A stretch of DNA of 64,000 nt, taken from contig JAODTK010005578.1 of assembly GCA_026419785.1 (NCBI GenBank), positions 480,501 to 544,500 of the forward strand. Direction: 5' to 3'. Each line of letters starts with the position of its first letter. Positions within the stretch are counted from its first letter, which is position 1. The DNA comes from Sclerodactyla briareus. Lineage: Eukaryota > Echinodermata > Holothuroidea > Dendrochirotida > Sclerodactylidae. A model generated the notes under the pieces. It saw only the letters and a list, made by a program, of their open reading frames with translations. It did not search any database and was not told the DNA's origin. A program made the translations under genes and the position numbers. Positions 1-64,000 of the stretch are shown here, in pieces.

Positions 1-469
1 CCTTAAATGACTAAATGAAAGTTATAATAAAGATCGTCTGTACCATGCTGCTCGAGATTAAAAACCACCTTGAATGAAAAAAGTTTTTTCTTCAAGCATT
101 TCACGTTACAGGACGATATCCTACACCAACTACAGAGGGCGTTTTAGTGCTTGTGGTCTCGATGAAGAATCATTCACATATAACAGTATATAGGTTGCTA
201 ACAATGTTCAGCACTAGGCGCAGTATAGTATGATTAGTTTTTACAGAACACCAAATATATGAAACACTGTTTTGGTGTATGTTTGGAGTAATGCTACAAA
301 CGTTCATAATGACAATAGGAGTTCTCAATCGTATTTGACATTCAAACCTGAAATTAAAGCTCACATGGTTAGAAATGACCGAAATAACATCTTCTAATAT
401 AACTCTTTATTGTTAAGATTATCGTGTATCTAATTCTCTTCCAGTAAAGAGCCCTGTTACGACCCATTA
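1..469. other. AT-rich sequence, nothing recognised
   Basis: I see no coding, RNA or repeat signal. The only open frame (about 64 codons, minus strand) has no recognisable motif and is within the length expected by chance in such DNA. Confidence 0.5.
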
Positions 470-640
470 TGTAACAATTGACCAAAATGTAACAACTTTT
501 TGACCAAAATGTAACAACTTTTTGACCAAAATGTAACAACTTTCAGCCCAAAATGTAACAACTTTCAGCCCAAAATGTAACAACTCTCAAAGTTGGTCCA
601 AAATGTAACAACTTTTTGACCAAAATGTAACAATCTGAGG
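470..640. repeat. 22-bp minisatellite, about 7 units
   Basis: The core AAAATGTAACAACTTT recurs seven times at 21-24 bp spacing, starting near 483, 504, 526, 549, 571, 599 and 622. A weaker related piece (ATGTAACAATTG) lies just upstream. Units carry one of two linkers, TTTGACC or TCAGCCC. Between units five and six an AACTCTCAAAGTT stretch forms a small inverted repeat. No coding frame runs through it. Confidence 0.9.
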
Positions 641-966
641 AATGTTTTCGAAACAAACGGTTATGGGGGCGTTACGCCAATCGCCCTAGAGGAGGCTGTG
701 GGATTCGGAATGGCGTGCAAATTGCTGGGAGGCCTATGGAGCGGGGGCTACCTTCGCCCGGTTCTCAGGGGGGGGACCAAAAGGCGCATGCATGACGGAA
801 TAGCGCAATCCTTGGATGGGGGAAATTTGGCGCCCGCTCAGAAATGACATAGTCCGACTATAAACGTTATGTCAAGTATTATGCTGAACCCCGAACTCAA
901 TAGCATGTTGTGTCTATCTGGGGTACTTACAAAAATATGACGTGCCTAGTTCCATTGCAATGTAGC
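641..966. other. Unassigned sequence left of the TIR element
   Basis: Mixed-composition DNA with a few G-rich runs (760-775). I see no gene or repeat in it. Confidence 0.5.
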
Positions 967-1014
967 ACTAGGCGTACTCTATTACCTATATAGGCGTTGC
1001 ACTACGGCCCCCAA
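967..1014 (+). repeat. Left terminal inverted repeat
   Basis: Matches the complement of 2039-2086. The outer 32 bases are identical, then one G/A mismatch, then a further conserved CACTACG block. Confidence 0.85.
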
Positions 1015-2038
1015 AATTGGGTAAAATTGCCGATTACAGCCTAATTAGTTCATATTCAGTCACAGTAGTCTTTGCCATGCATTGTTTTGAATATTGTTTT
1101 ATTTTTTGAACGGAATTGGCGGTACCCAGTCCCTCCCCCCACGGAACCCGATATGGGCATTGCACATAATGGCACCATGTTGTAATGCGTATTAATTCAT
1201 GTAGCTATTGTATTTCAACGGGGCTTAAATAGGTCGTCTAGGACTATTGGCACATTATTTTCTTCCGTGTCTCTCGGTACTTGACTCATCTTAAAAAATC
1301 TATAGAGGGGGTCAAGGGGGAAACTAAAAATACCGCCGAAGCCTGAAACGTGTCATTGGCCGGACCGAGTGAGGAACCTCTACCAAACTTGCATCACCAA
1401 TGCGCGCCAATTATTCATTGCCCATATTTAATTGATAAGACGCGTTTTTACGGTATAGGTCAATCGCTGGGAACCGTTTATAACGCTGAGAGGGTACATT
1501 GCACTGAAATGGATTTGATTTCATTGAATTTATCGTGCTGGGACATGGAAAGTACTAAATTGTTTCAATATTGTGCCTTCTGTGACCCTCAAAATTAAAA
1601 ATGCCTGTCGTCAGTTGTTTTTCACCACTACTCATCTAAACAAGATAGCATCAACCTGAAAGTTGCACCAATCGATTTCTCGTGGCCAGTTCTACGCGGT
1701 ACATATTTTGAGGTGATTTCTGTGAAATGGCGGATTCCCAAAATGGTGCGTATTTGGGTATATCAGTACTGTATAATCCAAATTGTCCCTATTTCTCAGC
1801 CATACAAGGTCTGATAGAGGCTGACAAATGTTCGAACACTGGGCTAATTAGGACTCATACAGTCCGGACATGCCGTCCCATGATGACGTTGTCAACCTTT
1901 CAATTTGAAACGCCTCGCAATGTTTATATGTCAAATGAATACTGTTCAAAAATGCTATTTTCAGGCCGTTTTGATGCTCGAAAAGCCTCGAAACGGAGTT
2001 TTTTTTTTTTTAATTTTGTCTAGGGACCAGGTACAAAA

Positions 2039-2086
2039 TTTAGGGGCGTAGTGTAACGCCTATATAGGTAATAGAGTACGCCTAGT
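2039..2086 (-). repeat. Right terminal inverted repeat
   Basis: Inverted partner of 967-1014. The last 32 bases before 2087 are the perfect reverse complement of the left end. Confidence 0.85.
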
Positions 2087-2849
2087 ACGTTTTTCATCAT
2101 TACTTTTCATCATCTCTGAGCGAAAAAATGAAGAGAACAAAAGTATAGGGATGTTCCTGTTGCTATATAACGTATTATAATAAATTATGAATGATCAGTA
2201 GCGTACGGGTCACTTCCTCTTTTGTGAGGGGTGGCAGTAGTTCGAACTAAAAATGAAAGTTGCCAGAAATTCATTAGAAGTAAGGGGGAAGGTCGGGCAA
2301 AACAATCATCCGGGCATCGCTGAGCTGTAGGGCACTCAGGAGAACATTCAGGCAATTCTGTTTCACATACTCATCAGTCATCCCTGCCTCTAAAAAAACA
2401 AAAAGTTGGTTATATAATTAGCCCATTTTTTTTCTTGTAGATTCCAAGTGTCGATTTGCGCTAGGCCCAGCTAAACAATTTGATGGGGCTGCGATTATAG
2501 TATGTCCCAAAAACTCTGGTCCTGAATATCAGACATGTGAAACTGTTGTCGAAGAAAAAATTTTACACAAAGAATAGAGACCCGTTCTAATTGCAAAGTT
2601 TGCTGAAGTTTACCATGCCATTTCAAACAACACTTTAGTTTGCAGCTCAGTACATAATTATAGCCTAGGTCTAAGTCAAAATTGACTAGGCCGCAACAAA
2701 TCTAGTACCGGTAAGTGCTAGGCCTCAGGTGTAGCTTAGAACGCAGCCACACTGCCACAGGCCCCTCAACGTTTTGAGATACCATTATTATAGGCCTACC
2801 AAGATATACTACTTTGACTGAGACTGAGTGAGAGTTGAGAGGCCAGTGG
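2087..2849. other. Unassigned sequence
   Basis: AT-rich DNA between the inverted-repeat element and the LINE tail. No frame, RNA or repeat is recognised. Confidence 0.5.
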
Positions 2850-4600
2850 CCACGACTAATAATAATAATAATACATCAGTATTTTGTAGAGCGCTTACAA
2901 ATCGTGGTCACGTTCAAAGCGCTTTGGAAGAGATAACTCTTGAGTTTCCACCTAAGGGCATTGAGTGTGGTTGGGATTCCTCATGTGAGAAGAGAGAGCG
3001 TTCCACAGTCTAGTGGCCTGTCATAAAAACTTCGTCCACCTCACGCTGTTGAGTCGAAAACCGAGGTTCCCCACCAATCGGTTAGAAGATCGCAGAACTA
3101 GAGTCGCGCAGGGATATACGGTACAGTCTGGTAAAATATGATGGTGGCATGTATCCATTCAGGCTTTCCATGTGAAACAAGTATTTCGTATTGAATTCTT
3201 CGTTCAACAGGTAGCCAGTGAAGGTCAGAGAGAGCTGGTGTATTTGGTCAGTCGATTGGATTGAAGTCATCGCCTCGCAGCACTGTTTTGAGCAGCCTGC
3301 AGCTTAGGGAGTAGATGTTTAGGGGCAGAACCTATCAAGATGGCATTGCCACCGTCCAACCGAGAGGTAACACAGGCATGGAGGAGCATCTCTGTGGTCT
3401 TCAGGTCAAGAACTCCTGACATGCTTTCTGATGTCTCGGAGATGATGAAAGGCTGTCTGCAGATCAATGACCTAATTCGATTTCCATGCTTACAGCCCGA
3501 CTCGAGTATAACCCCAAGGTCACGAGCGGAAGATGACCTACCCACCGTTATGTCACCAACTATAATCTCTGGAATCTTGGATCGATTGGGGTTGAGGCTG
3601 ATTGAAGACTAGTAGTGTTCCGTTTTGTGTCGTTGGGTTTCAGGTGGTTCGCTCTCATCCATGAACGAAGTTCCAGGACACAATTCTCATCGAGCTTCGG
3701 CTTCTACCTGAGATTCAGATGTCTGCAAGGCAATATCTGGGTTGTTGATCTGACGTACAATGTGAACAACCAGTTTGTGCTTTCGTCAAATAGCCGGAAT
3801 CAGGGCTGGGAAAATGAGCTTAGGGGCCCTTACTGATTCCTGTGGCACAACCGCAATACAGATTGGTTGAGCCTTGGACGATTCCCCGTTAATGACAACT
3901 ACCTGGCGTCTTTCTGTAAGGTAGGAGCGAAACCATTCCAATGCAAGATCAGAATCACCAAGGTCCCTATTCAACGTTGCCGACGAATTCCATGATGAAT
4001 CGTCGTGTTCGACAGCGGAGGTTGAAACGAGCAGCACCAAGCAGACACCTCTGCGATCCAGATCCAATACAGTTGTAAGCACGGTTTTTGTGCAATGGTT
4101 GGCACTGTAAGCAGCATGTGGCTTGTTCCTCAAGTGAGTTTTATTGGCCCGATCTTCGAAAGCAAAGTCACTAAACATATCAGGCAGCTGTTTTGGGTCA
4201 ATTGTTGGCAGGAAGACTTGGTTTACCTTTCTGATGGAACATGCCCTCAATGGTGCAAAACAGAAACCTCGGGGTTTGGGTTTCAGAGATCAAGCCTGTG
4301 TAGTAGTGGGATTTAGCCTGCCTTATTGCAGAGTTCCAATCCTGTCGATCAACTGTCAGTTTGGTCCTCCGCCACTTCCTTTCAGCTCTCCTGTACAGTG
4401 CTTCGTCGCAGTGAGTACGGTCATCGCTGTACCATGGTGCTTTGGAGCGTATTTGTCATGCTGCGGCGGCGACTTTAGTGGTGCAGCTTTCCAGCCAGCT
4501 CAGAAGCACACAGTTGTACTGCGTCAACAGAAGCAATCAAGGTTGGTGAGGGACGAGATATATATCCCTAGCTCAATGTCTCTCCGGCAGGCGTCGTGAT
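2850..4600 (-). mobile_element. Decayed L2/CR1-like LINE, 5'-truncated
   Basis: On the minus strand this is the 3' part of a non-LTR retrotransposon. Reading from high to low coordinates it has a pre-RT linker, reverse-transcriptase blocks, the RT C-terminal region, and a short 3' tail ending in an ATT microsatellite (the AAT run at 2858-2873 on the plus strand). The tail has two GCGCTT-type blocks about 30 bp apart just before the ATT repeat, a layout I know from 3' ends of L2/CR1-like LINEs in aquatic animals. The 5' edge near 4600 is where recognisable protein similarity fades; no endonuclease domain is visible, which suggests 5' truncation, common for LINEs. No target duplication was identified. 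Confidence 0.8.
2900..4600 (-). pseudogene. LINE reverse transcriptase pseudogene
   Basis: The product would be the ORF2 polymerase that copies LINE RNA at a nicked chromosomal target. Around 4250-3786 (minus) the frame reads through a finger/palm region with the block LALEWFRSYLTERRQVVVIN followed by a GVPQGS-like VVPQESV. The catalytic block normally reading LLDLSAAFD is degraded to LLVSTSAVEHDD. The YADD box near 3760 is also lost (YVRST in the nearest frame). Downstream, 3545-3267 carries ARDLGVILESGC and the thumb block LLHACVTSRLDGGNAILIG, and 3270-3082 carries a LHWLPV-type block and YKALNG-like residues. The C-terminal RLWN-type block lies near 3010-3020. At least four frame changes and several stops separate these blocks, so it is a dead copy. 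Family assignment (L2 or CR1 group) is from motif style only. Confidence 0.8.
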
Positions 4601-7339
4601 CAATAGACTTCGGTTTCCGGTAAATATCATCATGGTTGGGGTGTCTCACGAGTAGATTGAGATAGCATACTAAAGGTGGCCACGACTACCATAACATTAA
4701 CACCTACAACTAGTGCAAGCAAGCCTAACGTAAGCCGAGCATAGACGTTCCCAACGTTCAGTGTTTTTAGTACATGGTAGTTCCGCCGTACGAGGCTCGT
4801 AGGAAATCACACTGGAACGTTGGGAACACATGTGGGCCAAAACCTAGGCCAGACTTGGGCTAACTCCTCATGGACTAAGTACAGTCAACACTCGAGAACA
4901 GTAAAAAAATCCCATCAACTTCAAAAGGGGGGTGGTGACATATGTCCAGCCATTTGTCCACATTAGTGGTTTGACTCAAGCCAGGTAGCACATTCACGGA
5001 ATGGCCCAATTTTTATCCTCAAAGCAGATAGAATCAATCCAATGATCAGGAAAAGAAAAACGCATTTCAAATCAGAGTTGGAGTGTTAAATATTACAAAG
5101 AGGGCTAAAAGTCAAGGACAAACTTGTTGGGGGATTAGAAATGACCGTTACTGTGGTACATGCAAATAATGTTTGAACAAAAGTCTGTTTTTTAACCGTT
5201 TTTAAAAAAACGAAGCATTGCCTCATCTCTCTCAAAAAAATAAGATGCAGACAGCCCAATTTGGATTCATCGCCAGAGGCAAAAAAATTGCGATGGTGTG
5301 GGCGGTGTGTGCGTTACGCCACTTGTAAACACGGTAATAAGCTAGTTCGGAGATCGCTTCTGCGCATGCGTCATTGTCATCTCTCACTGGCTTTCGGGAC
5401 AATTTCCTTACTGCGAGGTAGCTGGCCGTAATTCAATGGAGCGGCAGGATCTTGAGAAAACGTTGTTTTTGGTATCCCTCGTTTTGTCAACGAGGAATTC
5501 TCAAATTTAGCTTCACATAGCGAGAAATGTTGTATTATCAGATTCCTGTGATTACTTTGTGCCAATTTAGTAATGAATTCCAAGAAATCCACTTGCTTTT
5601 CCACTCGCAGTGCACGCGCGGTATGTCCTGACTTCTGGCTTCCCCGCAGTATCCCGCAGTATAATGGAATATCCTTCTCCGTTAGTGCATAGGCGTAACT
5701 ACTCGACGCTGATTGGTCGGCTTTCGATCAGTCCTTTCTGTAGGTATTTTAAATAATTGCTGTTTATTTTGAAGGGCCTGATGTTTCCTGGTTTATAATA
5801 GTGTGCATGGTAATTATGAAAATTTTTTCGTGATATTTGTCTAATTCATGCGGTTTTAACAGAGTCATCGCAAACTTTAACTGTTTAATTCAACCGAGAA
5901 TGAGAGTCCGACAGTAAAGTCTAGTAGCGGAGTCTTCCCGTTGACAAGTTTTCCGGCCGGGAGAATTGCGAATGCCCGGGTGCTATCTCCGAATTAGCTA
6001 TGTTGAACGCAAAAGTGTAGCGAGTTTCGGTTGGAATCAAAACCCAAGGTCCCAGACTCATTTCGAGTCCGGGACTCTTAATATGGGGATAGCGGAACCC
6101 CTGATAGCTGGTATGTAGGTTGATTATATGGAGTGGATGGTCTGGCCCAAGGTCATTTAGGTCAGAGTATGAAGATGTTGTGAAATGACAGTGATAAATG
6201 ATGCGAGTGAGGTTCATGCTTGGCATGTAGGTTGTCCATGAAGAGTACATGGTCCCTGGGTCTGGTCAAGGACAACAGAAATTTTTATTGAGTAAAGGAA
6301 TCACTACACATTGTTGCGTTCTTGTTTGTCTAATTTTCCGGAAACAGATATCCTCCTGGAGTGCCTCGAAAGCGATTCGGAGTGGCGGTGGACCAATCAT
6401 CGGAATCAACAAAACCAACGACAACTGCACTTAGTGCACTGCAATCTGCAAACATATACAACTTACTCCTTATAGCCTAAAGTTGGAATATGTGCGTCCT
6501 GGATGATAATATACCGAATTTAGACAATCCATCATTTGCGCGTTAGTCGGGCGCGACAACGATTCAGAAATGAAATAATGCTTTCAATGGAGTTTCTTTT
6601 CTAATTCAAACTTCTGGAGTAGAGGGGGCGAGCTGAGGGCGCATTTTCTTTGGTTGATGGGCGCAAACCAACCGTCAAAATGTGAAGGGCGTGTAACACA
6701 CCCCATTACCCTCCCCTGTATCCGCCCTTGCCTCGTAGGCATATAACCCACGCACTGGAATAAATAAAGACGTGTCACTCAATGTCTTCAAGACAGCAAA
6801 AAACTGCAAAACGCCTCACACTCTCACCATAGTGGAACCCTTACAGGAAGACAAGACAGCTCGGTTCAGGAGGCGCTGCTTACCTGTGTAGTTTGTAGTA
6901 ATGTGCGTCCGCTATGTTCGCCCCCTTGTATCGGGTGCCCATACCCAGCGGGGTTGATGTCACCAGTAATGAGTCGACCAGGTCCTCTATCTCGTCTCTA
7001 GCGTGACCATGGTGGCGATGGGGCGAGTGTAACCCTGGTACGGCTGGTGGTGGACGCCTTCGTCATCCACACTGATGTCATGTGTGCGGCGGTCGTCGTG
7101 GGTCACGTGTGGTTTCGAGTCGATCATGGGCAGTCCCCTAACTGTACTTCTGTTAGCGGAATGACTCGAAGACACGTAGCTGGGGGCATATTGAGTTGAA
7201 TATCATGGAGGAGGACGGATATTGACGTGACAACCTCATGCTAGAATGTGACGCCAAGACCTGATCATACGTCCTTGCGCATGATCACTGGAGTCATGCA
7301 GCCCATGAAGACGCGTGGCCGGATTGCCTGGGAGAATCT
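4601..7339. other. Unassigned sequence, one hairpin
   Basis: Mostly unremarkable DNA. The one structure I see is an imperfect inverted repeat at 4746-4763 and 4810-4827. None of the open frames here (5377-5604, 5921-6250, 6249-6434, 6584-6778) has a recognisable domain. Confidence 0.5.
4746..4827. repeat. Hairpin with 18-bp arms
   Basis: CGTTCCCAACGTTCAGTG at 4746-4763 is matched by CACTGGAACGTTGGGAAC at 4810-4827 with one mismatch. The loop is about 46 bp. It could be a small foldback element; no copies are seen elsewhere in the window. Confidence 0.7.
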
Positions 7340-8075
7340 AAACGAATGATGTTGTGGCCGGAAAGACGCCTGTGATGAAAGAAATAGTATTGAATGGTCA
7401 TTCAACTGTCTGACTTTACTAACAAAATGACAAACTTGACCTCCAATGCATGGAAACATCTCGCCGTATTCATTGGTCAAATGTAATTAATGATCGACTA
7501 TCATGACATCCGATTGTCTGAGAGTAGAAGCCACTTGACTATTCAAACAAAAAGGTAGAAATTGACCCCTAGATGGCTAGATGGAACACTCCTCATGTTC
7601 TTTTGGTCAATGATAATACTGACTAACTTCCATATTCATCTGATCTATTCAGGAGTAGGAGTAGAAGTCGCCTGACCGTTCAAACAAAACTGCCGTAATT
7701 CGGCCCTGGATAACCTTCGACCTCAATTTCCGAACACCCCGAATGTACCGTTGGTCAATGATAATAATGACAAATTTTCATGACCATCCCGTCTATTCTG
7801 TAGGAGCAGAAAGCCGCTTGAAGTCCGAACCAAATGGCCAAAACTGAGCCCTAGACGACTTTGACCTCAATTCCTGAACATTCTATATGTACTGATGACT
7901 ACTATAGTCAATGATAATACTAAACAACTTTCATGAACATCTCATCCATTTAGTAGAAGTAGAAACTGATCGACTATACGGACAAAATGGCAGGAATTGA
8001 CCGGCTAGATACGCTTTGACATCAAACTCCTGGACGCTCCATCTGTACTATTGGTCAATGATGATATCCGAAAAG
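7340..8075. repeat. Degenerate tandem repeat, about 150-bp period
   Basis: The anchor TTGGTCAATGATAAT recurs, diverged, at about 7473, 7603, 7751, 7904 and 8051, giving periods of 130, 148, 153 and 147 bp. Between anchors each unit carries, in the same order, a CATGA..ATC block, a GTAGAAG..CGC block, an AACAAAATGG..AATTGACCC block and a TTTGACCTCAA block. Divergence between units is high, so the array is old. A possible further fragment lies near 8220-8280 (CGCATTGGTCAGT). Confidence 0.8.
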
Positions 8076-9290
8076 ATGGGATCAGTTGGTTGCGTTCGCA
8101 AAAATGGTGACTTTTGAAACAGGCCGTAATGATAGAGCTATGGGGAGAATCTCGCGTATACCCCCGGGGCGTTTGGTCGTGAGCATGCGCCTTACAACGG
8201 TGAGCAGGCTTATGGACCTCTAGATGGTTTCCGACCAGAAAGTTGGAGCACCCCATAAGTACGCATTGGTCAGTAAAAACTAGAATGAGGAGGGAAGGCA
8301 GCAGGAGTCCGTGGTCCAATTTTCCACTTTCAGTTGCTCAATTGTCAGGTCCCCCCCCCCCCTTGGTAGTTGTTCGCCTCTCCCGGGCGGGGGGCGACCA
8401 CCTTCTTTGGTGGTGAACGTTCTATTCTGACGCCAGATCCGGCAGAATGAGACTGTAGCGGCACCCTATTTTCTCAAGGTCAAGGTCCATCGATTTCATA
8501 GGAGGGCAAAACTCGAAAAGTCAGCACGATAACTAGCGAATGCAAGCATTTTATCGATTCCACATCAGGAATGTGGGGTGCCACACATGGAGAGGATGGC
8601 CCCCACTGTTTTGCTTGTTGGCATATTTGCATTCCCTCTTCCTAAACAAATGATCAGCTAAACGTGAACCAAATTTTTAAAATAATATAGTGGTCTTCAC
8701 TGACATTAATACGGACATAAAATCCTGATCATCGGACTCACTCTCTAGGGATTACCCACTGTCGTAAAGTCCCACCACGCTGGTCCTTCTGAGCGTACAA
8801 GGAGAGCGCGTGTTTGATTGGCTGACGAGTCATCACCTAACTGGAACCAGCTGGGAGAGCTGACTGTGTGACCGCAGAACATCCTGATTGGAAACAGTAA
8901 CCTGAATTAAAAACGATCAGGCTATTATGTTCGGTCGCCATAACATGCACAGTGATTGCTTATTACCCTGCATAATCTGGCCTGTAGACCCATTCGTATC
9001 GGACAGTTGAGTTTGTGTACTGTCATAGAGTTTGTTACGGAAGTTTGGTATCACAAATAGGAAATAAGGCAAGGAATCACTACGCAAAAATGCGTCCTCG
9101 TTATTATTAGGCCGGACCGTTTTTCAGAAGTACACCACTTTTTTCAAATGCATGTTTTCGCTACTTCTTGATCATCCCAATCTTCCAGTCAAAGACGTAG
9201 GAAATTTGGAAGGGAGCAACTGGTAACTTTTTAGAATATTTGTGTGCGCTAGTGTCATATGAGTGTAGACGATTCGTTGAAAACGTTTAG
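8076..9290. other. Unassigned sequence with a C12 run
   Basis: Holds twelve C at 8351-8362, followed by a GC-rich segment (8385-8415) with a CCACC..GGTGG hairpin. No coding or RNA signal is recognised. Confidence 0.5.
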
Positions 9291-9355
9291 TAATGACAGA
9301 TGATGTCAGTTAAAACATGGCGTCTGGAAGAAACGTATATTATTTTGTTGTTTTG
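9290..9355 (+). repeat. Dispersed repeat fragment, copy 1
   Basis: ATGACAGA..GAT, then AACATGG.CGTC and GAAACG..TAT.ATTTT recur in the same order at 10752-10812. The two fragments flank the family E copy on either side. Confidence 0.5.
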
Positions 9356-9699
9356 CCGACAAACCCGACGGAATGCCGACTGGGTACTTCTCGCATTCCT
9401 CTCCACACGTATAATTTATCCCGCGATTAGCAACGGACCCGGATGGGCCGACTCCTGGATAAGAAGTTAATGCAATTCAACCAACAATTTTCTAAAAGAA
9501 GTATTTCAGTGAAAAATGGTTTTCATTATTACCCGGAATTACTATTTCGGAAGTACACCATTTTCTTCCACTCCTTGTTTATGTTAGTTCCCTAGTCAGT
9601 GGCATCAGATTTTTTAAAGTGGTGTCATAGGTCATTATATCCTCGCAACACTTTTGAGTGTTTCGGGATATTCTGGTTTTGGGGCGTAGCCTGCATTTC

Positions 9700-9772
9700 G
9701 CCGCACCACCACCGCCCCTCCTCCACCGCCGCCACTGCCGCCGTCGCCGCCACCGCCGCCGCCAGCCTCCGC
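9700..9772. repeat. CCG/CCA trinucleotide tract
   Basis: Interrupted run of CCG, CCA and CCT triplets. Its reverse complement, shorter, sits at the same place relative to the family E copy at 30,350-30,366, so the tract seems to belong to one end of that element. It creates Pro-, Ala- and Arg-rich open frames on both strands which I do not regard as genes. Confidence 0.85.
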
Positions 9773-10322
9773 GAAACTTTAGGCGTCTGCGCAATAACTC
9801 TCCAGCGCTTCATCGACGATTTGAACTTGGTACACATGTCCGTCCTAGTAAAATCTCGGATGATCGAAAGTGGGCCTCGCCTGTCATGTCTGCTGCCCTC
9901 TTTTATGCAGGTCACACGAAAATACAGTTTATCCGATTACACGAAACTTGTGGGGTGGGACAAACCATGGTCCGCGAAAATCATGACAGTATTTCAATGT
10001 CACCGGATGTCCACTTTGTTTTTTTTTCTGTTTTTTGTGAAAATACAGAGTCAGTCCATTTTCATGAAATACTTTGTAGTGGGGGCAAAAGTTGGTCACG
10101 AGAACCATGACGTCACCAACGTCAAATTTGCGTTTTGTATTCATGATTTTTCTAAATTTGTCGGTTTGAGAAACTTGAACATTTTGGTCCTGAACAACAG
10201 GTAGAACATTTCAAAGTCACCAGAGTCAAAACACTGGAATAGAATTTGAAACGAGGCGCACGAGGCCATTTCTGCGGGATTACACGTCCGCGGTTTACCC
10301 TCCTGCACTGTCTAGTTTTCCA
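9773..10322 (+). mobile_element. Family E dispersed element, copy 1
   Basis: This about 550-bp sequence is the same element as the reverse complement of 29,765-30,350. Shared landmarks in order: AACTTTAGGCGT; an AATAACTCT..AGCGCTT block; CTTGGTACACATGTCCGTCC; two blocks with GTCATTT..GGTCA-type spacing; CATGACAGTATTT; and an end block GAGGCCATTTCTGCGGGATT followed by TACACGT and GGTTTACC. A partial copy is split by another element at 33,287-35,110 and others occur at 48,850 and 60,150. It has no coding capacity I recognise, so it is a non-autonomous or satellite-like element. Superfamily is unknown. Confidence 0.75.
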
Positions 10323-11689
10323 AAATGTTGTATGGGCAATAGTGGTCATATAGTGTCAGTGTTGATGGTACACAAATGTATGTAACTTTGGAAAAAAATG
10401 TCCCTGTGAGTACTACACCGTAACGATAGCATTCATATGTTAACTTTATCAGCAACATGTACGCGAGGGGTACCAGTAGGTGTGTGTGATGCTATCAAGG
10501 CAAGGAGTGCGATCGCCTTTCAGCTTGGGGTTGGGGGTGGGGGGAGTGTTCTGTCTAGGCTACATGTAGGGCGGCTGATGCGGAAAGTCGGTTTGACATG
10601 CCTCGCACGTGGACAAAGCAAAGGTAAAAACAAAACAATGATTTAGGGATATACCTGATTCAGTGGTCACATGCCAGCGTCAATTCACTATATGGATCGT
10701 TATTATTGGATTGACGTGACCTGGTTACATCCCTTCGTTGACGTTCTTATGCATGACAGAAGATTTCAAACATGGGCGTCGGACGGAAACGCGTATCATT
10801 TTATCTGACAAAGCAAAATGTGGGCCTAACAGGTTCAATGTTAAGCAACAGATTTCTTTTATACACAGCTGAAAAAAACAAATCGAAACAGTGTGGGGTT
10901 GCATCGATGTGTTTCGAATGAAAATTGTTTGTAAGAATAATCTGTCGGTCCCCCGTCGGCGACCAACTGGGAATTTTGAGTTGTCTGTGACAGATTTGGT
11001 TGAAAACCGGAGCCCAGGAAAATCATTCTTTGATGAGGTTTGAAAAACGTATTTTCGTCATCTGCCTTGTTGTACCCTCTGGATTGGAGAAATTGATACC
11101 CCTCTTCCTATTCTTGTCTCAGTAGGCCATGCGTAAAATTGAGACCCACGGCTTAGCGGCCTTAGCAGGAACACTGGTGTCTGACTGTTTGAATATATGT
11201 CGGAAAGGCGAGAGAAACTTTTCGACATTCGTAAGCTGCCTTATTGATGTTTGTCAGTAGATAACTGGTCAGCTAACCACTAACTTGGTAGCCTTTAGAT
11301 GGATCTGTTGTATGACGCCTGGCACACCCAACCCGCTACAAAAAATACCTAGCATTAAACAGCATTGCAAACAAAACCAAAAATTGCAAATTCACTGTCT
11401 GTACATTTCCTTATAAAAATTTGCCAAAATCAGGCAAAAAACCAGAACTACATAGATATTAATCTAGTAAAAAAAACGACAAATAGTAATGCAGAACGAA
11501 TGAGATTTCATATGAAAAATAATATTTTCGGTACTGTTTCCTCACGTTCATGTGTAAAAAAAGACTAACATATTGCAACTGGTATTCTTTCATCTTACAA
11601 GAAATTTGTACTCTCCTGCAATCTCATAAGTGGACATAACTTCCTTCTGGAACATTTTGGAGAGGCATAGATTAGAGAAGAGCAAAGGG
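10323..11689. other. Unassigned AT-rich sequence
   Basis: Apart from the repeat fragment at 10752-10812 I see nothing. The 10437-10646 and 11365-11568 frames show no domain. Confidence 0.5.
10752..10812 (+). repeat. Dispersed repeat fragment, copy 2
   Basis: Diverged partner of 9290-9355, in the same orientation. Confidence 0.5.
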
Positions 11690-11815
11690 AGTCAACAATA
11701 TTCTACCGAAACATTACCACTAAGGTAACAGGACCAACATATATATGGAATAACCTAAATTATTCAAGTTCAGTCAAGAACCATAAAAATCTGAGTATTC
11801 AGTGAGAAAAAAAAT
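11690..11815 (+). pseudogene. Possible LINE RT C-terminal remnant
   Basis: One frame reads GPTYIWNNLNYSSSVKNHKN, which resembles the G-P-x-x-W-N-x-L..I+N..S..FK signature found near the C-terminus of many LINE reverse transcriptases. Only about 35 codons are open and nothing upstream supports it clearly, so this is tentative. It is on the opposite strand from the LINE beyond the satellite. Confidence 0.3.
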
Positions 11816-11874
11816 TTTATTTGACGATTCACAATATGTGATTTATGTTGCGAAATAGTAGTATTGAGGGAGGC

Positions 11875-13093
11875 TCAACTCTCATAGTGATTGAATTCTG
11901 CGAGGGAGCGCTGGCGCGCGGGCGCAACTCCCATAGAGAATGAATCCTTCTAGGGGCGCGCTGGCGCAACCCTAATAGAGAATGAAGCCTTCGAGGGGCG
12001 GGCTGGGCAAACCTCATAGGGTTTGAATCCTTCGAGAGGCGCTGCTGGCGCAACCCTATAGAGACTGAATCCTTCGAGGGGCGCGCTGGCGCAACGCCTA
12101 TGAAGAGTGAATCCTTCGAGGGGCGCGCTGCGCAACCCTCATAGGAACGGAATCCTTCAAGGGGTGCCCGGCGCAACCCTATAGGGACGGGATCCTTCGA
12201 GGGGCGCGCTTGGCCGCAACCCTCATAGAGTTGGGTGAATTCTTAGAGGGGCGCGCTGCGCAACCCTCATAAAGGAGAATCTTCGAGGGGCGCACTGGCG
12301 CAACCCTCAGAGGCTTGAAGCCTTCGAGGGGCCGCTGGCGCAACACTCATTTAGAGATTAATCCTTCGAAGACTCGCTGGCGCGACCCTCCTAGAGAAGG
12401 ATCAGCGAGGGGCGCCGCTGGCGCAACGTAAGAGGTATTGAATCCTTCGAGGGGCGCGCTGGCGCAACCCTCATAGGAACGGAATCTTCGCGGGGCGCGT
12501 TGGCGCAACCCTCAAGGGACGGAATCCTTCGAGGGCCGCGAGGAGCGCAACCCTCGTAGAGATTGAATACTTCGAGAGGCGCGCTTGCGCAAACCTCATA
12601 TGAGAATGAATCCGTCAAGGGGCGCACTGGGCAACCCTCATGGGCTTGAATACTTCGGGGGGCGCGCTGGGGCAACCCTCATAGAAGAGTCCATTCGAAG
12701 GGCGCGGCTTAGCGCAACCCTCAATAGGGACGGAATCCTCCAAGGGGCGCGCTGGCGCAACCCCACCAGAGATTGGATTTAAGGGGCGCGCTGGCGCAGC
12801 CCTCATAAAGAATGAATCCTTCGAAGGGGGCAATTGGAGCAACCCTCATAGAGAATAAATACTTCGAGGGGCGCGCTGGCGCAAACCTCTTAGAAATTGG
12901 ATCCTTCGAGGGGCGCGTGGCAACCCCATGGGCTTGAATCCTCCGAGGGGCGCGCTGGCGTACCCTCTTAAAAATTGGATCCTTCGAGGGGCGCCGCTGG
13001 TGCAACCCGCATAGGGCTGGAATCCCTCAAGGGCGCGGAGCGCAACTCTCATAGCCAATTGAATAGTTAGAGGATACGCTGGGCAACCCTCAT
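11875..13093. repeat. 42-bp minisatellite array, about 29 units
   Basis: The unit is about 41-42 bp, with the plus-strand core ATCCTTCGAGGGGCGCGCTG followed by GCGCAACCCTCATAGAGA. Unit length varies by one or two bases and units differ by scattered substitutions; no higher-order order is evident by eye. Because 42 is a multiple of three, minus-strand frames stay open for long stretches and give 14-residue periodic peptides (for example CASAPLEGF). These are a by-product of the period, since three different frames do it and indels interrupt all of them. The right edge abuts LINE coding sequence at about 13,094. The unit is CpG-rich compared with its surroundings. Confidence 0.95.
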
Positions 13094-15545
13094 TTACATG
13101 CTTGTCTTTTTGCAAATAGGGATTACACCGTGTACAGAAACTCTAGGTGCGGTCTCACAGTTGCTTAAAAGCCTGAACAACAATATCATTATCAAGGAAA
13201 CTGAAGTGACGTTAATCCAGGCAAGAATCCATTTACCTCTTCTAGCAGCTTCGGCACACGGCTTGGAAGGTTTCAAAGAAGAGAATCAAAACAATCCCCA
13301 GATCTTCTCTGAAATCACCTACGTGAACTATTTCGGCCATTCAACTTGAAGAAGCGTTGCGATTGTGAAAACCAACATGAATAACTTTGCAATTGTCGAC
13401 ATTGAAAAAACATTTGGCCAGTCGGAAAGAAGACCGTGGAAATTATATCCAGAGCCCTTTGAACAATAGCAGCATCATCATTCAAACGACCTCCCGATAC
13501 AACCTTAGATCGTCTGCGAAATTCTTAACCCTTAATCAACAGAACCTCCAAGATCGCCAATATACGTCAGAGAGAGAACACAGAGCGGCCCAAGAACCGA
13601 TCCCTGGGGAACACCACTAGTGACGTTTGCCAAGAAAGACGAACCCCCGCCCATTAATGACAACTCGTGGTCCTTATATTTAGAAGCACTCACGATCCAC
13701 TTGAGGACATTTCCCATCAATACCAAAGTCTCCAACTTGAGCAGAGACGCTCATGAGAAACCTTGTCCAAAAGCTTTCTGAAAGTCCAGGAAAACTTATA
13801 TCACAGCATTGCCGTTGTCAAAGGAACATGTAACATCTTCCATAAATTCTCCAAGAGATTAGTCAAACACGACCGATTGTTTCCTAAACCCATGGCTGAG
13901 AATCATCTAATAGATATGCTCTTGAAATAATCAACATTGATCCCGGATGATTGATCCAACACCTTGCAGACAAAAATAGTAGGACTGACTGGCCTGTAAT
14001 ACAAGGAAGAGACCGACTACCTTTCTTGAAAATAGGAGAAGCATTTTTGCTCTCCTCCAAATCATCGCGGAAACAATACCTTCTTGTAGAGTCATATGAA
14101 ATAATAGATGTGGACCGGACACTCGTCTGCAAAGGATGTTAGAAGAAAGGATTAACTCCGTCAGACCAGGAGCTTTTATCACTTTGAGCTTCTGCAGTTA
14201 CCTGTATAAACAGACGAACACACCATATTACAATACTAGCGGAGAAACCGACAACTAGGTCCCAAAATTTTTCAAGTTCTCATGAGTAAAAAAAAACAGA
14301 CGAGAAGTAGTTATTACGAACCTTACCATCTCCTGGCTATCGCTGATTGTACCACCCGAGTTGGAATCTATCAAAAGACCAGCTGTCCTTGACTTTCTGC
14401 TTCCCCTCATATAAGAGAGAATGCACGAGGATTTTCCTTGATATTAGTGGCAATCTGCTCTCGAAATAGTTTAGCACCCAGAAACTACAGCTGGACACGC
14501 TTTTGCTTTTTTTTTTTCCTGAACTTTGAAAGATTTAGATCAGGACACGGACCCCAGAAGAACGATTAAAGGTCGCAAAGTGTCGCTTTTACGTTTGATG
14601 GCCAGAAAAAACTTCCCTTGTCATCCAAGAAGGCCTCTTGTCTTCTCATGCGAGTTTCCCACAAGGAACGTAAACTTTCAATAACTCGTTAACTTTTCAA
14701 TGTGAAAAACCCTTCCAAGGAGTCAACAGCATTCGTACTTTCTAACTTTTTGCCCCCAATCTACGTTGCTAAAAAATCTGAAAGTGCCATCACATACGGC
14801 CTTCGCGAAACAAGGAAAAGCTCTACACTATGTGGGATATTGACAGAACAAGACACATGAAAAGCTTTAAAATATCGCAAATGATCACTTGCACCGGCGT
14901 TACCCACGCTCTCCACATTATTTACAGACTCTGGATCACTGCTCAAAAACTAAATCCAAAATATTATGCTTTCTGGTAGGAAAAGGTACATGCTGAGAAA
15001 GGAGGAAACAATCCTGCGTGACATTGAAAAAAGCCAGATCCATGACCGCCACTAGTACCATTAGACCAAGACATATAGGATAATTGAAAATCACCCATAA
15101 TAATTGTACCTTCCCATAAACTTCGAAAAACATGTCGGAAAGAAAAGAGTTGTGGTCTTCAGAGCTATTTGGAGAAGGTACACACCAACGCCAACTAATA
15201 AAGAACTGGGAATAACCAGATGAAGTTTAGACGGAATTTCACACCAAACCGAGTTTGACAAACTTACACAATATCGGCCTTCCTCAAACTATTCAAGTCA
15301 GAATACCTCACTACACAAAACTCCACCACCAATGCACGTATAGAGTAATCTATCCTTAATGCCTATAAACAACAAAACCAGGAAGGTGAACTCGGCTGTG
15401 GAATATCACTGTTCACCCATCACGACTCGTAATACCAATGACGTCCGTCTTGCGTGCCTGCCTAAAATATCTGCAACTCATCAAACTTGGTTTCCTGATA
15501 CTTTGAACATTAGCACAGAAGAATGACAGCTGGCTAACATATCTA
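13094..15545 (-). pseudogene. LINE ORF2 (endonuclease-reverse transcriptase), decayed
   Basis: The ORF2 product would nick target DNA and reverse-transcribe the element RNA there. Endonuclease blocks, high to low coordinates: ANVQSIR and TDVIGIT (15,510-15,425), IIMGDF (15,090-15,108; the usual following N reads Q), NILDLVF (14,945-14,970) and GASDHL (14,878-14,897), the conserved SDH end of APE nucleases. RT blocks: IKAPGL (about 14,170), IFKKGSRS (about 14,010-14,040), RSCLTNLLE (13,850-13,880), LDFQKAF (13,770-13,800), SGVPQGSVLGPL (13,585-13,620) and the catalytic FADD at 13,509-13,520. A C-terminal block ends in NPYLQKD at about 13,094-13,125. Catalytic aspartates are therefore still readable, but blocks fall in different frames: at least six shifts plus several stops. 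The final residues run straight into the minisatellite. Confidence 0.85.
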
Positions 15546-15589
15546 TCGCTAACTGTTGACCTCGCCATACCTCCCACTGCGATGCTTAC

Positions 15590-16190
15590 TATTTCAAACC
15601 CTGCCTAAGCCTACGGACAAAACCGGCAACCCTCGCCCCCAAATTTAGTTTTAACAACCCTTCCACGCCGATTGACCAACTTGCCTAACAATGAAGCCCC
15701 CGCACCATTAAGGTGAAGGAACATCCTTAGCGAAAAGATCCCTCCTTCCCCCGAACACGAAAACATCCACAAACTGAACTCCCTCCCCAGCCCTCTAAAT
15801 TTACATTTACGCACCTATTGAGACCGCTTAAATCGTCCACCAGCACGCGAACGCAACCAGGTAGAATGCCACCATCGCGACTTTCGACTCGTGGACTTCA
15901 GCAACAGTTCACGGAATCGGGATCTAGGATGTCCTGGATGTCACCCGGAGATTATTAGTGCCTATCTCGTACAAACCACACACTCCTCATCCCCCACGAT
16001 CCTGTTTACACTCGCACTAATATCCTCCACCCTAGCTCCCGGAAGACAAACGCGGCCGTCACGCTTCAGCTTATCCACGCGACATAAATTCCCTGTCCCA
16101 CATACGACAATCTATCCCCACCAGCAACCACTTCCCTTTTACCTTATCCCTCCCCCAAAGTCAACCTTCCCTCCAATCCACCGAGGTTAT
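15590..16190 (-). pseudogene. LINE ORF1 with esterase-like domain, decayed
   Basis: CR1-type ORF1 proteins bind element RNA and often carry an SGNH-type esterase domain. Here block I appears as a hydrophobic strand followed by GGDRLS at about 16,108-16,125, where active copies have G-D-S, so the nucleophile serine seems replaced. LPGARVEDI follows at about 16,020-16,045. The last block reads FLHLNGAGASLLGK (15,688-15,721), the typical D-x-x-H-L-N end of the fold; the aspartate is readable only in the neighbouring frame. An in-between RELLLKSTSRKSR stretch matches the helical middle. Several frame changes make it non-functional. A zinc knuckle or coiled coil upstream is not visible. The region lies directly 5' of ORF2 on the same strand. 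Confidence 0.65.
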
Positions 16191-16600
16191 TGCTGAAGAA
16201 ACTACAATTTGTTATTTTGGCAATGTTGGTTTTAGTTAGCAATGCTGTTATTAGTCATCTGTGATTGCTGAGAGGGTCAAGGAATTTCTCTCGTTTCAAC
16301 TGATTACCTAATGAGGCCCGGTGAGCTCAGTGTTTTGAGGCCAGTTATCTTTGCGTCTGATGGGCTTGCAACCCCAACCAACTATAATGACTGGCTTGGT
16401 CATTTGGGCCGCCCAACGCTATTGCTGGACATTTTGGAGTGATTCCCCCCACGCGGTTGTCTCGATAGAAGGAGGACAAAGTGAAAAAAGGGAAAAAAGG
16501 GAAAAAAGGACTCACATGAACGCTTGCTTCGGACAGGTTATTGGCAAGTGATGTGGTATTTCATGAAAAATTTTTCAAGCACTTCACATACGGTAGTTTT
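16191..16600. other. Unassigned sequence
   Basis: Between the LINE 5' side and the TA repeat. A short GGGAAAAAA-type purine repeat sits at 16,481-16,508. Nothing else is recognised. Confidence 0.5.
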
Positions 16601-16610
16601 TAATATATAT

Positions 16611-16643
<33 letters not shown>

Positions 16644-16650
16644 ATATATA

Positions 16651-16702
<52 letters not shown>

Positions 16703-16740
16703 TAAGATCTATATAGTAATATATATATCTGATATATTTA
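16601..16740. repeat. TA microsatellite
   Basis: About 130 bp of alternating T and A with a few interruptions. It generates an Ile/Tyr-only frame that is not a gene. Confidence 0.95.
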
Positions 16741-18689
16741 TCTCGGGTATCAAATAATGTGATTAATTTTAAATACTCACTAGTCTTGCTGTGCTGAACA
16801 GAGTAATTTGATTAACACACTATTGCTTAGTACGATTAAATCCGTCTACATTTAGCTCTTCCATAATTAAATTGTGCCCAAGGGCGCGATTTGGGCGCCT
16901 TTCCCTTCGTCCGTCGCGTTGTGTAAATGTGTCACTATGCCTGTCAGCGCGTCTCAACTAGATATTCCTGTTCAATGTTTTGTGTCACCTTTTTTCCTTA
17001 AGGAAGGCCACCAACCATTTTATCCTACCTAATTTCCAGGGCGGATCATGATTTTTCCGAATGGGGGGTCCCACTTGGCTCCAGCGAAAATACCAGTCCC
17101 AATTTTTTTTCACCTCACCCTACCCCATGACGTCCTACCATTTTTCATTCACTTGATTTTCCAATTTTCTGCCTCAAATGTTCTTTTTTTATTATCCGCG
17201 CCCCCTGATATGATTGACCGATCGAAGATATCCAAACCTCACCCACCCCCTTCCGAACGAAGTGCTGCAGAAGCTTTTAAGTTTTGGTAAAAAAAATGTA
17301 GCTAATTATGGTTGGATATAGTTGGCCCGTCGTGGCACGAGGCCTTCTCGAGGTCTTTACATTTTTTTGCGCATCCCCACTCAGCTCCATGACGGGAATG
17401 GGGGCCTCCCGATCGGGTGCATGCATGAGCGGATCATCATGGTGGGGGGGGTGCATCCACCCTTATAATTCTGTTGAAAGGGACGCTAGTGCATTCCCAG
17501 GTCGAATACGGATTTGAAAACTTTCATCACCAAATCAGCCTTATCAGTTCAGTGTTGAGTGGTCTGATTTGCATGTTTTCTTAACTCTACCACGATATCA
17601 CCGAATCTCGCCGGTGATATACTGCCTTTTCGTTTCGCCCCACTGTATTTATGTTACTAGGTATCAACCCTCAACAATAAGAATAAAGAAAACACAGAGA
17701 GATTCAATCATGGGTCTTCTGAAGAGGGAGAATAAGCCTATTTGTAAGCTTTGAGGTGAATGAAGATACCATATGCTATATAGTCCAATGAAATAGATGA
17801 GTGTAATACTCACATATTTGTTCGCGGGACATTTGCAGTCATAGGTGGATGTACAGAAGGCGGGGCAACGCGCACGGAGCGTGCCATATTTTCGAGCTCC
17901 ACAAAGATGTCCTATATGCCGATAGATGAGGTTATCACCTTACACTTCATCCCATGATAGTGTACTGCAACCTCACCCCACCCCCTAAACAAAAAGCGTG
18001 TCTTGAAAACGTTATTCAAACTATTTTATATTTGGAGGATAAATTCCATAGAGCGCCACCATATAACAGTGCCACAGAGGTCAACACAGTGGCGCGCGAA
18101 GCGCGAATTTTTTTTAGGTCATGTTTTATATTGTAAGGGTCACGATTCGTAATGTAGAGGGTACATTCACACAGATGACATCACATAGCGGGGAAGGGGT
18201 GGGAGGCCCGACCTCCCCAGAAAAGCCATCTGGATCCACATTACTGGTGGAATGCATTATGTTTCGAAAAGCTCTCGAACCAAAAGGTGGGGGGGGGGTC
18301 GGACCCCTCGATCCCTCTCTGTACCCGCTACTGAGTTCATTAGCTTCTCTGTTCATCATCTTCGGCTGATAGTTCCCGACCCGTAAAAATGGTACTTCTG
18401 GATTAATTAGTTCCACCAAAAGCTGGAGCCTCAAGTCCCAAGTTGACAAGTCTTCTCCGGCATTTCGTGTTCTTTTATCCCCCAGGATCAGACGCCAATT
18501 GTTATGCCTGTACAGGCAATGATTGATTAGCGATGCTTTGTAGCGAGACGTCATCAGTAGGGATCGAAAATGAAACATATTCGCTCGTTCGAGGAAAGGG
18601 AGTTGCCAGTGGCCCCAAGGGTGGGCCCTCGCCATGCCCCCCCTCGAGGAAGATGTGGCACCCCAGTAGAGGATTTGTTCCTATCTCCT
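16741..18689. other. Fragments of unclassified elements
   Basis: No gene is recognised. Patches look like transposon debris: GGGCGGATCATGATTTTTCC at 17,040-17,061, a related GAGCGGATCATCATGG at 17,428-17,443, and the palindrome-like GCGCGCGAAGCGCGAATTTT at 18,091-18,111. The latter resembles motifs inside family B. The 169-codon minus frame at 18,126-18,635 has no domain and overlaps these patches. Confidence 0.4.
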
Positions 18690-19297
18690 AAAATGTAACA
18701 CACCCCGACGAGGCTTCTTGCCCCGACAGTACATATTCCCAAACTATTATATGAGGAATTCCTATATGGAGGCTGAAAAATTTCGGCACGCTTCGTGCGC
18801 CTCATATCTTTCTATAGTAAGGTCCAAGTCCTCGCTCGAGCAAGATCAGCGTAATCATCACCCTAAAGACTACACAATATATATGGATACACAAGCCTTA
18901 TGGATCTATCGAAATGGTCCTGCAAGAGATTAAGGTTACAATTCTTTAGGGGATGCTCGTTCTGCAATTCTACCACTGTTTGCCTCTGTGTCGAGTGGTG
19001 TGCTTTTACGAAGCGTGCTCGGTATGTCCTTGCAGGTTATGGAATACCTGAACATATTCGACTAATAAGGCGGCCTGATTGAGTGGGTAAGCATTGAAAA
19101 GTAAACATTGCTCGCCATAATGTGTATTTCCTTTTTTTCGTGTTTTTCTTCTTCACGAACAATGTAAAAAAAAATGAAACATCAAAAATGCAGGTTTTGG
19201 ACTAGGGGTAAGGTGACACTCTGGAGGAACTTGGACCCCCCCGTCGGGGAACCCGGACCCCCCCCCCCCCCCCGTCTGGGAATCTGGCGCACCACTG
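18690..19297 (+). mobile_element. Family A non-autonomous element, copy 1
   Basis: Co-linear with 31,398-32,037. Shared landmarks: ACACACCCCGACGAGG, TTCTTGCCCCGACAGTA, TCATATCTTTCTATAGTAA, AAGATCAGCGTAATCAT, GAGGATGCTCGTTCTGC, AAAGTAAACATTGCTC, AAAATGCAGGTTT, then GTCGGGGAA-type units and the end CTGGCGCACCACTG. No coding capacity is evident. The GC-rich end includes a run of C at 19,256-19,273. Superfamily unknown; the CAGTGGTGGCGCC terminus starts with CAG as hAT ends do, but I could not pair it with a matching opposite end. Confidence 0.75.
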
Positions 19298-22200
19298 CAG
19301 GGACCCTAGCTATAGGTACTGCCGCCCCCATGGGGGGGGGTCAGTTTCAGGTCCACATATGTTCGGCCGTCTCAATTTTCAGCTGGTTCAGTTATTTTCG
19401 CGGCGCAGACCTCCCAGCTATACCCAATCTGTGATGAAATGGCGTTGATGACTAATCTATGATTCTTACCGCTCCTTCCGTAGCTGACAGATAACCTTTC
19501 TCTCGCTCCCCCTTGATGAATGGAGTCTCTTGGTGGCGTGATATTTTTCAAGCTGTAGCTTGTGGAACTGTTTTTTGTTTTTAATTCAGAGCCTCTCCTC
19601 TCGTCGACTGATGTGGTGCTCAACCTTAATCGTTTTCCGATTCCTGAAAATTATTGAATAAACCGTCAGGGTTGATCGTTGCTGGGAAACTTTAATTACT
19701 CCTTTTGAATATTTGTTGAAGTCTGAGTTGCCGTGTACATTTAGCTTCCAGCCTATAATAATAAATTGAACTCGATATAATCGATTTGTCTTGAACTAAC
19801 GTTTGGCTATTGCTCCTAATAATTATTGGCTAATGTTTGTAATCGTCCGACCTATGCCGACATTGAAACGCTATAGTCCATATGCAGTAGTTGCGATTGA
19901 AGGAATTTGTAGTATTGACAGTCCATGAACATGAAGAGCGTTAAATACAGAAACGTATGGCTGAGGGAAATATGCCACCTATGCACTATTTCGCATCTTG
20001 GCCCTGTTTCAAAGTCAAAACCGCCCGAATAAGAGGGAGCCCGTCCCGTAACACCCCTTCCCGGTCCCCAGAACGGCAATCATTGCCGAGGCCTTGCGCC
20101 CCCGTATTGAAGACTTATGCGTTGTGTATGCGGTATGCCGTGCTCACGAGAACAAAAACAAAAAAAAAACTAGACGGGAACTAGAGACTGGGACCCTATG
20201 AAATGAAAACAATTTAGGCTGGGACCCATAGAGATTAATAACAGCACAGCTCGCAGTACAGCAGAATCCCATTTGAATAGGTTTGCCTCAACGTGCCCAC
20301 CTGGAGGGAAAAAGACAAAAAGACAACAAAGCAACGATGAAATAGGGATGGAAGAGTTCAATAAAACCTATGAAAAAAGTTTCAGGGTTACTCTTGAGAA
20401 AGGTTACTCTTGGACTGTGTCCAACGATCGCAGAAATTAGGTCTCCGAAAGATCTGGACCCGCACGGAGGCAGGAACCTGAAGCTGGTGAAGATAATGTC
20501 ATCTCGTTGGTCTATTCATTACAGGTTGTCATAGAGGATCACGGATGCAAATGGGATGCGAACTTCTTCGCTCAGAAATGATTACATAGTTTTTCTCTGA
20601 CCTGAGTCCTACTCAGGAGGAAAATTCCATTTGATACCGTAAAGTCCCTTGGAAATTTCGAAGGAAAAACCCTCTAGAATTTTAGGACCGCTGGAGTGAA
20701 CACAAGACTATGAGGTCCCATAGATTTCCTACCACGGAAGTAATTTAAATGTTCCATGGGTGATTTTCTCAGAACAAGAAAACGGGGACATTAATGGACG
20801 AACTGGACTACTGACTATGACAGTCATTGCACTTTATGCTACACACTTAGACTCGCGGACTCATTATCCGAAAAACAAATAAAATTATCAAGTTGAAATT
20901 CCCGATTCCCCCCATATTTTAGGATTTAGGTTGCTTCTGTGAATACAAAACCTCTTCTGGAATGCTTTATATCGTAGTTCGTATGGTTGAGCAACTTTAA
21001 AGTTTAGAAACAGACATGAATGAAAGTAGTAGGAATCTCACTTCTCTGTTTCTGAGTTGTGCTTGCTCTTTTTTTGACACCTCACGCAGTACGGGGATTG
21101 TGATATCCATGGTTGGGTCACTCTCAATTCTCTGGCCTTCCGTACGTCCATACATTCTAGACGAGGAACCGCGGGAAACTCATGCTTAGTTCTCCTGTTT
21201 TTTGTAATGAAATGGCTGGGCTTATTTGATAGTGATACTACATCGTCTTAAACTAGGGCCCTAGGGGACGGATAGGCTAGACGAAATGTAGCCACCAGCC
21301 AGATACGATACGTGAAGCCCGCGCCTAGTTGAGGTCGTGCCGCCGCGCGCCGGCCGATCATAGAAAAATACGCCGTTGCGCGCGCGGCATATGTCATATC
21401 CCGTATATTAATGAAGGCTGTATAAAAACCCAAATACCTGACCGTCAAAGGTTCTGCTTATACCCGCGGGACAGTACCTGAGTACATGGGCGTGGAATCA
21501 TCATAATGGCTGTACGCGTGCTTGCTAGGGCTACACTCTGGTTGCATATCGCGCGGCGCGACAAAATTTTCCCCAATGAGATGGGCCGACTTCATCAAAT
21601 CAATTTCATGAGAAAATTAGGCCACGCTTCTTTCCGAATTTCACATATTATTGCTAATGACCTTACATTTTGTTGGCTAGCTTTGACGCCGGTTTTATTG
21701 AAAAGCACATACCCGTACCCTGAATAGCTTTGAACCATATTTGCACTCAGACTTCCTGAAAATCTGGTTATAAGCCATATACGAGTGAACATTGGAAAGT
21801 GAGGGAGTGCGCGCCGATTCATCCCAGGTCGTACCCTATGCAATGTTGTTTTGTTTTGTAGGAAGAGTATTACGGCCACACAGAAACTGCATGACGGCAA
21901 GTGACGGGACACAGGCATGGTGAATGTGAAAAGGGATTGGTAAAAATCGCGTTAAGGCTATAACGTAAGACTAGTTTATATTATGGATGGACAATGGTCA
22001 GGCGCCGCGTACCGAAAGAAATGTAGTGTTGAAGGGGGGGAGGTCGGAAAACTCGAGGGAAGTGCGCACTCACTAATGCCCCCCGACCGCAAATGAGAGT
22101 ACAATTTATGGGAACCTAGACACATGGCTGCTGCAATGTTTGTACTAAATCAACAGCGCAAACCTCCACTGCCTAGTAAAAAAATCGGTTTTTGGGGAAA

Positions 22201-22619
22201 CATTCATTGATCACCTGGGTCATGGGGGGTTGTTTTAGGAATGTAGGCCTATGAAAAAAAAAATCCATATATAATGAATTCCACACTTTTAAGTAGTCTT
22301 ACGATTGATATTGTCCACTACTGATGCTGTTCATAATGTCGTTCCGCCACGTATTAGTCCAGTAGTAGTAGTAGGGTGAGTTCTCTTCTATCCGACATTG
22401 CTCAGTTGATCAATCTCGCACAGATCAGACCTTGTGCAGGTTATTGGTTCCTCAGACCGTTAATGTTGATGTCCCTAGATTGCGATTTGATTCCTGAGCA
22501 AGGGTAGTCACTGATGTTGAGAACATTGAAGAGTAGTCTTCTATGAAAGTGTCAATTTTGTGAATAAGATCCTTCGTTGTACCCATAGGTGTAGATCGCC
22601 GATCCCTATGTGATCAACA
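19298..22619. other. Unassigned sequence
   Basis: No repeat or gene is recognised. A CpG-rich patch (21,300-21,400) contains several GCGCGC and CCGGCC strings, followed by TGTATAAAAACC near 21,419. That could read as a TATA box on the plus strand, but no transcript or coding region follows that I can identify. Confidence 0.45.
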
Positions 22620-22633
22620 CCCCCCCCCCCCCC
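22620..22633. repeat. C14 homopolymer
   Basis: Fourteen C in a row, followed by CTGATCCAGGCATG. Confidence 0.95.
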
Positions 22634-23777
22634 TGATCCAGGCATGCATCTCCCCCCCCAAAAGGAATGAAATGGGGGTACGCGGAGCGCCACCCATCGG
22701 TGGTTGGCGCGGATCGTACTTAGAAAATGTTGGTTTAAGAGCGCCCAGATGGCCGGGGAAATGATCCTTCCAGGGCAATTAACTGATTTAAGCTGTTTGC
22801 CAGGTTCCAAGCTTCCAAACACGTCTCAAGCCGGCAAAAAAATGTTTACGAACAAAATAAAATCTAAAAAAAATCCTCCTTTATTTTTTAGGTGGGCGCG
22901 CCGAGTGCGCCCCCCTGGATCCGTGCCTGGTGTTTTTGTTAGTGTAGTGACATTTTTTTTACATTCGGACATACGCGTAAGCGTGTTCATTTTAAACCAG
23001 CCTCTAGTCATGGGGCCAGGTAGTCGGAAGTGTGTGGCTTCCAGTATTTTGGATGGCAATATAATAACCGCTGACCAGAAGTAGCTTAGATCATTCGGCT
23101 ACGCTAAAAAAATTATTGCTGCGGTTTTTCAGCACGAAATTTCATGAAGCACTGTACATACTGTAAGCCGACTACTAGTGGCCCTAGGATGTCGGACACA
23201 GGCTTTGATACTGGATTATGATTACAATGAAGTTACACTTGTTCTATCCTCTGCCGAGGGGCAAGGGCGCACCCTGCCCCTATTGCCTCCCTGTCATCCG
23301 CCACTATGTTTTGAATGCATCCCGTGTCATTAGCTTCTAAGGCCAGTCCCTGTGCACTTATGAATAGTCACAAACTTAGGCAGTAACTTTATTTTTGATT
23401 TACACTTGACAAGGGGAAGGGCGAACCCCATAATTGCCTAAACAAATGGGCCACCCCAAGCACGAGAACTAAAAGAAGAAGAGAGATCCAGCTTGTTGGT
23501 TTTACTCTTGACCGTGAGATCACAAGCAGATGGGAATACATTCCGAGAATATGCCGCAGTGGTTCACTAACAACATATATTTAAAATAAACCATGTCTTA
23601 CATTGCAAGTCAACTTGATCACACCCTCCAGGTCTGTGTCAACGTTCTTGCTGTTGGTTCAAATCCCAAATTGCAACTCATGCACCTTCTATGGGTGTGA
23701 TTAGCCGATCATCTATCCTGAAAGTGACAATCCTAGTAAAAAAAGAGTATGATTCAGGGCGGTCGATCTGACTTGAG
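22634..23777. other. Element fragments, otherwise unassigned
   Basis: GGAGCGCCACCCATCGGTGG followed by TTGGCGCGG at 22,684-22,713 is the same hairpin motif found inside family B. GCGCCCCCCTGGATCCGTGC at 22,908-22,927 looks like the end of another element. The rest shows nothing. Confidence 0.4.
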
Positions 23778-24510
23778 AGTGGGAGACATATCGATGCAAT
23801 CTAAGCGGAGCGCCAACCATCGGTTGGCGCGAAGCGCCCTAAAGAAATTTTCAGCTTTCCATACCTCTAAGTCGCCGGAAACGGCACTTGCCAGGCTCAA
23901 TAGCACCCATCTACTGTGTGATTTGAGTGGAAAGACAAAACAAAAAAGTTGTCATTGTGCATACTAAGATTATTTAGCGCACATCACGTATGGTCATCTT
24001 TTTATTACCTTTTCTACTCTGGCTTTGTTCGCATGGTATCCAGGGTCTACCGAACGTCCCTGGTGGGATAGGCGTACGGAACCATTCAACTTTGAGAGTG
24101 CTCATCAAACATTCGGGCCCGAATTTCAAGTCCCTCATCGGAAAGTACCAGCTCGCGCGAAGCGGGCGAATTTTTTTGTTGTGTTGAAAATTCAGAGCAT
24201 TTTTTGGCCTTTCTTCCCCAAATTTCCCATTAATTTTTGCTCGAATTTTTCATCTCAGGATTTTTTGTTGGGGGGAGTCCTGCCCCAAGCCTTCTGAAAA
24301 TATTTGAGTGAACAAAATGCTTCACTTCATTATATCGCATATTTACAAAACGCCTGGTAGAAAACGCCATTGCACTCAAACCTTGAAAATGTATGCACTA
24401 GTTAGTAATCCTTCGATTTCGGCCCTAGTGGAGTCCAGATCTTCCACCTGGGATCCAGCACCTGGAATTAGTGGCCTGAAACCAATTTTCAAAAATGAAT
24501 CAGTTTAGAC
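23778..24510 (+). mobile_element. Family B non-autonomous element, copy 1
   Basis: Co-linear with 25,521-26,375. Shared order: GACATATCGAT, CTAAGCGGAGCGCC, a hairpin around CCATCGGTTGGCGCG, TTACCTTTTCTACTCTGGCT, GGTGGGA, GCGCGAAGCGGGCGAA, a T-rich stretch, AACGCCTGG..GAAAACGCC, and CTTCGATTTCGGCCCTAGT then GTCCAGATCTTC. No protein motif is found. The last 120 bp contain GGATCCAGCACCTGG-type text. Confidence 0.75.
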
Positions 24511-25175
24511 AATCCTCAAATTAGGATTATCACTGTGACCACTGCACACCTGCTATTACCAGGTGCACAGTACACGTTCACAGTTTAGGTGATTGGGGCA
24601 AACAATCACCCAGACTCAAAAGGTTAGTGGATTTCATTACGTTTATAATATGCCCACCACCGACTTCAATCAGTACTGATGCGCGCAATTTTGTTAGTGT
24701 GTTTTGGAATATTTAATAGGAAATTGGCCACCAAATTTTATAATTAAAAAATTTTTTCATTTTTACTTTGCCCAATTTCTTGCAATAATCTTTCCGGATT
24801 TGGGTATTTTTCGTTTGTGTTCACTCTCAAATTTTCCTGCACCTCCCGACCCGGTCTCGTATATTCTGAAAAAAAAACTGATTTGCCCCAACGTCCCTAA
24901 TTCTGTACGCATCCGTGATGTACTTTTTTTACAAAAAACTTTTACTTACTGGTCATAGATTTGCATTGTCACCTAAATTGGGGTTGAAAATCCCTCACAA
25001 GCTCGAGTTGTATAGATGTTTGCACTAGCGTATATGCGGTTTCGAAAGGGGAAAAAATGCTGAGAGCTGGCATGGGCGTACGGGCCTCTCCTAACGGGCA
25101 GAGAATGTTTTGCCTAAATAGACGACAGAATAACACCCCACCCGAAAACTTGCATGTTTTTTCAATCAGACACCT
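24511..25175. other. Unassigned AT-rich sequence
   Basis: No gene or repeat is recognised in this spacer between family B copy 1 and family A copy 2. Confidence 0.5.
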
Positions 25176-26917
25176 CATTGGTGGCGCCATGATTCCCCGA
25201 CGGGGGTCCGAGATCCCGACGGGGGGGGGGGGGGGGGCAATTTTCGCCGACGAGGTTTCCCCTACCCCCTTAGTTCAAAACCTGCATTTTTTGATGTTTT
25301 CCATTTTTGAACATTCCTTCTTGAAGAAAAACGCAAAATGAAAATACACATTGCGGATAGGCAATGTAATACTTTCAATATCTTTCCCACTCAAACCCAG
25401 ACGCCCCTTATTAGTAGAAATAGGGTCAGGTATTCCCGATAACTGACAAGAAATAACCTGTCACTCGCGTCGTGAAAGCACACCAACTCTAACCAATCAG
25501 GTGCGTCGGAGCGCCCGAAAAGTGGGGGGACATATCGATCGCAAATGACCATCTAAGCGAGTCGCCACCGAACGGTTGGGCGCGGAGCGTACACACGAAA
25601 ATTTCACAGATTTTCATACCCTCCAGATCGACGGACGGCCCTTGACAGCTCATAGCAAACATCTACATGTGTGATTCGAGTATGACAGACAACAAGTTGT
25701 CATTGTGGCATACAAATGATTTACCAAGTATCGCACATGGTATTTTTTTTATTACCTTTTCTACTCTGGCTTGTTGCGTGGGAATCCAGGGGTCCCTACC
25801 GACGGTCCTCTGGTGGGACGAATGGAAAAGCCCTAGGCTTACGGGACACTCAATTTTTTTTTTTTTAGGAGAAGAAATTTTTAACCCGAATTTCACAAGT
25901 CATTCTTGGAAACTACCGGCGCGAGCGGAGCGCGCGAAAAAAAAAATCATGTTTTTCGGGGCATTTTATCGAAAAGTCTAAAAAAAATTCTATTCACTTT
26001 GCTTTTTCTTCCCAAATTTTTCACGAGTTTTCATCTCTCAGAAATGGGGAGAGGGGGGGGTGGGAGCATTCCCTGCCCCCCCCAAGCTTCTGAAATTAAT
26101 CAAGTAAACGAAATGATTCGAAGCATTAATCGCATTATTTATTCTTCAACGCCTGGACGAAAAACGCCTTGCCGCGCGAAACACTTGATCAATTATGCAC
26201 TTTGGGCTATTCGATTTAAATTCTAGAACTCGGTATGAAACATGGGTACTCCTTCAACTTCGGCCCTAGTCGGGTCCAGATCTTCACATGGGGTCCTCAC
26301 CTGGACTTAGTGGACTTAAAGACACTTTCCAAGCGCCATTATCGTTTGGTTAGACAAAAATTGAATCAGTTTTAGAGTGATACAAAATCGGGCATGTGCC
26401 TATTATTTTTTATCACGGTCCGAAAAGTGGGGGGGGGGACATTTTAAAAATTTTGTTATTTCCCCCCCCCCCACTTTTTAACGTGGGGGACATGTCCCCC
26501 CCGTCCCCCACCTGTTGACGCCCATGCTACACAGAGGCAAAACAGTGGATAGACGGCAGCTGACGAGCATCCCCTAAAGAATTGTAACCTTAATCTCTTG
26601 CAGGGACATTTTGAAGATTCATAAGGATTGTGTATCTTATCTATATCTGTATAGTCTGTAGGAGTGATACGCTGATCTTACACTCGAGCGAGGAACCTGT
26701 CAATTCTATAAAAGATTGAGCGCGCGGAAACGCGCCGAAAATTTTTCAGCTTCCATATAGGAATTTTCACTATAAAGAAGTTTTGGGAAAAAAATACGGG
26801 GGGGGAAAAGCCTCGTCGGGTGTGGGCACATTTTAGCGTACCCACTCTGGCTCCCCACGAGGATGGGAAAAACTCCTCGACGGGGGGGGGGGGGGGGGGC
26901 AGCTTCCCGACGGGGGG
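25176..26917 (-). mobile_element. Family A copy 2, interrupted by a 1-kb insertion
   Basis: The left part (25,176-25,500) starts with TGGTGGCGCCATGATTCCCC and runs through the TGCAGG/AACATT landmarks of family A in reverse. It breaks off after AGCACACCAACT. The right part (26,528-26,917) resumes with CACAGAGGCAAAACAGTGG, which lines up with ACACAAAGGCGAAACAGTGG at 32,618-32,637 in uninterrupted copy 4. The intervening 25,501-26,527 holds family B copy 2 and a C/G-rich end. Poly-G tracts occur at 25,221-25,237 (17) and 26,882-26,899 (18). Confidence 0.75.
25501..26527 (+). mobile_element. Nested insertion containing family B copy 2
   Basis: Sits inside family A copy 2. It includes family B from 25,521 to about 26,375, then a segment with CCGAAAAGTGGGGGG, GTGGGGGACATGTCCCCCC and a right edge CACCTGTTGACGCCCAT. 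That edge resembles the right end of the small element at 56,994-57,132 (CACCTGTTGACGCTCAT). The inserted left edge has GCGTCGGAGCGCCCGAAAAG. The boundaries are placed by comparison with the uninterrupted family A copy and may be off by several bases. Confidence 0.65.
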
Positions 26918-26921
26918 CATG

Positions 26922-26946
26922 CCCCCCCCCCCCCCCCCCCCCCCCC
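26922..26946. repeat. C25 homopolymer
   Basis: Twenty-five C in a row, 22 bases after an 18-G run. Assembled length of such tracts is unreliable. Confidence 0.9.
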
Positions 26947-29366
26947 GCCCCCGCTGGCCGCCACCCCTGGCAGACATTTTCATCACATTTTCCCTTCACT
27001 TTTGTTTGCCTTTTTTCTGTCCAACTTTTCCCCAACCGAATACATTTTTGCCGAATTTCTCAGCTCAGGAAAACTTCGCTCTTCAAAGGGCACGCGATTG
27101 GGTATGGCTGAGCAGAATCAACGCAGTTTTGAATTTACATTAGTAAATTGGTGAACAGCTATGTATCTAGTTTACTCTGTGCAAGACTGGGCGTAACTCG
27201 AATTTATTGGTAATGGTCTTTTTGGCCCTGCGGAAATTGGTTAGTGCCATGTGATTTCATTTGCAAAAGGAAGGTTTACACTTGAAGCTGTTACTGAGGT
27301 CTAGATTTCGTTCTTCACTCTGTTGGCATCATTACGTAAGACATTCTGTACTAAGGCGAGGCAGCTAACATTTATTAGGGCGCTATGAGAGGGGACTCCG
27401 GGTTTTCCCGTCCCCTTGAAAAGTTTTGACTTGTGCAAATCCATGTTCTAAAATGTTTAATTTTCTCGTGCCAAATGTTCTGACCTCCCGGCCTCCAAGG
27501 AACGTATGTGCTCTCTTCTTTTGGTTATTGGTCTGACCTAACCTTCCATGGGACCACCGATTTCTTCAGTTGGGGTCGATAGGGGAAAGGCCTGGACGTC
27601 CGACCGGTAAGCCCATTCGAAGAACCCAGGTCTTAAATTTTTGTTTTGCCTCGTACCCGTTTCTTTCGATGAAATTTTTGACTGAATATCACAAAGCTGT
27701 TCGAATTTTGTTGCAATCCATTAAGTAGAACACACAAGTCGAATTGTGCTAGTTTTCGTCGGCACTGTTTCCTGTTATAGCCTATGATTCAAAGAATGCT
27801 TCTTATCTTGCTAGAATTAACATTCCTTCTTGCCTGGGCTTTGGTAACATAACATATTCATTCCTATATTGCGCATTGCAATGTAAGGAATATATCGACG
27901 CGCTCCCACATTTTCTGCTGTCTCGTCCGGAACCATGGGTCACAAGTGTTTCTGTTGAAATTGAGTGCGCGTACTCCTAACACCTAACACTAGCCTTCAG
28001 CGGGCTAAATACCATGTCTAGCAGGCTATTTGTAAAATTAGTACCCGGTTACAAATTGCACTCAGAAAATATTTCGGCACCTGGTCTACAATACTGACAT
28101 CGAAACAACTATCAGGAAACCGAAACGGACCAATTTCTTGTCATATTCCTGGACAATCGATCAAAATGAGAAGGATTCGGGCAAGGGTCGCTATTTCCGT
28201 CCGGCCCTGGTGAAGCTCTACTTTGTTGTGCCTTATTTCAGTTTCAATATAGTTCCCCCCCCACCTCACAACAAAGTAATAATATAGCCTAATAGTATAA
28301 GTAATCTCTGTATTATTTCTGCAGATTTGCTGTGCAAAATATAGGGTTTTGCTCTGGCCGCAGTCACATTTTCGCGAGTTTGGAGATTAGAACACCCCTT
28401 ACCGACCCCTTTTAGTTCCGCCGCTATGTCCGAGACAGCTTTAAGTGATAGTGCGATTCGCACGGTTCATGTGTAGAATAATTTATATGTGAATTTTTTT
28501 CCAATTTTGAAATCCGAAGATCTCGGCTATTATTGATATAGCCATAACACATAGGTAAACATGTTTGTTGAGGGGATCATGCAGCCGCCACAAAAATAAC
28601 TCTTGTTGAAAGTAATACAACAAGCCCCGTTTGCCGGAACACATGTGAAAAAATAAGTGTGGTTTCAAAGACTGACGCGTATGACAGGGAGACAAATATT
28701 TCCAGGCAGCGCTATCACAATTATGTGTATTGGCCTCTGTAAATTTGGACTGAAACCACAACGTCCAACTTGACAAGATTGACAAACCATTGCTCATTCA
28801 TCGGGCTTTCGACAAGAGAAAATTGGCATCTGCTGACACTGTGGGGGCAATTTATCCACTTTGGCATGTTTTTTCTGTCCTGAATTCTGCCTATTATTTG
28901 CCCAAGCGGTTTGCCCCTCGATCTGCAAACTTGTTTTCACGTCCATAATGTTTAGAGGCAGTCTGATCCTCATCCGTCTCATATGCCAACGCCGCTTCTG
29001 TTATAATCAATGGACATTTTATTGTGAATCGACCTTCATTGAAAAAAAAAAATATATATAAGTCCACTTATGTTTCTGATGAGAAAACCTGCCTAAAAGC
29101 GTCAGTCCCCAGCATAAGCCTCCAAATGCCTTGCTCACAAAACAGCAGTGCCGTCCGTCTGGACATCGGTTCGGGAAAAGGCTATTTTTGGTCTTTTGTG
29201 GTATTGTATTGAGGCGTATTTCTCAATATTTTCATCCCACCGTTGACCCATGTCCCCACTTCTAAAAACATGAGAACATTCTTCGATATTCTTCGACATG
29301 ATTCGACATTTGCGTATATGATTCACCATAACCGACGTCTCTTTCCAGTGTCCTTATAGTTTTCTC
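26947..29366. other. Unassigned sequence
   Basis: I see no gene or repeat. Frames at 28,266-28,463, 28,483-28,797 and 28,794-28,982 lack recognisable domains and neighbours. Confidence 0.5.
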
Positions 29367-29560
29367 TTGTCTTTACCGCACTCCTCATTCGCTCACTTCC
29401 TCTTCCCTTTTTATTTTTTATTTTATTCTTACTTTGCTACTATTTTTTATTCCATCTCTCCTCCACTTTCCTCTCCTCTCTTTTTTTCCCCCCTTTCTCA
29501 TTCCCCCTCCCCCCCCCCTTCCCCATTCTCTCCCCCTTCCCTCTCCTTCCTATACCCGGG
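29367..29560. repeat. Polypyrimidine tract
   Basis: Almost only C and T on the plus strand for nearly 200 bp, ending at CCTATACCCGGGGGTTGCGC. Similar CT text ending CCTATACTTCACGAGGGGG occurs at 33,040-33,140, suggesting both belong to one element type; the GA tract at 33,401-33,912 is the complementary composition. Confidence 0.8.
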
Positions 29561-29764
29561 GGTTGCGCGCTCGAAGCCCCCTCCCTACTCCCCTGAAATA
29601 CGCGCCTGGACCCGACTGTACTGTTTCAACGTTTTTTCATCCTGCATCAACTGTGATTCACCTGAACACAGCTTGTGTTCTCAAACCCCAGTTCAAGATA
29701 CAAGAATAATACCAGTTTAACTCCAGTTGGGACTTGCAGTGAAACCGTCAGCAGGTCAGAAACT

Positions 29765-30366
29765 AGACATGTGGCAGCGGGTAAACCGCCCACGTGTAAT
29801 CTCGTAGAAAAGGCCATTGTTGACCTCGTTTGAAGAAAGCACATAGAAGTTTATGTCCATTTGACCTCTGGTGACTTTGAAAAAACCCTACCTGTTGTTC
29901 AACTGTAGTTCACATTCTCCAAGTTCGTTCAAATCCGACAATGTTAGAAAAATTTCGAAAAAGGGCAAATTTGCCTCTGGTACCTTGAAATTACCGTCAT
30001 GTTTTTCGGGACCAATTTTGTCCCCACTCACCAAGTTCCATGTAAATCAGACTAACTCTGTATTTTCGCAAAAAAAAAACAACGACAAATTTGACCTCCG
30101 GTGACCTTGAAAATCACCGGCATGTTTTTCGGGATCATTTTTGTCCCCGCGTCCACCAAAGTTTGATACAGAATCGCGTACCAACTCGTTTGTTTCGTGT
30201 AAAACCTGCATGTAGAGGGCAAGAACAAATCATGCATGCGCCCACTTACGCGCTTCATATCGAGATGTTTGCTAGGACGAACATGTGGTACAAGTTTTTC
30301 GGATCGATCGGATAAAGCGTTAAAGAGTAATTGCCTAAACGCCTAAAGTTTCCGGCGGCGGCGGAG
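29765..30366 (-). mobile_element. Family E dispersed element, copy 2
   Basis: Reverse-complement partner of 9,695-10,322 over about 590 bp. Matching edges: the minus strand reads AACGAGG..GGCC..TTCT.CG.GATTACACGT near 29,780-29,830, and CCGCCGCC..AACTTTAGGCGT at 30,340-30,366. The middle carries CGGCATGTTTTTCGGGA (30,117-30,133) twice in related form, so the element itself contains an internal repeat of about 125 bp. Not coding. Confidence 0.75.
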
Positions 30367-31356
30367 AACGCGGCTACACAACCCCAACACATAATATCCC
30401 CGAACACTTACAGTGTTTTGCAGGGATATAATCCATTCCCCACATATTTCCCAATTGAACACAGTTAGGCCTTTGAAACAACAGCTGGAAATTATTCGTA
30501 GTTGAGAGAAGTCCAGTAAACTGGTCAAGGTAGGCTACTGATCTTATTTGCATTAGCCTACAAGGCTTTGGGGTGTTTTTAATTGAAACAGACTGTGTAT
30601 TTCTTTTTTTCCAACTGAGATAATTATAGTCATTAAATGTGTAATAACACATACGAGTAGTTTGAAACATATTTTACTGCTCAAATTTTATTAAACATTG
30701 TTTCATCATTGAAATCTACGCAGCTAGTGCATGCCTAATATTGAATGTTTGTCCACAAGAGGCCTATGCCTACTATTGTAGTATTCTCCCAGTCCACCTG
30801 TATCAACCAATTTTACTTGGGTGCAATGAATCCCAGAATTCGCCAAGCACTCCAGCTTGCCAGCTTATCTTGGAAGTATATCTAGTAGGCATATGCTATG
30901 AGAAATTGAGGAATTAAAGGAACAACGGCAGGATGATTTATACATGGGCAATTTATTAGCTGGATAAAAAATGAACGTCGTCAGTCCAAACCTAAAGTTC
31001 ATAGGACTTTCCACTATGGAGTTATAGTCATTTGAGTTTGGGTATTGTGAAGCATGAGGATTGCGCAAGATCAAAATGCATCGCACATGCAATAATAAAT
31101 GAGTCATACTTACACAACCCTGCAAACATTGTTTGTTCTCTATTGAAGTTCAAACATTAATTTCACTTCGAAAAGCTTTACGTCCATGGGAGAGGATTAC
31201 TGTCAGGGGGTTGGACGGTGTTGATGCATGGTTACTTGGGTGAGGAGAAAAAACAACAGAACTTCTGCTGAATGTTGACATTCTTAGAACAAAACATGAA
31301 TAATCACCGACCATACATAATTTCCTGTTGTCCATGAGTGATGTCATGCGTTATGC
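30367..31356. other. Unassigned sequence
   Basis: No repeat or gene is recognised. Confidence 0.5.
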
Positions 31357-32037
31357 ACAATTGGTATTCTCGTCGGGGAGCCCGATTGGGTCACTAAAAA
31401 TGTACACACCCCGACCGAGGGCTTTTTGCCCCGGACAGTAATATTTCCAAAATTCTTCATAGTGAAAATTCCTAAATTTAAGCTGAAAATTTGAGGCGCG
31501 TTCGCGCGCATCATATCTTTCTATAGTAATGCCAAGTTCCTCGTCGAGTTTAAGATCAGCGTAATCATTTCCTACGACTATACATCGTGGAAGTATAGAT
31601 AGGATACACAAGCATTATGGAATCTTCGGAATGTCCTGCCAAGAGGATTAAGGTTACGTTTGGAGGATGCTCGTTCTGCCGATCTTCACTGTTTTGCCTC
31701 TTGGTCGAGTGCGTGTGCTTTCACGACGCAGGCCCAGATTATTGGGAAATAACTGACCCTATTATACTAATAAGGCGTCTGATTTGAGTGGGAAGCTATT
31801 GAAAGTAAACATTGCTCTCCACAATGTGTATTTCATTTTTTAGTTTTTTTTTTTTAAGAAAACTGTTCAAAAAAATGAAAACATCAAAAATGCAGGTTTG
31901 ACTTAGGGGGTAGGGTGAGCCTCGTCGGGGAACTCGCCCCCCCCCCCCGTCGGGGAACTCGGACCCCCCGTCGGGGAACTCGGACCCCCCTCGGGGAACT
32001 CGGACCCCCCGTCGGGGAAATCCTGGCGCCACCACTG
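31357..32037 (+). mobile_element. Family A element, copy 3
   Basis: Same orientation as copy 1 and the clearest example. It ends in TCCTGGCGCCACCACTG at 32,021-32,037. The last 100 bp are about five tandem units of roughly 21 bp (31,922-32,020) with core GTCGGGGAACTCGGACCCCC. The open minus frame 31,351-31,611 shows no domain. Left boundary is uncertain: similarity to copies 2 and 4 continues through GGGCTCCCCGACGAG (minus strand) to about 31,357. Confidence 0.8.
31922..32020. repeat. 21-bp tandem units inside family A end
   Basis: About five units of GTCGGGGAACTCGGACCCCC. CCCCGTCGGGG is itself an odd-centred palindrome, so the array can fold on itself. Copies 1, 2 and 4 have one to three such units, so unit number varies between copies. 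Confidence 0.85.
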
Positions 32038-32139
32038 GTTCCATTCTCCAACCTCTGTTGTATCCAAGCGTGCCGTTGTCCTTTAAGCCAACCTGCTTCT
32101 GTATACAGTGTTATCCCAATAGATGCAGGCGGCAGTTCG

Positions 32140-32180
32140 ATTCCCAGCTGAGCCCGATAATTTAAAACCCAGCTGGGAAT
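32140..32180. repeat. Perfect 11-bp hairpin
   Basis: ATTCCCAGCTG at 32,140-32,150 and CAGCTGGGAAT at 32,170-32,180 with a 19-bp loop. It lies in the gap between two oppositely oriented family A copies. Function unknown; no U-run follows. Confidence 0.7.
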
Positions 32181-32338
32181 GATAAATCCCAGTGGAAACA
32201 GAACACGAGAGGACTACCTTACCAACATGGATATGAATACCAGTTGGCCAATTCCAAACTGATATGGACAACTGAACATGGAAACCTGAAGCCAGATGGG
32301 ACATTTCAACTACTCAATATCTCTTGGGCAATGGTGGC

Positions 32339-33005
32339 GCCAGGATTTCTCCGACGGGGGTCCGAGGTCCCCAACGTGGGGGGTCCAAGTTCCCCGACGA
32401 GCCTCACCCTAGCCCCCTACTCCCCTAGGTCCAAAACCTGCCTTTGGATGTTTCCAATTTTTGAACTTTTTTCTCGGAGAAAAAAAAAGAATAAATAAAA
32501 CACACATTGTGGAAGGCATTGTTTTTGCTCTCAATTCAGACGCTCTCAGTAGAATACCGAGAAAAGAGAAAATGCCGGAGAACTGGAAGTATTTTTTGCG
32601 ACGTGAGAGCACACCAATTAACACAAAGGCGAAACAGTGGTAGACGGCAGGACGACCATCCTCCTCAACAGAATTGTGACATCATTCTCCTGCAATGACA
32701 GATCGACGATATTCTCATGTTGCCTATGCCAGGACTGTACAGTCTGTAGGAATATGGATATACGCTGATCTTTCAACTTAAGCGAGGAACCAAAGTAAAG
32801 ATAAAATATATGACGCGCGCGAATTGTTTTGCTTTAATATAGGATTTTTTTTTTTATAAAAATGTTAGGAAAATTTATGCTGTCGGGGCAATAGGCCCTC
32901 GAGTCGTCGGGGTGTGTAGTTCAGCGTACCAACTAGGCTCCCCGGCGAAATGGGAAAAAAATTCTCGACGGGGGTGGGGGAGGGCTTCCCCGACGGGGGG
33001 GGGGG
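32339..33005 (-). mobile_element. Family A element, copy 4
   Basis: Opposite orientation to copy 3, only 300 bp away, so the two form a large inverted pair. It starts CAATGGTGGCGCCAGGATTT and runs uninterrupted through all family A landmarks to TCGTCGGGGTGTGTAG (32,905-32,920), GGCTCCCCGGCG and a final CCCCGACGGGG. It shows the intact order across the site where copy 2 is interrupted. Confidence 0.8.
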
Positions 33006-33286
33006 CAACCCTTGCTCTTGGGTACGCAAAGTTGCTACTCCCATTATCTTCTCTCCCCCATGTTCCCTTTCTGACTTTCTCTCCATTCTCCCTCTTTCTG
33101 TTTTACCTCCCTTTTCTCTCTCCTATACTTCACGAGGGGGGGGGCGCCCTAGATTAAGCCCTCCGCTCCCTGCGCCCCTCCCGGATACGCTCCATTAATT
33201 CTTGCAAAATGCTTGGCAAGTTATCATATCCCCCGTGACACTGGACTGTCAGGGGATATTAAGGTTTTGGTGGTAGCCACTAGCCT
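33006..33286. other. CT-rich element debris
   Basis: 33,040-33,135 is pyrimidine-rich and ends in CCTATACTTCACGAGGGGG, resembling the end of the CT tract at 29,560. The following 150 bp are GC-rich and then unremarkable. Confidence 0.45.
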
Positions 33287-33356
33287 AAAATTAGGCGTTA
33301 GCTCAATAACTCTTTAACGCTTTATCCGATTGACCTGAAACTGGTACATGTCCACC

Positions 33357-34691
33357 CAGTAGCGTAGCCAGCGGTGGGCGGGGTGGGCGCGCCGCCCACC
33401 CGGGGAAAAAAAAGGGTGTGGGAATTGGGAAGAGGAAGGGACAAAAGAGGGGAAAAAGGGGAAAGGGGAAGAAAAGGAGAAGAAAACGGGAAGGAGAAAG
33501 AGGGAGGAAAGGAAAGAGAAAGGAGGAAGAAACAAACGGGCAAAAACGGGGGAGAAAGGGAAAAGGGGGGAGAAAAGGGGGGAAAAGAACAGGAAGGAGA
33601 AAGAGGAGGAAGGGAACGAGAAAGAAGGAAAGAAAAGGGAAGAAAAAAGAGGGACAAGGGAAGAGAGCTAAAAGAGAATTTACTGAAAATGGGGGGGGGG
33701 GAGGAGGGGAACCCCGAAAGGCAAACAGAATGGGGAAAAAGGAGGGAAACGGGGGAGAGAGCTAGGAAATTACCTAGAAATGAAAAGAGTAGGAAGTGGA
33801 AACGAAAAGGGGATTGACTTTTCCGGGGGGGGGGGATTTCAGGAGGAAAAGAGGAGGGAAATCAGGAAATAGAAAAGGGAAAGAAATAACAAAGGAACAG
33901 GGAAAATAAAGACGTAATTCACTCTTTCTATATAAAAAAATAGAAGACGTACACGAATCGATCAGATTCCTGGAATAATATATGTAATAAGTAGTCTTAA
34001 TTTGCGAATTTCTGCGAGATTTTTGAAGTTTGTTGGCTGTTGACGAAACTTGGGGAGATGGTTTATCTATAGTCCCAATGAATTTTACAGTAGGGACGAG
34101 GGCCCCAGAGGTCATTTAATGTTACTAATCTGTCATTAAAGGTCACTTAGGGGTCGAAAACTGTTTTATGTCCATAATAAGAGAATTGACTATCCGTGAA
34201 GGCTGGAAAGTTCACCATTGGATATAATTGTTGACCGGCATGTGTGTGACTCATGACCTCAATTTGACCTCTGTCGGGCTGGTATGTGGTTAAAGGTTGA
34301 GTCTTGAATAAATGTGCTTATTTAAGGAGGTACAGGCACAAGAAATGGAAACTGGTTATTTTTGGATATGTGATAGACAGATAGAAAATGCATTTAAGCC
34401 ATATTTTTTGCAGGGGGTAGGGTGAGTGTGAATATGCCGTGAATTGATTGTAAATAGCACCAAATTGCATCTAAGGACGTTAAAAAATCAAAAATTTCCC
34501 AAAGGGCAGGGGGAACCCCTCCCTTAGAACCTCCCCCATATTAGTCAACAAAAAAAATAATTAAGTAACCTATATGCCCCCCAATCGTCACCCCTGGCGG
34601 CGCCCCTGTTGCGGGGTCTGCGCGCGTTGATAATTGCAGTTTGAGGAAATGGTCATAGTCGCCACCCGGCTGAGGGGTGGCTACGCCCCTG
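33357..34691. mobile_element. hAT-like non-autonomous element, 1,335 bp
   Basis: Left end CAGTAGCGTAGCCAGC; right end, read as complement, CAGGGGCGTAGCCACC: 13 of the first 16 match. Both sides carry TGTCCACC (33,349-33,356 and 34,692-34,699). An 8-bp target duplication with ends starting CAG is the known signature of hAT transposons. Paralogous family E copies show the uninterrupted site, so the insertion call does not rest on the ends alone. No transposase is present. Inside are a purine tract (33,401-33,912) and a segment (33,990-34,410) that is itself family E sequence, matching parts of 40,600-40,720 and 49,930-50,110. Confidence 0.85.
33401..33912 (+). repeat. Homopurine tract of about 500 nt
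   Basis: Nearly all A and G on the plus strand, in irregular GGAA/GAAA/GGGG mixtures with few pyrimidines. It yields Lys/Arg/Glu/Gly-only frames of up to 147 codons that are compositional artefacts. Such tracts can form triplex DNA; that is a property of the base composition, not something shown here. Confidence 0.95.
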
Positions 34692-35110
34692 TGTCCACCC
34701 CAGTGGAAACTCGGATATAAGTTCGAAAGTGGGCATCACGGCAATGCTGGGGGCCGCAAATTTGCAAAATTTAGTACGCGAATGTGTATGTTAGCGGAAT
34801 TGAATGAAAGTGGTGGGTAGGGACTATAGTTGATCCGGAAAAAATGGGGGGGTCATTTCAAGGTCATCGGAGGTCAAATTTGCGAAATTTATGCGATTTC
34901 GAAAATTTGTCACATTTGAACGAAACTTGGTGGATGGGGGGTAGTTGTTCCTCACAAAGGTAAGTCATTTCAGGAGCCATTGTGGGTCAAATTTGCATAA
35001 TTCATGTCGCTATTACCTTCCATGGATTACAACAAAACTGGGTGGATGAAGTTCATCTTTCGACAAAATGGGGGTCTTTCATGGCGGTGTTAGATATTTC
35101 TTCACAATGA

Positions 35111-37489
35111 TTGCTAAAAAGCGTGGGATTAGACACGGGGCGTTTACAGCCGGACACATGTCTAGTAGTTCTTCCTAGATAGAATTTGCCGGAGAGCAAA
35201 GAGTATTCGCCTGGCAGTCCAGCGTAGGCCTATTTTGCCTTCCTGTCGGTATCCATGAAGGACAGCGGTGTAGGCCAAAGCTATTTCATTTGGGCCGTGC
35301 TGGAATAATATGTAATCTTTTCCGCAACATAACAACGCAATGCATTCTGGTCCCTAGCGCTCAGAGGGTGAAATCTGTGGTTGAAATGTGCACCCGATTT
35401 TATACTAGGTTCTAATCATATTAATGAACTAAGTGAATAAATCCTCCCTGCTTGATAAAGATAAGTTTTTTCACGATGTACCTGTAAGGCCCTCTGAATT
35501 TCCCCGACAACGCGGTTGCAACACCTAATGTTTTTATGGCGTCCTTTCTAAATCTTCAGTCAATGCTCCATTCCAGCAAAATGTGATTGTGAGTATGGAG
35601 TGAGATCGTGTAGCCCACAGGTAACGTATTTGACCTGGCTAGCCTAGCCTAATTCGTATGGTAATATTATCTTATATAGCCTTGGGCTAGGCTGAATAGA
35701 TAGATGGACATTTATTGTCCATTTCGAAATGAAACGGGGAATTGATGTGCGCCGGCAGTATAACATAGGGTAGGGACTATAAAATACAATAAAGAATCTG
35801 GGACAATATAAAAACAGTATAGCCTCTACTGGCAATGTGGCCAAAACGAATTCCATACTAGCCTACTAGGCCTAGGGGCACTTCCGAGTTTGACAGCCTA
35901 GGCTAGGCTACCATGTAGGCCTAAGTCTTTGGATCTTGCGGGGGAACTGGCCAACGTCCCTGTGGAACCAAGCGGTCAGGAAAGGTTGTGCATGCGAAAA
36001 AAAAAAGAATTAGTCATAATTGGCTGCGAGATGAACTCTGACTGCCGCTTGGAACTTTCGCTATCGTTGATGTTCACGATAGCTTCAGGAGGTTAAAATT
36101 GTTCCAATCTCTGATCGTTCTCACTTCTCAGGAGAAGGAAAACTTGTAGCAGTCTTTATTTGCTGCTAGTTCTTAGCAGGGTAAGACGCATAAACCAAAA
36201 ACACTTATTAGCTTGAAGCTCATTCTGATATGTTTTTGCAGCAAAGCAGCGTGTCCATGCACGCGGGGGGCGGACAACACGAGTGACCCGTTTCACGCAC
36301 CTCTTCGCACTTTTAGTGCTGTCTTATGAGCTATATGAGGACCGATGTAGCCTACTATATTATTATTAGGCCTATTATTATTTATCAAACACCTGACGCA
36401 TACTAGTGTTTATACCTAAACACCGGTGTTTTTTCTGAAAACCATTGTTCTAATGTCAACGTTTACGGCCCAAAATCAAAAACTTCCACAATTGACAGGT
36501 TTTGGAGATTTAATTAGCGAGTACTTGACAGAATCACTGGTTTAACCATGATAAATATGTGGTTTCAAATAGGTGTCTGGCCGTTAAAAATAGAGATAAA
36601 ATCTCATCCCTAGTTTCGAAACAGTTATGAATGTTGTTTGGAAATTATTTGAACATAAAATTGTCCTCTACTCTCCATTATCAGGCTACAAAGCCGGTAA
36701 GATTGCAGGGAAATCCCCGGAAATCGATTATGAAATACCACGTCGACACGCGGACGTGCGGAAAAATCGCTACATGACCGATTCAGAAAATGCCCGCCGC
36801 CCCGCCCATCCACGTGCATGGAAACGCCACTTACAAGCGTGTTAAGATCCTCTTGGAGGGTTAGGCTATGTGATCACTATGTTATGAATTTCTATGTATA
36901 GTGGGGGTATCATGATCCAACGGCAACTTGAGACACACACCCGGAAAAAACATAGTTAAACCGGGGGGATGTTTCTCATTGGGTTGAATTCTCCATAAAT
37001 TATCCAGCCAAATAAGGTAAGAAGAAAAAATGCAGCAACGAAAGTGCTAAGAACTGCTAAATCAACCTAAAATAGTTTTCCATTGACATACAATGTATCA
37101 ACTGCCCCAAAAAAGTCCGCTAAAATGCACAAAGAACCCTCTATCATCTGTCATTTAATGGGGGTGTAACAGACGAAAAGTTACCAAATAATTGTTTTGC
37201 CATAATTTCCCAACTGTGTCTTGTGTGTCCTTGAAAATCCGAAAAGTGTTTAACTCAAGATACCACTGTTAACTAAGCATACAAAAACGGCTTAGGCCTA
37301 AGCTGCAGGAAATTTCAAGTTTATCATTCCAAAGAGGCTGATATCTAACAAAAAATATACGGAATAATATCAAAGAGTGATTTAGACTACATAACTTCTG
37401 AAAGTTTTGTCCATGGGTGTGCTTATTTTACATTTCTAGAGCGGCAAATATTTGAAGACCCAGCCTAAGTGTTTGGCTCATGGTACCAC
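35111..37489. other. Unassigned, one LINE-tail-like motif
   Basis: Mostly unremarkable. At 35,690-35,760 the minus strand reads AATGGACAATAAATGTCCAT then CTATCTATTC. The AATAAA followed by a short tetranucleotide repeat resembles a retroelement 3' end, and TGGACATTTATTGTCCA is a near-palindrome. No RT similarity is evident next to it. Confidence 0.4.
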
Positions 37490-37710
37490 CAGACTACAAC
37501 ACACAGTCATCGGCAAATAATGTAACGCTTGATTTGATGCTGTTTGTACATCGTTTCTGTGAGTTGTACCACCTCAACATCGTTGGTGATTCCCCCAAAA
37601 AGTGCTGAACTGGTATGAATCGTTCTCCCCTGGCCTGTACCTGGTAACAAAGGAGTAACCAAACTGCGGTCCGCTTTTCAAATCCTGCGCAATCATCCTT
37701 GCTAAACATT
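37490..37710 (-). pseudogene. Small LINE reverse transcriptase remnant
   Basis: The minus-strand frame ends with SSVTLFADDCVL at about 37,494-37,530, a strong match to the RT active-site box (F-A-D-D plus the C-V-L style of Jockey/CR1-group LINEs). A stop codon follows immediately. Upstream in the same frame the expected GVPQGS box is not readable; fragments such as PVQHFLGESPTMLRW may be a shifted version. Only about 70 codons are left. Confidence 0.5.
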
Positions 37711-39869
37711 TACTGCTCATGGGGTTTTTCCTCTGATCTTGGTCTTAGGAACATTTATGAATAAGTGGGATACGACGTGGTCACTGATCCTAGATGGTAT
37801 AAAGGTCCTTTCAACTTGGGGTGGGGTTTGAGGTGAAAAAAGATCTAATTATTCTCTCCCTGAGTAGGATCCTTTGACGATTTTTCTAAGCCCAGTCAGC
37901 AGTAGTGTCCGCCTAGGTGCTTAGATACATAAGCAGGATGTGACCCCCCTGTTTGTAAGGTATTGTACTCCCAATTAATTGAGGGGGTGCAGTCACCAGC
38001 GGCCGAATCTGACCCTTACTGGAGGCTTTGGCACGATTGAGTGATCCACTCAGGCCTCGTTCTTACTCTACTGTGTTGCCAAACTTTGGAGATCTTTAAA
38101 ATGCCCCTAGGCTAGTGCTAAGGTGTTAGCAGTCAACGGAGCCAGCCAGAAAAATTATGATATACCTTTGTAGTGTATTGCCACAATGATATTTCTCTTG
38201 TTAATTCTACTTCACGTACAAATTTCAGAAATTTCGATTGAAATTCAATTTTTCTAACTCAAATGGGGCTGTTTTTTACAATTTCTGAAACATATTCTAG
38301 CTAGTCAATATCAGCAGAAATTTTACTGTAGTAACACTTTCCAATTGAAGGTGACGAAATCCGTCACCTCATGCCTCTCACTTCTCCCCCCGATTACACA
38401 TCCCTCTCTAACCTTCAAAACCTCATGCAAAACATTCCAATCCACTACACTGTGAAAATCCATTAGTATAAAAGTGATACTCACAAGCTAATTTTGACCG
38501 CAATAATTGATGAAAAACAATACCTTTTTTCAGCCCTGTATCTGTTTGAAACATAGTTTGTAAACAGAAGTGTGTTGCCACTCGGGCTCATTTTGGCGAT
38601 CCATATCATCCATACTTGGCACATGCAGGATTACTTAGAAAATCTCATGATTATTTCTATCTAGAGTGGAACTACGTAACACAGACAACCAAATTGAACT
38701 TGGTTGAAGGCATTAATGGAGATTCCTAACTGCTTTTGGGTAAAGATTTGGTACTTCTCAACTGCAAAGACCAATATGGGAAGATAATTCTGAATCTTTT
38801 CTTTAACTACAATAATTAGTTCCTTATGGGTATTTACATTGAGATGCACGCTTGTCAGAAACTGAAGTTGAAACAGAAAGTTGGTACTTAGCGCTTGCCT
38901 AAAAAACAGCCTAGGCCCCGCGTTGTGAACGCAGGCTGTGGTAGGGTACTAAAGACTGCTGCCGGCGGAGGGTTGGGGGGGGGAGGGAGGATGGCATGTC
39001 TTGGCTGTTGGAAAATAAAAGGCAATTTGAAAATGAAGGAAATGATTTTAAAAGGCAAAGAGCCGGGCTGCAAAGGGGATTTTAGAACAGTTAAGTTGGA
39101 TTTGGGGTCAAAGAAGTGAGTGGACTGAGCGATAAAACTTCAAATTTGGGTATTCTTGGAGAGAAGAGTGGGCGGGCGGGGGGGGGACTAGCAAGGAAAA
39201 AAGCCAATTGAGGGACCACTTTCTTTTGCCAAACTCAGTAGGTAGGGTCTATGACATTTTCGGGATCTGATGTGTTTGATGTTCAGGGAATTTGGCGAGG
39301 ACCACTTTGTGGCATGCGCCTGGTTTGTAGATTTCTTTCTTCTTTTTAAAGGAATTGAACATTGTTCCTTTTGGTCCCGCTGAATGAAATTCAGGAAGAG
39401 ACTCGGGTCCACTATGGCGTGTGTGTGTGTTGGATCGCACCCACTTTCTTGTTAGCGGGATTTTCGCAAACCGGTGCGGCCGTTTATGACAAATTGTGGT
39501 GTAGCACCGGGGTTGGGTGTACACGATCTGATTAGTTTTGGGCAAAAAGTTCGTTAATTAAGTTGGTAAGTGGCTTATTTATGTAATTTATCGTTCGTTT
39601 GACCATGACGAGCGTCTGCTGAACTTTGAAACTAGTGGTTGTGTGTGGTAGTGAATAATAGGCAACCGACCAATCGCGCAAAGGGAGACACTTTTGGCGA
39701 TCGCATTGTTTGTCCCTCCTTCCCAGGGCCCCAGCGGGCGGGATGTTGATCCTGGTTTGCGTGGACGCTTGGGAGAGTTTTACTCGGACATTGTTGGCAG
39801 CGATCTGAATTCTAGAGGAGAAAAGCCCTTTTTGTCTCGCCTGAACTTGGTTCAAGGAGAGACATTAGT
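37711..39869. other. Unassigned sequence
   Basis: No gene or repeat is recognised. A G-rich patch lies at 38,955-38,990 and another at 39,165-39,188. Confidence 0.5.
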
Positions 39870-39930
39870 GGTCACTCTGTGTGTGTGTGTCTGGGTATGT
39901 CCGTCCGTCTGTCTGTCCGTATGTGCGCTT
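39870..39930. repeat. TG / TCCG low-complexity tract
   Basis: TGTGTGTGTGTGT followed by GTCCGTCCGTCTGTCTGTCC. It precedes family E-like sequence, as GT tracts also precede the 300-bp array at 41,200 and the A units near 46,370. Confidence 0.85.
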
Positions 39931-40569
39931 AGATATCTTCGAACCGTGGAAGCCAATCATGCTGGGACCTTTTTGTGGACGTGCGCCGTGAAGAGTTGCC
40001 GATTGTGCATCCACTTTTCTTTCCCAAGGAGACCATACTTTCGTGTTATACCAGCACATTTCGGCCGTTTGGCAGAAATTGTGATCGTAATTCAGGTGTT
40101 TAGGATAATATGTAGGACGTATTCAGGATCATTACAACAGGAAATAGGACCATGTTCCTATTTGAAAAGAACCAGCATTGGTTTGACATAGTTTGGGAAT
40201 GTAGGGGTGTTTTATTAAGCTAGGATTCCTGACCAAAATGGTTTAATTACTCCCAACAGAAAACTGAAGATTTGGGGTGCACCCATTTCGGCAACAATCG
40301 CGGAGCCAGAATAATGTGGGCCCAGTCGCGGCCGAACAGAGAATCAGAATATAGGTTTTGTCGAATTAAGGCGCTTTTAGGGCACCGCGGTTATCACGAA
40401 AAACACGACGGCCATGGCCGCAATGGCGTCGCTTAAATGCCAAGCCCTGCAGGCCGTCTTTTTTTTTTTTTTGGGGGGGGCGCGATGACAGGCCGTCCAA
40501 ATGACGTGCTGGCAGCTCGCTGGCAAACCTTGCCGTTCGGGGGATATAACAACTATACAGTGTACACAA
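39931..40569. other. Unassigned sequence
   Basis: Contains a T16 and G8 run at 40,459-40,482. The 165-codon plus frame at 39,694-40,191 crosses the GT tract and shows no domain. Confidence 0.45.
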
Positions 40570-41100
40570 ACTGATAGATTTCCTGGCATTATGATGATAA
40601 TATGATGATATCTTGAAGTTCGTTGGGATTGGACGAAACTCGGTGAGTGGTTTATATGTCCCAATAAATTTCCAGTAGGGATGAGGTCACCAAAGGTCAT
40701 TCATGTACTAATTTGATTACTAGTCTAATTTGCATAATTTATTGCCGATTTGAAGTGGTGAATTTCATGAAACTTGGGGGAGATGGTACGCATTGATCAT
40801 GATAAATTTAACAACAGTAGCAAAGGCAGTCAAGGTCATTTAATGGAAAATATGCATAAAATTATGCAAAGATTTGTTAATGGCAAGTAACAATTGGAAT
40901 GAGTGCCGGTAGGGTGCTCGTAGAGATTTGTCATGGTTAATGTGGGTTCATGGGATCAAACAACATCTAAATATGAGGTCGAAAGGTCAAAGGTAAAGTT
41001 ATAAGAAAATGTGCTTATATTTGGATACAGTGCAAAGAAATAAAAACTGTCAAATTTGGGGTGATTGATAGAGCTCTGTGTGCTTCATAGCCGAAACCAC
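40570..41100 (+). repeat. Family E-type sequence
   Basis: TTCGTTGGGATTGGACGAAAC, TATATGTCCCAATAAATTT and GTAGGGATGAGGTCACC at 40,617-40,690 match 34,030-34,110 inside the hAT-like element. Later TGTGCTTATATTTGGATACA and ATAGAGCTCTGTGTGCTT (41,009-41,085) match 50,070-50,146. It leads directly into the 300-bp array. Confidence 0.65.
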
Positions 41101-41224
41101 TCCCGCTTGATCTGACCCTGGTCTTCAAGTTAAAGGGGCAGTTTTTAGTTCCTGACGAAGCGGAGGGATCTATTACCGTCATGCAGTGTGTAGTCTGTTC
41201 TGTGTGTGTGTGTATTGTGTGTAT

Positions 41225-43445
41225 GTGTGTGACGCTGGTTTGTGAACACAATAACTTGGCCCCACTGAGGATGAAGCTCATACTTGGTCTTGGGTTCCCC
41301 TCTGATGATACATGAACCCTATGTTTGGGTCCGGTCAGAGGTCATGAGGTCACCAGAGGTCAAAGTCTGAAAAACTTGTGAAAACACGATAAGTCCAGAA
41401 GGGTTGGTCTGATCGGGTTCAAATTTGGTGTGTAGGCTTTCTTATGGGGAGTACGGGTGAACACTATTGGAGAGTTGGAAGGTCGGGGGTGAATTGTGTC
41501 ACAAATAGAAATTTTTGAAAAAGTCAATAATTTGGCCCAATTTGGCCTGTGACCACGATAACTCGACCCCACCTGGATGATGAAGCTCATACTTGGTATG
41601 TGTGTTCCCCATGGTGGTACATGAACCCTATTGTTTTTGGGTAGGTCAGAGGTCACCAGAGGTCAAAGTCGGAAAACCTTGTGAACACAAAAAAGTACAG
41701 AATGGTTGGTCTGATCGGGTTCAAATTTGTGTGTAGCTTTCTTATGGGGAGTCAGAACCTATTGTTTTTGTATAGGTTGAGAGGAATTGGGGCAAAATAG
41801 AAAAATTTGGGAAAAAAAGTCATAATGGCCAAGTTTGGCTCGTGAACCGATAACTCAACCCCACCTGGATGGATGAACCGTCTGGTAGTGTGTTCCCCAG
41901 GATGGTACATGAACCCTATTGTTTTGGGGTAGGTCAAAGGTCATATAAGATCACCAGAGGTCAAAGTCTGGAAACCTTGTGACCACAATATAAGTCCAGA
42001 TGGTTGGTCTGATAGGGTTCAAATTTGGTGTGTAGCTTTCTATGGGAGTACAGGAACCCGATTGTTTTTGGTATAGGTTGAGGGTGCATTTTGGTCAAAA
42101 AATAGAAAATTTGGAAAGTCAATAATTTGGCCATTTTGGATGTATGAACACAATACTCCGACCCCACCTGGATGTAGAAGCTCATACTTGGTTGTGTGTT
42201 CCCAATGATGAGTACATGAACCCTATGTTTTGAGGTCAGGTCAGAGGTATGGAGGTCACAGAGGTCAAAGTCGGAAATCCTTGTGAACAAGATAAGTCCA
42301 GAATGGGTGGTCTGATCGGGCTTCAAAGTTGGTGTGTAGCTTTCTTCTGGGGAGGACAGGAACCCTATTGTTTTGGTCCCTAGGTTGGTGATATTTTTAG
42401 TAAAAATAGAAAAATTGTGAAAAGTCAATAATTTGGCAATTTGGCTCTGAACACGATAACTGACCCCACATGGATGAGAAAGCTCATACTTTATGTGTTT
42501 CCCATGGTGAGTACATGGCACCTTTGTTTTGGGGTCAGGGCAGAGGTCACCAGAGGTCAAAGTCTGAAAACATTTGAAAACCATAAGTCCAGAATGGTTG
42601 GTTGATCGGGTTCAAATTCGGTGTGTAGCTTTTATGGGGAGTACGGAACCTATTGTTTTGGTTAGGTTGAGGGGAAATTTGGGCAAAAATAGAAAATTTG
42701 TGAAAAGTCAGAATTGGCCAATTTTGGTCGTGAACACGATAATCAACCCCAACCGGCGATGGCTGAAGTCAACTGGTATGTGTGTCCCCATGATGGAGAC
42801 GGACCATGTTTGGGTCAGGCAAAGGTATCTGAGCTCCCCAGAGGTCAAAGTCTGGAAAACTTGTGAACACAATAAGTCCAGAACAGTTGGTCTGATCGGG
42901 TTCAAATTTTGGTGGTAGCTTTCTATGGGGAGTACAGGAAACCCTATGTTTTTTGGATAGGTTGGGGTGAATTTTGGTCAAAAATGGAAAAATTTGTGAA
43001 AAGTCAATAATTTGGCCATTTTGGCTTGTGAACACAATTAAACTCGACCCACCTGGAGTATGAAGCTCATACTTGGTAGGTGGTTCCATGATGAGTACAT
43101 GACCCTATTGTTTGAGGTCAGTCAGAGGTCAGCTGAGGGTCACCGAGGTCAAAGTCTGAAAACCTGTGAACACGAGAAGTCCAGAATGGTTGTTTGATCG
43201 GGTTCAAATTTGTGTGTAGTTTTTATGGGGAGTACAGGAACCCTATTGTTTTGGTATAGGTATGGGTGAATTTTGCGCAAAATAGAAAAATTGTTTAAAA
43301 GTCAATCATTTGGCCATTTTGGCTCGTGAACACGATAACTCGACCCCACTTAGAGGGTGAAGCTCATACTTGGTATGTGTGCTCCACAGATGAGTTACAT
43401 GAACCCTATTGTTTTGGGGTCAGGTCAGAGATAACAGAGGTTCAT
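41225..43445 (+). repeat. 300-bp tandem satellite, 8 copies
   Basis: The anchor ATAACTCGACCCCACCTGG recurs, diverged, near 41,251, 41,558, 41,850, 42,152, 42,456, 42,739, 43,037 and 43,335, giving periods of 283-307 bp. Each unit continues AAGCTCATACTTGGTATGTG, CATGAACCCTATTGTTTTGG, GGTCAGAGGTCA..GAGGTCACC, AGAGGTCAAAGTC, AAGTCCAGAATGGTTGGTCT, GGTTCAAATTTGGTGTGTAG, and TCAATAATTTGGCC. Many differences between units are single missing bases, often in homopolymers. It has no sustained frame. Diverged relatives occur at 44,885-45,250. Confidence 0.95.
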
Positions 43446-44884
43446 AAGTGGTACAATCCTCCCATTTGTCCCTGTGTCTGACCATAGGTTGGCAGGAAGA
43501 GTCAAGGAATCCACTAAGCCTTCTGGCTTTTGGGTTGATAACAAAACCTATGTCATCAAAAGGTCATTTAGTCACTCTTGGACCAAGAACTGCCAACTAA
43601 TAACATTCCTGCTAAAAACAGACTCTAGGGACTGTGTGTGATATGGCGGGACCCTCAGGTATGGTATTCCATTCATCTTACAAGTATTCCATCTGTACAG
43701 ACAGAGATTCCACTCATTGTCTTATGTCAAATTCATGGGCTACTGTTGACAAAAGTAGAGGACAATGGTTGCACAATTGATGAGCAGCTGAGGACAGTGG
43801 AATCCCTCTACTGTATGCCACCTTTTTATACATAGTCCAGCAACACCATAGGGCCTACTATACAGGTCAACAGACTGAGGGTGTCAGGTTACACCTGCAG
43901 GAGGGGAGCTAATAGATGGCTATTCCATTCTAGACAGGGGATGCTGCAAGTAGCTGTGAGAGGGGTGGGTGTGAACTCCCTGGGAGTTAATGGCAATAGT
44001 AGAAGCATACTCTTTGATGATAGATGCCATTGCGATAGTAAATTTTTTTCATTCCATCACCACTTATTTCTATAATTATTCGCGATATAAAATTGATTAT
44101 ATGAATATTATTACATGATTATTTACATAGGACTGGAGGTCATTCAGTGTGTCTTTTTGCCATGGCTATCCAAATTTCAAAGTTTGTTTGAATTTCATGA
44201 ACCTTTCGAAGAGTATTCAAGAATATTTGATGAGGAAAATGGGTCAATGGAATTTCCGTTGGGCTATTGTGACTAATTTTACCTTGTAATTGTTTGCATG
44301 GTGACTAAAAGACAAATCACGGATCCTGCAACAAGGCGGAGACCACTGGGGTGATCGCCTTGTTTATGGCCTAGGAGGAAAATTATTTGTCATTGCAAAG
44401 ATTTGGAAATAAAGCCAGGCAGATTCAATACCCACTGGCATTACTCTTGTGGTTTTTGGAATGCCTATAGGCCCTATGTCAAAGATGACAAGTGTAATAC
44501 GAACATATAGACACTGTAGTAATAATGAGTTTTATAATTTTTTTTCTTAGGTCGTCACAGTTAAATGCTGTCCTAGAGAGACCTGGGTCAGCCTGCCTTC
44601 AGGGCTCTGAAGAGAATCAAATGCTTTGTTTTGCAGAACCATGGTTGGAGCGTCCACCTCATCCCCTTCAGCTCCTGGCAGTCCCCCTTTCTCTTGTACT
44701 TTGGGATCTTCTACTTTGGAGTTGCTAATCTTGTCTTGACTCTCAGGTGGCAAAAGGGCGGGCTATGTTGTTCTCCTTCTTAATATTCCTCGGAGAATCA
44801 AAGAAATCTAGGCAGTCATGATTGAGTTAGTGCAATGCCTACCGTGTAGTGTAATGTGGTAACTAATCCTCCCTCCCCCCTCCC
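43446..44884. other. Unassigned sequence
   Basis: The array fades after 43,445. I recognise no gene; the frames at 43,638-43,835, 43,881-44,075 and 44,525-44,728 have no domain. Confidence 0.5.
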
Positions 44885-45250
44885 TTGGATAATGAAGCTG
44901 CTTGGTAGGCAGGTTCCCAAGCTGAGTGCATGGTCTCTTGTTTTGAGGCCAGGTCACGGTCGTGTAAGGTCATAGACCGAAATCTTGTTAACACTACTAT
45001 AAGTCTCTATATTACTCGGAATTGTCTGTGTGTCTCATGCCAGTGTGTATGTAGTCGGTCGTATGTATGTGCGAGATGCCTGGCTTGTGAACATGATGAT
45101 CCAACCCTACCGAACTCGACTTGGTATGTGGGTTCCCAATAATGAGGACATGATCCCTATCAGTTTGGGATCCGGTCAAAGGTCAACGAGGTCAAAGTCT
45201 GAAAACCTTGTGAACATGAGAAGTCCAGAATTTGGGGTCTGAATCTGATC
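44885..45250 (+). repeat. Diverged outliers of the 300-bp satellite
   Basis: Two partial units. The first has GAAGCTGCTTGGTAGGCAGG, TTGTTTTGAGGCCAGGTCA. The second has CTTGTGAACATGATGATCC, ACTTGGTATGTGGGTTCCC, GGTCAAAGGTCAACGAGGTC and AAGTCCAGAATTTGGGGTCT. They are much more diverged than the main array. Confidence 0.75.
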
Positions 45251-46283
45251 AAAATTAATGTTTAGTCCTCCATTTCCCACTTATGTGTCTAATTGTGGCC
45301 ATGCACTTAATCCAAACAACACCACATGTTTCACAGCATGTAGGCCTGACTGCCATTGCGAACGATCTCTGGCCAAGACACTGGTATAATTGAGGCATGG
45401 TATTGCTTCTCCGCTGTGTATGTTATACACATATCCTAATGTGTATGAGGGATTTTATATATTTTAACTACAATGATGATTGCATTACTACATTGTCCTA
45501 ATTGAAAGGTTTCCAATACATTTCAGCCTACGCCTCGTACTTTCGCACATGATCAGTGAATTGCATGCAAGGTTAGTATTGGGACATTCCCTGTTGAACG
45601 TTAATTTACGATTTGAAATAGATGCAGTACGATGTAGTTTTGGGAATAAAATATGTCTTAATGTAATGTGAGAGTTCAATCCATCTAACTAATTTTTTGA
45701 CCGAGCTCATTGGTTGTTGTGCCTACATTTTGGGGTGCGTGGATTTTCGCACAAGTTTGTCTTGATTCACTATCAGTAAACGAGTTGGCTGCTCTGCATA
45801 GCCTGTTAGGATGCACAGCAGTATATGATTATTCCTGTTTGCAAACGTTACGTGGTTATTTTACAGTTAAAAATACTTGTAGCGTTCAAACAATTCCAAT
45901 TCATATATAGTTCTGTGTACAAGGCTACAAGGAGCTGGGCTTTGTTATCGATATATCACTACACATTCTGTTACATACTAATGTAACCACAAGTATATCA
46001 ACATTTTACAAAGGTAATCGTTTCGGGGGGAGTTCCCAGGGGTTAATTTTGCAATTTGATTGGAGAAGCAGACGGAAGGAAGCATATCTTGTATATGTTA
46101 TCGAGTTAGAGGTGGGTGCAAAGTATGTCTATTGATAGGCATACTGATCGAAGAAAACACTGAGCATGAAGGAAACATTTCTCAGTATATTTCAGCATAT
46201 TTCATAGGTGGGAAATTTTGCTGTAAAACTTTTTGTTCCATAATTCAATGTAATCTGTGAGGATCTCTTGACTCTCTTCAGTC
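45251..46283. other. Unassigned AT-rich sequence
   Basis: No repeat or gene is recognised. Small frames at 45,480-45,671 (plus) and 45,488-45,679 (minus) oppose each other and have no motif. Confidence 0.5.
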
Positions 46284-46374
46284 ATGCGTATGTATGTATG
46301 TATGTATGTATGTATGTATGTATGTATGTATGTATGTATGTATGTGTGTGTGTTGTGTGTGTGTGTGTGTTGTA
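46284..46374. repeat. TATG then TG microsatellite
   Basis: About fifteen GTAT units (46,287-46,344) run into a TG tract to 46,372. Confidence 0.95.
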
Positions 46375-47056
46375 ACAACTGTGAAGCGAGGACATTTATA
46401 TGAAAACACTCCCACATGTTTGTATAAGGGGCTAGCAGTGCAAGTGTATGCTGAGTAAACAGGCTGCTCAGGAATCTTAGTATCAATCCCCTGTCAGTCC
46501 TTGGTGGGGTAGGGGTAGGTCCACTTGTGTCGTCCCATGGTTTGAAAGTATTTGTATGTGTCCTCGGCCAGCAGGTGTGAACCTCAGTTTTAGACCAGAA
46601 AATCACACACTTTCTCACACTAAACCACAATATGTATTTGTGTTGTCTCCTGCTCCTATTATATAATGTAAATTGAAGAGGCTATATTGGAAAACAGTTT
46701 TTGTGTGATGTGTATGTTTGTGTGTGTGTGTGTGTTGTAACAACTGTGAAGCGAGGACATTCATATGAAAAACACAACCACATGTTTGTATAAGGGGCTA
46801 GCAGTACAAGTGTAGCTAAGGTAAAAACAGGCGGACCGGGATCTTAGTATCAATCCCCTGTCAGTCCTTGGTGGGGTAGGGGTAGGTCCACTTGTGTCGT
46901 CCCATGGTTTGAAAGTATTTGTATGTGTCCTCGGCCAGCAGGTGTGAACCTCAGTTTTAGACCAGAAAATCACACACTTTCTCACACTAAACCACAATAT
47001 TCAACTTTATAATTTCTAACTAACATTTTTTTTTGCACCACATGCTATATTCGTGA

Positions 47057-47220
47057 CCGGACAATTCCCACCCGGACAATTTCCCCCGGGACAATTTCCA
47101 CCCGGACAATTCCCCCTCAACGGAATGTTTCTATGGTCAGAATTAGGGTTAGGTTTTAAAGTTAGGTCACGTTTGGTGGGAATTGTCCAGGTGGAAGTTG
47201 TCCGGGTGGGAGTTGTCCGG
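47057..47220. mobile_element. Foldback element in unit B, copy 1
   Basis: CCGGACAATTCCCACCCGG at the left is the inverted partner of CCGGGTGGGAGTTGTCCGG at the right. Both arms contain tandem ACAATTCCC/ACCCGG modules: four on the left, three on the right. Small non-autonomous foldback elements look like this; no coding. Confidence 0.8.
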
Positions 47221-47935
47221 CAACCGTTAAACTTGCCTCACAGTACGCCAAAGATGGCCTTGATTTGACAGCATTCTCAGTTGGGCATTGTGATTCAATG
47301 TCGTGTTCGACTGAGCTAAGAGTTTGGTGTGTTGTTGTGTGTGTGTGTGTGTGTGTTGTAACAACTGTGAAGCGAGGACATTCATATGAAAAACACAACC
47401 ACATGTTTGTATAAGGGGCTAGCAGTACAAGTGTATGCTAAGTAACACAGGCTGCTCAGGAATCTTAGTATCAATCCCCTGTCAGTCCTTGGTGGGGTAG
47501 GGGTAGGTCCACTTGTGTCGTCCCATGGTTTGAAAGTATTTGTATGTGTCCTCGGCCAGCAGGTGTGAACCTCAGTTTTAGACCAGAAAATCACACACTT
47601 TCTCACACTAAACCACAATATTCAACTTTATAATTTCTAACTAACATTTTTTTTTGGACCATGTATATTCGTGTGAAGGGCTAGCAGTACAGTGTATGCT
47701 AAGTAACACAGGCTGCTCAGGAATCTTAGTATCAATCCCCTGTCAGTCCTTGGTGGGGTAGGGGTAGGTCCACTTGTGTCGTCCCATGGTTTGAAAGTAT
47801 TTGTATGTGTCCTCGGCCAGCAGGTGTGAACCTCAGTTTTAGACCAGAAAATCACACACTTTCTCACACTAAACCACAATATTCAACTTTATAATTTCTA
47901 ACTAACATTTTTTTTTGGACATGCTATATTCGTGA

Positions 47936-48110
47936 CCGGACAATTCCCACCCGGACAATTTCCCCCGGGACAATTTCCACCCGGACAATTCCCCCTCAAC
48001 GGAATGTTTCTATGGTCAGAATTAGGGGTTAGGGTCTAAAGTTAGGTCACGTTTGGGTGGAATTGTTCCAGTGGAAAGTTGTCCGGGTGGGAGTCGGTGG
48101 GAGTGTCCGG
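47936..48110. mobile_element. Foldback element in unit B, copy 2
   Basis: Same element as 47,057-47,220, carried by duplication of unit B. The right arm has an extra GTCGGTGGGAGT segment and several single-base changes. Confidence 0.8.
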
Positions 48111-48240
48111 CAACGCTATAGTGCCTACACAGTACGCCAAGATGGCCTTGTGCCTTGATTATTTGACAGCACTCTAAGTTGGGGCATTGTGTTCAATGTT
48201 CGACGTGTTAGGAATGAGCTCAGATGTTGGTGTGGTGTGG

Positions 48241-48849
48241 GTGGTGGTGGTGTAGTGGGTGTGCGTTGCTGGTATGACAACGTACCGTATGTGTATGATT
48301 AGTTGAATTTAATTTTAACAACACACAACACACGCAATAGTGTTAGCTGTATTGTCTTGCAAATTATTAGCACTTTTAGTCACCTCTATATATCAGGCTG
48401 AAATTCTTTGGGCTTCTTCTAAGTTCCAAATATCTTCTGTTCCATATAGTTATATCGTATTCCTTCTAAATGCTGCCTCGGGCATCGAAACAACTCTCTA
48501 AAGGGGGCGCTAAATTAGGATGAGTAGACCCAGGTACAATGCATTCAGCCTAGTGTTTAATTGATATACATTGCGATAACTAATAACATTAGCCATTTAA
48601 AGGAGTTTAGCATGCGTTTTCCCACTAACTAGAAATAGCCATAACCACCTGAATCGGACTGCTACATTACATATCTATCGTGTGTGCAATGAATACTTGG
48701 CAGCCTCCTCGGTTGTGATGAAACCATGCTGAATCAGGACAACTATTAATGTCTGCCTAATGTTTGTTTCATTTCTGGTTCATGTATGCTACTTCCAGTG
48801 TGCTCCATAATTATATCCCGCAAACCGTAAGTGTTCGGGGTAGTATGGT
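48241..48849. other. Unassigned sequence
   Basis: No gene or repeat is recognised. Confidence 0.5.
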
Positions 48850-49600
48850 TTGGAGTGGCCCGCACACGTAGCGCTCTATTCTTGACACTTATCGATTGAC
48901 CCAAACTGGTACACATGTCCGTATGAGTCAAATCTCGGATATAAGTTCGAAACTGGGCTATATCGTAAATTTGTTGCCCTCTATTTTGCAGGGTTTTGTC
49001 GCAAAATTTTCAGTTGTGCGATTTACGAAACGTGGTGGTTTTTGTGGGTAGTGTTGGAGCCGAAAAAAAAAAGAAATGGCGAGAATTTCAAGGTCATCCG
49101 AGGATCGAGTTTGCATTTCTTGGCAAGAGTAGTAGCCTAATTATAGCATAATGTGATGTGATATTTAAAACTTAATTGGATTTTTATGAACTTGTGAAAG
49201 GGCCAACTATCGGGCGAGTATTTTCATAATGTGGCCGCCGAGGTCCATGGAGGTCATCTTGCATGCTAATTTGCATAATAGTTGGCCAATTAGCAATCAG
49301 GGCAAATTATATATAAACTTGTTGGATTCCCCCGAAATGGTGAGTTTAGGACATTCTAACAGTCCTGATAAATTATCAATTGCGGTGAAAATCACTGAAG
49401 GTCCTTATGTGTGTGATTTACATAGTGTTCGCATAATTAGAATAATAATGCAATTATTTTCTCAACGTCTAGGGATTTTGACGAATCTTTGTGAATAGGA
49501 CCTACTACCAGTCCCCCTGATAAATTTATTCAATAGCATCAGGACGGCACGGAGGGTGTGTAAATTTGTGGGACTAATTGCATATTAGTTGTCCTATCAG
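48850..49600 (+). mobile_element. Family E element, copy 4
   Basis: GCGCTC..ATCGATTGACCCAAACTGG, TACACATGTCCGTATGAGTC and AAATCTCGGATATAAGTTCG (48,870-48,947) match copies 1-3. It then carries AATTTCAAGGTCATCCGAGG (49,083-49,102) and further TTTGCAT..GGTCAT blocks. It runs into the tandem block at 49,600. Confidence 0.7.
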
Positions 49601-50695
49601 TCAAAATGATGAGTTTAATAATTTTTTAGCAATAACATTGGACATGTTCATTGGAATGCAATATGCTTCTAGGACAGTGGATTGCATACATGCATGGAAC
49701 AATTTTTATAAGAGCCGCCATGTCATTGAAGGTCATTTAAAGGTCACTTAGGGGTCAAAAAAACGGATCCAGTACTTTTTCGGCAATAATAATAGCACTG
49801 GGTGTGTTCATCAGAATGCAAATGCTCCTAGATTGAATGTATCACATGGCGAGTAACATTCTCATGAAAAATGTCACCATCATTAATTCATTCGGGGTCC
49901 TTAGTGGTCGCAAAACTGTTTTTTTGCGAGAATCGTAGAATTGGAATTCCGCGAAGGCGGATGTTCACCATTGGATATAATTGTTGACCTCATGTGGGTG
50001 ACCTCTGACCTGAATTTGACCTCTGTCCGGGTGGTCATGTGGTTAAAGGTCGAACTCTTGAAGTAAATGTGCTTATTTAAGGAGTTTACGGAAAAAAAAA
50101 AGAACTGGTTTATTTTTGGATATGTGATAGAGCTTTGTGTGCTTTATGGAGGGAAAACAATCCCGCTTCGATCTGTTTACTTTTTTTTAGTAGTTCCAGG
50201 GTTCAAATTTCAATTTTATCCCTTTTTCGCAATAACAGTGGACGTGTTTCATTGGAATGCAATATGCTTCTAGAGTGGATCATCACATGGATGTAACAAT
50301 TTTCATAAAACCCGCATGTCATTGAAGGTCATTAAGGGTCCCTTAGGGTTCAAAACCGGCGTTTTATAGGATACTTTTTCCGACAATAGCACTGGTGTGT
50401 TCATCAGATGCAAAATGCTCCTAGGAGGGAGTGTATCACATGAAGCGGAACAATTTCATAAAAAACGGTCATATCATTAAAGGTCATTCGAGGTCACGTA
50501 GGAGTCAAAAAAAACGTTTTGTGGCGATAACGGAGAATGATATCTGCGAAGGCTGGGATGGTTCACCATTTGTGATATAAGTTGTTGGACCTGCATGTGT
50601 GTGACCATTGACCTGAATTAATTTGACCTCTGTGGGTTGGCCTGTGGTTAAGGTGCGGGAATCTTGAAAAATGTGCTTATTTAAGGACGCGCACC
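49600..50695 (+). repeat. 595-bp higher-order tandem duplication
   Basis: Two halves, about 49,600-50,200 and 50,205-50,695, share the same order. Each has two 150-bp subunits (GCAATAAC..TGGAC.TGTT, CATTGGAATGCAATATGCTT, CATGTCATTGAAGGTCATT, CTTAGGGGTCAAAA), then TTCACCATTGGATATAATTG, TTGACCTCTGT and ATGTGCTTATTTAAGGA. For example TTCACCATT occurs at 49,967 and 50,562. The subunit-plus-end order also occurs once at 34,110-34,340 within the hAT-like element. Confidence 0.8.
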
Positions 50696-51595
50696 TTGTC
50701 CGGGGCTGTAAGGCTGTAAGGATGCCTCATAACAATTAACAAGTGCATTATGGAATGACCCATGGACCTGTACACGTTGGCGCTTCACATCTATAAATGT
50801 CTTCTTTCCCGAATATGTCCGTTTCATGTTCACAAATTTTTTGAATAAGAGATGCGGGAATTACTTCTAGCGTTTACCCGCCCGACATTTTTAGTTTGGG
50901 GATGTTTTCACTCATTGGCAAAGTATAGCTCATGGAGAGGACGGTACTATAAGGATATGGAGGAACTGTAGGAAACTCTTCAATATTTTTGTGTAGAGTT
51001 GTGAATTAACCTATTCCTATATTGTGACATAGGGAATTGGCCTATTTGGTGTCATATATATTATTACATTAAAACAGCACAATGGATGTTAACTCAACCA
51101 GATTGAATGGAAAGAAACCGTAATGTATCTTTTGAGTAAGTATTATTGTGAAATTTCAAGGCATCTTCATCAAATAGTCATGCAAAATAACAATATTACA
51201 GGTATATCTTATTTGAATGATCATTGATACGAACTGGTTTGATTGCTGTGATGGCCTGCTTACCAAAAAGAATATCTGTCTGCTGTTGTAATTTTTTGGA
51301 TGATTTTGTTGGTACAGTAACCCTTCTTAACCTAATGGTTCAGGTCATTGGCTCAGCTTGCCCGTCCATGCGCTCTCTCATCTGGTGTTGCATGACTATA
51401 AATCCAATTGACCCGTACTCCAGGCAAGCATGGCAAGGTGAATAGATGCAACTTTGATCGGAAACAGCACCCCACGTCATTGAGAATCGCTCTGCTATAA
51501 TCTGTGAGACACAAGTGTGAGTACAATGAGAATGTATCACACTCATTTTTAGCTCAAACCAGCGATGTCTGGTTGGACTATCAGTGTGATGCCGC
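50696..51595. other. Unassigned sequence
   Basis: No repeat or gene is recognised. Confidence 0.5.
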
Positions 51596-52345
51596 ATGTC
51601 TTCTATCTACTATCTCTCTATCCTCCTATCTAGCCTCCTATCTATCCTCCTGAGCTTTCCTTTTCTGGCTACAAATGTTGTGCTTTGGATGACTCTCGAC
51701 CAGACTTGGTCACAATGTTTTATTGACTCATGGGTCATCTTTGGCCACCAAAAGGTCAAGGTCAATAGTATTAAAGGTCCAATGGCCAATAAAGTGCAAA
51801 ACGTACTTCTACCACATTTGGTGCACATGCTGATGTTTTTGTCATAATGATGTTCTAATAGCTGTACCTTTGGGTTGTACAGAAGTTGTTGGTCCAAGGT
51901 CTCCCTTGGGCCCGATAAGGCCATTTCATGAAATTCACACAATGGTACTTGAACTGCATCTCCTCCTCTCCTCCCCACATTTTTATTCATTTTGTTTACA
52001 GTTCTATGTAATGGTCTTTCGAGACAGGCCGCCATGCGGTCGTTCAGGATTTTGGCCCTAGGCCCCATTATATGAAATATTACACTTGTATCTCTTACCA
52101 AACTCTAGTTGCACCATGCTGATGTTTGGTCATAATGTTGGTCTAATATCTGTACCTTCATGAGCCCAGGGATTTGGGACCCATGGCCAAGTGTGGGCCC
52201 GAGGGCCCAGCATGTGGATACACAGAATGCTCCCTACCTCTCACAAGTTGTGATTGCACGAGTACTTGGCATTAAGGCTTATGTCCATAATGATGGTCTA
52301 CAGACTTACCTTCGGGGCATTCAAGGAATTTTTAACCAAGGTTAA
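51596..52345 (+). repeat. Degenerate tandem repeat, about 290-bp spacing
   Basis: CACATGCTGATGTTTTTGTC plus ATAATGATGTTCTAATAGCT (51,825-51,862) recurs as CCATGCTGATGTTTGGTCAT plus AATGTTGGTCTAATATCTGT (52,115-52,154), and a weaker form lies at 52,270-52,310. A CTATC/CCTC microsatellite-like stretch precedes it (51,603-51,652). The 163-codon minus frame that crosses it has no domain. Confidence 0.6.
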
Positions 52346-53299
52346 CCCCTGTCCTACACAGCCACAATGAGCTATGAAGGGAAACTTAATGTCAGAACCA
52401 TTTTTGTCTCACGGAACAAGTTCAAAAGAACCCTAGCCGATCACTAAGGAATATGTGTGGGTGTGGGGTGTGCATGTCACACTGCTTGAAGCAGAAGTCT
52501 CTAAAATGGTGGTAATTAGCCTATTTTCTGAATTACTGTGAGAATAATGAAAAATATCTCATTCTCATATAGCTTACTCCCGTCAACGAAGATGCATCAA
52601 AGCCCTTTACAGGATAATACCCCTGATCAGACGTGATTGTCACAACCGTATGGACAACCTCACATCAGGCTTTGTCTCTCTAATGCACCAAATTCAGACA
52701 TCACTGCAAAAAAATTCAGTACTTCATTGTGTACAGGGGAGACTTCCCAATACTCCAAAACTCCAAGCTTACTCATGAGCTAATCCGCCTCCCCTGAGCT
52801 TGTAAGTAAGATTACAAAGGAACAGTAGGTGATTTGCTTGGCACATAAGAGGTACAGGGTAGAAGATGGATTAATCTATCAGATTTTCAGCATAAATTTG
52901 CATGATTTTTTTGAATTTCAAAGTTTGTCAGATTTTCCCAAAACTTCAGTGATATTGTCTCGACCCAAACTTATTTACAAAGTTTTGGGGTCCCTGGAGG
53001 TCATCAATATGTACAGTTTGTATAAAATTAGCAAATATTGAAGTTGGTGGATTTTAGGAACAATTGGGGGCATGGACATGTACCTTCATTTCCGAAAATC
53101 CTAACATGGATCATGGTCACAGAAAGGCCTTCAACGGCTGCTTTGCATCTAGATAATGCATAATTCCAGGTTTGTCAGAGTCATGGTTCTCCACACCCGT
53201 TTAAGATAGATTGAGGGCTTGGAGCTCATTTCAGTTGTATAATTGATGTGGATTCGAAATTACAAAGTATCACAAGTTTCAAACATACACTGTAGATCT
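52346..53299. other. Unassigned AT-rich sequence
   Basis: No repeat or gene is recognised. Confidence 0.5.
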
Positions 53300-53560
53300 A
53301 TTGTTGTTTGTTTGTTTTGTTTATTTGGTGCTCCATGGTCAATACAATACAGATACAGACATAGGAAAAAGTAACAAAACAAAGAACAATAGGACACAGG
53401 CAACACCCATTATGGGGGACGGTGGGCCGAGGCTTGAATTAGCTCAAAATTAAGTGTTGCACACCCTAAAAGGGGCTCAACAAGTTGGGTATGAAATGAA
53501 AACTAATGAGGTTCAGGGAAACAACATACTGACAGTTCACCAGCACACTCGGGTCACGAG
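53300..53560 (-). mobile_element. LINE 3' tail fragment
   Basis: On the minus strand the end reads TATTGACCATGGAGCACCAA, then ATAAACAAAACAAACAAACA. This D-H-x-A/E-H-Q-style end with an AAACA tail is one I associate with 3' ends of LINEs. Upstream, GAGCCCCTTTTAGGGTGTGC (53,455-53,474) is shared in form with GGCCCTTTTTAGGGTGTG at 58,113-58,131, next to an RT C-terminal remnant. No RT blocks remain here. Confidence 0.55.
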
Positions 53561-56514
53561 CCGCAGTGGGGGCGTTGACAGGGCTCTTTTATGATGGAGG
53601 TTTGACGGCGTAAAATATTTAACATGTGCACCGTTTATTTGTGTGATACGGAAAATTTGAACCGTAGACCAAAACTCCTAATTCAAAACGAAAAAAATCA
53701 TATAAAAACAGTTCACCCCTCCCCACCGTACTAACGAGGAGGGGTAAGTAGGCCTGGATGAAAACAGAGGGACCCGGGAGGGGTAGTGGTGGGAGTCCAA
53801 TGGTCTACTAAGTGCGATACGGGGGACAAGTTTGTACGATAGCGAAATTATGGTCTTGGCAGTGAAGCCTAGAATTTAAAAATGACCTACAGCTAGGTCA
53901 TTTATTGTTTTAAGGGAAGGGTAATGAAATACTGGATGGACAAGGGTGAGGAAGAGGTTTGGTAGAAAACATTAGATAAATATACAACATTGCCAGGATT
54001 CTATACTAAACAGTCATAACTGACAATACGACTGACCAGATTCAATAGAGAGAACACGTACGCATTCCGTTCACGTCGATCCAACCTAGGCAAGGGTGGG
54101 GGGGCAGCCGCCCCTCTCTGCAGAAACTAGAGGGCGCCACACGAAGAGGCCCGGCAAGGATTTTTGATAAAGACAACAAACAGAAATAAGTGAAAATGTT
54201 AAAGCAAAAGAGATTTTGTCCACGGAAAAAGAGCACATCAAGTCAATAGAACCAACTACCCTTTCATTACTTCAGCTACGCTCAAACCCCTGCGTACGGA
54301 TACAGTCATTTAGCGTCGTCACATTTATGCAAGCAGCAACAGTCCCTGCATCGGTGGATAATATTGAGTATACCAACGGCGTCAGTGGTCAGCGCGCCCG
54401 CATGATTTTTTCACGGACCAATACAATTATTTGAAAATGACCCACTGAACAACGCCCCTTTTTCCCCAACGACCCAAAAAAAAACTTCTAGATTTTATTT
54501 TTAATTGAGTTTTTGCATGGGTATAAAAGAGCGATTCGAACCCTAACCTTGGAATTGAACCTCCCCATGAAAGTGTGAAAAGAGTTGCTGCACAAATTCA
54601 CAGCTGTGATTCCGATGGAGCCGAACTTTATCATAAAATTGGACTGCGAATGCTGCTGAGGGACAAGGACGGGTCACTGAGACAGTGACAAAAACACCGG
54701 AGACACAAATGGAACTATTCGATTTTCTTGTGTTTTATTGGGCAATGTTGCCCAAATTTGCAAAGGGGTGCGATTTACTTGAAGTTAGCGTAAAAGCAGC
54801 ATCATGCGAGCTCGGTTCTTCCACAAATAAAAGCTTATTGAAAGGTCTTCGGTCAACAATGGTCCCGTATCGAATAATCAACCTGGCCATCATGAGTATT
54901 AAACGTGAAAAAATTTAGAGGTTGACATGGACAGCATGATTGACAAGTTCTTGAGGCAAGACCTGGAAGGTTTGGCCGCCGGGATGACTTGAAGTAGACA
55001 GGGCTTCACAAGCTTAAGTTGGTGCACACTGAAGATATAAAAACACTATACTATTATTCTCCAAAACGGAGAGATAAAAGTAAACCGCGAGATGATGATA
55101 TGGAATGTAGAGTAATGTAGCAAGGTTCCATAGCCGTCAGTGGACCCCCCCCCAACCTTATTTCATTCGGTATTTCCGTACGTAGTTGATATCAAGGAAG
55201 ATCCGAAGGGGGGGGGGCGCCGAATCAGATCTCTTGTCTCTTGACCCACCTACAAACTACTCTCGTGAAGCCCTGAACTACGGCTCAATTTTAACCAGCA
55301 GTGAGTCCTTGTGCATCCCCGCAGCCTGTTTTAGTTAGCTGCCGCAATGGTCGAGTATCTAACAAGCGGCTCCTTCCCCTTGCGAGATGAGCGAAACGAC
55401 CCTCTGTGGATGAAACATGGGCAGGTTATATGAACGAATAATTTATTGTTACACTCTTGAGGATAGGACATGGCTACAAACACTACTAGGGCCGGTGCCC
55501 CCTTCCCACCCCCCCCCCCCCGTTCCTTTGTAAATAGAATACGGAACAGTTGTAAAAGTACAATCTGTTGTAGCGCCATGTTTCAAGTGTTAGGATTCGG
55601 GCAACATCAGTCATGCATGATAACTAACAGCCGACGCCGTTATAATGGCGGCGGTTTGTCTGTTTGTAATACAACCTCGATGGCAGTTAGTATTTGGGGT
55701 GGCTACGGCAATATGTAAATTTCCAACTATCGTATATTCGTGTAAAAAAACAAGGAGCGGGAAGCGGTCTTAGTTGCCAATACGTGAAGTACTCACTCAC
55801 ACGTTGAGGTAGTTATCAAACGGGGGGGGGGGTCGCGGGATCATTCATGTTAAAATGCCCAGCTGGGTCTCGGAGTGAATGATTTGCAGTTGACATAGCG
55901 TCCAAGACGTATAATGTACTAGGATTTTGTTACCCTCGTACCTATTCGATTTTATATTCAGTAAGTATCTAATTGAAATAATAAACCAGCAAAGTATTTT
56001 TTAGAACAGCCAGGTACTGCCAAAAAATGGAACATTTCATAGAACTGGGGGGGACATGCCCAGGGCCATCGAGAGGAGGATAGACAGGGGGAAATTTGGG
56101 AGCCCAAAACTGTACCACATTGTTGTGGAGCACTGGCGGAAAGGACCAATGCAATAGTCGGTTACCGGGCGTGGATAGCGGTTCTGCAGACGTCTGCAGA
56201 GGCTTCAAAATTTTGTCTGAATGCTCCCAAACAATGGTTATTACCGCGTTGTGAGCTGGGAAAGTCGTTTCCCATTATTGAGAGCCCGAGCTTAGTTCTC
56301 AAAAAATACGCTTCGAAAAAACTCTTGCGGTGCTCCACGAGACGGTCCATCTAAGTAGATCCCGTCCCAAAATAATATGACTCTACTGGGGACAGGCTCT
56401 CAACCTCCTTCACATGCCGGCAAAGGTCATGGGCATTGTCACTACCTTACATGTAAGGCTAATTACAACAGTGTTACGTTCCAGACAAACAAGAACACGG
56501 AGCTTGATGAAAAT
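53561..56514. other. Unassigned sequence with G/C runs
   Basis: Contains C9 at 55,145-55,153, G9 at 55,209-55,217, C13 at 55,509-55,521 and G10 near 55,822. No gene is recognised; frames at 54,216-54,434, 54,685-54,918 and 55,331-55,579 lack motifs. Confidence 0.45.
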
Positions 56515-56600
56515 AAAGCTGGATAATAATGTAGTTCTTATATAGCGCACATATCAAGCTAACAGCTGCTCAAGGCGCTCCACAACAGTGTGGATTAAAA
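56515..56600 (-). mobile_element. LINE-type 3' tail motif
   Basis: The minus strand reads GGAGCGCCTTGAGCAGCTG, then ATATGTGCGCTATATAAGAA and CTACATTATTATCC. Paired GCGCCTTGAGCA and GCGCTATATAA before ATTATT is the common 3' end of L2/CR1-like LINEs and of SINEs that borrow their tails, and parallels the tail at 2,850-2,945. No RT sequence is recognised upstream (56,600-56,990), so it may be a SINE or a short truncation. Confidence 0.55.
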
Positions 56601-56993
56601 TGTTGGGGGAGCATGACGGGAAACAGGATCGGGGCGAGACACACCTGAGCATTCAGGTGTGCACAGCTTCATCTGAATTTTGGGGGCTCAAGAGTAATAG
56701 GGAGGGGGCTCAAACAGTGGAAGAGGTGAAACTAAGTGTGGCAAAATAAATACATGGGATTGGGGGTCGCCAAACCCGCCATCTCCCGACCCCCCACTCA
56801 CCTCTCTGACACAATTTCATCACCCTAAGCCCACTGATCGCTGCGCCTTTCGGCATCCGAAAAGTTTCCGTACCGAACCGTTCCTAAAAAACATTTTGGT
56901 TATTGTTTTCACAACGTTTAATCAATATCAATGTCGGTAGCGGGGCATGCTGCCCTATATGAATGGAGCAAATTCCACATCCAGTAAAAGGCA

Positions 56994-57132
56994 ATGAGCG
57001 TCACACCACCCTCTCAAAAGTGGGGGATATGGCACATTTTCAAAATTTTACTGTGTGAAAATGTTAATGCATGGGGCATTGTCAAAAGTGGGGGGACATG
57101 CCTCCCCCAGTACCCCACCTGTTGACGCTCAT
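56994..57132. mobile_element. 139-bp MITE-like element
   Basis: ATGAGCGTCA at the left and TGACGCTCAT at the right are perfect 10-bp inverted ends. CAAAAGTGGGGG occurs twice inside (57,014-57,025 and 57,083-57,094). The right end CCCCACCTGTTGACGC also occurs at 26,506-26,521 at the edge of the nested insertion. Non-coding. Confidence 0.75.
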
Positions 57133-58084
57133 GGTAAACTTTCGCAAACGTGTTAAGTCATTTCTTAGAAATCTAAAACAAATTCAGAAACATTTGCATA
57201 CCTACCACCTGTGAACAAAACATGATCTAAACATCAAGTTCACAAGGCTAGGACCTAATTAAAAAAAGAGTCGCAGCACAAAGAAATAGTGCAACTGCAC
57301 CCTTCCTCCAGCTCTTCCCCGGTTAATTATGGCAATTAAAATGCTAAGCCCGGTTACTGGTCCACTAGTGACAAAAAATGAACAAATAGAAGAAGAAAAG
57401 GGCCTCCACCGAGAGGAGAATTCGAACACGCGAAGAAAGCTTTATTCCCCGTCGCGTTAATCAATGAACCACGACACAGCTGACATACACAGAACCGTTA
57501 GAATGTTGATTTCATCCTCGTCGATAATCCACCAGGTTCACAAGGCCTCCGCTTGTCTTCCTTCCGGATTCTGTTCAGTACCTGTTGCATTCTTTGCTAT
57601 CGTGACCCTGGTTTAAAACACTCTTTTGGGAGCCATCATTCAGATCACCTTACACACTGCAAAACGAGTATCTCTGTGTCACTGGGGTCCGCCATCCTTT
57701 TATGAGTGTTGCGAGGTAATCGGCGCGTGATTGGTAAATAATCAGCTGACCTCATAACACCACACTGATTGGTTGGAAGTGTTCGACGACATATCAGGAA
57801 ATTTTCGGAAACAACGAAAGATTTAAACCTTACAAACTCGTTCCTGTACCAGAGTTGTGCTTGTGAACTTGAATGACCTTCCTAAAACTACACTACATTT
57901 CACATCTTGCACAAAATTATCGAGCCCTTTTTAGGGGGTCATATTACACAAGGCGATTCAGACCTTCGGAGCTGTTCGGCACTGCCCTATTAGGCCCAAC
58001 AAAAATTCGCCCATTTTCAGTGGGGGTCCCACATCCAACATTGCACAAGTGTTAAGACGAGGGAAACAAAAACAAAAACCCCCC
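57133..58084. other. Unassigned sequence
   Basis: No repeat or gene is recognised. Confidence 0.5.
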
Positions 58085-58400
58085 AACCTAACCCCACAAC
58101 CCCCACATAAGAGTGACACACCCTAAAAAGGGCCTGCATGCAGGTCAATCACAAAAAGATGCTGCTTCAACTCAGCTTTAAAAGCAGTGTTGGAGGCAAC
58201 AGCCCTTTACTTATTAATAGAAGCGCATTCCATTCATGTATTGCAGTAGAGCAGAAGGTGGGACCAGTCATCTCTTTAACATTGGGACCGAGAAATGTAA
58301 GAGTCTATCCCGGGTAGCATATTAAAGAACAGTAAGAATTTAAATGAATTAGTATTCAAATATGGGGAACTAGTACCATCAGCAATATTTTGTGTGTATG
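58085..58400 (-). pseudogene. LINE reverse transcriptase C-terminal remnant
   Basis: Minus-strand blocks FCSTAIHEWNAL (58,222-58,257) and VASNTAFKAELKQHLF (58,153-58,200) correspond to the W-N-x-L..F+..L+..L signature at the end of LINE RTs, separated by one frameshift. A stop follows VIDLHAGPF, and then a 3' UTR with CCCTTTTTAGGGTGTG. The 3' UTR resembles that at 53,455, so both fragments probably come from one LINE family. Confidence 0.65.
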
Positions 58401-59095
58401 GTTCACCTGATTAAATTTTTAGCTTCTATTTTCCACGTTACATCCTAACCAGCTATCTCCGTTGGCCCAAGCATGGAACTTGGGCCATGCAATAGCATGA
58501 GACACACTTTTAGACCGTCTTGGGGTCTCTTCCATTGTGTCTATTTTGCTTTGATTTATGCACGGTTTTTTCCCTAGTTTGTTTGATTCCATGGAAACGT
58601 ATTAAGTGCGTCCACTTATTGGTCCTGAGATAATTAGGTCTCGCGGTCCTCACCGCCACTTGGTATGTGTGTGCCACACTTGCTCGTTAGCAGTTTCGTC
58701 CTTTGAAAACTGTTAAGGAGTCCTGGTTTTTGAGGAAATGCTCCTTGGGGTGAACATGATAAGATTTCAGGCACCAAATCATTGGATGAAGTAGGGGATG
58801 CATACCCCATTCCATGTGACTTGATGTTTCATCAAGCCTCGTCCAGATTAAACGATGAACGGTAGTTGCTATGGTGATTACTGTGACCATAGGTACAAAA
58901 TTTGAAAAAAAAAATTTTAGATTTGAAAAGTCTCCGGTTCAAGAGCCAAGAGTGAGGCTGGCCCATGAAATGAACCGTGGGCAAGTGTCCCTGGACATAT
59001 TTGATCGTGGCATGCACACCACCGATATCTTTTGTTCTTCCCTCTTCTCCACTAGTCTCTCTTTATGATATATGAAGGGAGGTGCATGACCATTC
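58401..59095. other. Unassigned sequence
   Basis: No repeat or gene is recognised. Confidence 0.5.
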
Positions 59096-59160
59096 CCAAC
59101 CTGCTCCCAGGGCCCCCAACCTGCTCCCAAGGGCCACCAACCTGCTCCCAGGGCCACCAA
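59096..59160. repeat. Minisatellite, 3 units of about 22 bp
   Basis: CCAACCTGCTCCCAGGGCC repeats three times with small variants (AAGGGCCA in unit two). Confidence 0.9.
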
Positions 59161-59504
59161 AATCACTTGGCTTCTCATCCAAGGAGATCAGTTTACTCCA
59201 TGATCGGAACCACTTTCTCAGAACCAGATGAGCCCATTCATGTTCCAACATGACGCTCACATCTGACTGTCCCAAGACTTTTGCAAATTTCCAAAAAAAG
59301 CCAAAAATCCAATGCCCAAATTCACTGCCTTACAACAACCAAAAGTGAAGACCAAGATCTTGAACTATCGCCAAAGTGCATTAAGACAGGAATGTCCTAG
59401 ACCCCCTGCTTGATTTCAAACCCGAATATTTGCTTGCAAAGCGGTCCCTGATACCAGCTGCTGCCATTCTCCATTAGTAAAAACCTAAACCTGAGGGGTT
59501 GACT
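59161..59504. other. Unassigned sequence
   Basis: Nothing is recognised between the two minisatellites. Confidence 0.5.
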
Positions 59505-59770
59505 AACCCGAGTAGGTAGGACCTACCCACTCAGGTAGGACCTACCACCTGATGTGGTTAAGTGACCTCCTAGTAGGTTGGACCCCTACCCGAGGAGATC
59601 GGACCTACCCTATTAGATAAGGACCTATACCCCCAAACTCAGTTAGGACCGTCCTGAAGTGGTGTGGGAACCTACCTGAGTGGTAGGACTTTTTCCCTGG
59701 TGGGGTAAGGCCCCCGCAGTGGGTAGGACCTCCCCTGGAGTAGGTAGGTCCTACCTGAGTAGGGTCCTTT
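59505..59770. repeat. Degenerate palindromic minisatellite
   Basis: GGTAGGACCTACC and GTAGGTCCTACC-type strings recur about ten times with irregular 20-40 bp spacing, often preceded by ACTCAG or GAGTA. GGTAGG-A-CCTACC is an odd-centred palindrome, so units read similarly on both strands. Confidence 0.75.
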
Positions 59771-60149
59771 GGGTTTTTTGGTCTGGAAGGCAAACTTTGA
59801 GCTAAAAACTTTATGGATCCAAATGATGTTGTATGGTTTAGAACAAATATCCAGTGAGCCTGCAGGCCCCTAGAAACTCTTGTTGGTTTGCTGGTGAAAC
59901 CTGCCAGTACATCCATATTTATTTTGGAACCCATCGAGTCTTCTTGTCCCTTTCGTCCACCTTCTCACAGGTATACCAAACACAGCAATTTGGTTGGGAC
60001 TTGTAACAATGTGTCTCAGATTTTGATCATCGCTCTGCAAGTGGTGAATAATTCGTCGTTGGCAAGAACTACCCAGTAAACGTTTTGCCCTCTGAACTAT
60101 ATCAGAAAACACTAGAGTGGATTAGAACAATCGCAAATCCCTACAAATT
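59771..60149. other. Unassigned sequence
   Basis: No repeat or gene is recognised; opposing frames at 59,605-59,934 and 59,870-60,112 (minus) and 59,888-60,079 (plus) have no domain. Confidence 0.45.
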
Positions 60150-60375
60150 TGACTTGATTTGAAATCAATTCATGTTCGTCGGGACCATCATCTGTCCCAA
60201 GTTCTGTGTATTTTCTGATGAACCACCTTCAAATAGAGGCAGCAGACGCCGTAGTAATGCCCACGTCGAATCATTAAAAATTTTTTACTAGGGCCTGAAC
60301 ATGTTACAGTTCAGATCAATCGGACGAAATGTTTGAAGATAATTTGTGCTAGGACGCCTAGCGTTCCCCACATTG
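60150..60375 (-). mobile_element. Family E element, diverged fragment
   Basis: The plus strand reads ATGTTCGTCGGGACCATCAT then GTCCCAAGTTCTGTGTA, like 30,120-30,170 of copy 2, and ends with GATCAATCGGACGAAATG..GCTAGGACGCCTAGCGTTC, like 30,304-30,350. Divergence is high. Confidence 0.55.
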
Positions 60376-61109
60376 TGATAGTAACAACAGCCCCAAACCA
60401 AAATTCCCCAAACCTTTCATTGTAGTTGGGAATGATATTAAACCTTGTCTAATCACACTGGAACTGAATGGAAGAAGTTATATTATACTATTTAGGCTAT
60501 ATCATCTTCAATAGGCCTAAAACTACTAGATGAAGTTAACTACTCAAGCTGGCGAACGTACATTTACATACATGTGACTATTGACTAGTAGCTGCCTATC
60601 CTATAGTAAAAATCATTAGTAGTATAAGACTCACCGATCTGCTCGAATCAAAAGTTGGCTCACAATTTCTGATACTGATGACTGAACTATTCTGAGGTTT
60701 TTACTGAGTAAACTTTTTATTGTTGAATATCCAGCCGTTCACTAGTCTCCAGTCTTAAATACGTACTATTCCAACAGGCACACTGATGCAGACTGTGCAC
60801 CATGCGACATAGACTCAGCACTGCTTGTACACAACTCTTGTTCTTCGAAATATTCCCTCCAAAAATCAGCTTGAATCAGCAGAATTTAAGTACAAAAGTC
60901 TGTATTCAATTTCCAGTAAGAATTTCATAAGTCTAGAATATGTATGATTTTATCAGGTCATTTTTGGTCAGTTCTCGTATGATTGGAATGTGAAAATATC
61001 ACCACAGGTAACAGTTATCAAGAGAGGTTACTGCATAGTAATCACATCTGAGAATACAAGGTGTACATAATGTGTTCTCAGGCAGGCTGGCTGGTAATTT
61101 TCTTTGCAG
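60376..61109. other. Unassigned AT-rich sequence
   Basis: No repeat or gene is recognised. The end has a good splice-acceptor-like string (TAATTTTCTTTGCAG, 61,095-61,109). Confidence 0.5.
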
Positions 61110-61424
61110 GATCTGCCGGTATTGGAAATATGTGGTGTAATTTCAAATAGAAAACGAAGTGGCAGAGGTACTTGTACAAATAGGGAGAATAAAATTTACC
61201 ACAGTGCCCGTTCAAAACTGCAACAGGAGATATTTTTTGCATTTTCTGATAGTCCATGTCACTTTAACAAGCAATCAAAGTTGCACAAAATAGATGGAAG
61301 AAGATGTAAGTGCAATATCATCAATTGTAGGCATTGGAGGCCATGGCAGTCTACGAGAGATTTACAAGAAGGTACAGTTGTAATCCGGCTAGACCAGATG
61401 TGTTTGGAAGATAGTCACTTGTGA
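61110..61424 (+). CDS. Tentative exon-like open frame
   Basis: Following the acceptor-like TTTTCTTTGCAG, one frame stays open for 105 codons (GAT at 61,110 to the stop at 61,422-61,424), starting DLPVLEICGVISNRKRSGRG. A donor-like GATGTAAGT at 61,303-61,311 would give a 196-base exon instead. The predicted peptide is Cys- and basic-rich, and I recognise no domain. It lies outside any repeat I can define, which is why I list it; chance remains a strong alternative, because no matching exon is found nearby. Confidence 0.2.
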   Translation, partial: DLPVLEICGVISNRKRSGRGTCTNRENKIYHSARSKLQQEIFFAFSDSPCHFNKQSKLHKIDGRRCKCNIINCRHWRPWQSTRDLQEGTVVIRLDQMCLEDSHL

Positions 61425-61654
61425 ACATGGGATGACAGACGTTAAGCCAATTGATGAAGAAATACATGATATTATAATTCATTATATTGTTGCACGTTGC
61501 AGATTTTTCCTGCTGCTTCTAGTCTCTGGACTCTTGAGTGCAATAGTAGTTGCCTTTGGTTTTTCTTTATAGCTGTATAAGCAAATACTGGGTAAAACCA
61601 GTACTACGAACACCCTATTTGGTGAGTTAACTCATTGTTTAACATTTAATAGGG
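61425..61654. other. Unassigned sequence
   Basis: Nothing is recognised. Confidence 0.5.
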
Positions 61655-61735
61655 AGGGCGGATTAGCTCAGTCGGTAACTCCAGACTGCAAAACCATTTA
61701 ATTGCGAGTTCGGAGCCCCATTGAAGCCCAAGGAC
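61655..61735 (+). ncRNA. tRNA-like sequence, possible SINE head
   Basis: TTAGCTCAGTCGG at 61,663-61,675 fits the RNA polymerase III A box, and GAGTTCGGAGCCC at 61,706-61,718 fits a decayed B box (GGTTCGANTCC); 30 bp separate them, as in tRNAs. CTGCAAA in between could be an anticodon loop of GCA (Cys) type. The acceptor stem does not pair well and the anticodon stem is imperfect, so I do not call a working tRNA. A tRNA pseudogene or the head of a tRNA-derived SINE fits better. A clear SINE body or tail was not identified downstream. Confidence 0.55.
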
Positions 61736-62656
61736 CAGAAATGCGTGCTATCTAGTACGGGTGTGACAATCACGATGATCAGGGTAATTCTGTAATCACT
61801 GTTGAGCCCGTCTTTCGACCTGGAAAACGCTACATTAGATTATCAGCACTGTGTCTAATCATTTGCATTATTCACCATGTCGAATCCAAAATTCAATCGA
61901 TTTTCTGAAGCTTGTTGGGTATGGTCTACCATTAGTAGGCCCACATTTTAACATAGATTGGGAGTCACTGGCGTTATTCAACATGGCTAAATTCGCTGAA
62001 TTTATGCAGATTTTTCCGTTTTTTCCATGACGGGGTCCACCATTGATCCCCTGAATATTAAATCAGAAAATGGGTCACTAGAAGTCATATTTTGTCAATT
62101 TTGGGATTTTAGCACATTTCCTTAAGAACTACTCCTTTGGTAGACTGGCTCGGTCAGTCCTTATGAATTTGAAGTTAGTCACTACTTAGTGCCATTTTTA
62201 TAGGTAGCACACTTACGGGTTGGCACTATTCCACACCTAAATATGTATTCAAAGATTTTGTATGTATTATCTCTAACCAGCAATTGGTTTGTCTTCAAAG
62301 CAGTCTCAACAGGGGAAAACTGGCCCTGTGCCCCCCCCCCCCTTCCCATCTACTATGTCACTCTGGCCTGAACTGGAATGTTATGGTAGGAGAATTCCGA
62401 TTAATTACTTTAAATTTAATTAAATCAGTACAATTTTAGTCCTCAGCGTCACAAGTATTCACACAATTTTCAAGTAACTTTACGTAACTTCACCCACTGC
62501 AAAAATCTAGGTGAGCTACTGTGCCATTTTTCCAACTCTTGCTTCATTAGAAATTGTAGAAAATGTATTTGGATTCCTTTTCTTCACATATCCATACGAT
62601 CATAGAAGAAATGATTTCGATGACCCAGCGAACCATCAACCAAAAATTTTCGACAG
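61736..62656. other. Unassigned sequence with a C12 run
   Basis: Twelve C at 62,331-62,342. An acceptor-like CTCTTGCTTCATTAG ends at 62,550. No repeat family or gene is recognised. Confidence 0.45.
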
Positions 62657-62746
62657 GAGTTGAAGCTGTTTGTAGAGGTTCCAGGAATTGTCTTCTTTGT
62701 AGCCGTATTGATCACATTACTTCTCTTAAGCTACGGCCTCGTGCTG
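62657..62746 (+). CDS. Tentative membrane-segment exon
   Basis: Between TTTTCGACAG (acceptor-like) and GTATGT (donor-like, 62,747) lies a 30-codon frame, an exact multiple of three, that reads VPGIVFFVAVLITLLLLSYG in its core. This would be a convincing transmembrane helix. The acceptor is weak, no flanking exon is identified, and T-rich DNA readily encodes hydrophobic peptides by chance, so this is only a candidate. No protein family is assigned. Confidence 0.2.
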
Positions 62747-64000
62747 GTATGTCACCTGTATGGCTTCCACAAAAAAAAAAAAATAAAGATTTACTTGTGT
62801 AAGTATAGAGCTTCATCTTATCCTTTCAAGTTACTTGTGTTTTATACCATCTTTTGTCTTTTTCTAGTTTAATTGATTTTAATCCCTGACCAGCTCCTGC
62901 GGGTTCAGCTCCTCAAAGCAGCTTACCTTCCCATTCCATCTACTTCAATTCCTTCAAATTCTCGCTTTCTCCAACTGATAATAGCTTCATATCACCACCC
63001 TCAACTATAACTCAACTAAGCAATCGTCTCTCAGTTTGCCTCTATCCTCTTCTGTGAGTTTTTCACCACAACACTGTTTTCTCACCATTGCTCTCTCATT
63101 TTCTCTCAGAATCGCTGTCTCCTTTTCTCTCTCAAACACCATGGTTCCCCCTCCCTACAGTGTTGTGTTGCCCCATGTAACTCCGATAAACTTTTTCTTT
63201 CCTCTCTCCTGTTCTTATAATGCAACTTCCAATAGATTTCCAACTTCCTCCCATGTACCAACTCTACACTTCCCTGAGCGCCACAATTCTTGTTCAGATT
63301 GCTATCACTGCTGCTTCTTGTTTATCACCTGCCCCCACCATGTCCCCTAAGTACGGGCTACTTCATTCCGTCAACCACGCCTCTAACGTTCCACCTCCCA
63401 CCTCCACAAACAATCTCTTGCCAGTTTTGGGTCACTCTAAGAATAAAGATTAAGACTCAGGTTTATAGTCTTGTATCAGGGCATCGCCTCTTCACACGAC
63501 TAGCGCGTTCACTTTAGCACATCTGCCAAGCATTCATACCCCACATCTCATATACAACAGTTTTGCCATTACTCTCTTCTTCTGGCACACATCACATGGG
63601 TCTACCTTTCGACTCCACACTCCTGTCCAACCCACTCACAATCACTTTCTCTGTCCTCCCTCCTGCCTGTTAGCTTCATCCCACACACCGTTCTCCCAAT
63701 ATCGCCATCTCACTTCCTCTCAAACACCAAGGGTGGTTGCTCCCTATACGCAGCTCACCCCTGTTCCTTGATGCCTTCCGTGGTGCTCAGTCATAGGAAC
63801 TCAGATCGTCCTCCTGTATTATTCCGTACATAAAACCCTCTCTTGCACTCATGTAACCCATTGGCCACGGTTGCCCAGCAGATCACCAACTTCATTACAA
63901 CCCCTGATAAGTCTTAACCAGCTATGACACCCTTATGCAGAACCTCTACCACTTGCCTTAACTGAGTCACAAGGACACTTCAAAAAGGCACTGCATCTAT
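62747..64000. repeat. Pyrimidine-rich low-complexity region
   Basis: An A13 run at 62,771-62,783 is followed from about 62,890 to the window end by C/T-rich plus-strand sequence. CTCTCAAACACCATGGTTCC (63,129-63,148) has a diverged partner near 63,717-63,740 (CTCTCAAACACCAAGGGTGG), hinting at an old 590-bp duplication. Ser/Pro/Leu-rich frames here follow from composition and are not called as genes. Confidence 0.5.

Follow-up and report, generated by a model that had tools for sequence, protein, structure and literature searches.

The window, by which we mean the whole 64,000-nucleotide stretch of DNA that was analysed (contig C2821:480501-544500), contains a 1,335-bp hAT-like element that interrupts a copy of a repeat called here family E. 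The element, its borders and the two halves of its host repeat are laid out as follows:

33291-33348, plus strand: left half of host repeat family E, from alignment of the rejoined flanks
33349-33356, plus strand: left target-site duplication (TSD) TGTCCACC, with the same letters as 34692-34699
33357-34691, plus strand: non-autonomous hAT-like composite element of 1,335 bp, from paired ends, a scan of the window and empty sites
33357-33370, plus strand: left terminal inverted repeat (TIR) CAGTAGCGTAGCCA, type O
34678-34691, minus strand: right TIR CAGGGGCGTAGCCA, type O
34692-34699, plus strand: right TSD TGTCCACC
34700-34882, plus strand: right half of host repeat family E, from alignment of the rejoined flanks

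The two copies of TGTCCACC on either side of the element agree at 8/8 positions. The element begins with CAGTAGCGTAGCCA at its 5' end and finishes with TGGCTACGCCCCTG at its 3' end, and its TIRs pair at 12 of the 14 outermost bases and at 22/30 over a longer span. The sequence-only reading of this DNA, which had described a 1,335-bp element with CAG..CTG ends and an 8-bp duplication at this very place, was thus accurate. We scanned the window for CAG...CTG pairs flanked by identical 8-mers (TIR of at least 11/14, spacing of 60-5,000 bp) and obtained this element as the sole result. The same pattern was absent from all Markov-simulated windows (40 + 40), and with none in 80 an 8-bp repeat that arose by chance is ruled out. 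We saw no transposase frame within the element, as had also been claimed. For the most part, its longer frames translate low-complexity purine/pyrimidine sequence, and six of its frames gave no Pfam match at 0.01. Six other frames of the window had no Pfam match at 0.01 either, and the window as a whole gave no Rfam match at the gathering threshold.

Several features elsewhere in the window are recorded here in their own right. Two inverted repeats of ~45 bp (ACTAGGCGTACTCTATTACCTATATAGGCGTT...) at 967-1012 and 2042-2087 lie ~1.1 kb apart and perhaps represent another DNA transposon; the palindromic CTATATAG in them resembled an 8-bp duplication, yet it belongs to the arms. Blocks of 15-bp CCGGACAATTCCCAC units at 47057-47220 and 47936-47995, one of them inverted, flank a 2-copy 261-bp array (47416-47934), and a tandem array of a 42-bp unit (~27 copies, 72% matches) occupies 11913-13054. 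A minus-strand frame at 3786-4289 has, by eye, the look of a decayed non-LTR reverse transcriptase and gave no Pfam match at 0.01.

Family E is also present in the window in three uninterrupted copies:

9779-10018, plus strand: uninterrupted family E copy, paralogous empty site
30086-30346, minus strand: uninterrupted family E copy
48893-49114, plus strand: uninterrupted family E copy, paralogous empty site

When the flanks of the element are rejoined, they run through the junction at all three copies with ~64-66% identity (E 3e-12 to 1e-13). The first and the last had been named as empty sites from the sequence alone and are indeed uninterrupted, while the minus-strand copy had been missed. 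For the genome-wide search (319 Mb in 3,171 contigs) we used the rejoined 388-nt query and scored 40 of 2,637 candidates; the counts from this and the other genome DNA searches are lower bounds. Besides the locus itself, 39 of the 39 scored primary places run across the junction without a break, at 77-86% identity, and the two family E halves are joined elsewhere in the genome just as had been proposed. Six uninterrupted genome places were read over the junction, and each has a single target, TGTCCGCC in five of them and TGTCCGGC in one. The insertion into a family E copy doubled its 8-bp target, and a single window shows the insertion, the target duplication and paralogous empty targets together. 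The target itself follows neither of two group consensus sequences, nTnnnnAn of the Ac group and nnnTAnnn of the Buster group: TGTCCACC is at odds with both T2 and A7 of the former as well as with the latter. In a set of 11 exact TSDs drawn from different subfamilies, T2 is found in six, A7 in five and both in three, and the Buster consensus fits 1/11.

The end motif was then compared across the genome. The right-end 14-mer CAGGGGCGTAGCCA has 72 exact copies, compared with 0 for the reversed pattern, and a close variant of the left end, CAGTGGCGTAGCCA, has 387, compared with 1 for its reversed pattern. Among the places listed for the two patterns, which for CAGTGGCGTAGCCA are 100 of the 387, four close convergent exact O-end pairs were spotted by eye. 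One O-type element of 1,094 bp (L078) has the exact TSD CGAGCAAT, and another of 1,249 bp (L079) has a TSD at 7/8. The duplication is absent from the close pairs L077 (4/8) and L067, so that the proposed coincidence of CAG ends with 8-bp TSDs holds for the former two loci and fails for the latter two. Of nine loci at CAGTGGCGTAGCCA sites, none could be paired with a right end plus duplication over ~2.4 kb; one of the nine is among the four pairs above, and the other eight had no end pair within this distance. The sequence directly inside the O 14-mer varies between loci, and the O terminus is therefore probably common to several subfamilies.

A CAG start is a known trait of hAT ends and is shown by both ends of the window element. 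An 8-bp TSD and short TIRs of 10-25 bp, both given for the hAT superfamily in a published description (PMC3942097), are likewise found here. For Tip100, the consulted excerpt reports the TIR CAGGGGCGGAG and 8-bp duplications (PMC12511174). The right end of the window element, CAGGGGCGTAG, is identical to this TIR at 10/11 bases and the left end, CAGTAGCGTAG, at 8/11 (PMC12511174), which supplies the Tip100-like TIR looked for in the Tip group. Within hAT, the letters of the end motif indicate the Tip100 type. The original hAT assignment stands as far as the TSD, the ends and the Tip100-like terminus are concerned; it was incomplete in that pieces of two other repeats between the ends, R and B, had gone unnoticed. 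The interior is divided as follows:

33357-33929, plus strand: outer type-O left arm, purine-rich, from alignment to the second composite and L088
33929-34378, plus strand: fragment of repeat R, the 5' part of R, from the whole-element search
34384-34608, plus strand: 3' part (225 bp) of a type-B hAT element whose first ~90 bp are missing, from alignment to L044
34595-34608, minus strand: inner type-B right end TGGCGGCGCCCCTG, retained within the element
34609-34691, plus strand: outer type-O right arm, also in L002, and without a preceding B in L086, L087 and L088

The whole-element query (40 of 2,732 candidates scored) returned 138 matches, nearly all of them to the middle, 33929-34378, which forms part of repeat R in seven loci (L010-L016). 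Tandem units of ~594 bp or a multiple of it were called in six of these seven, L013 being the exception, and in L011 R extends over ~4.6 kb. Compared with L011, the left border of R falls within 4 bases in 6/7 comparisons, including that with L009, and later in L014. By eye, the R ends TGTCTCGCCTG / CAGGCGAGACA look like an inverted repeat, and a literature search for these end letters returned no paper with a matching string among those listed. The idea that R is part of the hAT family was dropped, as the R copies in L010-L016 have different borders. More pieces of R lie in the window at 39828-40039, 40531-41109 and 49614-50688, and the last of these retains nearly two tandem units of ~595 bp.

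The adjoining stretch, 34384-34608, corresponds in alignment to the 308-bp type-B element L044 from position 90 to 308. As the match begins at position 90, the B element in the window is without its first 90 bp, and what is left of it is fused to R. Type B is a second hAT family. We cut out 28 type-B loci, in 24 of which the right end was recognised by script. Exact 8-bp duplications with end-like starts were found in L020 (1,626 bp), L028 (1,616 bp), L035 (524 bp), L044 (308 bp) and L045 (369 bp); together with the exact duplication of L078 and that of L079 at 7/8, they are the relatives with 8-bp duplications at related ends that had been anticipated. L023 and L043 have one TSD mismatch each, and the terminus of L043 is atypical for B. 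L019 has a one-mismatch TSD match without an end-like start, and in L026 a 7-bp overlap was seen by eye. Sixteen of the 24 loci have no TSD-paired left end within ~1.5 kb, and longer upstream stretches of ten loci gave 0/10 left ends (duplication with at most 1 mismatch, TIR of at least 8/14).

With the right arm as query, we scored 40 of 150 candidates and obtained 41 matches, among which the window and L002 alone reach the outer end. The other 39 do not extend past query position 234: 18 stop at 227-234, which corresponds to the inner terminus at 34608, and 21 stop earlier. Many of the matches finish in ...GGCGCCGCCCCTG and continue into unrelated sequence. Because all right-arm relatives except L002 stop by 34608 and the whole-element query found R, a simple one-family hAT-N element is ruled out. 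On these alignments the element is a composite, in which broken R and B pieces lie within a type-O hAT. Its single unusual feature is the second hAT right end kept inside it: the inner B end and the outer O end have the same orientation, and the B end lies 83 bp inside the O end.

The same failure of the 39 other right-arm matches to reach the outer end could mean that a B-type hAT element and its flanks were joined by ordinary rearrangement, with the outer CAG/CTG ends and the 8-bp repeat being coincidental. We regard the chance of this as close to nil, given that the 80 simulated windows contained no chance pair, that the other scored primary family E places are all uninterrupted and that the outer right arm occurs with the same or a near-same terminus beside different flanks in L002, L086 and L087. 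We conclude, with a probability of about 0.92, that a Tip100-like non-autonomous hAT transposon entered a family E copy and duplicated the 8-bp target TGTCC(G/A)CC.

The outer arms also occur elsewhere. With 34600-34699 as query there were four candidates, all of which matched: the window itself, L086, L087 and L088. L002 is absent from them, though it was found by the longer right-arm query. L086-L088 start matching just outside the B terminus, and an additional 20-37 bp inward are common to them and absent from the composite. The 2.1 kb read around each of these loci yielded neither R nor B, and the terminus of L088 is worn. On the strength of these alignments, L086-L088 may be read as the outer-arm state that preceded the entry of B. 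The outer left arm matches the second composite at 77% from element position 17 onwards and L088 weakly, at 70-71%. A pyrimidine-rich stretch of the window, 29401-29557, matches the purine-rich left arm in reverse orientation, for which low complexity alone is a possible reason.

The second composite, L002, lies in a 9-kb region (L009) and has the same order of outer left arm, R piece, B piece and outer right arm. It is 77% and 83% identical to the window element, and by eye its R/B fusion point is the same. The gap between the matching arms is 546 bp in L002 as against 13 bp in the window. The left end of L002 is worn, and its duplication, read by eye as ATGCGCC vs ATTGCGCC, is imperfect. L009 has no match to the flanks of the window element at the corresponding places; additional short matches of L009 elsewhere in the window fall at 36373-36739 (opposite orientation) and 23770-23851.

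These observations bear on whether L002 arose from the window locus by segmental duplication, in which case the composite would never have travelled between the two loci as one piece. Such a duplication would agree with the imperfect TSD of L002 and with the finding of just two composites among the scored candidates. It is nonetheless unlikely to a high degree, as the similarity begins 17 bases and stops 3 bases from the ends of the window element, and no shared sequence exists outside the element within ~3.5 kb on either side of L002. Instead, the same segment order between unrelated flanks suggests that the composite package was probably mobile as a unit. Similarly, as L002 shares both the order and the fusion in surroundings unlike those of the window, the composite is probably older than its arrival at the two known sites.

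A plausible series of events would begin with an ancestral type-O element that took in both a type-B hAT element and repeat R. A single deletion would then have brought the 5' part of R up against the 3' part of B, and the resulting composite would have moved as a single unit to at least two sites, after which the window copy would have lost ~530 bp relative to the L002 copy. Movement would be by cut-and-paste, with a hAT transposase acting in trans and recognising the CAG(T/G)(A/G)GCGTAGCCA ends. This would place the activity of the repeats in a relative order: family E is older than the insertion of the composite into it, and B and R entered O before the composite arrived at its two known sites.

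With regard to the source of such a transposase, the hAT dimerisation domain PF05699 has 38 matches in the genome (147/147 candidates scored) and none in 14 control genomes, the make-up of which is not given. Ten of the 38 loci were examined. An exact 8-bp duplication together with a TIR of at least 10/16 was found in four (L047, L049, L052 and L053), compared with 4/1,000 simulated loci, and this combination is missing from the remaining six. Two of the four start with CAGGGGCGG:

L047, 952-2510: short hAT element of 1,543 bp with a PF05699 match, an exact 8-bp TSD and CAGGGGCGGCTG ends
L049, 943-2508: short hAT element of 1,550 bp with a PF05699 match, an exact 8-bp TSD and CAGGGGCGGCTG ends

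On a further contig, C1171, the C-terminal part of a transposase appears as a 113-aa open frame that matches PF05699 (E 1.7e-6), and 241 bp past this frame lies the outermost base of an end with the same letters as the right 14-mer of the window element. In the 4.3 kb upstream we found no left end accompanied by a matching duplication, and no complete transposase with both O-type ends was found in the genome loci examined. The autonomous hAT relative foreseen by the sequence-only reading is thus represented by a right end beside PF05699, and a complete partner with both ends was not among these loci. Since PF05699 loci carry TSDs and an O right end stands beside PF05699 in C1171, it is plausible that a hAT transposase acts on the element in trans.

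The same loci are informative about the superfamily. As 8-bp duplications are not exclusive to hAT and are made by P and Zisupton elements as well, the insertion might have been made by another superfamily of this kind. This is very improbable: CAG(G/T)GGCG ends, PF05699 and exact 8-bp duplications coincide in L047 and L049, and in C1171 the O right end lies beside PF05699. Furthermore, in the excerpt consulted the Tip100 TIR differs from the right end of the window element at 1/11 bases (PMC12511174).

Two right ends in one element might also be viewed as a fossil of end switching, in which hAT elements swap transposase partners, although we consider this improbable. If it were true, two hAT subfamilies could each move the element, or alternative right ends could be used, and the segment between the B and O ends could be gained or shed. 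In any case, the inner second hAT end is a small natural test of how strict hAT transposases are in their choice of ends.

In summary, the insertion is clear yet ordinary transposon biology. Short hAT derivatives without a transposase are already known, as are transposons that carry pieces of other transposons. The comparisons that follow draw on the consulted portions of the three sources. Tip100, of the hAT Tip group in Ipomoea purpurea, is alike in its 11-bp TIR (10/11) and 8-bp TSDs, but it is 3.8 kb long and encodes an 808-aa transposase (PMC12511174), whereas the window element is without a transposase frame and holds fragments of further repeats. The BuT2-derived MITE-like elements of Drosophila willistoni, also of the Tip group, have similarly lost the transposase region and kept the outer sequences, and they often have 8-bp TSDs (PMC3942097). 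However, they are described there as internal deletions of an autonomous element (PMC3942097), whereas the window element has also received pieces of other repeats. The mammalian MER6 MITE is alike in being a non-autonomous DNA transposon with a V-SINE fragment (PMC6887750). It is traced to a Mariner element and a V-SINE (PMC6887750), whereas in the window two repeats are nested in a hAT element, and one of the two likewise belongs to hAT and has an end of its own.
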